DNA of 48,897 nucleotides from Deltaproteobacteria bacterium (lineage in GTDB: Bacteria > Myxococcota > JACPTQ01). The position numbers and the translations under genes were made by a program. The notes below the pieces were generated by a model, which had not been told where the DNA came from, ran no database searches, and saw only the letters and a program-made list of their open reading frames with translations. The stretch lies in NCBI GenBank assembly GCA_016192705.1, contig JACPTQ010000047.1:1-48897 (forward strand), read 5' to 3'. Of the stretch, positions 1 to 48,897 are shown one piece after another; position 1 is the first letter of the stretch, and each line of letters begins with the position of its first letter.

Positions 1-490
1 CGAATCCTGCGAATTCTGCTCGGGCGTCTAGGCAGGCCTGCTCGTACAGACGGGTGGCTTCAATCAGCACGGTATCGGTCACCGAGGCGTCACGGAGGAA
101 CTCCGTCGCCGCGTCCCCCACGCGGGTCCAGGCCCGATCTACTTCCGACCATGCGGGTGGGTTCGAGACCCTGAGCCTTTCGTGGAAACCTTCCGCTCCA
201 TCAGGGAACGCCGCGTTCAACCGCTCCCCTGATTCCCAGATCAGACTGTTCACGCGGTCCACCCGCATTGGGTCGAAGGGTCGGGGCACCCCGGTTATGG
301 TCCTGTCGTCCGCCCGTTGGGCTTTCCCCTGGGCCAGGATCGAAAGAATCTCCTGTTTTCTGTCAGCTATAAGGGCTTTGATCTCCGCCGACAAACGCTT
401 CACGGGGCCCTTGAGCCGCAGCTTTTCGCCGTCGGGAGTAGCCTCTACCCCCAGGCGCCTCAGCTCCTTTAAGAGTTCAATAACCTTCAT
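1..490 (-). CDS. TubC N-terminal docking domain-like protein (C-terminus outside window)
   Basis: Open frame from an ATG at 490 that runs off the left edge without a stop (163 codons visible). The first ~50 residues (beginning MKVIELLKELRRLGVEA, then a Lys/Arg-rich stretch and IKALIADRKQEILSIL) match the pattern of the TubC_N docking fold, a small alpha/beta unit first known from NRPS/PKS subunit ends but also found at the start of plasmid and island proteins. The rest is acidic and helical with no motif I recognise. The start overlaps the end of the preceding small frame by 14 nt, so it is probably read from the same message as the replication genes. No NRPS context is visible, so a docking role with a DNA-processing partner is only an inference. 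Confidence 0.65.
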   Translation of the reverse strand, partial: MKVIELLKELRRLGVEATPDGEKLRLKGPVKRLSAEIKALIADRKQEILSILAQGKAQRADDRTITGVPRPFDPMRVDRVNSLIWESGERLNAAFPDGAEGFHERLRVSNPPAWSEVDRAWTRVGDAATEFLRDASVTDTVLIEATRLYEQACLDARAEFAGF

Positions 491-572
491 TTCTCAAACA
501 CTTCTCCTCATATTTCAGTTGGTCCGTTACCGTCGGATCGATCCCTGTGATCGCCCCCACGACGTCCTGCAT
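477..572 (-). CDS. small ORF (31 aa), possible leader or partner of the TubC_N-like gene
   Basis: From the ATG at 572 this frame encodes 31 residues (begins MQDVVGAITGIDPTVTD) and overlaps the next gene start by 14 nt. A GAGG sequence lies about 8 nt before the ATG. The same frame stays open upstream to 923, but that part would be translated through the four iterons and has unlikely low-complexity content, so the short form is preferred. No family recognised. It may be only a coupling peptide, or the end of a longer gene. Confidence 0.3.
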   Translation of the reverse strand: MQDVVGAITGIDPTVTDQLKYEEKCLRNEGY

Positions 573-919
573 GCTAAGAACCTCGTTGGGGCGACTACCC
601 GCCCATTCCCCGGCCGCGCCCGTGGTCGCCGCACAATTCGCAAGACTCGCAGAACTCGTCGCGGCGCAAATTTCTTCTTCTCCTGTCACCCGCGTGGCCG
701 GGGAACACCGGCCGTGCGGGTGAACTACACTACCGTTCCGTTCCGTGTACGCCGTTCGGCCGTTTTCCGCACTCGTCGGCAGTGGTAACTCGCCGAAATC
801 ATTACTTTCACGATCGCGTAACGGGGACACTGATCGCCCTCCAACGGGGACAGACCCCCCTCTTAACGGGGACAGCGACCCGGCCCAACGGGGACAGCGG
901 TCGATTTCAACCGCTCGGG
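573..919. other. putative replication origin (iteron region) of the integrated replicon
   Basis: About 350 bases without a convincing gene, between the small ORF and the putative initiator gene. It holds four phased iterons (820-896), a short hairpin GGCCGG/CCGGCC at about 697-714, and a locally A+T-rich pyrimidine stretch at about 664-682. Iterons next to an A+T-rich segment, beside primase, helicase and initiator genes, is the usual layout of iteron-controlled origins such as IncQ oriV. Origin function is an inference. Confidence 0.5.
820..896. repeat. four direct repeats (iterons) of AACGGGGACA with 22-23 bp period
   Basis: The core AACGGGGACA begins at 820, 843, 865 and 887, giving spacings of 23, 22 and 22 bp. 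All four cores are identical; the 11th base is C in the first and G in the others. Spacing near two helical turns puts all copies on one face of the DNA, as expected for binding sites of a plasmid initiator. They lie about 25-100 bp from the putative initiator's stop codon and would be its natural target. Confidence 0.8.
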
Positions 920-2350
920 TCATTTCGGCCCCGCCTTTCTTCGTTTTCTCCGGCGGCTCGCGACACCGCCTGCTCGTCCGGAAACCTCTTTTTTCGCGCC
1001 CGCAACCAGGAAGTCGTGTGCCCCTTGGTATGCCGGTCCTAAGGTGAAGCGATCGCGCTCGACAACCGAGAGAACGGCCGGACCGTCATCGCCATCGCGC
1101 GTCCAGCGATCAATGACGCGTGGGACCAACCGCGTCGGGAGCGCCGCAGTCTCGGCAATTCTTTCGAGTCGCCCGCGAGGAAGAAGGACGCCGCCATGCT
1201 CGGAAAGTTCGACCGCGCGACGACGAAACTCGATAACCAGCCTCAAGTGAAAGGCCGCCTCGGCAGACCAGTCCCGGTTCCGCCCGACGAACGGCGGTAA
1301 CGGGATTACCGGCACAAGTCGCCGGGCTTCGCGATTCTCCCGCCCGCTCTTACCGAATCGCTCGAGCACACAATAGGGAAGCAACGCGTCGCCAAGCGTT
1401 ATTGTCAGAATAGCCGGGTTGCCATTTCGGGGTGGCCGCATGCCATACGAAACGAGATTGCCGTAGGTGCCGTCAGGCCACGTCCAGCAGAGGTGACCTT
1501 GCGCGATCACGAGCGAGTGAATCTCTTCGCGCGTGTCGCCGCCCTCCCCGGCCCCGATCACCCGCGCGAGACCGCTCCATCCCCCCTCAACGTGTAACGT
1601 GCGCCCGTCGGGGTTTCCGCCGAGAATCTGGGCGTGCGCGGTTGAAATCTCCCAGTAAAGTAACCGGTACGCGTTTATGCTCTCGCCGAGGTGTGTTGCC
1701 CCGCGGGGAAGAAGCCGCTCGACCGTTTCAACGTCCAAGAGTGGGATATTGGCTGGTCTCTCGAAACGAATCCCACCTGCCGCAGGCGAGCCGCAGCGCG
1801 AATCGACTGTCGCTAAAGGATTCGCGCCCGGCTTCATGATGTCGGCCAGTTGCTCTGCAACGCGAAACGACAGAGCCGCGGGGCTCTTGTATTCGTTGGC
1901 AAGTTGCGATCGCACAGTCGTTCGCCAAAGCACGGCGGCGAGCACCCGTGCCATTACCGATCGCGGGCGTTGCGCCCAGTCAGCCGAACGTTTGTTCGCT
2001 GCTACGCCACTGCTTCGGCCCTGTTTCTGGTCCGACCAATTCGCGGTTACGGCCTCCTGGAATTGGTCCACGATCGGCCTCACCTTTTCGGACACGATCG
2101 GCGAAAGGAATTCGACGAACCCCGCGTCCAGCGCAAACATGCCGTTCAGTTCGCCGAGGCCGGCCGCTGAACCCTCATCCATTGGCAGCCCGAGCGCGCG
2201 AAACGCTTCCGCGAGCGACGCCTCCACTGCGGCCGTCAAGCGATCCGCGGCGTCGTTATGGCCCGCCAACTTGTCCCCCCTGCTGGCCGCACGCTCAATC
2301 ACGAATTGTGCGGCGTTCACCGAAGCTGCCTTTTCGTTTTGCTCATTCAT
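920..2350 (-). CDS. putative plasmid-type replication initiator (iteron-binding, RepC-like by position)
   Basis: 476 residues, starting 8 nt after the helicase gene. I do not recognise the N-terminal two thirds. The C-terminal third (about residues 375-455) has the look of a winged-helix domain (LPTRLVPRVIDRW, then VLSVVERDRFTLG) followed by a very basic tail (RRRKRRK). Its place as the last gene of a primase-helicase-X set, directly beside four iterons, matches the order repB-repA-repC of IncQ plasmids, so an origin-binding initiator is the best guess. It is longer than IncQ RepC (about 280 aa). This is context-based inference; it could be another DNA-binding protein of the element. Confidence 0.55.
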   Translation of the reverse strand: MNEQNEKAASVNAAQFVIERAASRGDKLAGHNDAADRLTAAVEASLAEAFRALGLPMDEGSAAGLGELNGMFALDAGFVEFLSPIVSEKVRPIVDQFQEAVTANWSDQKQGRSSGVAANKRSADWAQRPRSVMARVLAAVLWRTTVRSQLANEYKSPAALSFRVAEQLADIMKPGANPLATVDSRCGSPAAGGIRFERPANIPLLDVETVERLLPRGATHLGESINAYRLLYWEISTAHAQILGGNPDGRTLHVEGGWSGLARVIGAGEGGDTREEIHSLVIAQGHLCWTWPDGTYGNLVSYGMRPPRNGNPAILTITLGDALLPYCVLERFGKSGRENREARRLVPVIPLPPFVGRNRDWSAEAAFHLRLVIEFRRRAVELSEHGGVLLPRGRLERIAETAALPTRLVPRVIDRWTRDGDDGPAVLSVVERDRFTLGPAYQGAHDFLVAGAKKEVSGRAGGVASRRRKRRKAGPK

Positions 2351-2358
2351 TCATTCGA

Positions 2359-3534
2359 TCAGAAAGTAACGAGTTCCTCTTGTGAATAATCCGCACCGTC
2401 GTCCTCATCGCTCACAGTGGGCCTCGATTTTTTCTTTCCGCTTGCGTTCTTTGCAGCGTCCACTGCGTTTTGGTGGTCCAGCTTTTCGGCATCTGTTGCC
2501 GGACGTAAAAACCCCTGGTGCCTGGAGTCGCGGACGAGCAAGACTTCAGGCGGGTAAAGTGCGTAGTTGCTCTTTGTAACGCGGAACTTTGCGAGGCACG
2601 GAATGGTCTTTCGCTTGTCGTTGGCGTCCATGACCGGGTCGAGATTCGCCTGCCACCGAACGCCGTCCGTGAGCCCCGAGGCGCCGCGCGCCGAGACGGC
2701 GTCTGACGCGCCTGTGCGGCTCGCTTTTGTGGTGTGATGACTGAAAAGGAGAGTCGGGTTTCCCGGGACTTCCGTGAAGCGCTCTAGAGCCTGGATGAAG
2801 CGCGTGGCGGCTGCGTTGTCGATCTCGACGTCTGGGCCGGCGAAGCGGCTCGCGGGGTCGAGAATAATCAGAGCCCACTCGCGCCCCGCACCGCTGAGTC
2901 GTCGCAACAGTTCCACTGCGAACGGCGTCCCCCGGTCCATAAGGGATTCGAGGTCGCCGCCAATTTGTCGTAACTCCTCAAGGCTGTACGTCAGCGCCAC
3001 GCGCTTTCCACAGAGCGGCATTGGAAGAATGTTCTTCGCGACCATCTCCTTCTCCGCTGGAGAGAGATTCATCGCTCTTGCGGCCCCAAAGAGCCGTCGC
3101 CAGATTTCGTCCTCGTCCTCCTCCCCGGCCGCCAACAAGACAGGTCCGCTTATTGGCACCGAGAAGGTGCCGAGCAATTCGTGTTGAGCCGCCACGCAAA
3201 TCGCGGCCTGGACGAGAAGCAACGACTTGCCTGTTCCACCGCCGCCCGCAATCATTCCAACCTTGCCCGCAGGCAGAACCCCTTTCCCGTCTCGGTCGGT
3301 GATAAGGTATTTGCGGTTCGGCGGTTCACACTGAAACCAGTTCTTCCCGTCCGACTGGGTTCGCTCGCTGATCCATTTCCACTGGTCGTTGAAAAGCTGC
3401 TCGATTCGTTGAGATGACGGGTCCCGCGGACCGCCTGCGCCCTTGTCGTCGCCACTCCCGCCCTTTTCGTCCGGCGGATCCATGGGTTCGGCGTAGCCGT
3501 TGTGGGGTCCCGCGTCGTTCACGTCGCGCACCAT
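2359..3534 (-). CDS. RecA-fold/RepA-like replicative helicase (AAA_25 type)
   Basis: The chosen start is the ATG at 3534, which shares one base with the primase stop (TGATG); the frame stays open 60 nt further upstream but that part overlaps the primase. About 391 residues. Walker A GGGGTGKS (about residues 97-104), Walker B LIILDP (about 222-227) and a SHHTTKA motif (about 265-271) are typical of the hexameric RepA/DnaB-related ATPases found in plasmids and satellites. The N-terminal ~60 residues are Gly/Asp-rich and disordered; the C-terminus is acidic. Likely role: unwinding at the iteron origin together with the coupled primase and the downstream initiator. Confidence 0.85.
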   Translation of the reverse strand: MVRDVNDAGPHNGYAEPMDPPDEKGGSGDDKGAGGPRDPSSQRIEQLFNDQWKWISERTQSDGKNWFQCEPPNRKYLITDRDGKGVLPAGKVGMIAGGGGTGKSLLLVQAAICVAAQHELLGTFSVPISGPVLLAAGEEDEDEIWRRLFGAARAMNLSPAEKEMVAKNILPMPLCGKRVALTYSLEELRQIGGDLESLMDRGTPFAVELLRRLSGAGREWALIILDPASRFAGPDVEIDNAAATRFIQALERFTEVPGNPTLLFSHHTTKASRTGASDAVSARGASGLTDGVRWQANLDPVMDANDKRKTIPCLAKFRVTKSNYALYPPEVLLVRDSRHQGFLRPATDAEKLDHQNAVDAAKNASGKKKSRPTVSDEDDGADYSQEELVTF

Positions 3535-4682
3535 CACTGCGCCTCCTCTCGATCGACGTTCGTCTGGGTAACGCGCCACCGCTGTAGGCGGCACCGAGGG
3601 ACCAGCGTTCCCCTGATAATTTCCGCGTATTTGTCACCGGCGTCGTCGGCGTGTGTTGCAACGACAACTTCAGTGCCGTCGGGGACTCGCGCGGCGATCT
3701 CGGGCGTCCAGCTCCCAGCAACGATCCCGATAACTGCCGGCGCATCCTCGTCCGCGTCGCTCCAACCTGTCGCCTGCGTGAGAAAGTCGGGGACGCCCTC
3801 GGCGACAAACAGCCCGCATTGAACGAAGCCCGACGGTGATCGAAGGCCGCCTCGGCAGTTCCGCACGAACTCGGCGGCCGATCTTCCGTCTGCCAGCGCG
3901 GCACCGGCGAGCAGAAGGCGCGCGAGCGGATCGGCCATGACTGTTCTACGAACTTCGGCGCCGACCGGGTGCGCCCCCTTCGCGTCCGCCGAGACATTTT
4001 GACCGACGGCGCGAGCGTGAAGGCTGACAAGGTTGCCGGTTGAATCAAACATCGGGACGAGTAGGCGGTGCGACGACCCGGTCCACGGCCTTCCTCGAAA
4101 CCGCGCCCACCACGGCAGATCAGTCGTCATACCGATTACGCGAGCGAGATCTAGGTCCTCAACATCTGGCGGATCCAGCCGCCGCGACCGCAGCCACGCG
4201 GACGCGTCGTCGTCACAGGTTACGCCGACGCACCGGTCCCAAAGCGCGTTAACCTCCGCCTGCGAAGGGCGCTGCGGCGCTTCCTCTCGCTTGATTTGAG
4301 GGGCATGGCGCCGCGTCGCAAGTGTGCTCCAAGGGTTCCGTTTGGCCGGGTCCTCACTCTCGCAAAGATCGACTTCGGCGAGACGCTCTCGGATCGTTCG
4401 CCATGCCTCGCTGTGCGGCCGCGCTTCGCCAGTCACGTGGTACGCCGCGAATGTCACCGCGTCGCCCCTGGCATCGCACACGAAACAGCACCACCCGTTG
4501 TCGTCGGGGCGAAGGCCAACCGGGCCACGCCGATCGGCGCCTCCACGTTGCGTCGCGTCGCACGCTGGGCACGGCGAAACGCCTTGGCGCGACACGTCGA
4601 AACCCAACTCTTTGGCCACGACGCTAACGCCGTTTGCGCGTACCTCGGTGATCCAGCTCGACTCGTTCCAGTGTCTATTCAT
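3534..4682 (-). CDS. Toprim-domain DNA primase
   Basis: 382 residues. An N-terminal zinc motif (CPAC at 38-41, C66 and C69) resembles the CHC2 zinc finger of DnaG-type primases but uses four Cys. A Toprim fold follows: the glutamate motif VAEG (293-296) and the metal-binding motif HADDAGDKY (344-352, with the D-x-D-type acidic pair). No DnaG helicase-binding domain is visible, which is usual for plasmid and phage versions. It overlaps the HTH gene by 8 nt upstream and the helicase start by 1 nt downstream, so the three are probably translated together. IncQ primases (RepB') are of a different family, so this module is IncQ-like in order rather than in descent. Confidence 0.82.
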   Translation of the reverse strand: MNRHWNESSWITEVRANGVSVVAKELGFDVSRQGVSPCPACDATQRGGADRRGPVGLRPDDNGWCCFVCDARGDAVTFAAYHVTGEARPHSEAWRTIRERLAEVDLCESEDPAKRNPWSTLATRRHAPQIKREEAPQRPSQAEVNALWDRCVGVTCDDDASAWLRSRRLDPPDVEDLDLARVIGMTTDLPWWARFRGRPWTGSSHRLLVPMFDSTGNLVSLHARAVGQNVSADAKGAHPVGAEVRRTVMADPLARLLLAGAALADGRSAAEFVRNCRGGLRSPSGFVQCGLFVAEGVPDFLTQATGWSDADEDAPAVIGIVAGSWTPEIAARVPDGTEVVVATHADDAGDKYAEIIRGTLVPRCRLQRWRVTQTNVDREEAQ

Positions 4683-5139
4683 TTTCGTCCTCGTTTTCGA
4701 AACCGGAACCTGGCGCCTTGCGATCCTTCACACTCCCGTTTCGCGCACGAAACGCGAGCGTGGCGATTTGCTCTTCGCTCGCTGGAACAAGCGACGTTGT
4801 GTCGACTCGCCAACTTCGGCCGACGCGAACCGATCGCAAAGTTCCATCCTGGATTCGACGTCGAATTGTAGGCAGGCTTACGCCGAGCTGCTTCGCGGCT
4901 TCGACTGGCGATTTGTATTGCGGCGGGAGTCGCTCAGCGACGAGCCTGACTTCTCTCTTGAGATCGGCGAACTCTGCTTCCATACTTGCGAGCCGCCGAG
5001 GCATGTCGATCAACGCGCAAATGACTTGCGACGCAGCAGCCAACTGGCGAGGGTTTATTTGATCGCTCTCTGCCGCCTCGGTGGACTCAACTCGCGCACG
5101 CGCTAAATCATTGGATCGAATTCGATTGTTACTAAACAT
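4675..5139 (-). CDS. excisionase/MerR-like helix-turn-helix protein
   Basis: 154 residues. Residues about 76-118 form an HTH_17 / excisionase-type domain: YKSPVEAAKQLGVSLPTIRR, then RRIQDGTLRSVRVG and a closing WRV. The region before it (about 35-72) is a short helical stretch, possibly for dimerisation; the tail is charged. It overlaps the primase gene by 8 nt, so it heads the replication operon. Such proteins act as recombination directionality factors or as small repressors of replication genes. Which of the two applies cannot be told, since no integrase lies in the window. Confidence 0.65.
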   Translation of the reverse strand: MFSNNRIRSNDLARARVESTEAAESDQINPRQLAAASQVICALIDMPRRLASMEAEFADLKREVRLVAERLPPQYKSPVEAAKQLGVSLPTIRRRIQDGTLRSVRVGRSWRVDTTSLVPASEEQIATLAFRARNGSVKDRKAPGSGFENEDENE

Positions 5140-5246
5140 GTCGCCACGATATAGACGTCGACGACAATCGTCCCGCTCAGTGAACCGCGTATTGACTGGG
5201 CGGCGCTGAAACCCAAGCGGGGCGTTGAATTGGGAGCGGCCTGGGT

Positions 5247-6164
5247 TCAGTACATTGGGTTGCGCGTTGGTTTCTCGATCGAGCCCGGCGACATTCCGGT
5301 CATGCGCGCCGTCACGACCTGCGCGGCCTTCGCCAGCCCGCCGCCACCAAAGAGTGCGGACAAAACGTCAGCGTCCACGAGGGCATTGAGTAAGTGCCGC
5401 ACGGCGTGTGCCACTCGCGCGTCCGAGCACAACCTTGGAACCTGTTTTATGAGGCCGGCGCTCAACCACTCGTCCGGCTCGAAACCGCGTGGAAGCTCGA
5501 AGACGTCGACGTGTTCTCTGCAGAACAGAATGAGCCGTTTCAAGACCCTACTGTCATTGAGCGAATCTTGAAACGCGCGTTCGGTCTTGGTTGTTTCCCG
5601 CAACTCGGCGAGCATAACCTTTACGGCGTCGAAAACGCGTCTCAATGATCTGTCGTCCTCGCGCGCCAGAAAGACTCCGATCTCTTTTCTGGGCATTAGG
5701 CGGTCGATCGAATCAAAAAGCGCGCGGTCGATCGAATCGAAAAGCGCGTCGATCTCGCCAAGGCGCTTCAGTAGTATGTCTCGGCGGGCGCCTTTTCCTC
5801 CGTCGGCGAGAATGGCGAACGCCTCACCTGCGCCACGTGCCATAAGCTCGCCGAACGCTTCCCGGTGATCGTCAGGAAGCTCGTCAAGCGGCGCATTCTC
5901 CGGGTACCGCTTGAGGCGCGAGAGGAGGACCGATCGCCGCATTTTCTTTCTCTGCGACTCCTTCATAAAAACGGCGTGCCCCAGCCGATTTGCGCGACCC
6001 TCTGGTATCTTGAGCCACTCCAATTCGCGGCCTATCTCTTCACGTTCGCTGAGGAGCCTCAAAAGAAAACCTCGGGTCGATTCAGGGTCCTTCGCGAGAT
6101 TTCGTCGGTGGGCGCGTTTGCTTTTTACGCTTCCACCCAAGCCGCGCGGTTTTGAAGCTCTCAT
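5247..6164 (-). CDS. hypothetical protein with an 8-residue internal duplication
   Basis: About 305 residues from the ATG at 6164; the frame remains open to a GTG at 6242, so the start is uncertain. Mostly charged and helical; no signal peptide or catalytic motif seen. At about 5697-5750 two 24-bp units are repeated almost exactly, giving LFDSIDRA-LFDSIDRL in the protein. It follows the ATPase gene on the same strand and precedes the replication operon after a ~105-bp gap. Family not recognised; probably element-borne. Confidence 0.5.
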   Translation of the reverse strand: MRASKPRGLGGSVKSKRAHRRNLAKDPESTRGFLLRLLSEREEIGRELEWLKIPEGRANRLGHAVFMKESQRKKMRRSVLLSRLKRYPENAPLDELPDDHREAFGELMARGAGEAFAILADGGKGARRDILLKRLGEIDALFDSIDRALFDSIDRLMPRKEIGVFLAREDDRSLRRVFDAVKVMLAELRETTKTERAFQDSLNDSRVLKRLILFCREHVDVFELPRGFEPDEWLSAGLIKQVPRLCSDARVAHAVRHLLNALVDADVLSALFGGGGLAKAAQVVTARMTGMSPGSIEKPTRNPMY

Positions 6165-6278
6165 TCGAATCGCGTATAGCAAAACGGAAGTGCTTGGAGA
6201 ACCACTCTTGATCACTCGTCGTGATCGGGGGAAACCATACACCCGCGAATTCGAGAATCGAACGGGGTTGAAGCGTCG

Positions 6279-7748
6279 TTAGAACGCGAGCAAGAATTCG
6301 AGCAGCGGCAGGCAGATAATCGAATCGCCCGGGTCGGCGCGGAAAGTGTCGCGCGTGATCAGGAGTCCAAAGGGTCCGGCGAAGCGCTCGCGGAAGCGAC
6401 GAAGGGCGCACTCATCTTTGGCGTCGACGCGTTTGCGAAACTTGACCTCGATCGGGATCGTCGAGCCGTCGAGCGCTTCGGCGACAAAGTCGACCTCCTC
6501 CACGGGTGAGTGGCGATTCCCTGGTTCCGTGTAGTCGCGGTAGAAATGCACCTGTAGGTTCCGATCGCGAATGACCGATTGAACGAGGGTCTCGACGAGG
6601 GGACCCAGTGTACCGGGATCGGATTTCCAGAGCGACGGACTCGTGCGAAAAACCGCGTTTCGAATTCCAATGTCGGTGAGCGTCACCTTTGACGGCACCC
6701 GAGCCGTTATCTTGCGCGCAAGCGGATACCGACGGAACTCACGAGTGAGCAGCGCGTCGGCGAGAATGTGCAGGTACTTGCCGACGGTCGGCTGATTCGT
6801 TTGGAAGCCAGCCGCGGACAGGTCTTCGACTACGCGGAGTTGCGCAATCTCGGTTCCCGTCTGCCGCGCGACCTCGAGGTAGATTCGACGAAGGAGTGCG
6901 GGCTGATCGACCGGAAACAGTTCCGGTACGTCGACGCTGAGGACGCGATCAAACACCGTCTCTACGAGGTAGTCGGCCCATACGGTGTCGTCGACGTCAC
7001 CGGAATAAATGCGAGGGTAACCACCGCGCTGAAAATACCGTTCCAAAACCTGCGAGAACTCCGCGTGGCGCGCGGCAACGACACGCCGGAGCTTCGCGAA
7101 CAGCGTTCCGGCCCGCGGCCCGAGGTCAAACAAGTGACCGAATCGGAGGGGCGTTGGCAGCTGCTTCGCGAGCGCCGGATTAAACGCCTCGATCACCTCA
7201 CGAAACGAAAATGGCGGGAACTCGGTGTTAAGCGCACGACCCGCAAGGCTCTCGCGTTGCCCCCGCGCGACAATGGCGCTCGAAGAACCTGTGATCAGAA
7301 TTCGTACCGGGAACGTGTCAAAGAGGTGCTTCACCTCCTCGTCCCAGCGAGGAAGGCGGTGGACTTCATCCAAGAGGAGGCACGCTCCGCGATTGCTGCG
7401 TTCGCCGCCGCCAAGAATCGTCTCACGGAACCACCGCACGATTGGGATAAGCCCCGCATCACGAAGAACGTCCAAGTCGAATCGAACGAACAGAATGCTC
7501 TTGCGCGCGACGTTGTGGCGAACAAGGTCCTCTACGATTTGATAGACGGCCGTCGTCTTGCCTGTTTGTCGCGGGCCCCGAAAGACCTGAATCAGCGCGC
7601 GCTTTCCCCGAAGGCGTTCGACAATCTCCGGGACCGTGCGGCGACGGTACGCGGGCGGCGGTGGCTCGACCCCGCGGCGCGGGCCCCACCATGAGTTGAG
7701 GTCACGCAGAACCTGTTCCGCGGCTGGGGGGATGATCCCAGAGGACAT
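6279..7748 (-). CDS. AAA+ ATPase with DUF4143-type C-terminal domain
   Basis: About 490 residues from the ATG at 7748. N-terminal AAA_14-type ATPase: Walker A GPRQTGKT, Walker B CLLLDEVHRL, sensor-1 ILITGSSSA. The C-terminal half has the DUF4143 pattern (YLVETVFDRVL, then TVGKYLHILADALL) and near the end a PD-(D/E)XK-like stretch (EEVDFVAEALDG, IPIEVKFRK), as in most members of this family. The family is common and mobile in bacterial genomes; its function is not settled, with toxin-antitoxin, nuclease-linked and defence roles all suggested. A perfect 13-bp inverted repeat lies directly against the start codon. Confidence 0.82.
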   Translation of the reverse strand: MSSGIIPPAAEQVLRDLNSWWGPRRGVEPPPPAYRRRTVPEIVERLRGKRALIQVFRGPRQTGKTTAVYQIVEDLVRHNVARKSILFVRFDLDVLRDAGLIPIVRWFRETILGGGERSNRGACLLLDEVHRLPRWDEEVKHLFDTFPVRILITGSSSAIVARGQRESLAGRALNTEFPPFSFREVIEAFNPALAKQLPTPLRFGHLFDLGPRAGTLFAKLRRVVAARHAEFSQVLERYFQRGGYPRIYSGDVDDTVWADYLVETVFDRVLSVDVPELFPVDQPALLRRIYLEVARQTGTEIAQLRVVEDLSAAGFQTNQPTVGKYLHILADALLTREFRRYPLARKITARVPSKVTLTDIGIRNAVFRTSPSLWKSDPGTLGPLVETLVQSVIRDRNLQVHFYRDYTEPGNRHSPVEEVDFVAEALDGSTIPIEVKFRKRVDAKDECALRRFRERFAGPFGLLITRDTFRADPGDSIICLPLLEFLLAF

Positions 7749-7781
7749 GCACAAGTTATAAACCAGAATTATAACTTGTGC
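7749..7781. promoter_or_regulatory. 13-bp perfect inverted repeat abutting the ATPase start; candidate operator/promoter
   Basis: GCACAAGTTATAA at 7749-7761 and its exact complement at 7769-7781, with a 7-bp spacer. On the minus strand the outer arm contains a consensus TATAAT -10 box about 27 bp before the ATG, and the inner arm ends directly at the ATG. Transcription from this box would give a leader of about 15-20 nt. A protein bound to the palindrome would cover both promoter and start codon, so autorepression is plausible (inference). Confidence 0.6.
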
Positions 7782-7862
7782 AACGAGGGACGCGTGCCAC
7801 AAGAACAAGACACGGCGCGCGTGACTATAACGTAACTATCGGTACCATTTTCGAGCGATATC

Positions 7863-7948
7863 GCGGTGATCACGATTGATCGCCGATCGTTGCAAGTCCG
7901 CGTCCTGACTAGATTTGATCACTTTTAGCGATCCGCGCCGATCACCGC
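7863..7948. repeat. GATC-rich segment bounded by a 9-bp inverted repeat, next to the tRNA break
   Basis: GCGGTGATC (7863-7871) is matched by its complement at 7940-7948. The segment contains six GATC sites (7868, 7878, 7885, 7917, 7930, 7940) in about 76 bp, with TGATCAC occurring twice. It lies between the ATPase promoter and the broken tRNA gene. Candidate arm-type sites for an integrase/excisionase, or a methylation-sensitive control site. Confidence 0.5.
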
Positions 7949-7956
7949 CGGGGGAA

Positions 7957-7995
7957 TCCGGAGGCCGACGCTCTATCCAGCTGAGCTAGCCGCCC
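7957..7995 (-). pseudogene. 5' part of a tRNA-Arg(CCG) gene, broken at the anticodon loop
   Basis: Read on the minus strand from 7995 the sequence is a normal tRNA 5' half: acceptor strand GGGCGGC, T8/A9, a D-arm (GCTCAGCTGGATAGAGC), the first anticodon-stem strand TCGGC and the loop CTCCGGA with anticodon CCG. The expected stem partner GCCGA and the whole 3' half (T-arm, acceptor) are absent; the sequence changes directly after the loop. No matching 3' half is present elsewhere in the window. This marks a junction of an inserted element, or loss after insertion. Confidence 0.8.
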
Positions 7996-8023
7996 ACAAC
8001 TCCAGATGCGAACCGAAAAAAAC

Positions 8024-8096
<73 letters not shown>

Positions 8097-8118
8097 GCGA
8101 CTTTTTTCCCCCCGCCGA

Positions 8119-8697
8119 CTATTCCCGCGCCCCTCCACCTCGGCGCCGCCGAATCTTCTTTCGCGCGTGCCGTCCGGCGCTCCCGACGCGCCCGGCCACA
8201 CCGCGCTCGGTCAACGTTCGCGCCGCATCGCCGCCACCAACGGGTGATTCAACCAACCCCACTCCTTCTCGCGCAACTATCGGTTCCGCCTCACCCCTCT
8301 CCTCGGCACCGTGCTGCTCCGCATCCACAATAGACGCCTTCTCCTTTTCCCCAACGAACGACGCCGCCGACCCACCGTCGCGCATCCGGTCCCCAGTAAC
8401 CCACCCCCCACGATAATCGCTCGATGATTTCTGCACTTCTGTTTCGGCTGCCGAATCCATCCACCCGAGCAAACCCTCAATCCGCTCTCGAAGCGCCCAC
8501 GGCAGAAAACTCCTTGCGACGTCGTAAACCCGCGCCACCAGCCGCCCGGCCGCCTCCACGACGCGCACTCGAATCCCCGAAAACATCGCGCGGCAGTCTA
8601 TGGTGGGGTTCGCGCTCTGTAAACAGGCGCTCCCCATTTCGCTCGCACGCTCAAGCCACTGGCTTTCGCGTACACCGCTCGCGAAATTATGGATCAC
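8119..8697 (-). CDS. hypothetical protein downstream of the Kdo/heptose genes
   Basis: 192 residues from a GTG at 8697 that overlaps the rfaE2 stop (GTGA). The N-terminal half has a possible amphipathic stretch (VRVVEAAGRLVARVYDVARS, then FLPWALRERIEGLLGW); the C-terminal half is Gly/Glu/Arg-rich and low complexity with a basic end. No family recognised. The overlap with rfaE2 argues for a real gene in the same operon, but the composition leaves doubt, and a later start is possible. Confidence 0.45.
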   Translation of the reverse strand: MIHNFASGVRESQWLERASEMGSACLQSANPTIDCRAMFSGIRVRVVEAAGRLVARVYDVARSFLPWALRERIEGLLGWMDSAAETEVQKSSSDYRGGWVTGDRMRDGGSAASFVGEKEKASIVDAEQHGAEERGEAEPIVAREGVGLVESPVGGGDAARTLTERGVAGRVGSAGRHARKKIRRRRGGGARE

Positions 8698-9191
8698 TTC
8701 CGCGGCGTCAACGCGTCCCGAATCCGCGTCGACGAAGCGCCCGGCAACATCGGAACCAACACGACCCGCCCCCCATACGATTCAACGAACGCTGCGCCCG
8801 GCAGCGACGACGCCTTTGCGGCATCGGCGTATTCAGCCCCCTTGACGATAACATCGGGCCGAACCACGCGAATTAACTCTTCGGGTGTGTCTTCGGAAAA
8901 AATCGTCACCCAATCGACGGTCTCAAACCCGGCCACGAGTTGCGCGCGCTCGTTCTCCGACACAACGGGCCGTCGCTCGCCTTTCAATCGCCGGACCGAC
9001 TCGTCGCTGTTCACCGCAACGATCAGCCGGTCCCCCTCGCGACGCGCAAACTCGAACGAGTGAAGGTGCCCCACATGTAAAAGGTCGAAACACCCATTCG
9101 TTAAGACGATTGTCTCGCCCCTTCGCCGTGCAGCATCGACCGCCCGCACGAGCGCCTCACGCGACCGAGTTTTATCAACCGCAAGCCGCAC
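8694..9191 (-). CDS. rfaE2: D-glycero-beta-D-manno-heptose 1-phosphate adenylyltransferase
   Basis: 165 residues, the length of the stand-alone nucleotidyltransferase half of HldE. The nucleotidyltransferase signature is clear: TNGCFDLLHVGHLHSFEFA (with the HxGH motif HVGH), AVNSDESVRRLKG, and the C-terminal SSTRIRDAL. It makes ADP-D-glycero-beta-D-manno-heptose from the 1-phosphate and ATP, in the cytosol, for LPS inner core. It lies in a run with kdsB and kdsA, so Kdo and heptose supply are coordinated here. The kinase half (HldE N-domain) is not in the window. It starts 4 nt after the kdsA stop. Confidence 0.93.
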   Translation of the reverse strand: MRLAVDKTRSREALVRAVDAARRRGETIVLTNGCFDLLHVGHLHSFEFARREGDRLIVAVNSDESVRRLKGERRPVVSENERAQLVAGFETVDWVTIFSEDTPEELIRVVRPDVIVKGAEYADAAKASSLPGAAFVESYGGRVVLVPMLPGASSTRIRDALTPRK

Positions 9192-9194
9192 CGT

Positions 9195-10065
9195 TCACGC
9201 ACCCCGACGCAATACCCGATCGATCGCGAGCAGTTCGTCGAGCAGTGCACCCACCTTTTCGAGCGGGTACGCCGTCGCCGCATCGCTTCGCGCACGCGCC
9301 GGTTCCGGGTGGACCTCAAGAAAAACCGCATCGACGCCCACCGCAACCGCCGCCCGCGCGAGCGGTCGAATGAACTCGCGATCGCCACCCGACGCATCCC
9401 CCATCGCCGCAGGCCGCTGAACCGAATGGCCTGCGTCAAACACCACCGGACAGCCAAACCCACGCATCACGCAGAGCCCGCGCATGTCGACCACGAGGTT
9501 GTTATACCCGAACGACGATCCGCGCTCGGTCAACATCACGCTGCGGCACCCCGCCTCGACCACCTTATCGACGATTTTTCCCGCATCCCACGGCGAGCGA
9601 AACGAACTGTCCTTTTTTTACGTTCACCGCGCGCCCTGACCTCGCCGCGGCCACAAGAAGGTCCGTTTGCCGACATAAGAACGCCGGCACTTGAATTAGG
9701 TCGGCGACTTCGGCGATGCGCGCAACCTGCCCAGCCTCATGCACGTCCGTCGTCACGGCGCACCCGACCTCGCGTTTCACCCGCGCCAGCGCTGCAATGC
9801 CAACCTCCGCACCGATCCCACGAAACGCAGTGCCACTTGTGCGGTTTGCCTTATCGAACGACGCCTTAAAGACAAACGGAACCCCTCGCTTCGCCGTCAC
9901 CTCGCGGAGTTCCCGCGCCATTGCCACGGTTTCTTCGGGGTCTTCGACGACGCACGGCCCCGCGATAAGCGCGAGCGCGCCACCGCCGCCAATAACGACG
10001 CCCTCACAAATATTCACGGCTGACGAAGGTTGGGTCACGTCCACTCCCGAGAATTCAGACCTCAA
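9195..10065 (-). pseudogene. kdsA: 3-deoxy-8-phosphooctulonate synthase, frameshifted
   Basis: Two adjacent frames make one KdsA. The first (to 9565) carries LIAGPCVVEDPEET, KASFDKANR, RGIGAEVGIAAL, DVHEAGQVA, LIQVPAFLCRQTDLL and VNVKKGQF, then goes out of frame. The second (9195-9563 and a few codons before) continues with SPWDAGKIVDKVVEAG, MLTERGSSFGYNNLVVDMRG and VFDAGHSVQ. The reading frames differ by +1; an A7 run (9613-9619) and a partly duplicated TTCG lie just before the switch. KdsA condenses PEP with arabinose 5-phosphate for Kdo, which most LPS bacteria need, so a sequencing/assembly error or a recent mutation is likely. The true start is probably a GTG near 10038-10044, after GGGAG, rather than the TTG at 10065. 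Confidence 0.88.
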
Positions 10066-10075
10066 GCCTCACGGC

Positions 10076-10843
10076 TCAAGCCTCCTTCTCGTCGCGCTCC
10101 GCGAGCAAGCACTCAACCTTGACGAGATCCTCGGGCGTGTCGACCGCGACCGTGTCGAAACGCGACGGAACAACCCGAATTCGATACCCGTGCTCGAGAA
10201 CGCGAAGCTGCTCGAGCGACTCCGCCATTTCGAGCGCCGTTGGTGGCAACTTCGCGAGCTTCATCAAAAACTCGCGTCGATACGCGTACAAACCGATGTG
10301 CCGTGCCGCGCCCACGAGCGGCGCCCGGCTGAAGTAAAGGGCGAGCCCGCTCGCGTCCGTAACGACTTTGACGACGTTATGACTCTCGCGATCGCAATCC
10401 GCAAGCGACGTCGACAACGTCGCCATCACCGCGACCGAATCGTCCTCCAGCGCGGCCGCCAACGCTTCAACCATCTCCGGGTTCACGAGTGGCTCATCGC
10501 CCTGCACATTCACGACAATGCGAACGTTGTCCATCCCGCGCACCGCCTCCGCCACGCGGTCCGTCCCGCTCGGATGATCGGGCGACGTCATCACCACCTC
10601 GCCCCCAGCGGCATGAACCGCTGCTCGAATCCTCTCATCGTCCGTCGCGACGATCACCCGATCGACGCCGCGCGCCTCGCGCACCCGTTCCCACACCGCA
10701 ACGACCATCGGCCGCCCAGCCACGGGCGCCAGCGCCTTTCCCGGAAACCGCTTCGACGAGTACCGAGCCGGGATAACAGCCACCACGTGCCCGTCTTTCG
10801 AACGACCGCCCCGCGTCCCTTTACTTCCTTCGACGACTTGCAT
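10076..10843 (-). CDS. kdsB: 3-deoxy-manno-octulosonate cytidylyltransferase (CMP-Kdo synthetase)
   Basis: 255 residues, usual length. Family motifs in order: VIPARYSSKRFPGKAL (nucleotide-binding loop), VIVATDDERI, SGTDRVAEA, VNVQGDEPL (metal-binding region), FSRAPL, GLYAYRREFL, LEMAESLEQLRVLEHGY and VDTPEDL. Activates Kdo with CTP for transfer to lipid A in the cytosol. First gene of the kdsB-kdsA-rfaE2 run; kdsA starts about 10-40 nt later. Confidence 0.95.
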   Translation of the reverse strand: MQVVEGSKGTRGGRSKDGHVVAVIPARYSSKRFPGKALAPVAGRPMVVAVWERVREARGVDRVIVATDDERIRAAVHAAGGEVVMTSPDHPSGTDRVAEAVRGMDNVRIVVNVQGDEPLVNPEMVEALAAALEDDSVAVMATLSTSLADCDRESHNVVKVVTDASGLALYFSRAPLVGAARHIGLYAYRREFLMKLAKLPPTALEMAESLEQLRVLEHGYRIRVVPSRFDTVAVDTPEDLVKVECLLAERDEKEA

Positions 10844-10968
10844 GACCGAAGACTCTACCCCTCCTCCCGCGGTGCTCGCAACCCCAACACGATTTCCCCA
10901 AGAGAGCGGAAATGAAATTGGGCTGAGGACGACGTGGAATCACGCGAATCCAAGTGATACTATCTAGG

Positions 10969-10987
10969 TGAAACGGAGCGCGTTTCA
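10969..10987 (+). promoter_or_regulatory. 7-bp hairpin in the leader of the zinc-ribbon gene
   Basis: TGAAACG (10969-10975) and CGTTTCA (10981-10987) with a 5-nt loop, followed within a few bases by a T5 run (10993-10997), then GGGGGT and the ATG at 11009. A TACTAT -10-like box lies at 10958-10963. It could be an operator, or a weak attenuator-like structure in the 5' leader. Confidence 0.35.
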
Positions 10988-11008
10988 ACGAGTTTTTCGG
11001 GGGTAACG

Positions 11009-11947
11009 ATGGCGAGCCTCACGTGCCCGAAATGCAACTACGAATCTCCTTTCGAGGTGAGCGACTGTCCGCGGTGCGGCGTCATCTTTTCGAAGTGGCG
11101 CGCAAACGCAACGCCGGCCGAGGGAACCCGGGCCATTGCGACACCGCCCGCGCTAAGACCCAGTGCCGCACCCGGCTCCGCTCCCGCTCCCGCGCCCGCA
11201 CCCGCTCCCGCACCCGCACCCGCACCCGCACCCGCGTCGGCCTCCGCTCCCGCATCCGTTCCCGTCCCGGGACAAGCGATCCTTCGCGCTCCAGTTTCTA
11301 CATCGCCCTCGTGGGCTGAACGAACCGCCGTGCCCTCGCGAACCTACCCCGTGTGGCTGGCGTTCACGATCCCCGTGGTTCTCGTCGCAACCGGCGTGTT
11401 CATTTATCGCGCGTCAGCACTCTCAGACCTTGAAACCGGAATCCTGCACGCCGCAAAACAATCGCTTGATGAGTTCGCAAAGGGCCACGGCGAACCGAGC
11501 GCCCTCGCAAAAGCGGTCGGCCGCGCCGACACCGCATCGGTCGACGAACTCAAGATCGGCTTTGCGCGCGAAATCAAGTCACGCGGCGCTTTGGCGGGTG
11601 TGCGGGTCGATGAGGTCGACGTCGAGGTTTCGAACGATGGGGACGTTCACGTCGAAATCTATTACCGCGCGCGCGTCGCTGGCATTCCGTCGAGCCACGC
11701 CCTTTCGATCGCCGATTCGTTTCCGCCGATTCGGCCCGAGCCGGCCGCGGCTCGCACAACCGACCTGACCGCCGGCGTCAACCTTCCGTACGCGAGCCCC
11801 ACTGTTTCAGGTTCCCGACCGTCGCCATCAGCGTCGCGTTGGCCATCCGCCCCGCAATTTTATCGACCACCGGGCGCCGTATCCCCAACCTCCCCATTTC
11901 GCGCCCAGCACCCAGCCGCTCCCGTCGCGCCGACATTGTCCCGATAA
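11009..11947 (+). CDS. zinc-ribbon, Ala-Pro-linker, single-pass membrane protein
   Basis: 312 residues with a GGGGGT ribosome site before the ATG. Residues 5-24 form a zinc ribbon (CPKC and CPRC) with the SKWR sequence often seen after this motif. Residues ~50-90 are a proline linker with about eight Ala-Pro repeats; ~113-130 (VWLAFTIPVVLVATGVFIY) are one transmembrane helix; ~135-230 are a folded domain I do not recognise; the tail is Pro/Ser-rich. The cytosolic zinc ribbon with the C-terminal part outside is the likely topology. It ends about 45 nt before the diguanylate cyclase gene, but that gene appears to have its own promoter. Confidence 0.75.
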   Translation: MASLTCPKCNYESPFEVSDCPRCGVIFSKWRANATPAEGTRAIATPPALRPSAAPGSAPAPAPAPAPAPAPAPAPASASAPASVPVPGQAILRAPVSTSPSWAERTAVPSRTYPVWLAFTIPVVLVATGVFIYRASALSDLETGILHAAKQSLDEFAKGHGEPSALAKAVGRADTASVDELKIGFAREIKSRGALAGVRVDEVDVEVSNDGDVHVEIYYRARVAGIPSSHALSIADSFPPIRPEPAAARTTDLTAGVNLPYASPTVSGSRPSPSASRWPSAPQFYRPPGAVSPTSPFRAQHPAAPVAPTLSR

Positions 11948-11979
11948 AACTGACTTTTCGCGCTTTAACCGTCGGATGC

Positions 11980-11985
11980 TATAAT
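11980..11985 (+). promoter_or_regulatory. TATAAT -10 box just upstream of the diguanylate cyclase
   Basis: A consensus TATAAT ends 6 nt before the GTG at 11992, so transcription would start at or next to the start codon, giving a leaderless message. No good -35 box is seen at 17 bp (TTCGCG), so strength is uncertain. There is no Shine-Dalgarno sequence before the GTG, which fits a leaderless start. Confidence 0.5.
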
Positions 11986-11991
11986 CCGTTC

Positions 11992-12939
11992 GTGCCCCCG
12001 GGAACTGCGCTTCTGAACGATGGCTTCAAGGGACAGGCCCTCTTGATCGTCGATGATTCGCCGACCGTTCGGCGCGGGATTCGCATCGCTCTCGAGCCCA
12101 GCGCCCTCTTCAATGAGTACGTTGAGGCGAAGGATGGACTTGAGGCCCTCCGCATTTTGAATCAGCGCCCCATCGACGTGATCCTGTGCGATGTTGAGAT
12201 GCCCGGACTCGATGGATTCAAGTTTCTCGACCTCATGAAGGGGACGCCGGAGTATCGCGGCATTCCCGTCATCCTTTTAACCGGCCTTGAAAACGTCGAA
12301 AAGAAAATCGCGGGGCTTGAGCGCGGCGCAAGCGACTACGTCACGAAGCCGTTTGACAAGGGCGAGCTCATTGCGCGGGTGCGCGTTCAGCTGAAACTCA
12401 AAATGCTGCAAGACCAACTCCGCATCGCGTCGATCACCGACTTCTTGACGAAGCAGTTCAATCGGCGCCACTTCATGGAAGTTTTGCAATCAGAGTTCGA
12501 TCGCGCGCTTCGGTACAGCAATCCGCTGTCGTTTGTGATTTTGGACATCGACCACTTCAAAAAGATTAACGACAGCCACGGCCATTTGCAGGGCGACCGC
12601 GTTCTCGTCGACGTGTCGGCGCTCGTGCGTTCGAGTGTGCGGTCCCATGACGTCGTCGCGCGCTATGGCGGTGAGGAGTTTGTCATTTTATTGCCGCAGA
12701 TCGACGAAGCCGGCGCAACGGCCGTCGCGGAGAAAGTTCGTCGCATCGTCGCGGAGACGGCGTTCAGCGGTATGGACGGCCAGTCGGTGACGATTTCGCT
12801 TGGCCTCGTCACGTTTCCGGGCAAGGACCCGTCCGGCAAGTTGACCGTCGACGCGCTTATCCACTCGGCAGACGATGCGCTTTATCGCGCGAAAGAGGGC
12901 GGTCGCAACCGTCTTGAAATTGGGAAACTCACGCTTTGA
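11992..12939 (+). CDS. response regulator with GGDEF output (diguanylate cyclase)
   Basis: About 315 residues from the GTG at 11992; the frame is open further upstream but that part overlaps the previous gene. REC domain (~15-135): acidic pair in IVDDSP, phospho-Asp in ILCDVEMPGLDG, Thr in ILLTGLEN, Lys in VTKPFDKGEL. A linker helix leads to GGDEF (~150-310): FLTKQFNRRHF, FVILDIDHFKKINDSHGH and the active site YGGEEF, preceded five residues earlier by RSHD, a complete RxxD product-inhibition site. Thus probably active in making cyclic di-GMP and feedback-inhibited. Organisation is that of PleD-type single-REC proteins. It converges with the CorC-like gene, overlapping by 11 nt. Confidence 0.92.
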   Translation: MPPGTALLNDGFKGQALLIVDDSPTVRRGIRIALEPSALFNEYVEAKDGLEALRILNQRPIDVILCDVEMPGLDGFKFLDLMKGTPEYRGIPVILLTGLENVEKKIAGLERGASDYVTKPFDKGELIARVRVQLKLKMLQDQLRIASITDFLTKQFNRRHFMEVLQSEFDRALRYSNPLSFVILDIDHFKKINDSHGHLQGDRVLVDVSALVRSSVRSHDVVARYGGEEFVILLPQIDEAGATAVAEKVRRIVAETAFSGMDGQSVTISLGLVTFPGKDPSGKLTVDALIHSADDALYRAKEGGRNRLEIGKLTL

Positions 12940-14167
12940 CTCGAATTTCGACGAGCACTTCCTCGATACGTCGCTCACTGACCTTCTGCACGGTGATCAC
13001 AACGTCGCCCGCGTGAATCGATTCGCCTGCCGTTGGAAAGCGGCGCAGGCGATCGAGCACAAAGCCGGCGAGCGTCGCGTAGTCGCCCTCGGGAAGGCTG
13101 ATGCGCATGACTTGGTTCGCGTGGGCGATGTCGAGCTGCCCGCTCGCAATAAAGCGGTTTAACTCGACCTTGCGAATCGTCGGGCGTCGTCGATCGTAGC
13201 CGTCTTCGATTTCGCCAACGATTTGCGACACGATGTCGTCGAGCGTCACGATGCCGACCGCTCCACCGAATTCGTCGACCACAACCGCGAGCCCCTCGCC
13301 GCTACGCTGGAGGTCGAGGAGCAGCTCGTCGATGCGCCGACTCTCGGGAATGATACGAACCGCGTGCGCGATGTCGCCAACCGTTTTTGATCCGGGCTTG
13401 GGTGACAGAAGGTCGAAGGCGCGGACGACGCGATTCAGATTGACGACGCGGTCCTGGAAAACGGGGACACGCGAGTAGCCGCGTTCCGCGATAAGGCGTG
13501 CGGCCTCGGACATCGACGCGTGGTCGGGAAGCGCGACAACCTCGACGAGCGGCACCATGACATCGGACGCCTTCGTCTCGGCGAATCGGAAAATGCGGTC
13601 GATCATGCGACGCTCGTCGGGCGCGACAGCGTTTTTCATATCCGAAATGCGGAGGAGAAGTTTCAACTCTTCGCGTGTCACGAGATTGCGCCGGCCATGG
13701 GGCTCAACGCCAAATCGCCCCAACACCCATGCGATGGTGCGTGTGAAAATCCCGGTGATGGGGCTAAAAATGACGTAAAAAAACTTGATCGGATAGACGA
13801 TCTTCAAGACGATTTTGTTGGCACCTTGCTGGAAGATGCTTTTCGGGATTACTTCGCCAAAAAGCAGGATCGTCGGCGACATCACCGCGATAGTGAGGAG
13901 CTCGACGTCGCGTGGCGCGTACTCAATGAATATCAGCGTCGCGAGCGAGGTTGCAGCAACGGATGCGATGTCCGTTCCGAGAACCGTCGTGGAAAGCAGA
14001 CGCTGGGGCGAATCGAGAAGCGTGAGCACGAGCTTTGCCGCGCGAGACCCGGTTTGCGCGCGGTGATTGAGCAGCATCTTGTCGGCCGACACCATCGCGA
14101 TCTCGGAGCCCGAAAAAAAACCCTGGACCAAAATACAAACGATGATGATGACGATGGGGATCGTCAC
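12929..14167 (-). CDS. CorC/HlyC family CNNM-CBS membrane protein (copy 2)
   Basis: 412 residues from a GTG overlapping the stop of the paralogue before it (GTGA). DUF21/CNNM membrane domain (~1-190; begins IPIVIIIVCILVQGFFSGSE, with PTILLFGEVIPKS), two CBS motifs (~205-325; VMVPLVEVVALP, VVVDEFGGAVGIVTLDDIVS) and a CorC_HlyC domain (~340-410; FIASGQLDI, TLAGFVLDRLRRFP). The family is linked to Mg2+/Co2+ export and metal homeostasis; the haemolysin label is historical. The tandem with a second copy is a common arrangement. Confidence 0.88.
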   Translation of the reverse strand: MTIPIVIIIVCILVQGFFSGSEIAMVSADKMLLNHRAQTGSRAAKLVLTLLDSPQRLLSTTVLGTDIASVAATSLATLIFIEYAPRDVELLTIAVMSPTILLFGEVIPKSIFQQGANKIVLKIVYPIKFFYVIFSPITGIFTRTIAWVLGRFGVEPHGRRNLVTREELKLLLRISDMKNAVAPDERRMIDRIFRFAETKASDVMVPLVEVVALPDHASMSEAARLIAERGYSRVPVFQDRVVNLNRVVRAFDLLSPKPGSKTVGDIAHAVRIIPESRRIDELLLDLQRSGEGLAVVVDEFGGAVGIVTLDDIVSQIVGEIEDGYDRRRPTIRKVELNRFIASGQLDIAHANQVMRISLPEGDYATLAGFVLDRLRRFPTAGESIHAGDVVITVQKVSERRIEEVLVEIRVKA

Positions 14168-15195
14168 GCCGGACTCCGCTTCGCGCGCGACGCCTCTTCG
14201 TGGTCGCGCTCGTCCTGGATCTCTCCGAAAACCTCCTCGAGCAAATCCTCGGCGGTCACAAGCCCCGACACCGCACCGTATTCATCGACGACGATCGCAA
14301 TCTGAAACCGCTTCTTTTGAAAGGTACGAAAGAGCTCCGCGGCCTTCGTGCGATCGGGGACAAATTCGACGCGGCGAAGAAAATCCGCGAGCGACGGCGC
14401 CTGAAGGCTCGGGTCAAGCGTAAACGGGATGAGCGATTTCGCATGCAAAACACCAACAATGTTTTCGGGACGCCCGCGATAGACCGGAACGCGCGAATAG
14501 CCCGCGTCTCGCACCCGCTGTATGAGCTCAGCAAACGGTAGGCTGTAAGAAAGAGAGAAAATGTTTTGCTTCGTCGTCATGATCTCCGCAATGGTTTTGT
14601 CACCAAATTCGAACACGTTGTGAATGAGCTCGCGCTCAGACTCATCAAGAACCCCCTCGTGCTGACCAATGTCGATGAGGCTTCGGTACGCCTCCTCGTC
14701 AAACGTCGCACCGGAGCGCGTCGCGCCGCCGAGGAGCCGCACGAGGCCGTCGGCCACGATCTTCAAGAGAACGCGGAACGGCGTGACAACGATCGAAAAA
14801 AAGCGGATCGGTTGCGCAACAACAAGCGCCCACGCACGCGGACGTCGTATGGCCAGCGATTTCGGGGCAATATCGCCAAAGAGGAGAAGGACCGGAACGA
14901 AAACCGCGGTCGACACGATCGCCTTGACCCAAGCGTCGGCTGGTCGAAGAACGTCATTGACGATAACCGTGACGACGGCGGCGGCACCGATATTAACGAG
15001 CTCGTTACAGATGAGCACGGTGATCAAGATGGTGCGTGGGTGCGCGAGTAGTTTTGTGAGGAGGCGCGCTCGCGGATGATTCTCCTCGGCGAGACGGTGA
15101 AGGTCGAGGCGCGACACGGAAAAGAGCGCCGCCTCAGAGGCGGAAAAGAAGAACGAAAACCCGAGCAGGATGAGAAAGAGGACGAGCGCGCTCAC
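14164..15195 (-). CDS. CorC/HlyC family CNNM-CBS membrane protein (copy 1)
   Basis: About 343 residues from the GTG at 15195, which overlaps the thiL stop (GTGA); the longer open frame upstream lies inside thiL. DUF21 domain (ALVLFLILLGFSFFFSASEA, LLFGDIAPKSLA), CBS pair (IMTTKQNIFSL, IVVDEYGAVSGLVTAEDLLE) and a short end. The C-terminal CorC_HlyC domain seen in the neighbour is missing (it stops about 20 residues after EVFGEI), so this copy is a DUF21-CBS-only form. Two unequal paralogues in one operon could form a heteromeric transporter (inference). Confidence 0.86.
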   Translation of the reverse strand: MSALVLFLILLGFSFFFSASEAALFSVSRLDLHRLAEENHPRARLLTKLLAHPRTILITVLICNELVNIGAAAVVTVIVNDVLRPADAWVKAIVSTAVFVPVLLLFGDIAPKSLAIRRPRAWALVVAQPIRFFSIVVTPFRVLLKIVADGLVRLLGGATRSGATFDEEAYRSLIDIGQHEGVLDESERELIHNVFEFGDKTIAEIMTTKQNIFSLSYSLPFAELIQRVRDAGYSRVPVYRGRPENIVGVLHAKSLIPFTLDPSLQAPSLADFLRRVEFVPDRTKAAELFRTFQKKRFQIAIVVDEYGAVSGLVTAEDLLEEVFGEIQDERDHEEASRAKRSPA

Positions 15196-16166
15196 CGCGG
15201 GTCGCTCCCGTGATCGAACCCCGCCCGATGTGGAAGCCGGATAGGAGCGGCATACCGATCGATCATGGAAACGCCCGAACCCGCGACGACATCGCCAATC
15301 CGCGTGCCGACCGGCGGAACCGCGCGAGACGTGAACGCGAGTTCGTAGTCGTCCCCCGACGAGAGCGCCGCGGTCCACGGGTCATCGAAAAACCGCTCGG
15401 CACCCTTGTCGTATCCAGGCGCGAGAGGAATGTCGCGCGCCTGAACGACGAGGCCAACACCGCTCGCGTCTGCCAGGTGCCCAAGGTCTTGCGCCAACCC
15501 GTCTGACACGTCGATGCACGCCGTTACGCACCCAGCGCGCGCAAGCGCCCGCGCCTCGACGAGCCGCGCCGTTGGGCGCCGGTACCGCGCGATCCATGTC
15601 GCCGCGGAATCCGCTTCGCCGCCATCCGAACCGACCCGCAGTGCGCGAAGCCCAAGCGCCGCACCACCCAGCACCCCGGTCACGTACACGCCGTCGCCAA
15701 CCTTCGCGCCCGCGCGCCGCCACGCCTTCCCCGCATCGACTTCGCCGCCCATCGTGACTGCGATTCCAAGCCTCGTCACGCCCCCAACGACGTTCCCCCC
15801 AACCACGGCAAATCCATACGCGCGCGACGCTTCAAGCACACCGTCGTACATCGTCTCGACAAACGCTTCGTCGATCGCGTCGCGCAGCTCAAGCGCAACA
15901 ACTGCCCACACAGGCTCACCGCCCATCGCCGCAACATCCGATACGTTGACCACCATCGCGCGATACCCGACGTCCACCGCCGACATGTATCGAAGGTCGA
16001 AGTGCCGCCCCTCGATGAGCGTGTCGCACGTCACCACAACATCGCGTCCCAGCGTTGGCCGCAGCACGGCTGCATCGTCCCCGACCCCCACAACGACACC
16101 TCGCGCCGTTTGTTCGCCGCCTAAGCGACGCCCAATCCGCTCGATGAGATCGAATTCGTTAAACAG
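15192..16166 (-). CDS. thiL: thiamine-monophosphate kinase
   Basis: ThiL phosphorylates thiamine phosphate to the diphosphate. Motifs: GVGDDAAVL (metal/ATP loop), CDTLIEGRHFD, NVSDVAAMGG, VVGGNVVGG, CIDVSDGLAQDLGHLADASG and SSGDDYELAF. The first canonical start codon (GTG at 16091) would remove the conserved N-terminus; the frame upstream reads NEFDLIERIGRRLGG, typical of ThiL, back to a CTG at 16166 that directly follows the stop codon of the response regulator gene in the same frame. The start is therefore set at this CTG, giving 324 residues, normal for the family. Either a rare CTG start after termination, or read-through of the TAG. Confidence 0.9.
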   Translation of the reverse strand: MFNEFDLIERIGRRLGGEQTARGVVVGVGDDAAVLRPTLGRDVVVTCDTLIEGRHFDLRYMSAVDVGYRAMVVNVSDVAAMGGEPVWAVVALELRDAIDEAFVETMYDGVLEASRAYGFAVVGGNVVGGVTRLGIAVTMGGEVDAGKAWRRAGAKVGDGVYVTGVLGGAALGLRALRVGSDGGEADSAATWIARYRRPTARLVEARALARAGCVTACIDVSDGLAQDLGHLADASGVGLVVQARDIPLAPGYDKGAERFFDDPWTAALSSGDDYELAFTSRAVPPVGTRIGDVVAGSGVSMIDRYAAPIRLPHRAGFDHGSDPR

Positions 16167-16541
16167 CTACTCAACCCCGACGACAGTTTTCACAACGGAC
16201 AACAGCTTCGTCGACGTAAACGGCTTTGTGAGGTAGAGCATTCCACCCGATCGATACCCCTCCCGCTGCGCCTCGGTATCCCCCTTCGCGGTCACAAACA
16301 CGATCGGAATCTCAGCCGTCGCCGGGTCGCCCTTGACCGCTTGCCCAACTTCAAATCCGTTAAGCCCCGGCATCATCACGTCGAGCAAGATCAAATGAAA
16401 CGTCCCCTCCTTAAGCGCCTGCAGCGCCTCGTTCCCGTCGCGCGCCGTGCGCACCTGATACCCCTGCGACGACAAAATCTTCTCCTCGAGCCGCCGAATC
16501 GCCTCGTCGTCATCCACCACAAGAATTTTCTTATCCGTCAC
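16167..16541 (-). CDS. CheY-like single-domain response regulator
   Basis: 124 residues, REC domain only. Acidic triad VVDDDE, phospho-Asp in LILLDVMMPGLNG, Thr in IVFVTAKG, Lys in YLTKPFTSTKL. No output domain. The terminal TAG (16169-16167) is in frame with, and directly next to, the thiL reading frame. A likely input is the PocR-domain kinase encoded upstream on the same strand, with a dispersed repeat in between. An acidic C-terminal end with no linker makes a longer REC-ThiL protein by read-through possible but unproven. Confidence 0.92.
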   Translation of the reverse strand: MTDKKILVVDDDEAIRRLEEKILSSQGYQVRTARDGNEALQALKEGTFHLILLDVMMPGLNGFEVGQAVKGDPATAEIPIVFVTAKGDTEAQREGYRSGGMLYLTKPFTSTKLLSVVKTVVGVE

Positions 16542-16577
16542 AGTGCGCCTCCACCCGTCCTAAGCAGGTTGCGGATA

Positions 16578-16679
16578 AACGCCCATCTGCGGCGTTGGCG
16601 CGCCGCCGCTCGCTTCCGCGTATATCTGAATACAGCGTCCGCTCGCGGCTTTCCGCGCCTGCCTTGCATCTGGGCGTTT
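16578..16679 (-). repeat. ~100-bp dispersed inverted-repeat element, copy 1
   Basis: Ends are complementary: AAACGCCCATCTGC at the left and GCATCTGGGCGTTT at the right. On the minus strand the interior matches the segment at 44831-44931 at nearly every position (about 96 of 101 by eye), including GCAAGGCAGGCGCGGAAAG, GTATTCAGATATACGCGG and CCAACGCCGCAGATGGGCG. It fills the gap between the kinase gene and the response regulator gene. Similar intergenic repeats with CCAGATGCAAGG and GCAGATGGGCGTTTT ends are scattered in many deltaproteobacterial genomes; I know of no settled function. Confidence 0.85.
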
Positions 16680-16696
16680 CTCCCCAACCTGCACAA

Positions 16697-18181
16697 TCAT
16701 CTCTTTCCATATCCTGTTACTGATGCGTTCCTCTCGCCGCCGACGCCCGCCGCCGACGCGCGCCGCGTATCGTCAACCAGCACAGGGACTTCTTCCGGCT
16801 TCTTCCCGTCGACCGGCAACACCAGCGTAAACGTCGACCCGACGCCGACCTCGCTGTCCACCGACACGTGTCCGCCGTGACTCTCGACAAAATTCTTCAC
16901 GATCGACAACCCCAATCCTGTTCCGCCAAACTCGCGCGTTGAGCTGTTGTCAACCTGGTAAAACGTCTCAAACACCTTGTCCAGGTTGTCTTTCGGAATA
17001 CCGATCCCAGTGTCCGACACGCAAATCTTAACCCACCGCGGCGCCAGCGCCTCAAACGGATTGAACTGCGCCCCCCCCATCCCAGCGTCACCGTCGGCGA
17101 TCGTCTCAGCCGAAACCGTGATGCGCCCGCCCTTCGGCGTGAACTTCACCGCGTTGCCGAGCAAATTCACGATCACCTGGCGAATCTTATCGCGATCGGC
17201 CTGAATCGGTGGCAGGTCGGCGCTCACCGCCTTCGCGAGCGTGATGCCGCCCTTGACCGCTTGTGGCCGCACCGACGACAACGACGACTCGATGATTTCG
17301 TCGAGGCGCGTTTCGCTAATCGAGAATTTCAGCGTCCCCGACTCGATCTTCGAGATATCGAGAATCCCCGTGATCAGCTGAAGCAGGTTGTCGCCCTTTT
17401 CCATGATGGTCGAAATGTATTCGCGTTGCTCATTGTTCAAATCGCCGGCGAGCCCCTCGAGCAACATCTCGCTGTAGCCGATAACGCTCGTGAGCGGCGT
17501 TCGCAGCTCGTGGCTCACGGTCGCGAGGAAATTCGACTTCAACTTGTCGAGCTCCTTCAATCGCTCGTACGACTCCTTGAGCTGACGATTTTTTTCCTGC
17601 AACTCGTTGTACGACTCGGTGATCGACTCGATGTGCATGTTCGACGTGAGAAGCCCCTTGTAGCTCGTGAACAAAATGACATCGACGACTTTTTTCAGGT
17701 TGTCGAGAATCCGCTGAATCGTTGGCTCCGCGACACGGCGAATCTGCTCGGTCGACGCACGCAACTTCGCCGCGTCAATCCCCACGTCGAGCCCCGTCAC
17801 GCTCGCGGGGAGATCGTTTTGCTCCGCGGGAATGTACGGCCCGTAAACGAGTTTCCCGAGGCAGTCGTGGTCGTAATAAACCGGAACGATTTTGTAGCGT
17901 TGCCCCGTAAAGCAGTTGAACTCTGTCACCTCGGGCGATTCAGGCGCAAACGATTTGATCTGATTGACGAGCGCCGTGCACTGTTGCCGGCCCGGTGCAA
18001 AGGTGAACACGTAGCCGCAAAGCTCGTCTGGAACTTTGGCGTCAACCAGCTTTGCGCCGCTCGCGTCGAAAACCTTGATCGCGATGCGATAGAGCTCAAC
18101 GAAACTCTGGCAAACCTCCTGGAACGAGGCCAAGTCGACCAGCTCACTCAGCGTGACGCTCTTCTGAAGGATCGACTCCAT
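16697..18181 (-). CDS. PocR-domain sensor histidine kinase
   Basis: About 494 residues from the ATG at 18181, sharing a base with the GTPase stop (TGATG). N-terminal PocR-type ligand-binding domain (~10-150) with the family's Cys residues (ELCGYVF, RQQCTALV, FNCFTGQRY, HDCLGKLVYGPYIP); a coiled-coil linker (~190-225); HisKA with the phospho-acceptor in FLATVSHELRTPL; HATPase_c with N-box IVNLLGNAVKFTPKGG, G1 VSDTGIGIP and G2 GTGLGLSIV. Soluble; no membrane segment. PocR domains bind small molecules, or a metal through Cys, in other proteins. Coupling to an MglA-like GTPase suggests one signalling unit. Confidence 0.92.
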   Translation of the reverse strand: MESILQKSVTLSELVDLASFQEVCQSFVELYRIAIKVFDASGAKLVDAKVPDELCGYVFTFAPGRQQCTALVNQIKSFAPESPEVTEFNCFTGQRYKIVPVYYDHDCLGKLVYGPYIPAEQNDLPASVTGLDVGIDAAKLRASTEQIRRVAEPTIQRILDNLKKVVDVILFTSYKGLLTSNMHIESITESYNELQEKNRQLKESYERLKELDKLKSNFLATVSHELRTPLTSVIGYSEMLLEGLAGDLNNEQREYISTIMEKGDNLLQLITGILDISKIESGTLKFSISETRLDEIIESSLSSVRPQAVKGGITLAKAVSADLPPIQADRDKIRQVIVNLLGNAVKFTPKGGRITVSAETIADGDAGMGGAQFNPFEALAPRWVKICVSDTGIGIPKDNLDKVFETFYQVDNSSTREFGGTGLGLSIVKNFVESHGGHVSVDSEVGVGSTFTLVLPVDGKKPEEVPVLVDDTRRASAAGVGGERNASVTGYGKR

Positions 18182-18852
18182 CAAACGGCTCCCACGCTCG
18201 CCTCTTTCGCGATCAGGCTCTTGCGAATGTTGTCAACAAACTCCGCCTGCTTGAGCCCAAACTTCTTTTCGAGGTCGTACTTGGGGTTCGTCCACGTCTT
18301 CGACAAAAGCCCGAACAGCGTCTCCATCACGCCGTCACCGCGAATCGCAACCGCCCGATAAATCGTCGTGCCGCCGCGCTTCTCCATCTCGTCAATCTCG
18401 GCGTCGGTCCGCGCATTCGGCATGTCGCGCTTGTTGAATTGAATGACGACCGGAATGTCGTTCCAACCGATTCCATTCGCCTCAAGATTCTCGCGCAAGT
18501 TCTTGAACGACTCGTTGTTGTTTTTTGACTCCACGATTTGCGAATCGGCGATGAAGGCCACCGCGTCGGCACCTTGCAGCACAACGCGCCGCGTGGCGTT
18601 GTGAAACACCTGCCCCGGAACCGTGAAGAGCTTGAGCTTGATTTTGAAGCCGTTCGCCGTTTGAAAAAAAACGGGAAGCAGATCGAAAAAAAGCGTGCGG
18701 TCGTCTTTCGTGTCGAGCGTCATGAGGCGCCCCGTGCTCTTGCCGTCCGCAAGCTGGTGAATCGCTTGCAGGTTCGTCGTCTTGCCCGAGAGCGCGGGCC
18801 CGTAATAGACGATCTTGAGCGTCATCTCACGCGTTTGCCAATTCAGATGCAC
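18181..18852 (-). CDS. MglA-like Ras-family GTPase
   Basis: 223 residues from a GTG at 18852 preceded by AGGAG; this start keeps the family's N-terminal strand (LNWQTREMTLKIVYYGP). P-loop GPALSGKTTN, switch-2 region FTVPGQVFHNATRRVVLQGA (Pro-Gly-Gln in place of Asp-x-x-Gly, as in MglA-type proteins), specificity motif VIQFNKRDMPN, and AVAIRGDG. The C-terminal ~30 residues are an extra basic/acidic tail. MglA itself is a polarity switch for motility in Myxococcus, acting with MglB and Rom proteins; no mglB is next to it here. It precedes and is coupled to the PocR kinase. Confidence 0.9.
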   Translation of the reverse strand: MHLNWQTREMTLKIVYYGPALSGKTTNLQAIHQLADGKSTGRLMTLDTKDDRTLFFDLLPVFFQTANGFKIKLKLFTVPGQVFHNATRRVVLQGADAVAFIADSQIVESKNNNESFKNLRENLEANGIGWNDIPVVIQFNKRDMPNARTDAEIDEMEKRGGTTIYRAVAIRGDGVMETLFGLLSKTWTNPKYDLEKKFGLKQAEFVDNIRKSLIAKEASVGAV

Positions 18853-18875
18853 CGATCGCTCTCCTCACTCACCAA

Positions 18876-21419
18876 TTATCCACCGCCAAACCGCCGCGGC
18901 ACCCGCCTCGCTTCAGCCGACGCCCCTATCATAGCCGCTTCCGGCCCCGGCCGTCCCGACGCTTCCCCGGCGTGGCGACCCGCGACACCCGACTTGCGTT
19001 TCGCCTTTGCATTCGTCTCCGCTCGCGCGCCCCGCGAAGGCGCCGCGACGAGCGCAACCTCAAGCACATCATCGACCCCTTCGGCGAAACGAATGTCGAT
19101 CTGCTTTTTCACGTGCTCCGGAATCTCCTCGATGTCCTTTTCGTTCATCGCTGGCACGACAACCGTTCGCTTGCCAGCCCGAAGCGCCGCGAGAACTTTT
19201 TCTCTGAGCCCCCCGACCGGCAACACCCGTCCGCGCAACGTGATTTCACCCGTCATCGCCACGTTGTGCCGCACCGCGCGCCCCGACAAAAGCGAATAGA
19301 GCGCCGTCGCCATCGTCACACCGGCCGACGGTCCGTCCTTTGGTGTTGCCCCCGCGGGCACATGCAAGTGAATTTCGTGCGTGCCGAAAAAATCGTCCGC
19401 CAAATCGATCTCTTTCGACCGCGACCGAATGAACGACAGCGCCGCCTGCGCCGACTCCTTCATCACGTCGCCGAGATGCCCCGTGAGCGTCAACGACCCG
19501 CGCCCGCGCATCGCCGTCGCCTCAACTTTCAGAACTTCGCCACCATACTGCGTCCAAGCGAGCCCCGTCGAAACACCGACTTCGTTTCGCTCTTTCGTGT
19601 CGTCCGGCAAAAACTTCGGCGCGCCGAGCAACTTGTGAATCAGCTCCGGCTTCACGACGACCCTCTTCGTTTCGCCCTCCGCGATCCGCCGCGCCATCTT
19701 CCGAAACACGCTCGCGACCTCGCGCTCAAGATTCCGAAGGCCCGATTCGCGCGTGTAGTGCGTCACGATTCGGTGCACCGCCGCGTCGGGCAGGTCGACC
19801 ATGTTTGGCGGTATGCCGTTCTCGTCGCGCTGCTTTGGCAAAATGTACCGCTTCGCAATCGCGATTTTTTCTTCCTCCGAATACCCCGATAGCGGAATGA
19901 CCTCCATGCGATCGCGAAGCGCCGCCGGTATCGGGTCGAGCAGGTTTGCCGTTGCGATAAAAAAGACCCGCGACAAATCGTACGGCAGGTTGAGGTAGTG
20001 ATCGCGAAACGTGTCGTTCTGCTCGGGGTCGAGCACCTCAAGAAGCGCGGACGACGGGTCGCCGCGGAAATCGGCGCCCAGCTTGTCGATCTCGTCGAGC
20101 ATGAAAACGGGGTTGATGGTCCCCGCTTGCTTCATTCCCTGCAAAATGCGCCCCGGCATCGCGCCCACGTACGTGCGCCGGTGCCCGCGAATCTCCGCCT
20201 CGTCGCGCACACCGCCCAGCGAAACGCGCACAAACCGCCGCCCCATCGCGCGCGCAATCGATCGCCCAAGCGACGTTTTGCCGACGCCCGGTGGCCCCAC
20301 GAGACACAGAATCGGCCCCTTCTTTTGCCGCTTCCCACTCGCGGCGCTCGACGCCTCCTCCGCGAGGCGCCGCAACTTGAGCACCCCCAAAAACTCGAGG
20401 ATGCGCTCCTTCGCCTTTTCGAGGTTGTAGTGATCTTCGTCGAGCACCGCCTTCGCAAGCACCAAATCGAGGTTGTCGTCGGTTGTGACCGTCCACGGCA
20501 GATCGAGCAGCCAATCGAGGTATGTCCGCAAGACCGTCGCCTCCGCGGCCTCAGCGTGCATCCCCTCAAGCCGCTTCATCTGCTTATCGGCTTCGCGCTG
20601 CACCTCCGTCGGCAATTTGATCCGCTCCATCCGCTCGCGCAACTCCTCAATCTCTTCGGTCTTCGCGTCGTTATCGCCGAGCTCATGACGAATCGCGCGG
20701 AGCTGCTCGCGCAAGTAATACTCGCGCTGCGTTCGCGACATCTCTTCCTTCGCGGCCGTCTGAATCCGTTGCTGCATCTGAAGCACTTCGACTTCTTTTG
20801 AAAGGAATTCATTCACGCGCCCGAGCCGAACAAGCGGGTCCGCGACCTCGAGAATGTCTTGCGCCTCGGCGACCTTAAGCCCAAGGTTCGACGCGACCAA
20901 ATCCGCGATGCGCCCCGGCTCATCGAGATTCAGAATGACCGCCATCGTGTCGTTCGCGAGCCCCTTGCCCACGTTGTTGTACCGCTCGAGGTTTTCCTTC
21001 ACGTTTCGCATGAGCGCTTCGGACTCAAGCTGCGACGAAACCGGCGGCTCGACGATGCGCTGAACCTTCACGTAATAAATCGGTCGCACGCGCAAAAACT
21101 CACCGATCTGCGCCTTCGCAAGCGCCTGCACGAGGATTTTGATCTTCCCGTCGGGCGTTTTTCGCATCCGCATGATCATCCCGACCGCGCCCACGCGATA
21201 AAGCCCCTCGGGACTCGGGAACTCCTCCGACATATCCCGCTGCGTCACCAAAAAAACCATCCGGTCGCGCGCGAGCGCTTCGTCGATTGCGCCGATCGAC
21301 ACCTCGCGCGAAACCATCAGCGGAACAATCATGTATGGAAACACAACGAGGTCCCGTATCGGCAACATGGGAAGCTCGTCCGGGATTTCAAAGTGTTCGT
21401 GGTCTTCGAAGTTGATCAT
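18876..21419 (-). CDS. lon: ATP-dependent Lon protease
   Basis: About 847 residues from the ATG at 21419, which follows AGGGAAGGGG; an upstream in-frame TTG lies before this ribosome site and is not the start. LON substrate-binding domain (~8-205; PMLPIRDLVVFPYMIVPLMV), AAA+ domain with Walker A GPPGVGKTS and Walker B VFMLDEIDKLG, and a Ser-Lys protease domain with catalytic Ser in PKDGPSAGVTMATAL and Lys in GLREKVLAALRAGK. After the domain there is a Lon-atypical Ala/Gly/Arg-rich tail of about 45 residues. Degrades damaged and regulatory proteins in the cytosol. It sits by hsp20, so heat-shock co-expression is possible. Confidence 0.97.
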   Translation of the reverse strand: MINFEDHEHFEIPDELPMLPIRDLVVFPYMIVPLMVSREVSIGAIDEALARDRMVFLVTQRDMSEEFPSPEGLYRVGAVGMIMRMRKTPDGKIKILVQALAKAQIGEFLRVRPIYYVKVQRIVEPPVSSQLESEALMRNVKENLERYNNVGKGLANDTMAVILNLDEPGRIADLVASNLGLKVAEAQDILEVADPLVRLGRVNEFLSKEVEVLQMQQRIQTAAKEEMSRTQREYYLREQLRAIRHELGDNDAKTEEIEELRERMERIKLPTEVQREADKQMKRLEGMHAEAAEATVLRTYLDWLLDLPWTVTTDDNLDLVLAKAVLDEDHYNLEKAKERILEFLGVLKLRRLAEEASSAASGKRQKKGPILCLVGPPGVGKTSLGRSIARAMGRRFVRVSLGGVRDEAEIRGHRRTYVGAMPGRILQGMKQAGTINPVFMLDEIDKLGADFRGDPSSALLEVLDPEQNDTFRDHYLNLPYDLSRVFFIATANLLDPIPAALRDRMEVIPLSGYSEEEKIAIAKRYILPKQRDENGIPPNMVDLPDAAVHRIVTHYTRESGLRNLEREVASVFRKMARRIAEGETKRVVVKPELIHKLLGAPKFLPDDTKERNEVGVSTGLAWTQYGGEVLKVEATAMRGRGSLTLTGHLGDVMKESAQAALSFIRSRSKEIDLADDFFGTHEIHLHVPAGATPKDGPSAGVTMATALYSLLSGRAVRHNVAMTGEITLRGRVLPVGGLREKVLAALRAGKRTVVVPAMNEKDIEEIPEHVKKQIDIRFAEGVDDVLEVALVAAPSRGARAETNAKAKRKSGVAGRHAGEASGRPGPEAAMIGASAEARRVPRRFGGG

Positions 21420-21573
21420 CGGATCCCCTTCCCTCAACTGGCCGCATCGCGACCGCCCATAACCAAGACCACTCTATTATCGCGCGCCGCTCGCTTTTAA
21501 TGAGATTCTTCGCGAACAATATTCCGCAGCAACAAGCCACGCTCCGGCTGGGGCCCACGTGCGACAGGTCAGC

Positions 21574-22065
21574 TTATTTTTCGGAAACCGTAACGCGCCG
21601 CCTTTGTCCGCGACGTTCTTCGATTTTAGGAAGTCGAATGGTGAGAATGCCGTTGTCGATTGTCGCGCCAACGCGGCTCGTGTCACCGGCCGCCGGGATC
21701 TCAAGGACTTTGCGAAACCGGCCAAACTCGCGCTCCATGCAGATAAAATTCGCGCGCGTCCCCCGCGCATCGTCGACGACGCTCGCCGTGCCTTCAGTCT
21801 GATCCCGCCGCCAATCACGGTTCCTTTTGACCCCTTCCACCACAAGGATATCGTGCAGCACGAAGATTTCAATGTCGGCCTTTGTCATACCTGGTGCTTC
21901 GATTTCAAAAACAAAGGTTCCGTCAACTTCGTACACATCCGCGGCGACCGTCAGCGCATACGCCGCCTCGCCCTCGGCGTTTGGCTGCGAGACTTCGCGG
22001 ATGAGCCGGTCGATCTCGCGCCGCAGAAAAGTCACGCGTTCAATGGTCTCGGGTGTGAGTCTCAT
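21574..22065 (-). CDS. Hsp20/alpha-crystallin-family small heat-shock protein
   Basis: 163 residues. Alpha-crystallin domain from about residue 40: DVYEVDGTFVFEIEAPGM, EIFVLHDILVVEGVK, then EREFGRFRKVLEIP and GATIDNGILTIRLPK, with a short C-terminal tail. Holdase chaperone. The start ATG overlaps the stop of the previous gene (ATGA). It is followed after ~150 bp by lon on the same strand. Confidence 0.93.
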   Translation of the reverse strand: MRLTPETIERVTFLRREIDRLIREVSQPNAEGEAAYALTVAADVYEVDGTFVFEIEAPGMTKADIEIFVLHDILVVEGVKRNRDWRRDQTEGTASVVDDARGTRANFICMEREFGRFRKVLEIPAAGDTSRVGATIDNGILTIRLPKIEERRGQRRRVTVSEK

Positions 22066-22436
22066 CTTGGGGCACCGCCCCCTTTCGCAGCTTCCGCAAG
22101 CAGTTTTCGGATTTCGGACGCCAGATGAGGATCGTCGCGAACGATCTCCGTAACGCTTCGAATGACGGTCGCGTGTCCAGACCCCGCCCCAACGATTCGC
22201 CGCGAGACTGCCGTTTGAACCAGCCGGTCGAACGCAACGTCTTCCGAAATCTGCCCCGCGCGAACCGCTTCGGCGAGAAGTCGCACGTCGGACAGGAACG
22301 TCGTTCGAGCGCGGTCATCAGACCCCAGGGTCCCCGCTCCATCGACTCTGAATTTCGCCGACGCTCCACCGACCTTGCCGCCACCCGATGGCCCCTTCGG
22401 TCCGCTCGGCCCTTTCGGTCCGCCGACGCGGGTCAT
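22062..22436 (-). CDS. hypothetical protein with Gly/Pro/Ser-Lys N-terminus
   Basis: 124 residues. Residues 5-27 are Gly-Pro-Lys-Ser repeats (GGPKGPSGPKGPSGGGK), then a predicted helical domain (DVRLLAEAVRAGQISEDVAF, then LVQTAVSRR). It overlaps hsp20 by 4 nt and begins 12 nt after the preceding gene, so the three form an operon. No family recognised. The layout (disordered start, small helical end) resembles chaperones or anti-sigma-like regulators, but nothing specific supports this. Confidence 0.6.
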   Translation of the reverse strand: MTRVGGPKGPSGPKGPSGGGKVGGASAKFRVDGAGTLGSDDRARTTFLSDVRLLAEAVRAGQISEDVAFDRLVQTAVSRRIVGAGSGHATVIRSVTEIVRDDPHLASEIRKLLAEAAKGGGAPR

Positions 22437-22448
22437 CGGCGTTCCTTG

Positions 22449-22943
22449 TTAATGGATGTTCGAGATCGCCGCCTTAGCTGTGTCATGCTTCACCTTTAAC
22501 ATATTCGACAGCGTCGTGAAACGGCGGTTCTCCTCTTGAAGCTCCTGCTGAAGCTGCAAGTACTGTAAGTTGTGAACCTGGCTCTCGCGCTGCATCGCCC
22601 ACGCCTTTTCAAGCAGTTCCGCCTGACTCGCCGGCGCCGCGCCCGCACCCCCCGCGGCGAGTCCCGTCCCGTTCCCGTCGCCACTTGTGAGGCGCGCCGC
22701 ACCCTGTGCCGCTTCACGCCCCAGAACTTCGGTACGCGCCCGCTCGACGCTCGCGTTAACAAATGGTCCGCCCGGCACCACAGCCGTTCCGAGCGAAATC
22801 CCCGTCTCAACCACCGACCGAACGCCCGCCTTAAAAACGTCCGAGAACTTCACCTCGCGCGGCGTCTGGCGTCCCGGATCAACGGCGAGCCGCAGCGCGC
22901 CACCCTCTGCTTGTCCAACTTGCGTAATTCGAAACTCTGACAT
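22449..22943 (-). CDS. hypothetical protein with C-terminal coiled coil (secretion-apparatus-like?)
   Basis: 164 residues from the ATG at 22943, five bases after GGAGG; the longer open frame to 23216 would cross the promoter region of panC and is rejected. The N-terminal part is mixed, with an Ala/Gly-rich middle. The end (~120-164) is one long amphipathic helix: LQYLQLQQELQEENRRFTTL, then SNMLKVKHDTAKAAISNIH. This type of C-terminal helix is reminiscent of needle, inner-rod or flagellar-like subunits, but the match is only by appearance. Heads an operon with a small helical protein and hsp20. Confidence 0.6.
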   Translation of the reverse strand: MSEFRITQVGQAEGGALRLAVDPGRQTPREVKFSDVFKAGVRSVVETGISLGTAVVPGGPFVNASVERARTEVLGREAAQGAARLTSGDGNGTGLAAGGAGAAPASQAELLEKAWAMQRESQVHNLQYLQLQQELQEENRRFTTLSNMLKVKHDTAKAAISNIH

Positions 22944-23081
22944 CGCTGCCTCCGTCGCCGCCCTCGCCTCCAACCGAAATAATCGGAAGTGGGCTGGCTC
23001 ATAAGGGTTATCGACACGTCTCGGCCGCTGTTGCGTCGCCGCTTGAACCTGACGTCGCGTGCGTACTAACGTCCCAGAACG

Positions 23082-23918
23082 ATGGACCTCTTGAAAACAA
23101 TTGCCGCGATGCGCCATTTTCGAAAATCGGCTTCGGGAAAACGGATCGCGCTGGTTCCGACCATGGGCGCGCTGCATGCGGGGCATCTCGCCCTCATGGA
23201 AGCGGCTCGGAAACAAGCGGAAACTGTCGTCGTCTCCGTGTTCGTAAATCCAACGCAGTTCGGCCCAACCGAGGATTTCGCACGGTACCCGCGCGACCTC
23301 GCCGCCGACACGGCAAAATGTGAAAGCGTCGGCGTCTCGGCCGTCTTCGCGCCCGAATCATCTGAAATGTACAGCAATGAGGCGTCAACGACCGTGAAAG
23401 TCGCGGGCGTCACCGAGGGCCTTTGTGGCGCCTCGCGTCCCATTCACTTCGCGGGCGTCGCAACCATCGTTTCGAAACTGTTCAACATCGTTGCGCCCGA
23501 TGTGGCGATTTTTGGGCAAAAAGATTACCAACAGCTCGTGACGATTCGGCGGCTCGTCACCGACCTCGACTTTCCGGTCGAAATCGTTGCTCATCCGACG
23601 GTTCGCGAACCCGACGGACTCGCCATGAGCTCGCGAAACGCCTACCTTTCGCCGGACGATCGGCGTGCCGCGCCGCGCATTTTTGCCTCCCTCCAATCGG
23701 TCCGCGCAATTTTTCGCGCCGGTGAACGACGTCAATCGCAGCTCCAACGAACTCTGGTAGAGGCTCTCCATGAAGTTACCGACTTTCAAGTTGAGTACGC
23801 CGAGATTCGCGAACAAGATTCGCTGCGCGCGGTCGAACGGCCCAGCCGCCCCATCGCGCTTGTTGCGGGTCGACTGGGACAAACTCGGCTCATTGACAAC
23901 CTCGCCCTCGATGAATGA
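23082..23918 (+). CDS. panC: pantothenate synthetase
   Basis: 278 residues. ATP/substrate motifs: VPTMGALHAGHLALM (HxGH motif HAGH), FVNPTQFGPTEDFARYPRD, FAGVATIVSKLFN, FGQKDYQQL, REPDGLAMSSRNAYLS. Joins pantoate and beta-alanine with ATP, in the cytosol, towards coenzyme A. No clear Shine-Dalgarno before the ATG; TTGAAC (23043) and TACTAA (23064) make a possible promoter with a ~10-nt leader. panB and panD are not in the window. Confidence 0.96.
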   Translation: MDLLKTIAAMRHFRKSASGKRIALVPTMGALHAGHLALMEAARKQAETVVVSVFVNPTQFGPTEDFARYPRDLAADTAKCESVGVSAVFAPESSEMYSNEASTTVKVAGVTEGLCGASRPIHFAGVATIVSKLFNIVAPDVAIFGQKDYQQLVTIRRLVTDLDFPVEIVAHPTVREPDGLAMSSRNAYLSPDDRRAAPRIFASLQSVRAIFRAGERRQSQLQRTLVEALHEVTDFQVEYAEIREQDSLRAVERPSRPIALVAGRLGQTRLIDNLALDE

Positions 23919-23997
23919 GCCTACGTTTCGTGAAGCCAGCCGGCGCCGCAGACCCTGCGGAAAGGTGGGGCTGCGGGCTCCGTTCCGTCGCCCTCGC

Positions 23998-24062
23998 CAT
24001 TCTGCTCGCACAGGCAAGCCACCGGCTTGCCTGCAGACCGCTCGCAGAATAGGCGCGCCTAT
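23998..24062. repeat. nested hairpin plus adjoining 14-bp palindrome
   Basis: CAGGCAAGCC (24011-24020) and GGCTTGCCTG (24024-24033) form a perfect 10-bp stem with a 3-nt loop. Outside it ATTCTGC (23998-24004) pairs with GCAGAAT (24044-24050). ATAGGCGCGCCTAT (24049-24062) is a separate perfect palindrome. No T-run follows, so a plain Rho-independent terminator is not indicated, though the hairpin could end or protect the panC message. Confidence 0.6.
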
Positions 24063-24228
24063 GCGGGCCCCTGCCGACCCTATGCAATTCCGCGCGGGCC
24101 GCGTTCCCGGGACGTATTCTTTAGGCTGGAGGGCGGTACGAGGGGTTCGCGCGTTGGGTGTCGGCCAGCGTTCGATCGACCCCCAAGTCTTTGAACCGCC
24201 GTTCCAGGGAAACGGCTGGTTTCGGGTT

Positions 24229-24395
24229 GGCGGGCGGGGTCTGGGCTCGCTCCGGGTCGCGTCCGCAGGGGATGAGGTGCCAATGGGGCGTGGAATTGCC
24301 GTTTTCATGTTGTTTGATTCATTTCGTGCAGACTCACCTTTCATGTCAGACCCGAGAACTTCCGCGACCCGGAGCAAGCCCAGACCCCGCCCACC
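24229..24395. repeat. 33-bp inverted repeat flanking a 101-bp spacer
   Basis: Left arm 24229-24261 and right arm 24363-24395 are reverse complements over 33 bp with two mismatches (core GGGCGGGGTCTGGGCT). The spacer has no frame of note. Candidate MITE-like element, or a strong long-range stem in a transcript. No target-site duplication was recognised, and no transposase lies near. Confidence 0.7.
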
Positions 24396-24441
24396 CCACG
24401 CAAATCTTGCCCGTTATCCGGGAATTAGGGTCTGTCAATCC

Positions 24442-24470
24442 TTGACTCATCCTGCTCCGTCCGGCATACT
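24442..24470 (+). promoter_or_regulatory. sigma-70-type promoter of the secreted-protein gene
   Basis: TTGACT (24442-24447), exactly 17 bp, then CATACT (24465-24470). The expected start of transcription is about 24477, leaving a ~23-nt leader that contains GAGGAA before the ATG at 24500. The best consensus-like promoter in the window. Confidence 0.7.
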
Positions 24471-24499
24471 TCAACTCAAAATTCGCTCATGAGGAACCG

Positions 24500-25021
24500 A
24501 TGAAACTAAAGACAACTGCCCTCTTTTTTGGAATTCCGGCAACCATTTTTTCCCTGATCGCGGGAAATGGCCTCGCAGCCATCAGCGGCGAGGCGGCGGT
24601 TGCCAACGCGAACGCGACCCTGAAGAAAGTCGAAGATCTTTGGGAGGTCGCCAAAAAGGGCAAAGACATGATCAAGTTCAACTGCGTCAACGACCAGCTG
24701 TCGACGCTGCGCGGGCTGATATCGGTGCTGGGAAGCGCGGTTGCGAACCATAGAGAAGCCGTCGAGAAAAACGACAAAGACCAAATTGCTCACGAAGCAT
24801 CGAAAATATCGATTGCGCAGAGCAGCATTAAACAGGCGGAGGCCAAAGCTCAGTCGTGTAAGGGCGAGGTGGCGCGGTACACGGGCACAACCGAAAAAAC
24901 ATCTGAAGTCGACCCTAATCAGTCTGGAGCTGGCTTCACGGATGTAACCGCGACATCAAATATGACGTCGGTTCCAACTGAAACGCAAACCCGCCCAAAC
25001 GCCACAAGTCCATTGCAGTGA
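24500..25021 (+). CDS. secreted helical protein of unknown function
   Basis: 173 residues. Signal peptide (LKTTALFFGIPATIFSLIA, cleavage probably after GLAA), then ~100 residues of Ala/Lys/Glu-rich helix with two Cys (FNCVND and QSCKGEV) that could form one disulfide, and a Thr/Ser-rich disordered tail. Expected in the periplasm. Preceded by its own strong promoter and followed after ~155 bp by an outer-membrane barrel gene, which may be its partner. No family recognised. Confidence 0.7.
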   Translation: MKLKTTALFFGIPATIFSLIAGNGLAAISGEAAVANANATLKKVEDLWEVAKKGKDMIKFNCVNDQLSTLRGLISVLGSAVANHREAVEKNDKDQIAHEASKISIAQSSIKQAEAKAQSCKGEVARYTGTTEKTSEVDPNQSGAGFTDVTATSNMTSVPTETQTRPNATSPLQ

Positions 25022-25175
25022 ACGACGGTGCGATTGATCACCGTGAAAAGTGAAGGGAAGGGCCTCGGTGTTTGCGACGCCAAGCACCTCGTTTTGGGTA
25101 TGTAGCGCTCGTACTCTGGACCGGTCGATCCGATACGTTGGGGCGATGGGTCCAAAACGTTGATGTTCGTTAAGG

Positions 25176-26441
25176 ATGTTGAGTAAGGTTTCGCACGTGA
25201 CACGCGGACGATTTGGGGCAGCTCTGGGGGCGGCGTGCGTCACGTTTTTCGCGTCGTCCGTGTTCGCCGCTAAGACCGGCGGAATTGCTCTCGGCGAACG
25301 TTTTCGCTTTTTTCCGTCACTCCAGCTCGAGTTTCGCTACGACAACAACGCATTCGCGAGCTCGACAGCGGTCGGCGCTCCCATCCTTCGGCTTCTGCCG
25401 AAACTTGAAATTGGAACGCCAGAACCCAACATGATCGGCCTCAACGCCAACATCGGTGTCGACTGGCGAAAGTATTTTGGACAAGAAGGAACGTCCGTCG
25501 GTGACCTGTCCACTCTCGCCCTCACGTCTGACCTAGAGTTCCAGGTCAACCCGAACGGTGCGTTTGCGTTCACCTTCGTCAACGGATTTCGGCGAACGAC
25601 CGACCCCGCGAGCGGGCAATCGTCGGCACCCATTAATCGCATCTACGATCAAGTGGGACCCAAGTTCCTCATCCAGCCGGGCGGACGAGCCCTCAGCGTC
25701 GAGTTCGCCTATCTTTTCGCGATCAATCGCATCGAGCCTGGGTCGCAATCCGTGGATCCGCTTTCCGATTACAACCAGCACAGTTTTCGTCTGCAGGGAA
25801 AATGGAAGTTCTTTCAGAAAACAGCGGTCGTCCTCGATTTTGATATGGCGGTACTCGAGTACGTCAACGGCTCACCGCTCATTGGCGGCACGCCGCTCAA
25901 GGTCGGCGCAGGATTCCTTGGGCAGGTCACGCCGAAAATCGCGGCCGTCTTAAAAGCGGGCTACGGAAACAGCTTGTCGACGTCGGGGCCGAACTTCAGC
26001 AGCGTGATCGCGACGGCTGAGGCGACGTTTAAACCGGTTCAGACTGTTTCACTGACGCTCGGTTACCAACGTGACTTTGTTCCCGCCAACGGCTGGGGAA
26101 ACTTCTACGACACGCACCATCCGTACTTGAAGTTTTCATGGCTATTTTTCCAGCGGCTTAATCTTGCCGTTGACGGCGATTACCAACACCTGACATTCTC
26201 CAATAACCCGACCGGCATTACTGGAATTCAGAACATCACGACGCAACGACTCGACGACCTCTTTCAGGTGGCGGTCAGTTTTGCAGTCGACGTCAAAGAG
26301 TGGTTCAAGGTTGTCGCGGGAACGCAGATCGAAATCCGGCGATCCAACGTGAGCGCGACCACAACGACGGTTCCGCCAACGACAGCGACGCTCGACTACA
26401 CAAAGGTACTGGGCTACGTGAACGTCGTCTTCGGATTCTAA
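25176..26441 (+). CDS. outer-membrane beta-barrel protein
   Basis: 421 residues from an ATG at 25176; a GTG at 25197 with a better ribosome site (AAGG eight bases before) is an alternative. Signal peptide ending ASSVFA. The mature part alternates amphipathic strands with aromatic girdles (SLQLEFRYDNNAFA, SVEFAYLFAINR, TVSLTLGYQRDFV) and closes with a C-terminal aromatic strand (LGYVNVVFGF) typical of barrels inserted by BamA. Resembles the outer-membrane beta-barrel proteins found in myxobacterial exopolysaccharide or secretion loci; exact family not assigned. Overlaps the next convergent gene by 4 nt. Confidence 0.75.
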   Translation: MLSKVSHVTRGRFGAALGAACVTFFASSVFAAKTGGIALGERFRFFPSLQLEFRYDNNAFASSTAVGAPILRLLPKLEIGTPEPNMIGLNANIGVDWRKYFGQEGTSVGDLSTLALTSDLEFQVNPNGAFAFTFVNGFRRTTDPASGQSSAPINRIYDQVGPKFLIQPGGRALSVEFAYLFAINRIEPGSQSVDPLSDYNQHSFRLQGKWKFFQKTAVVLDFDMAVLEYVNGSPLIGGTPLKVGAGFLGQVTPKIAAVLKAGYGNSLSTSGPNFSSVIATAEATFKPVQTVSLTLGYQRDFVPANGWGNFYDTHHPYLKFSWLFFQRLNLAVDGDYQHLTFSNNPTGITGIQNITTQRLDDLFQVAVSFAVDVKEWFKVVAGTQIEIRRSNVSATTTTVPPTTATLDYTKVLGYVNVVFGF

Positions 26442-27346
26442 GGGAGAATCCGGATCAAGAAGTTGATCGAACGGTTGGCCGCGTGGCCGATCTCTTGTTG
26501 AAGCGCGAACGCGAATCCAAACCGGCTGTCGGGCGGTCCAACGTACGCGGCGCCCAGCGAGAAATGACGTTGGCCGAAAACCTGGTCGTCGAAAAAGCCG
26601 CCGCGAAACGCGATGAGGCTCGCGACCACGAGCTCGAGCCCCACGTGAAACTCGTGCGCCGGATCGCGCGCGGACTTAAAGTCGACGACCCAGTCAAACG
26701 AGAGCGTCAAGAGCCGCTCAAAGGTGTAACCGGCGCCGACGCCAAGCTTGATCGGCGCCTCGCCCGACCCGATGTCGATGACGTTGTGGCCGACAATGGC
26801 GAGTGCGAAACCGCCCGCGGGGTGAAAAAGGATGCCGACGTCGCCGGTCGCCGCGTTGACGCCCTTTGTTCCTTCGATGTCATACTTTAGGTATCGGACG
26901 GTCAGGCCGGCCGAGAGGGTTGGCATGATCGGATAACCGAGCCCGAAGCGCAGGTCGTGACCCGTGCGGCGGCGTTCGACGCGAAGCGGGCTCCCGTTCT
27001 CGTCAAGGGTGTCGGCAAAAAAACGCGAGTCGACAAACGTGTACGCGAATCCGCCTGGAAGTGGTTTCTCGTCGTTGTCGAGGAGCGAGACGTTTCCGGC
27101 GTTGAGTTTCGCGTCGAGGTTGAACTGGTAAACGAGGTCGAGCGAAGCGCGCGGCGACAGGACGAGCGCCGCGGGATTAAAGTAAAAACCGTCGTTCGAC
27201 TGGCTCACCGCGCGAAGCGCTTGCCCCATGGCGAGGCCACGCGACCCAAACACCTCTTCGCGGGCCTCCGCGCTGGATGAAACCACGAGAGCGAACGTCG
27301 GTGCGCAAACGAAAAGGAGCCGAGCCACGGTCTGAATGGGGTTCAT
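26438..27346 (-). CDS. outer-membrane protein of PorV/FadL-like type
   Basis: About 302 residues from the ATG at 27346, the earliest start giving a clean signal peptide (MNPIQTVARLLFVCAP..., cleavage after SSAEA). The mature start has the family look: FGSRGLAMGQALRAVSQSND then GFYFNPAALVLSPRASLDL, as in PorV/PorQ and OmpP1/FadL relatives, followed by repeated beta-strands (FGLGYPIMPTLSAGLTVRYL, IKLGVGAGYTFERLLTLSFD). Role in transport across the outer membrane is inferred. Transcribed away from the sigma-54 activator gene, from a promoter almost touching the start. Confidence 0.75.
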   Translation of the reverse strand: MNPIQTVARLLFVCAPTFALVVSSSAEAREEVFGSRGLAMGQALRAVSQSNDGFYFNPAALVLSPRASLDLVYQFNLDAKLNAGNVSLLDNDEKPLPGGFAYTFVDSRFFADTLDENGSPLRVERRRTGHDLRFGLGYPIMPTLSAGLTVRYLKYDIEGTKGVNAATGDVGILFHPAGGFALAIVGHNVIDIGSGEAPIKLGVGAGYTFERLLTLSFDWVVDFKSARDPAHEFHVGLELVVASLIAFRGGFFDDQVFGQRHFSLGAAYVGPPDSRFGFAFALQQEIGHAANRSINFLIRILP

Positions 27347-27355
27347 CGCGCCCCG

Positions 27356-27385
27356 AGTGTAGGGGCGACCTTGGTTTGAGGTCAA
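27356..27385 (-). promoter_or_regulatory. sigma-70-type promoter of the PorV/FadL-like gene
   Basis: On the minus strand TTGACC (27385-27380), 18 bp, TACACT (27361-27356). Transcription would start near 27349, three bases from the ATG at 27346, so the message would have essentially no leader. No Shine-Dalgarno sequence precedes the ATG, in agreement. Confidence 0.5.
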
Positions 27386-27414
27386 ATTAGAACGGTGTTA
27401 CTTTCGGCAACGCG

Positions 27415-30114
27415 ATGCGACCCGTCGAGACATTCAGGCGCGAAATCAAGAAGCTGCCGCCCACCGAAGTCGATGCCATGCTCGATTTGCTCCTCGACGG
27501 CATCGCCGCGATCGTGCCGCCCGGATGGGCCATCGCGATCGACATCGAAGACGCGCTCACCAACAGCCTCGTGCGTCGGCGAATCCTTGGGAGCCCATGG
27601 GGGGGCGGTCGCCCGCGACGGCGTCCGTTGGTCAAAGACTGGGGCATCTTGGATCGGGCCTTTTTTTCGGGCGAAATCGTCACGAGCGCCAACTTGCCCG
27701 CGGAAGGTCCCTACGTAAAATGGCTGGCCGAGCGAACCGGCGTTCGCGTGATCGCGGTCGTTCCGCTGAAGGGCGAAAAGGCTTTCGGCATTGTGGTTCT
27801 GTCGTCAACCGAGCACATGTTCCCACCCGGCGACGAGTGTTTGCGCGCACTGAACGATTTTCTGGCTGCGGTCGCCCTCCCCGTGCGCAAAGCGATCCTT
27901 TCTGAAGAGAGAAAGAAACTTTCGCAACGACTTGAAAACTTATACTTGTACGAAACGAGCCAAGTGCTCGCCGACTATCTCGTCACCATGCGGGACGACA
28001 TCGCCCTCGCGCTGCTCGCGGTTCACGATCGTGAGCGCGACGTCTTACGCGTCCTGTCGGCTTCCGCGCGGCGCGGTGACGAACGGGCGGAGCGCTTCGT
28101 CAACTATGAACGCACGACCAGTGAGTGGCTGTCGGCGCGCGCGCTGGCGGGCCGCTTGCCGGTGTGGATTGACGATCTCTCGAGCGCCACGTCGGTCGAG
28201 ACGACGAAGTTTCGCCCATTTATTGACGAGGATCACACGGTACTCGTTCTTTCGGCGCCGCTCATTTTGCCGGAAGCTCCGCTCTTCGCCGAGGCAATTC
28301 TTCCAACGACGCTCGCCATCGCCTTTCTCACAAACCGCAACCTGACTCCGCTTGATCGCGCGGTGCTCAGCGATTTCCCGCGCGCCTTCTCGCGTGCGCT
28401 TGTGGGCGGCGAAGGTCGCCTCGCGCAGCCGTCCGGCATCCTTTACTTGAATGAATTGATCGCGTCGCGTGACACCGATCTCGAGCAAGTCCTAGAAGAA
28501 ATTACGCGCGAGCTCGTTCTCACCATGCACGCGGACGCGGGCTTTGTGCTGCTCGTCGACGCCAGAACGGGGTCGCTGCTCTCGAAATGCGCGGTCGGCG
28601 TTCCCGAAGACGTCATCCCAAAAAAAATCCCGCTTTACCCAGAGGAATCGGAACACGAATCGCTCGCGGCGTTCGTTGCGCGGTCTGGAAAGCCTTACGT
28701 GGCCGAGGACACGCAACAGTCGTCTCACTACCTCGATCTCGGCAAGGGGATCGCGAGCGAAATCGGCGCGCCGCTGAAGGTCGGAGGGCAAACGATCGGC
28801 GTCGTTGTCGCCAGTTCGCGCACGCCTGGGTTTTTTCGCGCGAAGGATCTCGAGCGGCTCGAGTTCTTCGCGAACAACGTTGCGTGGTCGATCGACAACG
28901 CGCGACTCATCGACAAGGCGCGCGCCGACGAAGAGAAGTTCGTCAAGCGTGAGCAAGAGATTCGGTTTGGATTCGATCAGGCGGTCCAGAGCGAGAAGGT
29001 GACGTATCACTTTGGCAACTTGGTCGGTGACCCGCGCGGGCCGATGGGGCGTGTGTTTGAGCGAATCGACCGCATCTCAAAAGTCGCCGACGATCACGAG
29101 ACGGTGCTGATCACGGGCGAAACCGGCTGCGGCAAGGAGATGGTGGCGTTCGCGGTTCACAATTTGAGTCGGCGCCGCGAGAAGGCGCTCGTCGTGTCGA
29201 ATTTCGCGTCGTTCGGAGGCGACCCGAACCTGATTCAAAGCGAGTTGTTCGGCCACGAGAAGGGCGCGTTTACGGGCGCAACGGGGCGACGCGTCGGCTG
29301 TTTTGAACGCGCGAACGGGACGACGCTTTTCATCGACGAGGTGGGCGACATCGTGCCGTCGGTTCAGGTCAAGCTGCTTCGCGTGTTGCAGTCGGGGCGC
29401 ATCAAGGAGTTTCAACGACTCGGCGGCGAAGAGACGCAGAAAAGCGACGTGCGTGTGCTCGCGGCGACGAACGCCGATATGCGAAGCCTGATCGCCGACG
29501 GGAGATTTCGCGAGGATCTGTTCTATCGGCTGAACCTCCTCACGATTCAAATCCCGCCGCTTCGCGATCGCCGCACCGATATTCCGCTGCTCGCGAACCA
29601 CTTGCTTGCAAAGCACGCGCGCGCTTACTCGAAACCTGTCGCGAGCATTCGCCTTTCCGAGGCGGCCTTGCGCGCGCTCATGGACTACCACTGGCCAGGA
29701 AACGTGCGGCAGCTCGAGGCGATTCTGCTTCGCGCCCTGATTCTGTACGGCGATCCAACAATCGTGGCGCGTGAGGATGTCGATGCGGCGATTCAGGAGG
29801 ACGAAGGGCGGGCGCCCGATTCCGCGCAAGATGAGGCGCCGCGTGGCAACGGAACATCGGCCGCCCTCTTTGGGCAGATTCAGTCGGGCGACGGTTCGTT
29901 TTGGGAGATCGTTTACAAGCCGTTTCACGACCACGCGCTGTCGCGATCGGTTGTGCGCGGCGTCATCGAGACGGCGCTGGCCGAGGCGGGCGGCTATTAC
30001 AAGCGCGCGGCGCGACTTCTCGCCGTTGAAGAGAGCGACTACATGCGGTTCATGGATTTCTTGAAGAACTCGGGGTGTAAAGTCGATTTCAGAAAGTTCA
30101 GAAAGGTCGGGTGA
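27415..30114 (+). CDS. GAF-domain sigma-54-dependent transcriptional activator
   Basis: 899 residues. The N-terminal ~330 residues hold a GAF-like or undefined sensory region. A clear GAF domain spans ~345-500 (HADAGFVLLVDARTGSLLSK, IGAPLKVGGQTIGVVVASSR). AAA+ sigma-54 interaction domain ~535-780: Walker A GETGCGKE, GAFTGA loop in GHEKGAFTGATGRR, Walker B TLFIDEVGD, R-fingers in FREDLFYRLN, WPGNVRQLE. After it comes a ~90-residue end with a poor match to the Fis HTH (YYKRAARLLAVEESDYMRFM). There is no REC domain, so the input is probably a small ligand. The stop is one base from the pheA start, tying it to aromatic amino-acid synthesis. Confidence 0.93.
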   Translation: MRPVETFRREIKKLPPTEVDAMLDLLLDGIAAIVPPGWAIAIDIEDALTNSLVRRRILGSPWGGGRPRRRPLVKDWGILDRAFFSGEIVTSANLPAEGPYVKWLAERTGVRVIAVVPLKGEKAFGIVVLSSTEHMFPPGDECLRALNDFLAAVALPVRKAILSEERKKLSQRLENLYLYETSQVLADYLVTMRDDIALALLAVHDRERDVLRVLSASARRGDERAERFVNYERTTSEWLSARALAGRLPVWIDDLSSATSVETTKFRPFIDEDHTVLVLSAPLILPEAPLFAEAILPTTLAIAFLTNRNLTPLDRAVLSDFPRAFSRALVGGEGRLAQPSGILYLNELIASRDTDLEQVLEEITRELVLTMHADAGFVLLVDARTGSLLSKCAVGVPEDVIPKKIPLYPEESEHESLAAFVARSGKPYVAEDTQQSSHYLDLGKGIASEIGAPLKVGGQTIGVVVASSRTPGFFRAKDLERLEFFANNVAWSIDNARLIDKARADEEKFVKREQEIRFGFDQAVQSEKVTYHFGNLVGDPRGPMGRVFERIDRISKVADDHETVLITGETGCGKEMVAFAVHNLSRRREKALVVSNFASFGGDPNLIQSELFGHEKGAFTGATGRRVGCFERANGTTLFIDEVGDIVPSVQVKLLRVLQSGRIKEFQRLGGEETQKSDVRVLAATNADMRSLIADGRFREDLFYRLNLLTIQIPPLRDRRTDIPLLANHLLAKHARAYSKPVASIRLSEAALRALMDYHWPGNVRQLEAILLRALILYGDPTIVAREDVDAAIQEDEGRAPDSAQDEAPRGNGTSAALFGQIQSGDGSFWEIVYKPFHDHALSRSVVRGVIETALAEAGGYYKRAARLLAVEESDYMRFMDFLKNSGCKVDFRKFRKVG

Positions 30115-30115
30115 C

Positions 30116-31204
30116 ATGGCCGACGCGTTAACGACCGACGAGCTCACGAAGTTGCGCGCCGAGATCGACCGCATCGATGAAGCGATCGTGCGGCTTCTCA
30201 ACGAACGCGCCGATGTGGTGATGCGCGTCGGCGAGTTCAAGCAGCAAAACCGCATTGCGTTTTACGCGCCGCAACGGGAGCGCGAGGTGTTCGATCGAAT
30301 TTCGGAAGCGAACGCCGGGCCGTTCCCGAGCGACGCACTTCGCGCGGTTTACCGCGAAATCGTCAGCGCGTGCCTTGCCCTCGAAAAACCGCTCCGCGTC
30401 GCGTACCTTGGTCCCGAGGCCACGTTTACGCACCTCGCGTGCAAGGAACACTTTGGGCTGTCGGCGGTTTTCGCGGCGCAAAAAGGGATTCCCGATGTGT
30501 TCGAGGAGGTCGCCCGCGAGCGCGCCGATTTCGGCGTGGTGCCGATCGAGAACTCAACCGAGGGCGTCGTTAGTCACACGCTCGACACGTTCGTTGACAG
30601 CGATCTCGTCATCACCGCGGAAGTGCTGCTCGCCGTGTCGCACCACCTCCTCACAAAGACCGGCACACTGTCGAGCGTGCGCAAAGTCTTTTCACACCCG
30701 CAAGCGCTCGCCCAGTGCCGGCGCTGGCTCGATCGCAATCTCCCCGGCGTCCCGCTCATCGATGTCGCCTCAACCGCGCTCGCCGCCGAGCTCGCGTCGC
30801 GTGACCTTGATTCGGGGGCCGTCGCGGGTGAGCTCGCCGCACAACTTTATGACTTGCGCATCGTCGAAAACCGCATTGAGGACTCGCCACAGAACTTCAC
30901 GCGCTTCTTGGTGGTCGGACGCGAAGCGACCCCACGAACGGGCAGCGACAAAACGTCGCTCATGTTTTCCGTGAAGGATTCGCCCGGTATTTTATACCGC
31001 GCGTTAAAACCGTTTCACGACAACGCGGTCAACCTCACAAAGATAGAGTCGCGCCCATCGAAAAAGCGAGCGTGGGAGTACATTTTTTTCATCGACCTCG
31101 ACGGGCACGGGGACGATGCGGCCGTTGCTGACGCCATCTCCACGCTGCGCGCGAGCTGTCAAATGCTGCGCGTGCTCGGTTCGTATCCAAAGGCGGCGCC
31201 GTAG
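30116..31204 (+). CDS. pheA: bifunctional chorismate mutase / prephenate dehydratase (P-protein)
   Basis: 362 residues. Chorismate mutase domain (~1-90; RAEIDRIDEAIVRLLNERAD, FYAPQREREVFDRI), prephenate dehydratase (~93-270; YLGPEATFTHLACKEHF, GVVPIENSTEGVVSHTLD, SHPQALAQC, NFTRFLVV with the catalytic Thr) and ACT domain (~280-360; SLMFSVKDSPGILYRAL, NLTKIESRPSKKRAWEYIFF with the ESRP feedback-binding motif). Makes phenylpyruvate from chorismate; inhibition by Phe is expected from the intact ESRP motif. It starts one base after the sigma-54 activator and ends directly against tyrA. Confidence 0.97.
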   Translation: MADALTTDELTKLRAEIDRIDEAIVRLLNERADVVMRVGEFKQQNRIAFYAPQREREVFDRISEANAGPFPSDALRAVYREIVSACLALEKPLRVAYLGPEATFTHLACKEHFGLSAVFAAQKGIPDVFEEVARERADFGVVPIENSTEGVVSHTLDTFVDSDLVITAEVLLAVSHHLLTKTGTLSSVRKVFSHPQALAQCRRWLDRNLPGVPLIDVASTALAAELASRDLDSGAVAGELAAQLYDLRIVENRIEDSPQNFTRFLVVGREATPRTGSDKTSLMFSVKDSPGILYRALKPFHDNAVNLTKIESRPSKKRAWEYIFFIDLDGHGDDAAVADAISTLRASCQMLRVLGSYPKAAP

Positions 31205-32062
31205 GTGGGCACGCCCAAACAAACCGTCGCCATCGTTGGCATCGGCCTTATTGGCGGGTCGTTGGCGCGCGCCTTGAAACGCCGAGACGCCACGACGCAT
31301 ATCGTGGGCGTCGATTCGAGCGCCGAGCACTTGGCGCTTGCGACCGAGCGAGGCTTCATTGACGAAGCGCACGCGGAAATTCGCGACGGCGTCGCTTCGG
31401 CCGATGTCGTCGTTGTCGCAACACCGCCACGCTGCGTGGTCGACATCGCGCGCGAGGCCCTGGGCGCTGCCCGACCTTCCGCTGTCGTGACGGATGTTGC
31501 GAGTACTAAACGCGCAATCGTGGAGGCGCTTGACGATCCACGCTTCGTTGGCGCCCACCCGATCGCGGGGACGGAAAAGTCGGGCCCGACCGCTGCGCTC
31601 GCTGACCTATTCGATGCGCGCGTCGTCATTATCACGCCTGGCCCCAAGACGTCGCGCGAGTCCGTCGCGTCCGTGGAGCGACTTTGGAAGCATGCCGGTG
31701 CGCGATCGGTTCGCATGGACGCCGCACATCACGACCGCGTCGTCGCCGCCATCTCGCATCTTCCGCACGCCATCGCGTACGCTCTGACCCTCGCCGTGGG
31801 CTCGCTCAGCGATTCCGCGCCGAACCTGTTTGGACTCGGCGCCGGCGGTTTTCAGGACACGACGCGCATCGCAAGCTCGAATCCTGAAATGTGGCGCGAC
31901 ATCTTCCTCGAAAACCGCGACGAGACGCTCCGCGCGCTCGATGTTTTTTTGGCGTCGCTGGCGAATCTGCGTGCTGCCATCGAAACCCGTGATGCCGTGG
32001 CGATGGAACGTCTGTTCGAACGCACGCGCACCATTCGCCGGCGCGTTTTGGATGCGCCGTGA
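31205..32062 (+). CDS. tyrA: prephenate dehydrogenase
   Basis: 285 residues from a GTG directly after the pheA stop. Rossmann dinucleotide fold at the start (VAIVGIGLIGGSLARALKRR), then PPRCVVDI, DVASTKRAIVEAL (the Ser/Lys motif), GAHPIAGTEKSGP (the catalytic His), AHHDRVVAAISHLPHAIAYAL, GGFQDTTRIASSNPEMWRDI. Oxidises prephenate to 4-hydroxyphenylpyruvate with NAD(P)+. No ACT domain. Its stop overlaps the aroA start by 4 nt (GTGA). Confidence 0.96.
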   Translation: MGTPKQTVAIVGIGLIGGSLARALKRRDATTHIVGVDSSAEHLALATERGFIDEAHAEIRDGVASADVVVVATPPRCVVDIAREALGAARPSAVVTDVASTKRAIVEALDDPRFVGAHPIAGTEKSGPTAALADLFDARVVIITPGPKTSRESVASVERLWKHAGARSVRMDAAHHDRVVAAISHLPHAIAYALTLAVGSLSDSAPNLFGLGAGGFQDTTRIASSNPEMWRDIFLENRDETLRALDVFLASLANLRAAIETRDAVAMERLFERTRTIRRRVLDAP

Positions 32063-34902
32063 TCCCGCTCGGCCGTGCAACGCGTGCACTTCGCGGCGAC
32101 ATCGTCGTCCCCGGCGATAAATCGATCGGCCATCGCGCCATAATCGCCGCGGCCCTCGCCCGCGGTCGTTCGTCAATTTCCGGGCTTTCACCGGGCGACG
32201 ACAACCGGCGAACCGTCCAGATATTCCGTGATCTCGGCGTTTTAATCGCGGCGGATTCGTCCGCGCAATCTTCGACGTCCCTCGTCGTTGACGGCGTTGG
32301 ATTGAGGGGCCTCCGGCGTCCAAGCGTCACGCTCGATTGCGGCAACTCGGGAACCACCGCGCGACTCTTGTCGGGGCTGCTCGCCGCACAGCCGTTCCAA
32401 TCGACAATCGACGGTGACGCCTCGCTTCGAACGCGTCCGATGCGGCGCGTGATCGAACCCCTCGCGGCCATGGGCGCACATTTCACATCGAGCCCCGGCG
32501 ACCGCCTTCCGATGACGATCGACGGCGCATCGCTCCGCGGGATCGATTACGCACTCCCGGTGCCGAGCGCCCAAGTGAAAAGCGCGCTTCTCCTCGCGGG
32601 CCTTTACGCGGATGGTCCGACAACCGTTCGGGAAGCGGCGCCGACGCGTGACCACACGGAGCGCCTCTTTCGGGCGCTGGGTGTTCCACTTGTGTGTCGC
32701 GATGGCGTCCTCACGCTCTCGCCATCCCACGACGACCTGCCCGCGCGTGACGTCACCATTCCCGGCGACCCGTCGAGCGCCGCACTCATCGCTGGCGCCG
32801 TCCTCATCTCGCCCGGGTCACTGTGCCGCATTCGTGGTCTCTGTCTCAACGAAACTCGATCCGGCTTCCTCGACGTGTGGCGCGCGATGGGCGCCGAGAT
32901 TGCGGTTGAGAACTTGTGCGATCGTAACGGCGAACCGTGTGGCGACCTCGTCGTCCGCGCATCTGAACTTGCCGCGACCACCGTCTCTGGCAACCTGACT
33001 GTGCGCGCCATCGACGAGCTCCCGATCATCGCCGTGACCGCCGCCTTCGCGCGCGGCGTTACCACCATTCGCGATGCCGGCGAGCTCCGCGTCAAAGAAA
33101 GCGATCGTTTGCGAGCGACAGCGGATCTCCTTCGCGCGTTTGGTGTCCCGGTTGAAGAAGAAGGCGATCGACTCGTCATCTCAGGCCCAGCCAACATTCA
33201 CGCCGCGTCCGTCCAAAGCCGCTGCGACCACCGCATCGCCATGAACATCGTTCCCGTCGTTCTTCTCGATTTTAAACGCGCTTCAGCGCTGACGCGACTT
33301 TTACAGAAACCGGCGCCTGTGCGGCTTCGTCGCAGCGCGGGGTTTCGAGTCCCCACTCGTGTTGCCCCACGCAACTCGGCGCGACTTCCATACAATGTGC
33401 GCCAACATCGCACCCAACCCCTGATACCCCTTGATCTTTCGCGCGGTTGCGCCATCATGTCGGCCACTGTGCGTGCACATCATGAAAGGACCGATTCGGC
33501 ACCCTTCTTGAACACCTTCTTGTCGATGTCGTTTCGCCCTCAAACTTCGGTCGAAAACCCGCATCGATGGCTCGATTTTGCGCCCATCGCTGGCTTGGCG
33601 TTTGGCGTCGCCGCAGTCCTCGCATCGATGGCGTGCGGAGTCGAAACCGCGGGAACAACTCCCACCGATCCTGAGGCCTCCTCAATTGAGCCGGGCCGTG
33701 ACCGTTCAACGTCGTATGCCCAAACGCTGACGGGCGCTGTCACCGACACGACCGGCGTCGCCATCGCGGGTGCGCTCGTACGCGCTGGCTCGCGTGAGGC
33801 GCTGAGCGACGTCGCGGGTCGCTTTGAAATCACGTCGGTGCCCGTTGACGCCCAGCTCTCGGTAAAAGTTTCCGTGAGCAAAGCCGGTTTTGTATCGCTC
33901 TCACGCGTCGCCACGATTGCGGCCGGAAAAACATCGCAACTCGACCTCACGATAAAGCGAGACACCGTTGTCGCCACCTTGTCGCCAGGCTCGGCGGCAA
34001 CAATTACGGTTCCAGAATCGGGCGCCCGAATCGTCATCCCGGCTGGTGCCCTTGTCGACGAGAGCGGCGCATCGCCCGCGACCGACATCGACATTCATTT
34101 TGCGCAGTTCGATCCGGCGTCGAACGACATCAAGGCGATTCCGGGTAATTCGATTGGGCGCGCAAGCAACGGCACGCTCGTTGTCCTTGGGAACATTGTG
34201 ACGGGCACGATCGAGGCGCGACGCGGGAATCAACGCTTCGATGTTCGGCCAGGCGCCGCACTCACCTTGGAGCTTCCCGTGAGCGCCGCGCTCAACCCAT
34301 CGGCCGGACGAGATTTGTCGCTGTCGCGCTACGACGCGGATCGCGGAACGTGGGAGGAGGTGGGATTCGCACGCTCGTCGCGGTCTCTTGCCGACGCGAA
34401 TCAAATCGTCGCGGTCGCATCTATCCCGCGGCTTGGCACGTGGAACGTTTCGCTCGCGTTCTCGGGCGCCACCGATTTCCGTTGCGACGCCATTCGCGTC
34501 GTCGATGAAAACGGAAACTCGCTCGACAACGTTGAGCTCGCCGTCGCTCAAATGACGAAGGGAACGGCGGACGAACAAGATTATGCGGTGTCACTAACGA
34601 GCGCGCGGTCGATCAACGGATTCGCAAACCTGGCGCCGCTCGTGCGCGAGGCCCGCGTCAAAGTGGCCGCCCGACAAATCATCGGCGCCTCAAGCTTCGC
34701 GGGGTCGCTCGAGTTTGTGGTGTCGGGTGACGGCGCGGCGCTCGATGCGATTTTTGCTAACGGTGAATTCAGCCCGGTCGTTCGACGAAGCGCCAACTGC
34801 GCGGACAGCCTTGGGCTCGAGATCGTCCTTCGCGCGGATGCTAAGGAAGCGCCCACGTGTACGGGTCGGAGCGCAGCCAACGGAACCTGCATTCGGTATT
34901 AG
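32059..34902 (+). CDS. aroA: EPSP synthase lacking its C-terminus, open in frame into a lipoprotein-like gene
   Basis: One frame of 947 codons from a GTG overlapping tyrA. Residues 1-~397 are AroA: PGDKSIGHRA (catalytic Lys), CGNSGTTARLLSG, DGDASLRTRPMRR, VPSAQVKSALLLAG, ETRSGFLDVWRAMGA, IDELPIIAVTAAFA, LRVKESDRL and CDHRIAM. After DHRIAM the family normally continues ~35-45 residues with a conserved Thr-Ser/Lys-Phe-Pro segment; here none of the three frames holds it. The stretch to about residue 489 is unlike any protein I know, after which a separate secreted protein begins (see 33526). Likely a deletion joined a damaged aroA to the next gene, or the assembly is wrong. EPSP synthase activity is doubtful. 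Confidence 0.85.
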   Translation: MIPLGRATRALRGDIVVPGDKSIGHRAIIAAALARGRSSISGLSPGDDNRRTVQIFRDLGVLIAADSSAQSSTSLVVDGVGLRGLRRPSVTLDCGNSGTTARLLSGLLAAQPFQSTIDGDASLRTRPMRRVIEPLAAMGAHFTSSPGDRLPMTIDGASLRGIDYALPVPSAQVKSALLLAGLYADGPTTVREAAPTRDHTERLFRALGVPLVCRDGVLTLSPSHDDLPARDVTIPGDPSSAALIAGAVLISPGSLCRIRGLCLNETRSGFLDVWRAMGAEIAVENLCDRNGEPCGDLVVRASELAATTVSGNLTVRAIDELPIIAVTAAFARGVTTIRDAGELRVKESDRLRATADLLRAFGVPVEEEGDRLVISGPANIHAASVQSRCDHRIAMNIVPVVLLDFKRASALTRLLQKPAPVRLRRSAGFRVPTRVAPRNSARLPYNVRQHRTQPLIPLDLSRGCAIMSATVRAHHERTDSAPFLNTFLSMSFRPQTSVENPHRWLDFAPIAGLAFGVAAVLASMACGVETAGTTPTDPEASSIEPGRDRSTSYAQTLTGAVTDTTGVAIAGALVRAGSREALSDVAGRFEITSVPVDAQLSVKVSVSKAGFVSLSRVATIAAGKTSQLDLTIKRDTVVATLSPGSAATITVPESGARIVIPAGALVDESGASPATDIDIHFAQFDPASNDIKAIPGNSIGRASNGTLVVLGNIVTGTIEARRGNQRFDVRPGAALTLELPVSAALNPSAGRDLSLSRYDADRGTWEEVGFARSSRSLADANQIVAVASIPRLGTWNVSLAFSGATDFRCDAIRVVDENGNSLDNVELAVAQMTKGTADEQDYAVSLTSARSINGFANLAPLVREARVKVAARQIIGASSFAGSLEFVVSGDGAALDAIFANGEFSPVVRRSANCADSLGLEIVLRADAKEAPTCTGRSAANGTCIRY
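33526..34902 (+). CDS. secreted lipoprotein-like protein with carboxypeptidase-regulatory-like domain
   Basis: The same frame as aroA, but the ATG at 33526 is the likely separate start: MSFRP..., then a hydrophobic segment (IAGLAFGVAAVLASMACG) ending in a lipobox-like Cys, and an Asp/Glu/Thr-rich linker. The mature part has a carboxypeptidase-regulatory-like / CarboxypepD_reg beta-sandwich (LTGAVTDTTGVAIAGALVRA, DVAGRFEITSVP), then a region with ATITVPESGARIVIPAGALV like the ZU5-type extracellular modules, and further beta-rich domains with Cys near the end. Expected at the cell surface or in the periplasm. About 459 residues. Confidence 0.7.
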   Translation: MSFRPQTSVENPHRWLDFAPIAGLAFGVAAVLASMACGVETAGTTPTDPEASSIEPGRDRSTSYAQTLTGAVTDTTGVAIAGALVRAGSREALSDVAGRFEITSVPVDAQLSVKVSVSKAGFVSLSRVATIAAGKTSQLDLTIKRDTVVATLSPGSAATITVPESGARIVIPAGALVDESGASPATDIDIHFAQFDPASNDIKAIPGNSIGRASNGTLVVLGNIVTGTIEARRGNQRFDVRPGAALTLELPVSAALNPSAGRDLSLSRYDADRGTWEEVGFARSSRSLADANQIVAVASIPRLGTWNVSLAFSGATDFRCDAIRVVDENGNSLDNVELAVAQMTKGTADEQDYAVSLTSARSINGFANLAPLVREARVKVAARQIIGASSFAGSLEFVVSGDGAALDAIFANGEFSPVVRRSANCADSLGLEIVLRADAKEAPTCTGRSAANGTCIRY

Positions 34903-34917
34903 AAGATTCGCCGTCTG

Positions 34918-34950
34918 AGCGGCCGAGGAGACTCGAACCGCCCGCAAAAA
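34918..34950 (-). other. possible tRNA 3'-end fragment between the lipoprotein gene and gltA
   Basis: Read on the minus strand this short gap contains GGTTCGAGTCTCC followed by TCGGCCG, which looks like a T-arm and acceptor end. The T-stem pairs poorly, and no 5' half exists within 90 bases upstream. It could be a leftover attachment site of an integrated element, or chance. Confidence 0.2.
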
Positions 34951-34979
34951 AGCTGACACGCTTGAAATAGTTAGAACGG

Positions 34980-36290
34980 TTACTGCCGCCGATCGAGGAC
35001 GACGTAGTCTCGGTGATCCGCTCCCACGTACACCTGGCGCGGCCGCGCGATCTTTTGCTCGCCGTCGAGCAGCATCTCTTGCCACTGCGCGAGCCATCCC
35101 GCCGTGCGCGGAATCGCAAACATCACCGGGAACATATCGACCGGAATTCCCATCGCCTGATAAATAATCCCCGAGTAAAAGTCGACGTTCGGATAAAGCT
35201 TGCGCGAAACGAAGTAGTCGTCCTCAAGAGCGATCCGTTCGAGCTCGAGCGCGATTTCAATCAGCGGGTTTCGCCCGACGACTTCAAACACCACGTTCGC
35301 GATCGCCTTGATAATCTTCGCGCGCGGATCGTAGTTTTTGTAGACACGGTGGCCGAAACCCATGAGTCGCACGCCGTCGCCCGCTTTCACGCGCTTGATA
35401 AAATTCGGAATGTTCTGGATCGACCCAATCTCGGCGAGCATTCGAAGCACCGCCTCGTTTGCACCACCGTGAAGCGGTCCGTAAAGCGCCGCCGCCGCGC
35501 CCGCTAACGTGGAGTATGGATCGCCGTGTGCGCTGCCGATGGCCCGCATGGCACTCGTCGAGCAATTTTGTTCGTGATCCGCGTGAAGGATGAACAGCAC
35601 CTCGAGCGCGCGCTCAAGGGCCGGTGACGGGCGATACCGCGGGTCAATTTGGAACATCATGTTCAAGAAGTTGGCCGAGAAACTGAGATCATTTTGGGGG
35701 TGGATATACGGCAAGCCGCGGCTGTGGCGATACGCAAACGCTGCAATCGTCGGCATCTTCGCGACCAAGCGGTAAATCTGCAAAAGGCGACCCGCCGGTT
35801 CGTGCGTGTTCTTCGCGTCGGGGTAAAACGTGGACAGCGCGCCGACCGTTCCAACAAGAATCCCCATCGGGTGAGCGTCGTAGTTAAACCCATCGAGAAA
35901 CTTCTTGATGCTTTCGTGAAGCATCGTGTGGACCGTGATGTTCCGCGTCCACTCGTCGAGCTCGTGCCGACTTGGCAACGCGCCGTGGATGATCAGGTAC
36001 GCGGTCTCAAGAAACGTGCTCCGCTCCGCGAGGTGCTCAATCCCATATCCGCGGTAGCGCAGAATTCCGCGGTCGCCATCGATGTAAGTGATGGCACTCT
36101 TGCACGAGGCGGTGTTCAGAAAAGCCGGGTCGTACGCCATGAGTCCAAAATCGTCCGTCGCAACCTTGATCTGTCGCAAATCCATGGCACGAATCGATGC
36201 GCCATCCTTTGAATACGTTCCATACTGGATGGGCACTTCGTACGTCTTCCCGGTTCGATTGTCTGTGATCGTCAGGCTGTCTTTGGGCAT
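34980..36290 (-). CDS. gltA: citrate synthase (type II)
   Basis: About 436 residues from the ATG at 36290, eight bases after a strong AAGGAGG; the longer frame upstream is excluded by this. Motifs: GDRGILRYRGYGIEHLA, catalytic His in LYGPLHGGANEAVLRML, RLMGFGHRVYKNYDPRA (His and Arg), ALEDDYFVSRKLYPNVDFYS (catalytic Asp in PNVDFYSG), IPRTAGWLAQWQEM. Size and sequence fit the hexameric, NADH-sensitive Gram-negative form. First step of the TCA cycle. It stands alone on its strand. Confidence 0.97.
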   Translation of the reverse strand: MPKDSLTITDNRTGKTYEVPIQYGTYSKDGASIRAMDLRQIKVATDDFGLMAYDPAFLNTASCKSAITYIDGDRGILRYRGYGIEHLAERSTFLETAYLIIHGALPSRHELDEWTRNITVHTMLHESIKKFLDGFNYDAHPMGILVGTVGALSTFYPDAKNTHEPAGRLLQIYRLVAKMPTIAAFAYRHSRGLPYIHPQNDLSFSANFLNMMFQIDPRYRPSPALERALEVLFILHADHEQNCSTSAMRAIGSAHGDPYSTLAGAAAALYGPLHGGANEAVLRMLAEIGSIQNIPNFIKRVKAGDGVRLMGFGHRVYKNYDPRAKIIKAIANVVFEVVGRNPLIEIALELERIALEDDYFVSRKLYPNVDFYSGIIYQAMGIPVDMFPVMFAIPRTAGWLAQWQEMLLDGEQKIARPRQVYVGADHRDYVVLDRRQ

Positions 36291-36532
36291 CGGGCCACCT
36301 CCTTCGATGTTCTGCAACCGCCCCTCTTGTAGTGCGCTGCACCCGACAAAACAAGGTTTGCTGCGCATTCGCGCCCGCAATCTCGATTCCCGAGGTCCGA
36401 TCCCCCGCAAAGCGATTCGCGGCGCCCGAACGCGTCTGCTAGAATTTTCTTATGAGACCGACATCAACGCGGCGCTGTTTCGGAGCCGCACCTTCAAGCG
36501 CGTGAAGACCTGTTTGAGGCTGGTTTTGTGAA

Positions 36533-37486
36533 ATGCGTTGGCCGATTGGAATCGCCGTGGCCTGCTTCGTCATCGGCCCGTCGATGGTTCCCGCGCGCGC
36601 TGACGTCGTAACGGTTCGCGTGCCGGTCGTTACCTCACAGTCGTCGCGGCTCCTCTTCCAGTGGCGCACACGGCCGGGCGCGCTTCGTTCGGCGTCATCT
36701 GTCGCGCACGTGCCGGTCGCGGTACGTCGGGAAGTCCGCGTGATTCCCCTCGATGGTGACGCGCCGCCCGCGGGTACCGTCTATGTCGTGGACTTGCGTC
36801 GCGCGGATCGAGATGGCCGATATCGTGTATCGCTCGCGCCAGCGGAGCGCTTCCTGGGCCGTGGGCGCGGCACTTTTAGCATTGTGCGCGGCGATGGGAA
36901 GACAACGACGACCGACGTTCGCGCCGATGAGGCTCCGACGTCGTTAGAGGGGCTTTCGCGAGGAGACGCGTCGTATCCCGAGCCGGACGTCGCGACAACG
37001 GTCGAGTTCTACGATGTGAATGGCTCATCGCTCGCCGAGCTCCGCCGCGAGGTGCGAGCCAAGGGGCCCTATTTCGATGACCTCAAGAAGCGCGTCATGG
37101 GGCTCACAAAATCGCGCATCTCGTGGAACCGACCTTTGCGCCGCGAGAGAGCTCGATGCGTCGTCACGCAACCAGCGGCCCGCGCGCGATTCACGATCGT
37201 TCTGCCGCGATGGGTCGGCGCAAGCACCGCGCCGAGCAAGCTTCGCACGCACTGGGACGCCTTCGTCGCGGGCGTCAAGGCGCACGAGGAAATGCATCGC
37301 CAAATTCATCTCGACGGCGTCCAGGCGACGCTCAAAGGCATTGCTGGGCTCACCGCGCGCTCATGCGAGGAGCTCAAGCGCGTCGTCGCGGAGATTGTCG
37401 CGCGCATGAAGACCGACACGGCGGCCCGTAATCGCGCCCTCGACCGCCCGGCGCCCGGCCAGATTGCGCATCGCACAACGCTCTAA
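36533..37486 (+). CDS. secreted DUF922-type putative zinc protease
   Basis: 317 residues. Signal peptide (WPIGIAVACFVIGPSMVPAR, cleavage after ARA). The N-terminal half is beta-rich. The C-terminal half (~160-290) matches DUF922: TVEFYDVNGSSLAELRREV, RFTIVLPRW, and AGVKAHEEMHRQIHLDG with the HEMHR (H-E-x-x-H) zinc-binding motif, then CEELKRVV. DUF922 proteins are predicted secreted Zn-peptidases; activity is not established for most. Envelope location is expected. A TAGAAT -10-like box lies at 36440-36445. Confidence 0.8.
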   Translation: MRWPIGIAVACFVIGPSMVPARADVVTVRVPVVTSQSSRLLFQWRTRPGALRSASSVAHVPVAVRREVRVIPLDGDAPPAGTVYVVDLRRADRDGRYRVSLAPAERFLGRGRGTFSIVRGDGKTTTTDVRADEAPTSLEGLSRGDASYPEPDVATTVEFYDVNGSSLAELRREVRAKGPYFDDLKKRVMGLTKSRISWNRPLRRERARCVVTQPAARARFTIVLPRWVGASTAPSKLRTHWDAFVAGVKAHEEMHRQIHLDGVQATLKGIAGLTARSCEELKRVVAEIVARMKTDTAARNRALDRPAPGQIAHRTTL

Positions 37487-37665
37487 CCGGCGGCCCTACT
37501 CCTCACGGGGAATGCCTGCCGACGCGCATTCGCGCCGGTCTGCGCAACGAGGTGCTCCTCGCGCCGCGCGAGCTCGATGCGGTTTTGAAGCTCGTTCTCC
37601 TGAATCGCCCGCTCCTTTTCGACGGCCAGCGCAGGCCGCGCAAACGCCGCCTCGTCAGCCTTCTG
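37483..37665 (-). pseudogene. C-terminal fragment of an SPFH/Band-7 family protein
   Basis: Reading the minus strand from 37665 gives QKADEAAFARPALAVEKERA, then IQENELQNRIELARREEHLV, a sequence typical of the coiled C-terminal part of SPFH (flotillin-like) proteins. A TAG (37668-37666) stops the frame directly before, and the similar upstream part (about 37669-37720) continues in another frame, so the gene is broken. The rest of it is missing. It converges on and overlaps the DUF922 gene's stop codon. Confidence 0.65.
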
Positions 37666-37750
37666 CTAAATCTGTTCGCGCATCGGCGCTTCGGGCACCT
37701 TCGCATCTTGATGCTTCGTACGGCGCAAGCACTCGGGCTCATGCCTGAAG

Positions 37751-37999
37751 CTACGGATTCCCTTGAAATCCCGCGAGGGCCAGCTCACGCGCCCCCGGCA
37801 AGTTGAGCCGCCGCAAGATTCGATGAAGTGCGGCCCGCGTCATTCCCGCTTCCCGCGCCGCCCGGCTCACGTTCCCCCCGCACAGCGTAAGCAGCTCGGT
37901 AACATACGCGCGCTGAAAGCGTTCGATGGCGCGTTCCTTCGCTTGATCGTATGTTGGCATTCCGGTCTGCACCCGCGGCAATTGGCTGGCTTCAAGCAT
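37751..37999 (-). CDS. stand-alone Fis-type helix-turn-helix protein
   Basis: 82 residues from the ATG at 37999, five bases after GGGAGAG. The protein is little more than the DNA-binding end of an NtrC-family activator: AKERAIERFQRAYVTELLTL, then CGGNVSRAAREAGMTRAALH. The same segment closes the regulator at 39533-40951 (AKRRAVERFQRRYVEHVMGE, GGNVSAAARAAGITRAALHR), so it is probably a truncated duplicate. Having its own ribosome site, 21 nt after narK, it may be expressed with it and compete for the regulator's sites (inference). Confidence 0.7.
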   Translation of the reverse strand: MLEASQLPRVQTGMPTYDQAKERAIERFQRAYVTELLTLCGGNVSRAAREAGMTRAALHRILRRLNLPGARELALAGFQGNP

Positions 38000-38020
38000 G
38001 TCGCTCTCCCACCGCGACGC

Positions 38021-39370
38021 CTACGCGGCCGGCTCGCCCGTCGCAAGTGGCGCCTGTGCGGCAAGCGTCGTCGCCTTCGCGCGAGCGTGCGCGTGCGCCG
38101 GAATTGGTGATGCGTTAAGAGCCCCCGATGGAGCCGCTGACACAGCCGGCACGTCGAGCGCGCGCCCACCCTTTCCAACCCACGACGTTGTCCAACGCTT
38201 GGCGACGATCGACAGCGCGACGAACACAAACACCGTGAGCAACGTCCCCGAGAGGAACCCCGGCGAAAAACTCCCGGTCGCCTGCTTCCCAATCCCCATC
38301 GCGTTTGGCAAGAAGCCGCCCGCGAGCGCGCCGATTTCACCGATGAGGCTGCCGGCCACCGCGGTCGATGATGTGAATCGCAGCGGCACGAGCTGAAAGA
38401 CCGCGCCATTCCCGGCGCCCATGGCCGAGAAGCAGAGCACGAGAATGAACACCATGACCCATGGATTCGCGGGCATGAGGGCCGCTATACCCGTCAGCCC
38501 GATGATGGCGAAGCACAAGCCGTTCAGGAGGCGCACGCCGCCGATCTTGTCGGCGATGTATCCGCCCGCGATGCGCAGCACGCTCGCCATGATGATGATG
38601 ACCGCAGCGTATTGGCCCACGCTCTCCTTGGGGATCCCGTACTGGTCGTGAAAGAGCGTTGGGAGGAAACTCGTGAGCCCGATGTAACCGCCGAAGGTCA
38701 CCATGTACATGAGGTTGAAAACCCACGCGTCGCGATCCACGAGAATCTTCAGGTAGTCCTTGAGGCGCTTTTGTTCGCGGTCTGGCGGCTCCTTGGCAAA
38801 CACCTGGAGCAACACCATCACAATGACCATCGGGATGATGGCGATCCCGTACACCGCGCGCCAACCGAATGCAGCGGCAAGTGGCGGAGCAAAGAGCACC
38901 GCGAGAACGGCCCCGCTGTTTCCGGCGCCCGCGAGACCCATTGCGAGCCCTTTGTATTTCGGCGGATACCACCCAGACCCGAGCGACAGCGCCACGCCAA
39001 AACTCGCGCCCGCGACGCCGAGGACAACGCCCATCGCGATGACGCCTCCGAGTGAATCGACGAAGAAGCAACCGATGCCGAGGCCGACGACGATCATACC
39101 CATCTCAACCTGTGCGGCGTTCTTGCGACCGATGTACTGCGATAACAACCCAAGCGGGAAGCGCATGAGCGCACCCGCGACCACCGGCACCGACACCATG
39201 AACCCTTTCTCAGCTGCGTTGAGACCAAACTCCGCGCTGATAAAGGGCGCCATCGCGCCGTTCAACACCCAAATCGCGAAACAGAAATCAAAGTAGAGAA
39301 ACGCCGTGATGAGAGTCGGTAAGTGTCCCGCGTCCCTGAAGTCCTTGAATCGAGCGCCCCATGAAGCCAT
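38021..39370 (-). CDS. narK: NarK-type nitrate/nitrite transporter (MFS)
   Basis: About 449 residues from the ATG at 39370, preceded by AAGGAG. Twelve hydrophobic segments of the major facilitator superfamily. NarK-family features: Asn/Gly-rich signature loops GLAGAGNSGAVLAVLFAPPL (TM5) and SAMGAGNGAVFQLVPLRF (TM11), FPLGLLSQYIGRKN, LNGAMAPFISAEFGL. Exchanges or imports nitrate/nitrite across the inner membrane. The C-terminal ~55 residues are an Ala/Pro-rich tail outside the family. Control by the sigma-54 regulator next door is indicated by a GG-N10-GC promoter 33 bp before the start. Confidence 0.9.
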   Translation of the reverse strand: MASWGARFKDFRDAGHLPTLITAFLYFDFCFAIWVLNGAMAPFISAEFGLNAAEKGFMVSVPVVAGALMRFPLGLLSQYIGRKNAAQVEMGMIVVGLGIGCFFVDSLGGVIAMGVVLGVAGASFGVALSLGSGWYPPKYKGLAMGLAGAGNSGAVLAVLFAPPLAAAFGWRAVYGIAIIPMVIVMVLLQVFAKEPPDREQKRLKDYLKILVDRDAWVFNLMYMVTFGGYIGLTSFLPTLFHDQYGIPKESVGQYAAVIIIMASVLRIAGGYIADKIGGVRLLNGLCFAIIGLTGIAALMPANPWVMVFILVLCFSAMGAGNGAVFQLVPLRFTSSTAVAGSLIGEIGALAGGFLPNAMGIGKQATGSFSPGFLSGTLLTVFVFVALSIVAKRWTTSWVGKGGRALDVPAVSAAPSGALNASPIPAHAHARAKATTLAAQAPLATGEPAA

Positions 39371-39402
39371 CCGCAACTCCTTCCGTGTCTTAAGGGCTGA
39401 AA

Positions 39403-39420
39403 GGCAAAAGGAGCGCCAAG
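39403..39420 (-). promoter_or_regulatory. sigma-54 (-24/-12) promoter of narK
   Basis: On the minus strand TTGGCGCTCCTTTTGCC: GG at 39417-39416 and GC at 39405-39404, exactly 10 bp apart, with TTGG and TTGC surroundings as in the consensus TGGCAC-N5-TTGC. The start of transcription is expected near 39392, giving a leader of ~22 nt with the AAGGAG site. Upstream, ACAAC-C-GTTGT (39449-39459) is a dyad that could be the activator's enhancer site. Confidence 0.7.
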
Positions 39421-39532
39421 TAATTCCGCGGTGGTTTTGGGTGCGACAACAACCGTTGTGGATCGTCGCGGTTACACCGTGAATACTTGCGTATCCATCG
39501 ACGAAATCGGTCAAATTACCGGTGGCAAAGTC

Positions 39533-40951
39533 TCATTTGACGCCGGACGTTTCCGATTCTTCCAGCGAGGCGTCGCCCTCGTCGGTCGCGATTCCCAGGC
39601 GTTTTAAGATTCGATGCAGGGCCGCACGCGTGATACCAGCGGCGCGCGCAGCCGCGCTCACGTTTCCACCCCACTCGCCCATAACATGCTCAACGTACCG
39701 ACGCTGAAACCGCTCAACGGCGCGTCGCTTCGCTTCTTCGTACGCGATGGCTCCCTCGCCTTCCGGCTGCCACCCAACATCGTCTTCCTCAAGAACGATG
39801 TCAGCGGGCCCAATCTCCGAGCCCGCGCACATAAGGGCCGCGCGCTCAATGACGTTCTGCAACTCGCGCACGTTGCCGGGCCAGTCGTGCGAAATGAGGA
39901 GCCGCAGCGCGCCCGGAGCGAGTCGCTTGGGCGGGGCTGACGGCGCGGCCCCGAGGCGATCCAAAAACGTGTGCGCCAGGAGCCCGATGTCCTCCATGCG
40001 ATCGCGAAGCGGCGGAACGTGAAGCCGCATGACCGAGAGACGATAGTACAGGTCTTGACGGAGCTTCCCTTCAGCGACCAAGCGACGCGGGTCCACGTTG
40101 GTCGCCGCGACAATTCGCGCGTCGGCACGCACCGGCGTTGACGCCCCAACCGGAACAACTTCGCGCTCCTGCAACGCACGGAGAAGTTTCCCTTGCACGC
40201 CGAGGGGCATGCTCGACACTTCGTCGATAAAGAGCGTCCCGCCATCGGCCTCGACGAAGAGCCCTTTGCGGTCGCGATCGGCGCCCGTGTACGCCCCCTT
40301 TCGCGCGCCGAAAAGCTCGGCCTCGACAATCCCCTCGGGAAGCGCCGCGGCGTTGAACGCAACGAACGGACCCGCGCGACGCCCGCTCTCCGCATGGATC
40401 GCCCGCGCGACCAGCTCCTTGCCGGTTCCGCTTTCGCCAAAAATGAGAACGGTCGCGTTGGTCGGCGCGACACGTTTCACCGCGTCGATGACCGCGCGCA
40501 TAGCCCGTTCGCGCCCGGCGATTCCATGAAAGCTCGTCTCTGCCGAGAGTTCTGATTTGAGTCGCGCAATTTCATCTTCGTCGCCCATCTCTTTGATGGC
40601 GCGTCCGACGATATGAAGAAGTTCGTCGCTGTTGAACGGCTTCGTGATGTAGTCAAACGCGCCGCGCTTCATCGCGTCGACAGCCGACTCGATCGTGCCG
40701 AACGCCGTGAACAGAATGACGCGCGTCCGCGGCCACCGCTGACAGACGGCGTCGAGGAGCGAGAGACCGTCGCGACCCGGCATCCGAATGTCGGACAGAA
40801 CGAGGTCGGCTGGGTGCTCCTCCATGCGGGAAAGCGCGTCCTCCGCGGAGTGCGCGATCGCGATGTCGGTCGACACCGGCGACAGCACGAGGGCCACGCC
40901 CCGCGCGAGATCGCGCTTGTCATCGACAACGAGAATCGCGGGCCCGCTCAC
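39533..40951 (-). CDS. NtrC-family sigma-54 response regulator
   Basis: 472 residues from a GTG overlapping the kinase stop (GTGA). REC (~5-120): VVDDKRD, phospho-Asp in LVLSDIRMPGRDG, ILFTAFGT, YITKPFNSDEL. AAA+ (~145-375): Walker A GESGTGKE, sigma-54 loop GAYTGA (Tyr in place of the usual Phe), Walker B TLFIDEVS, WPGNVRELQ. Fis HTH at ~420-460. Activates sigma-54 promoters after phosphorylation by the coupled RegB-like kinase. The Tyr variant of GAFTGA occurs in some natural activators and usually stays active. Likely targets: narK and perhaps the hemerythrin gene. Confidence 0.95.
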   Translation of the reverse strand: MSGPAILVVDDKRDLARGVALVLSPVSTDIAIAHSAEDALSRMEEHPADLVLSDIRMPGRDGLSLLDAVCQRWPRTRVILFTAFGTIESAVDAMKRGAFDYITKPFNSDELLHIVGRAIKEMGDEDEIARLKSELSAETSFHGIAGRERAMRAVIDAVKRVAPTNATVLIFGESGTGKELVARAIHAESGRRAGPFVAFNAAALPEGIVEAELFGARKGAYTGADRDRKGLFVEADGGTLFIDEVSSMPLGVQGKLLRALQEREVVPVGASTPVRADARIVAATNVDPRRLVAEGKLRQDLYYRLSVMRLHVPPLRDRMEDIGLLAHTFLDRLGAAPSAPPKRLAPGALRLLISHDWPGNVRELQNVIERAALMCAGSEIGPADIVLEEDDVGWQPEGEGAIAYEEAKRRAVERFQRRYVEHVMGEWGGNVSAAARAAGITRAALHRILKRLGIATDEGDASLEESETSGVK

Positions 40952-42930
40952 GATGCCACCCGATCGCTCTTCAAATCACCCGCGCGTGGTGCCACCCTTG
41001 GAGCGACGCCCGGCAGTTCGATGACAAACGTCGTCCCTTCCTTTGGGCGCGTCAAAAACGAAATGGTTCCGCCGTGCGCGACGATGATGTCCTGGACAAT
41101 CGCGAGCCCGAGCCCGGTCCCCTCGGCTTTGGTCGTGAAAAACGCCGAAAAAACCTGGTCGCGGTTTTCGTCGCTGATTCCCGTCCCCGTGTCCACGACT
41201 TCGACGCGCGTCCCGGCGTTCGCGCCGCGCAAAACCCGAAAGGTGAGCGCGCCTCCTTTCGGCATCGCCTCGATCGCGTTCAGCCCGAGATTGACGAGCA
41301 CCTGCCGCAATTGGTCCGCGTCACCCATCGTCCCCACCTCTTCGTCACCCTCGCGCGCCATGACGACGCTCGCTTCACGCGCCTTGGGCTCGAGCGTACG
41401 AATCACATCGGCGACAAGCTCACCCAAGTCGACCGCACGCCGCTCGGGCGTGCGTTGGCGCGCATACTCAAGGAGCTCGCGCAAAGTCCGTTTACAGAGG
41501 TTCGCGTTTCGAAGCACCGTCTCAAGATGCTCGGCGAGCGGATGCGCTGCATCGACCTGTTTCAACGCGTGCTGAGCAAACAGCGCGATGGCCCCAAGCG
41601 GATTATTGAGCTCATGCGCAAGCCCAGCTGCCATCTTCCCGACGACCGCCATCTTCTCTTGCTGCATTCTGACTTTCTGGGCCGCAACACGCTCCGTCAC
41701 ATCACGCGCGACCATCACAACGCCCCGCAGCGCCCCGTCCGCGTCGCACACACGCGCGTAACTCGCCTCAAACGTGCGCCCGCCCAATTCAAAAACCGGA
41801 TGAAACTCAAAGTCCCTCGGCGCCATCAACTTCTCACGCATCTCAGCCCATTTTTCTGGGCGGTGGCACGCCGTGAGCACGCCCTTTTCCGGCGCGCCGC
41901 CCGGCCAAAGGCGCACGGCCGCCTGGTTGTAAAACCGCACGTTGCTGTTCGGTTCGACGAAAAGAACCGCGTCGGCCATGCAATCGATGATGGCCTGGAG
42001 ATTCTGGCGCTCCTCGTGAATTGCGACGCGCGCCCGCTCGAGCTCTACGGCCTGCGACGTCAACGTCTCAGTCGCCTGAACAAGTCGCGCGTGCTCTGCG
42101 TGAAGAACGCGCACAAGTGCACGCACAACGTAGCCGCCCGCGATCACGATGAGCGCGACCGCAAATCCCGCCGCGAGCTGGAGGCTCCAGTCGCCGCGAC
42201 CGGCGCACGCGCCACGCGCATCTAAAAGGCAGCCCGGTGCCGCAAGACCGCTCGACTCAACCGCCGTCACCGCAAGCACAAACCCGGCGATTCCAACTCC
42301 GACGCGCCGTGCGAGGCGAGGATCGAGCGCGATCCCAGCCACCGCCGCATGGAGCACGAAGAAGCCGGCGAACGGGTTGGTCATTCCGCCCGCGTGATGC
42401 AGAAACCACCCAAGGATGGCGACGTCGCTCGCAAGCTGAAGCACGATGGCGCGGGGCGATGCCAAGCGACGCGCTCCAACGACGCGCAAGGCAATGTTGA
42501 AGCCAACAAGCGCCGCGACGCCGGCCCACAGCGCGGGGATCGAGTTTGCGTCGACACGACGACTGACGACCGTTGCGATGGCCACGACGAGGGCCGACAC
42601 AAGAACGGCGACCCATCGCAGCGCGAGCAACCATCGAACGAGCGATTCATGCGTCGGGCCCGGACCCCGCACCTTACCAAGCGCGTCGTCTTCACTCGCG
42701 CGCTCTATCGAAGGAACCGCGAACCTGAGAAGGTAGATCGCGGTCGCCGCGGTCGCGAGGAGCGATGCAGCGAGTCCGCGGAGGCCGTGGGCGATGTTGA
42801 GGTCGGCAACCGCGAGGCTCGAGAGAAGAAAACGTTCGACCAATTCGTAAGTGACAAAAACACCAGCACTAACAGCCGCCCACAGAAAGGCGGAAACCAG
42901 GATATGCCTCGCAACGGCTCGGCGCTTCAT
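40948..42930 (-). CDS. RegB-like membrane histidine kinase with PAS domain
   Basis: About 660 residues from the ATG at 42930; the open frame goes on to 43044 but that would overlap the divergent hemerythrin gene, so the shorter form is preferred. Two N-terminal hydrophobic segments, then a six-helix-like membrane block containing HHAGGMTNPFAGFF, the GGxxNPF quinone-binding motif of RegB/PrrB. Then a coiled linker, a PAS domain (~335-450; IIDCMADAVLFVEPNSNVRF) and HisKA (KMAAGLAHELNNPLGAIA) plus HATPase_c (LVNLGLNAIEAMPKGG, GTGISDENRDQVF, GTGLGLAIVQDI). It probably senses the redox state of the quinone pool. RegB normally lacks PAS and pairs with RegA, not NtrC. Confidence 0.9.
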   Translation of the reverse strand: MKRRAVARHILVSAFLWAAVSAGVFVTYELVERFLLSSLAVADLNIAHGLRGLAASLLATAATAIYLLRFAVPSIERASEDDALGKVRGPGPTHESLVRWLLALRWVAVLVSALVVAIATVVSRRVDANSIPALWAGVAALVGFNIALRVVGARRLASPRAIVLQLASDVAILGWFLHHAGGMTNPFAGFFVLHAAVAGIALDPRLARRVGVGIAGFVLAVTAVESSGLAAPGCLLDARGACAGRGDWSLQLAAGFAVALIVIAGGYVVRALVRVLHAEHARLVQATETLTSQAVELERARVAIHEERQNLQAIIDCMADAVLFVEPNSNVRFYNQAAVRLWPGGAPEKGVLTACHRPEKWAEMREKLMAPRDFEFHPVFELGGRTFEASYARVCDADGALRGVVMVARDVTERVAAQKVRMQQEKMAVVGKMAAGLAHELNNPLGAIALFAQHALKQVDAAHPLAEHLETVLRNANLCKRTLRELLEYARQRTPERRAVDLGELVADVIRTLEPKAREASVVMAREGDEEVGTMGDADQLRQVLVNLGLNAIEAMPKGGALTFRVLRGANAGTRVEVVDTGTGISDENRDQVFSAFFTTKAEGTGLGLAIVQDIIVAHGGTISFLTRPKEGTTFVIELPGVAPRVAPRAGDLKSDRVAS

Positions 42931-42937
42931 CTCGGCG

Positions 42938-42953
42938 TGGTTTTGCAATTGCG
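42938..42953 (+). promoter_or_regulatory. possible sigma-54 promoter of the hemerythrin gene
   Basis: TGGTTTTGCAATTGCG: GG (42939-42940) and GC (42951-42952) exactly 10 bp apart, with a TTGC -12 element; the CAC after the -24 GG is replaced by TTT. Predicted start near 42963, giving a ~69-nt leader before the ATG at 43032. Weaker than the narK site, so tentative. Confidence 0.4.
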
Positions 42954-43031
42954 ATGCCCACGGGTCTTGCGCCCCGAGCCACACAGGGCGTACAAAATGG
43001 GAGAGAAGAGACTGGACGAGGAGACAGACCC

Positions 43032-43589
43032 ATGCCTGTAACACTTGGAATACGCCGTTGCCAGACTGGCCCCGGCGACTCGGTCGATGCGCTCCTCGAA
43101 TGCCACGACCGAATTCGGCGGTTCGTCGCGACCGCGCGGCGCCTTGCGGGTGCGCCCAATGTTCCGGCTGAGCAAATTACCGAGGCAGCGGCGAGTGTTC
43201 GTCGCTACTTCACTGAAGACCTGCCGCTTCACAGCACCGACGAAGACGCATCGGTGGCGCCGCGTCTCCTCGCGTTAACGCTCCCGGTCGACGTGCGCGA
43301 AGCGGTTCAGGCGATGACCGGCCAGCACGACACGCTTCACGAGACGATCCGCCAGCTTTCAGTCGGATGGGCCGAGGTCGCGCACGACGCGGCGGCCTTG
43401 CCAGGCCTAGCTTCGACGCTTTCGCCCCTTTCGGCGACTTTAGACACACTGTTCGGCGTTCACCTGGCGATGGAGGAAAACACCGTGTTTCCAGCGATTC
43501 GCGCGCTCCTTCCAGCCGCTGAACGCGACGCCATTCTCGTCGAGATTCGGGCTCGGCGCGACACACGCCGCACGGCGAAAATCGGCTAA
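43032..43589 (+). CDS. hemerythrin HHE-domain protein
   Basis: About 185 residues from the ATG at 43032 after AGGAGA; the upstream open frame to 42954 is not used. Four-helix bundle with the iron ligands in order: LLECHDRIRRF, LPLHSTDEDA, GQHDTLHE, FGVHLAMEENTVFPAI. The family binds a di-iron centre and reacts with O2 or NO; many members protect or repair Fe-S clusters under nitrosative stress (RIC/YtfE relatives). Divergent from the RegB-like kinase, with a possible sigma-54 promoter. Confidence 0.9.
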   Translation: MPVTLGIRRCQTGPGDSVDALLECHDRIRRFVATARRLAGAPNVPAEQITEAAASVRRYFTEDLPLHSTDEDASVAPRLLALTLPVDVREAVQAMTGQHDTLHETIRQLSVGWAEVAHDAAALPGLASTLSPLSATLDTLFGVHLAMEENTVFPAIRALLPAAERDAILVEIRARRDTRRTAKIG

Positions 43590-43685
43590 CCCGCACCCTA
43601 TGCGGTTATCGCGTCACGTGGCCGCAATCATTTCGCGCGGCAAAGCTCGCTCCACCTTTCCGCCATCGCCCGCGCATCCGCACTT

Positions 43686-43701
43686 CCATCCCGTGGGATG
43701 G
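43686..43701. promoter_or_regulatory. 16-bp dyad upstream of the reductase gene
   Basis: CCATCCC (43686-43692) and GGGATGG (43695-43701) around a 2-bp centre. It lies ~83 bp before the reductase start in a 194-bp gap that holds no other gene. Could be a regulator site. No GG-N10-GC promoter of good quality was found here. Confidence 0.35.
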
Positions 43702-43783
43702 GTTCGACTCACGCATGCGGCGCGGAGTCTATCGCCAAAGAAAAAACGGCGAGCGGCCCCAAACTGCGGTACGAATATCCACC

Positions 43784-44791
43784 ATGACAAAGACCGAACC
43801 GAAAGCTCTCGAGCGATTCGACCTGACGATCATCGGCGCGGGCCCCGTTGGAATGTACGCGGCTTACTACGCGGGGTTTCGACGCCTCAAAACCAAACTC
43901 ATCGACAGCTTAAACGAGCTCGGCGGCCAGGTCGTTGCACTCTACCCAGAGAAATCGATTCACGACGTTGCAGGCTTCCCGGACATCCGCGGCAAGGATC
44001 TCGTTCGGATGCTCGAACGCCAAATGTCGCAATTCCACACCACCATTGCACTCGGCGAGCGCGCCCAATCGCTCACGCGCGAATCCGACGGCACCCTCAA
44101 CATCGAAACGGACAAGTCGTGCCACCGCTCGAAAGCGGTCCTCATCGCGGGCGGACTCGGCCTTTTCACACCACGAAAATTTGACAACCCCGCGGTCGAC
44201 CAGTGGGAATGGCGCGGGCTGACCCACGGCGTCACCGACCTCCACGATTTCGACTTGAAACGCGTCGTCGTGGTGGGCGGCGGCGACAGCGCCGTCGACT
44301 GGGCGCTCCATCTGCACCGCAACGCGGCCCACGTCACGCTCGTCCACCGGACCGACCGGTTTCGCGCGCACGAAGATTCCGTCGCAAAAGTCTTCGACGC
44401 GGTCGACGTCAAGACGTTCCACACGGTTGTCGCAGTCCACGGCGAACATGAAATCCAAGAGGTCGAGATTCAGTCAACAAAAACTGGCGAACGATCGACG
44501 ATTCATGCCGACCGCGTCGTTGCGTGCCTCGGCTTCCTGTCGAACCCTGGCCCCATTGCCAACTGGGGACTCGCGCTTGAAAACGATGGGATTCAGGTGT
44601 CGATTCGCATGGAAAGCTCGGTGCCCGGCGTCTACGCGGCAGGCGACATGGCGCAGTACGCGGGCAAACCCAAGCTGATCAGCGTTGGGTTCGGCGAAGC
44701 GGCGGTCGCGGTCAACAACGCAGCCGTCTACATCGACCCTACGAAGCGCGTTTTTCCCGGGCATTCAAGCAACAAGCCGGCTGAAAAGTAG
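43784..44791 (+). CDS. ferredoxin/flavodoxin-NADP+ reductase-like flavoprotein (TrxR-type)
   Basis: About 335 residues from the ATG at 43784. FAD motif IIGAGPVGMYAAYYAGF, LNELGGQVVALYPEKSIHDV as in YumC-type reductases, NADP motif VVVGGGDSAVDWAL, VACLGFLSNPGP, and the C-terminal FAD contact GVYAAGDMAQYAGKPKLISVGFGEAA. The thioredoxin reductase CxxC pair is absent at its usual place, so transfer to ferredoxin or flavodoxin is expected. The frame is open back to 43715 with no better start. Its place beside hemerythrin and nitrate genes suggests a supply of reducing power (inference). Confidence 0.9.
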   Translation: MTKTEPKALERFDLTIIGAGPVGMYAAYYAGFRRLKTKLIDSLNELGGQVVALYPEKSIHDVAGFPDIRGKDLVRMLERQMSQFHTTIALGERAQSLTRESDGTLNIETDKSCHRSKAVLIAGGLGLFTPRKFDNPAVDQWEWRGLTHGVTDLHDFDLKRVVVVGGGDSAVDWALHLHRNAAHVTLVHRTDRFRAHEDSVAKVFDAVDVKTFHTVVAVHGEHEIQEVEIQSTKTGERSTIHADRVVACLGFLSNPGPIANWGLALENDGIQVSIRMESSVPGVYAAGDMAQYAGKPKLISVGFGEAAVAVNNAAVYIDPTKRVFPGHSSNKPAEK

Positions 44792-44830
44792 CAGGATGCT
44801 GAAAAAGTGGATTCTGTAGGTTGCTCAAAA

Positions 44831-44931
44831 ACGTCCAGATGCAAGGCAGGCGCGGAAAGCCGCGAGCTGACGCTGTATTCAGATATACGCGGAAGCGAGC
44901 GGCGACGCGCCAACGCCGCAGATGGGCGTTT
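44831..44931 (+). repeat. ~100-bp dispersed inverted-repeat element, copy 2
   Basis: The same element as at 16578-16679 in the opposite orientation; they differ at only a few positions (for example GTCC for GCCC near the left end, CTGACG for CGGACG, GGCGACG for GGCGGCG). It is preceded by GCAGGATGCTGAAAAAG (44791-44807), which often flanks this kind of repeat in deltaproteobacteria. It lies between the reductase and the large surface-protein gene and reaches to 33 bp before the latter's start, so it could affect its leader. Confidence 0.85.
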
Positions 44932-44963
44932 TATGCGGACGCGCGGCAAGCACCGGACGACGA

Positions 44964-47900
44964 ATGAACGCTAAACCTTTTCGCAATCGGTTCATTCTCG
45001 CGGCCGGCGCCGCCGCAGCGCTTTGGGGTACGCCGCGCCCCGTCCTCGCCGATCCGTTTCAAGACTCGACCTTCGTCACGTCGACACCCAGCTCGGCTGT
45101 TCTCGTCGTCGTCCGCGAACGGTACGACTCGGCCACCGCTCGGCAGTCAATCTACTTTCGGTTGAACCACGCAAGCGCGACGGCGCGGTCCGCGTTCGCC
45201 GCGATCGTGTTTGACGGCGTCACGGTGCAGAGCGTCCTCACAACGGCCGCGGAGGTCGACGGCTCCGACGCGACGTGGGGAATTGCGAGCGCAGCAACGT
45301 ACGGGAACGGAACCGCGGGGCGCGGGCTCGAAGGAACGCCGCTCACACAGTCGCCCAACTCTGATTCGTTGCGGTTCGTGAACGGCGCCGGCTCCGCGAC
45401 GCTCAATTTCTGGATGCGCTCGACGACCGACATCGACGACTTCCGCGTCATCGTGCAGCACACGTCGCCACTCACACGGGCGCGCTTCTCTATGCGACTT
45501 TGCGGCGCGTGGAACGAAGTCAACGTCTGTAGCCCCGCGCCCGAAGGTTGGCCGGCCGGCGACGCGATCTTTTTTCATATCGGCAGCACCACCACCTCCA
45601 CGGCACCGGACGACGGCGATTTTTTTCTTTTTGACTCAGCGTTTTACGGCGACTCATTCGTGAAACTCGTCGTCAAAGATTTTGACATCGAAGAAGTCGG
45701 GTGCGGGGTCCAAACATCGCCCGCGTCCGCACCCATTTTGAGTCTTGGCAGCGCACAGTCCGGCACATCCACCAGCGTCACGACTTTCACCGCGAACAAC
45801 AGCTCGTCGGGTGGGCTTTTGTGCAGCGGCTCGTCGGACATCGCGGGCGACAACGGGCGCGATATGGAGCCGAACGGCGCGGCCGTAAACGCCAACACAA
45901 ACCTCGCGTCGCTCAAACACATCACGTCGGCCCTCGTCAGCGATGCCGGCGCATCGATTCCGCTGCCAAATGTTTTTGTGGTCGGGCACCCGTCGGCCCT
46001 CGCGGTCGGCGAGCGAATGGCGATTGGCGTTTACGTGACGGTGCCCGGCGGCCAAGCACCCGATGTTTACGAAGGCCTCCTCGCCACGTACGAAGACAGC
46101 AACGGGAACAGCGCCATCGACGGCACGGAGCCAGCCGAGTACCTCACGCTCCGCGTCACGGTGGTTGCGCCGCCTGACGCGGGACCCGACGCGGGACCTG
46201 ACGCGGGACCCGACGCGGGCGAAGACGGTGGCGCCGATGCGGGTGAAGACGGCGGTGCCGACGCGGGCGATGACGGTGGCACCGATGCCGGACCGGATGC
46301 GGGTGCGGACGACGGCGGCATCGACGGTGGGGACGGAGGAGCAGATGGAGGAACCACCGACGGAGGTGTCGACGGTGGCACGGACGGCGGCTCCGCCTTT
46401 GATTACGGCTATTTGCGCGGCGGTTGCGTGTGTGGAGCCGGACTCTTCTCCCTGAATGACGCCCTCTCCGGAATCTTGCCCATCGCGATCGTGATCGCCC
46501 TGTTGTTAATCCGTGCGCGCCGCCGTGGCGCAGCGCTGATCGTCGCACTTGCAGTTTCGCTTGGCGTCGCGACTCTGCCCAGCAACGCCAACGCACAAGG
46601 CGCCGACATCCAAAATTTCAAACCCGCCGCGGGCGGTGGACGCTTCGTCACAACGACCGACGCACGAACGCTTGGACAATGGGGGCTGCATTTTGCCTTC
46701 AATTTGTCCTACGGCAAAGACCCGCTCATCTATTACAAGAACGGGAAGAAGACGAGCGACGTCGTCGCCAACCAAATCGGCGCCGAGCTCGCCGCTGCGG
46801 TCGGCCTCTTCAATTTTCTCGACATCGACGTCGCCGTCCCAGTCGCCATGGAGTCGGGACGCTCGGCCGACCTTGCCTCGGCGCTCCCCATTGCCGCGAT
46901 GGGAAACGTCCGCACGGCCCTCAAGCTGCGGATCCTCGACGGCCGAAGAAAGCTGGTCGGGCTTTCATTCCACTCTGAAGTTACCGTCCCGACGGGCTCA
47001 ATTTCGGCGCTCACGGGATCGGGTTCCGTCGAATACGCTCCGTCGCTCGCGTTGAGCGTTGGCACCAACGTTTTCGCGATGGCGCTTAACGTCGGCTACC
47101 GCGTTCGTGCCGCGAGTCAAGTCGCGGGATTCACCTATGACGACGAAATCTTTTATCGACTCGGCCTCGCGCTTCGCCTCAAGAAGCCACCGTTTCACCT
47201 CGTCGCCGAAGGCTTCGCTGCAACAAGTGCCGTGCGGCCATGGCAGTCCGAGGTTGAGAATCCGGCCGAGGGCTTTGTCGGGTTTCGCTTCCCGTTCGGC
47301 AAAGGTTTCCTCTTCACGTTTGGCGCTGGCGGCTCGCTCCTTCCCGGATATGGAACACCGGCCGTACGCGTCATGTCGGGATTTGCGTACCTTCCCGAAA
47401 AAGCCGAGCCTGAGCCGGTCGTCATTCCGCCGGAGATTCGCAAAGACCCTCCGCTCGAAGACGCGAGCGCGGACGACGACGGCGACGGAATCCCAAATGG
47501 CCGCGACCTTTGTCCGTACGAGTCCGATCTCCGCGATGGCAAGGCCCCGCCCGAGCCGCGCGACGGGTGCCCGGTTCCTGTGATCGACACCGACGGCGAC
47601 GGCGTCCCCGACAAGGACGATCTCTGCCCCACCGTCTTTGGACTCGCGGAAAACCGTGGCTGCCCGATCGTCGACCGTGACTTCGACGGGATTCCAGACA
47701 AAGACGACAAGTGCCCACTCGACCCCGATTTGCGCTCAGGCGATTCGAAGCGCGACGGCTGCCCAATCGTCGACAGCGACGGCGACGGCATCCCGGACAT
47801 TTTCGACAAGTGCCCCAAAGAACCGACAAGCGGCGACGTCCCCATCGACGAGCATGGTTGCCCGCAAAAGGGCCAGGCGCTCGTCCTACTCAAGGCGGAC

Positions 47901-48263
47901 CGAATCGTCCTCAAGCAGAAGATCCGGTTCTACCCAGGAACCGCAAAGATGCGCGAGGAATCACTCCCCATCCTCGACCAAGTCGTCTCGCTTTTGAAGC
48001 GCCATGAGAACATCGCGAAGTTTCGAATCGATGGACACACCGAGCGCGTTTTCAAAGACCAGAAGAAAAACGTCGTCCTGTCGGAGCAAATGGCGGAGTC
48101 CGTGCGAAAAATCTTGATCGAGCGCGGAATTCACGCGGACCGGTTGGCGGTTTTCGGTTATGGCCAGCGTCGACCGATTGCGTCGCACAAGACGGTCGTT
48201 GGCAAGGAAGAGAACCGGCGCGTCGAATTCGTTATCATTGAACGTGGAGGCGCGAAGGAATGA
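44964..48263 (+). CDS. MYXO-CTERM-like surface protein fused in frame to an OmpA-type barrel protein
   Basis: About 1099 residues. Signal peptide (FILAAGAAAALWGTPRPVLA); beta-rich surface region (~25-400); Asp-Ala-Gly/Asp-Gly-Gly repeats (~402-477); GGCVCGAG (~487) followed by a hydrophobic segment (LPIAIVIALLLI) and RARRR, i.e. a MYXO-CTERM-like sorting signal that should end a protein. The frame goes on: RRR, a second hydrophobic stretch (ALIVALAVSLGVATLP) and SNANAQ, a signal-peptide-like segment, then a beta-barrel (~546-810), about five thrombospondin-3 Ca2+ repeats (DTDGDGVPDKDDLCP type) and an OmpA C-terminal peptidoglycan-binding domain (IDGHTER, VFGYGQRRPI, NRRVEF). No internal ribosome site was found. 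Followed by a coupled OmpA-domain gene (ATGA). Confidence 0.85.
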   Translation: MNAKPFRNRFILAAGAAAALWGTPRPVLADPFQDSTFVTSTPSSAVLVVVRERYDSATARQSIYFRLNHASATARSAFAAIVFDGVTVQSVLTTAAEVDGSDATWGIASAATYGNGTAGRGLEGTPLTQSPNSDSLRFVNGAGSATLNFWMRSTTDIDDFRVIVQHTSPLTRARFSMRLCGAWNEVNVCSPAPEGWPAGDAIFFHIGSTTTSTAPDDGDFFLFDSAFYGDSFVKLVVKDFDIEEVGCGVQTSPASAPILSLGSAQSGTSTSVTTFTANNSSSGGLLCSGSSDIAGDNGRDMEPNGAAVNANTNLASLKHITSALVSDAGASIPLPNVFVVGHPSALAVGERMAIGVYVTVPGGQAPDVYEGLLATYEDSNGNSAIDGTEPAEYLTLRVTVVAPPDAGPDAGPDAGPDAGEDGGADAGEDGGADAGDDGGTDAGPDAGADDGGIDGGDGGADGGTTDGGVDGGTDGGSAFDYGYLRGGCVCGAGLFSLNDALSGILPIAIVIALLLIRARRRGAALIVALAVSLGVATLPSNANAQGADIQNFKPAAGGGRFVTTTDARTLGQWGLHFAFNLSYGKDPLIYYKNGKKTSDVVANQIGAELAAAVGLFNFLDIDVAVPVAMESGRSADLASALPIAAMGNVRTALKLRILDGRRKLVGLSFHSEVTVPTGSISALTGSGSVEYAPSLALSVGTNVFAMALNVGYRVRAASQVAGFTYDDEIFYRLGLALRLKKPPFHLVAEGFAATSAVRPWQSEVENPAEGFVGFRFPFGKGFLFTFGAGGSLLPGYGTPAVRVMSGFAYLPEKAEPEPVVIPPEIRKDPPLEDASADDDGDGIPNGRDLCPYESDLRDGKAPPEPRDGCPVPVIDTDGDGVPDKDDLCPTVFGLAENRGCPIVDRDFDGIPDKDDKCPLDPDLRSGDSKRDGCPIVDSDGDGIPDIFDKCPKEPTSGDVPIDEHGCPQKGQALVLLKADRIVLKQKIRFYPGTAKMREESLPILDQVVSLLKRHENIAKFRIDGHTERVFKDQKKNVVLSEQMAESVRKILIERGIHADRLAVFGYGQRRPIASHKTVVGKEENRRVEFVIIERGGAKE

Positions 48264-48897
48264 CGGCCGCGATCATCGCTCTTTCAATGATGTTGCATGG
48301 GCAAATCCGCGTCGACGTTCAAGAGCGCCGGATCCAGTTGTCGGAGACAATTCGGTTCGATCACAAAAGCGCGACGATCAAAAAAGCGTCGTACAAGATT
48401 CTCGACGCGCTCGCGCGCATGCTGACGGAGAAGACCGAGATTGAAGTGTTGCGCATCGAGGCGCACAACGATTCGCTCGGCGTTGCGTCGAAGGCGATGA
48501 AAATGAGCGAAGAGCGCGCGATCGCCGTCAAGCGGTACGTCGTCTCGAAGGGGGTTGGTGAGAATCGCCTTTTGGCGAAAGGATATGGTCAAGAATGGCC
48601 CATCGCCTCCAACTGGACGCCGGCGGGGCGAAAACTCAACCGGCGCGTCGACTTCGTGCTCGTGAAGGTGCAGGGACGAGAGGTGGGGCGACGCGAGTTG
48701 CCAAAACTTTTTGGGCGCGTCCATGCGATCGCTGGTGCGGCGACGGCGACCTCAGCAGCCGACGAAAAGCCGCGCACGATCGAGTTGGGTTCGGCGATCT
48801 TCCCGGGAGATCGCCTCAGCGTTTCCACGGACGCTGAGCTCACCGTTGTTTTCCCATCGCTCCATTTCGTCGTCCTTTCGGGGCCTACAGAGGCCGA
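48260..48897 (+). CDS. OmpA-domain protein, C-terminus outside window
   Basis: Starts at an ATG overlapping the previous stop (ATGA), about nine bases after GGAGG, and is open to the right edge (212 codons). Residues ~15-130 are an OmpA C-terminal-like domain: IRFDHKSATIKKASYKILDA, IEVLRIEAHNDSL, SEERAIAVKRYVVSKGV, LLAKGYGQEWPI, GRKLNRRVDFVLV. Next comes a hinge and a FecR-like beta region (IELGSAIFPGDRLSVSTDAE, LTVVFPSLHFVVLSGP). Only a short possible signal sequence (AAIIALSMMLHG). Probably acts with the fused protein before it in tying envelope parts to peptidoglycan. Confidence 0.75.
   Translation, partial: MTAAIIALSMMLHGQIRVDVQERRIQLSETIRFDHKSATIKKASYKILDALARMLTEKTEIEVLRIEAHNDSLGVASKAMKMSEERAIAVKRYVVSKGVGENRLLAKGYGQEWPIASNWTPAGRKLNRRVDFVLVKVQGREVGRRELPKLFGRVHAIAGAATATSAADEKPRTIELGSAIFPGDRLSVSTDAELTVVFPSLHFVVLSGPTEA

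What the first reader, a model, noticed from the sequence alone, without database searches (positions are those of the whole stretch)
46380..46620. A surface-sorting signal and a signal peptide share one membrane segment inside a single 1099-residue frame
The first half ends with all parts of a MYXO-CTERM-like signal (Gly-Cys-x-Cys, hydrophobic helix, Arg cluster). The same Arg cluster then acts as the positive start of a second signal-peptide-like stretch leading to an OmpA-type barrel. Normally these are two proteins. The fusion may be a polyprotein cut at both signals, giving a surface-anchored adhesin-like protein and an outer-membrane barrel in equal amounts.
Basis: partly seen in the sequence, partly recalled or inferred. 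Interest (0 to 1): 0.7.

Follow-up and report, generated by a model that had tools for sequence, protein, structure and literature searches.

The report
Surface protein and barrel, one polyprotein
One bacterial gene encodes a cell-surface protein and an outer-membrane barrel in a single chain, joined by a short stretch that carries a cutting signal for each half; this joined form is real and recurs widely in myxobacteria and their relatives, although it had been reported only once, as a rarity.

Summary
Frame 44964..48263 (1099 aa) is open. The junction is GGCVCG (486-491), helix ILPIAIVIALLLI (504-516), RARRR (517-521), second hydrophobic stretch (523-540), NANA|Q (541-545), then a TraB-like C-half (12-strand barrel, TSP3 repeats, OmpA). 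The title is wrong on one point: the two signals share only the Arg cluster, and each has its own hydrophobic segment.

It is not an artefact of one assembly. I read the same junction in 67 non-redundant fused proteins from 57 genomes in 12 families of the phylum, including closed genomes. Other relatives are two genes (stop one codon away, or overlapping) or a lone barrel. Fused and split forms interchange about 11 times on the tree (at least 6 forced), and the cleavage residues are equally conserved in both. This fits a polyprotein cut by myxosortase near the Cys and by signal peptidase I after A-x-A, equivalent to a TraA/TraB-type pair. The genome encodes both enzymes and a T2SS secretin.

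The fused layout is already published for one protein, M. xanthus MXAN_5598 (PMC11980579). The internal signal peptide, the wide distribution and the repeated origin were not found in the papers searched. Cleavage is inferred, not shown.

The parts
44964..45050 (+). N-terminal signal peptide, MNAKPFRNRFILAAGAAAALWGTPRPVLA| (residues 1-29)
   Evidence: Translation; n/h/c regions and a VLA|D site read by eye.
45051..46169 (+). Surface (N-terminal) half, residues 30-402; no Pfam or NCBIfam domain; beta-rich in a poor model
   Evidence: Its first ~170 residues have homologues in two genomes of another family; one of these ends in a true C-terminal MYXO-CTERM.
46170..46418 (+). Asp-Ala-Gly / Asp-Gly-Gly spacer (residues 403-485)
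   Evidence: Sequence; in the same genome another DAG spacer runs straight into a C-terminal GCACG..GRRR tag (L204).
46419..46436 (+). Gly-Gly-Cys-x-Cys-Gly motif of the internal MYXO-CTERM-like signal (residues 486-491); presumed lipidation and myxosortase site
   Evidence: the same position is Cys in all 67 fused relatives (script plus eye).
46473..46511 (+). First membrane helix ILPIAIVIALLLI (residues 504-516)
   Evidence: helix 504-518 in the model.
46512..46526 (+). RARRR cluster (517-521): end of the sorting signal and start of the second signal peptide; presumed cytoplasmic loop
   Evidence: the same place holds the basic cluster in other fused forms.
46527..46595 (+). Internal signal peptide, hydrophobic and c-region, ending NANA| (residues 522-544)
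   Evidence: A at -1 in 66 of 67, A at -3 in 51 of 67, Q at +1 in 61 of 67 fused proteins.
46596..47477 (+). Mature start of the TraB-like half and 12-strand outer-membrane barrel (residues 545-838)
   Evidence: AlphaFold model, strands pLDDT mostly over 90; FapF / COG4313 barrel fold, Z 22.4 over 231 residues, 3.0 A; TraB profile covers it.
47478..47870 (+). Thrombospondin type 3 repeats
   Evidence: Pfam PF02412, three stretches.
47928..48218 (+). OmpA peptidoglycan-binding domain (residues 989-1085)
   Evidence: Pfam PF00691, 1.6e-16.
48260..48895 (+). Second OmpA-domain gene overlapping the stop by 4 bases (ATGA); probably co-translated; runs off the contig end

Best explanation
The gene encodes a two-product polyprotein of the TraA/TraB type. 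The N-terminal signal peptide exports the surface half. The first junction helix stops transfer and leaves the short RARRR loop in the cytoplasm; the second hydrophobic stretch re-starts export like a signal peptide. Signal peptidase I then cuts after NANA, freeing the barrel half (N-terminal Gln) for the outer membrane, with its OmpA domain on the wall. A myxosortase (MrtP here) cuts on the other side of the hairpin at the Cys motif, freeing a probably lipidated surface half that the T2SS carries to the cell surface. The two products are made 1:1, as needed by a receptor that sits on its own barrel. Shown: the anatomy, its conservation, the repeated fused/split exchange, and genes for the enzymes. 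Inferred: topology, both cuts, lipidation, surface location and partnership of the products.
For: Complete junction in 67 non-redundant fused proteins, 57 genomes, 12 families. Cleavage residues are as conserved in fused as in split proteins: A -1 66/67 v 40/45, A -3 51/67 v 33/45, Q +1 61/67 v 35/45, while -2 is free. Conserved Gln at +1 makes sense mainly if it becomes an N-terminus. Fused and split forms exchange 10-11 times, at least 6 forced by starred branches, and one clade of fused forms is rejected (AU p 1e-48). Both halves exist alone: own-genome pair at C16, stop and then the barrel gene in the same frame; close or overlapping pairs L010, L012, L086, L088, L096; N-half homologue ending GGGCGCG..IRRRS*. 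In Corallococcus, barrel-only relatives keep signal peptide and barrel while linker, Cys and first helix decay. MrtP 339 bits against cut-off 250; GspD; signal peptidase I. M. xanthus traA and traB overlap by 4 bases (PMC3325183) and their products form 1:1 complexes (PMC12045341); MrtX cleaves TraA (PMC11980579).
Against: No protein-level data for the window. The MYXO-CTERM HMM misses the window segment. The C-half is TraB-like but far below the TraB cut-off (217 v 700 bits), so a cell-contact function is a guess. The N-half has no known domain. The window gene is long-branched and weakly placed on the tree.
Confidence: 0.8

Rival explanations
1. Two proteins from one frame by internal initiation: ribosomes start a second time near the junction (for example at the in-frame TTG 46503), so the C-half is made separately and the fused chain is minor.
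For: In-frame TTG and GTG codons lie in the first helix, and a start at TTG 46503 would give a textbook signal peptide. traA/traB genes elsewhere overlap.
Against: Only a trivial 4-base SD-like match in the window. Across 67 fused genes, no ATG with a Shine-Dalgarno match of 5 or more; any start with one in 4 of 67, against 13 of 45 stand-alone genes; four fused genes have no start codon at all there (the search windows differ slightly).
Confidence: 0.1
2. Sequence artefact in this one assembly: a missed stop or indel joins two genes that are really separate here.
For: Single draft genome of 88 contigs. The own-genome C16 surface gene switches frame inside near-identical Cys repeats, so indels or real frameshifts exist in this assembly. 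No close relative could be found.
Against: The same in-frame junction with similar spacing occurs in dozens of other genomes, including single-contig ones such as G049 and G147. The window junction is not repetitive and all its elements fall in one frame at normal spacing.
Confidence: 0.05
3. One uncut (or once-cut) chain: the surface half stays tethered to the barrel, or is anchored in the inner membrane by the hairpin, as a single envelope-spanning adhesin.
For: Nothing in the sequence proves cleavage.
Against: A two-helix hairpin would hold the chain in the inner membrane while the barrel must sit in the outer membrane. The A-x-A|Q residues are conserved to the level of true signal peptides, and split forms do without the covalent link.
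Confidence: 0.05

Closest known systems
MXAN_5598 of Myxococcus xanthus (internal MYXO-CTERM, Guo, Haft and Wall 2025, PMC11980579)
   Same: Large surface region, internal MYXO-CTERM, outer-membrane barrel, OmpA domain; the authors also suggest a gene fusion, compare it with TraA plus TraB, and propose processing of the N-part. Its orthologue in M. xanthus AM003, next to ftsZ, is in this survey (L164), as is L224 between ftsA and ftsZ.
   Different: The window's N-half is unrelated and far shorter; its two signals abut and share one RARRR cluster; it is in a distant lineage and not in an fts cluster. The passages read do not mention the internal signal peptide, and describe internal motifs as rare.
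TraA/TraB outer membrane exchange pair
   Same: MYXO-CTERM surface protein made together with a barrel-TSP3-OmpA partner; overlapping genes; 1:1 complexes.
   Different: One frame instead of two; no PA14-like variable domain or Cys-rich repeats in the N-half; C-half 217 bits against the TraB cut-off of 700.
FapF and COG4313 outer-membrane channels
   Same: Same 12-strand barrel fold in the model (Z 22.4, 3.0 A over 231 residues); two relatives of the barrel match PF13557.
   Different: 17% identity; to my knowledge FapF has no TSP3/OmpA tail and no sorting-tag partner; a shared fold shows no function.
Bradyrhizobium FbcH cytochrome b/c1 precursor (from memory; no paper found in the library)
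   Same: Bacterial polyprotein separated at an internal signal peptide.
   Different: One cut only, both products in the inner membrane, no sorting tag.

Membership tests
MYXO-CTERM sorting signal (TIGR03901) | Short motif with invariant Cys | tested here: met
   GGCVCG 486-491; own-genome C-terminal tag RGCACG in L204.
MYXO-CTERM sorting signal (TIGR03901) | Transmembrane helix followed by an Arg cluster | tested here: met
   ILPIAIVIALLLI then RARRR.
MYXO-CTERM sorting signal (TIGR03901) | Lies at the C-terminus of the protein | tested here: not met
   Followed by 578 residues in the same frame, as published for MXAN_5598.
MYXO-CTERM sorting signal (TIGR03901) | Recognised by the curated HMM | tested here: inconclusive
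   No hit in the window; the model also misses own-genome tags L215 and L219 and scores L204 only 20.2 against 20.
Myxosortase system | Myxosortase encoded in the genome | tested here: met
   MrtP, 339 bits, cut-off 250.
Myxosortase system | Substrate is cleaved by the enzyme | not testable with these tools
   Needs protein work.
TraB (NF033763) | Signal peptide, barrel, TSP3, OmpA architecture | tested here: met
TraB (NF033763) | Score above the curated cut-off | tested here: not met
   217 bits against 700.
TraA | PA14-like variable domain and Cys-rich repeats | tested here: not met
   No such domain in Pfam or NCBIfam; no Cys repeats.
MXAN_5598-type fusion | Surface region, internal MYXO-CTERM, barrel and OmpA in one frame | tested here: met
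   same layout in L164 and L224.

The most novel reading that the evidence does not exclude
Myxococcota use a general kind of bacterial polyprotein in which one inner-membrane hairpin carries two processing sites facing opposite ways (myxosortase on one flank, signal peptidase I on the other). It releases a surface-anchored receptor and its own outer-membrane barrel 1:1, has formed or broken repeatedly with unrelated receptor halves, and the FapF-like barrel may hold or help export its own partner.
Probability: 0.6. Interest if true: 0.65.

Novelty: new member of a known kind. Interest (0 to 1): 0.5.

Why it matters
Polyproteins cut into functional pieces are unusual in bacteria. Here the fused and split states exchange repeatedly, which gives a natural experiment on myxosortase and signal peptidase processing and links dozens of unrelated giant surface proteins to TraB-like barrels as likely 1:1 partners. 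It also says that annotation should treat these ORFs as two products, and that C-terminal sorting tags searched only at protein ends will be missed.

Tried and rejected
Shared single membrane segment (title): rejected, two separate helices. Chance resemblance: rejected. Assembly artefact as a general cause: rejected by many genomes; for the window itself not fully excluded. Single origin of fusion: rejected (AU test). Internal initiation: weak support. L158, L160, L216 and L218 were spurious or unclear long frames and were left out. The genome-contig scan with the window sequence found no relative; the broad alignment A1 was too diverse for that scan. Fold of the N-half: model too poor to use (pLDDT 41). 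A paper for FbcH was not found; proteomic peptide positions of MXAN_5598 could not be read (supplements not available; it is listed among vesicle proteins, PMC4158809).

Full report
OBSERVATION. The frame is as described. ATG 44964 opens a 1099-residue protein: signal peptide, a ~370-residue surface half, a DAG/DGG spacer, GGCVCG, helix ILPIAIVIALLLI, RARRR, a second hydrophobic stretch, NANA|Q, and a TraB-like half with barrel, TSP3 repeats and OmpA domain. The AlphaFold model of the C-half plus junction gives two distinct helices (protein 504-518 and 524-535) and a 12-strand barrel at pLDDT mostly above 90. The title's 'one membrane segment' is therefore wrong; only the Arg cluster is shared. 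The stop overlaps the ATG of a further OmpA-domain gene by four bases.

RELATIVES. NCBIfam gives TraB of outer membrane exchange as best hit of the C-half, below its cut-off. A barrel profile (A1) finds relatives in 167 of 195 genomes of the phylum. I read the region before the barrel in 112 non-redundant relatives. Sixty-seven are fused: a long frame, then Cys, helix, basic cluster, hydrophobic stretch, A-x-A, barrel. Reading twelve at greater length shows surface halves of about 1,430 to 4,120 residues where the start is in view, and N-terminal signal or lipoprotein-like signals. Twelve are two-gene forms with a MYXO-CTERM-like tail ending just upstream, some overlapping; the rest are lone barrels. 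In the window's own genome the C16 pair has '..RRRSRASIQN*GRKMRVFGMRW..', one stop codon from fusion in the same frame.

JUNCTION STATISTICS. A strict script finds the whole Cys-helix-basic-helix order at 61 of 67 fused junctions, and the other six pass by eye; 0 of 476 control positions pass. At the predicted cut, A is at -1 in 66/67 and Q at +1 in 61/67, while -2 is free (entropy 3.7 bits). Stand-alone relatives show the same pattern. An uncut linker would have no reason to keep a signal-peptidase site plus the residue that becomes the new N-terminus.

EVOLUTION. On a careful tree of 59 rows, fused/split state changes 10-11 times, at least 6 forced by starred branches, and a single clade of fused forms is rejected (quick tree of 112 rows: 12 changes, at least 5 forced). 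In genome G189 a fused and a two-gene form are sisters. In Corallococcus, lone barrels keep remnants of the linker and Arg region but have lost the Cys and first helix, while signal peptide and barrel are intact. The window's N-half has homologues in another family, one of which ends in a normal C-terminal tag GGGCGCGTAGASGLAVWLLIALGLLAIRRRS*. So both halves have natural ends exactly at the junction, and fused and split states behave as equivalent.

MACHINERY. The genome encodes myxosortase MrtP above its cut-off, GspD and signal peptidase I. Published work: MrtX cleaves TraA at its MYXO-CTERM (PMC11980579); traA and traB overlap by four bases (PMC3325183; overlap in all cases examined, PMC6372800); TraA and TraB form 1:1 complexes, and TraB is barrel-TSP3-OmpA (PMC12045341).

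ALTERNATIVES. Internal initiation is poorly supported by start-codon and Shine-Dalgarno counts. An artefact in this assembly alone cannot be fully excluded, since C16 shows a frame switch within repeats, but the window junction matches the pattern seen elsewhere. An uncut chain is hard to place in two membranes at once.

WHAT IS KNOWN. The fused layout was reported for MXAN_5598 as an atypical case, with internal tags called rare. The passages I read do not mention the internal signal peptide, and I found no survey in the papers searched. Orthologues of MXAN_5598 beside ftsA/ftsZ are in the set. The window is thus a new, distant member of a known but barely described kind. What is added: the second processing site, the wide distribution, and the repeated exchange with two-gene forms. 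The barrel's FapF/COG4313-like fold is a new hint about function, no more.

STATUS OF STEPS. Shown by sequence: anatomy, conservation, exchange, enzyme genes. Inferred: both cuts, lipidation, topology, surface location, 1:1 products, partnership.

Noticed in passing
L219:1228-4177 (G000:C16, about 59727-62676): Own-genome Cys-rich surface gene upstream of the split TraB-like gene changes frame inside near-identical Cys repeats (frame 0 to frame 1): assembly indel or a real frameshift.
   Followed up: partly
window 48260-48895: Second OmpA-domain gene overlaps the fused gene's stop by 4 bases (ATGA) and runs off the contig end; its tail after the OmpA domain may be another domain.
   Followed up: no
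TraB-like family, A1 column 24 (window residue Q545): Gln at +1 of the signal-peptidase site is nearly fixed (61/67 fused, 35/45 split). A Gln rule at this position is described as specific to Bacteroidetes (PMC5837995, abstract).
   Followed up: partly
L223, L227, L229 (starts of fused proteins): Some giant fused proteins begin with a lipoprotein-like signal (for example VVFVVGC, ILAAC, LVTGC), so the surface half may carry lipid at both ends.
   Followed up: no
L060, L061, L065, L017, L068 (Corallococcus-like genomes): Barrel-only genes with decaying remnants of the surface-half linker and Arg region upstream: apparent loss of the surface half from a fused ancestor.
   Followed up: yes
L166, L199 (BNCN01000001.1, BNCN01000004.1): Records titled Comamonas sp. 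KCTC 72670 hold Myxococcus-type genes (93% identical barrel) and look mislabelled.
   Followed up: no
C-half barrel, window 46686-47390: Predicted barrel is closest in fold to FapF, the amyloid polypeptide exporter of Pseudomonas, and to COG4313 channels; two relatives match PF13557.
   Followed up: partly
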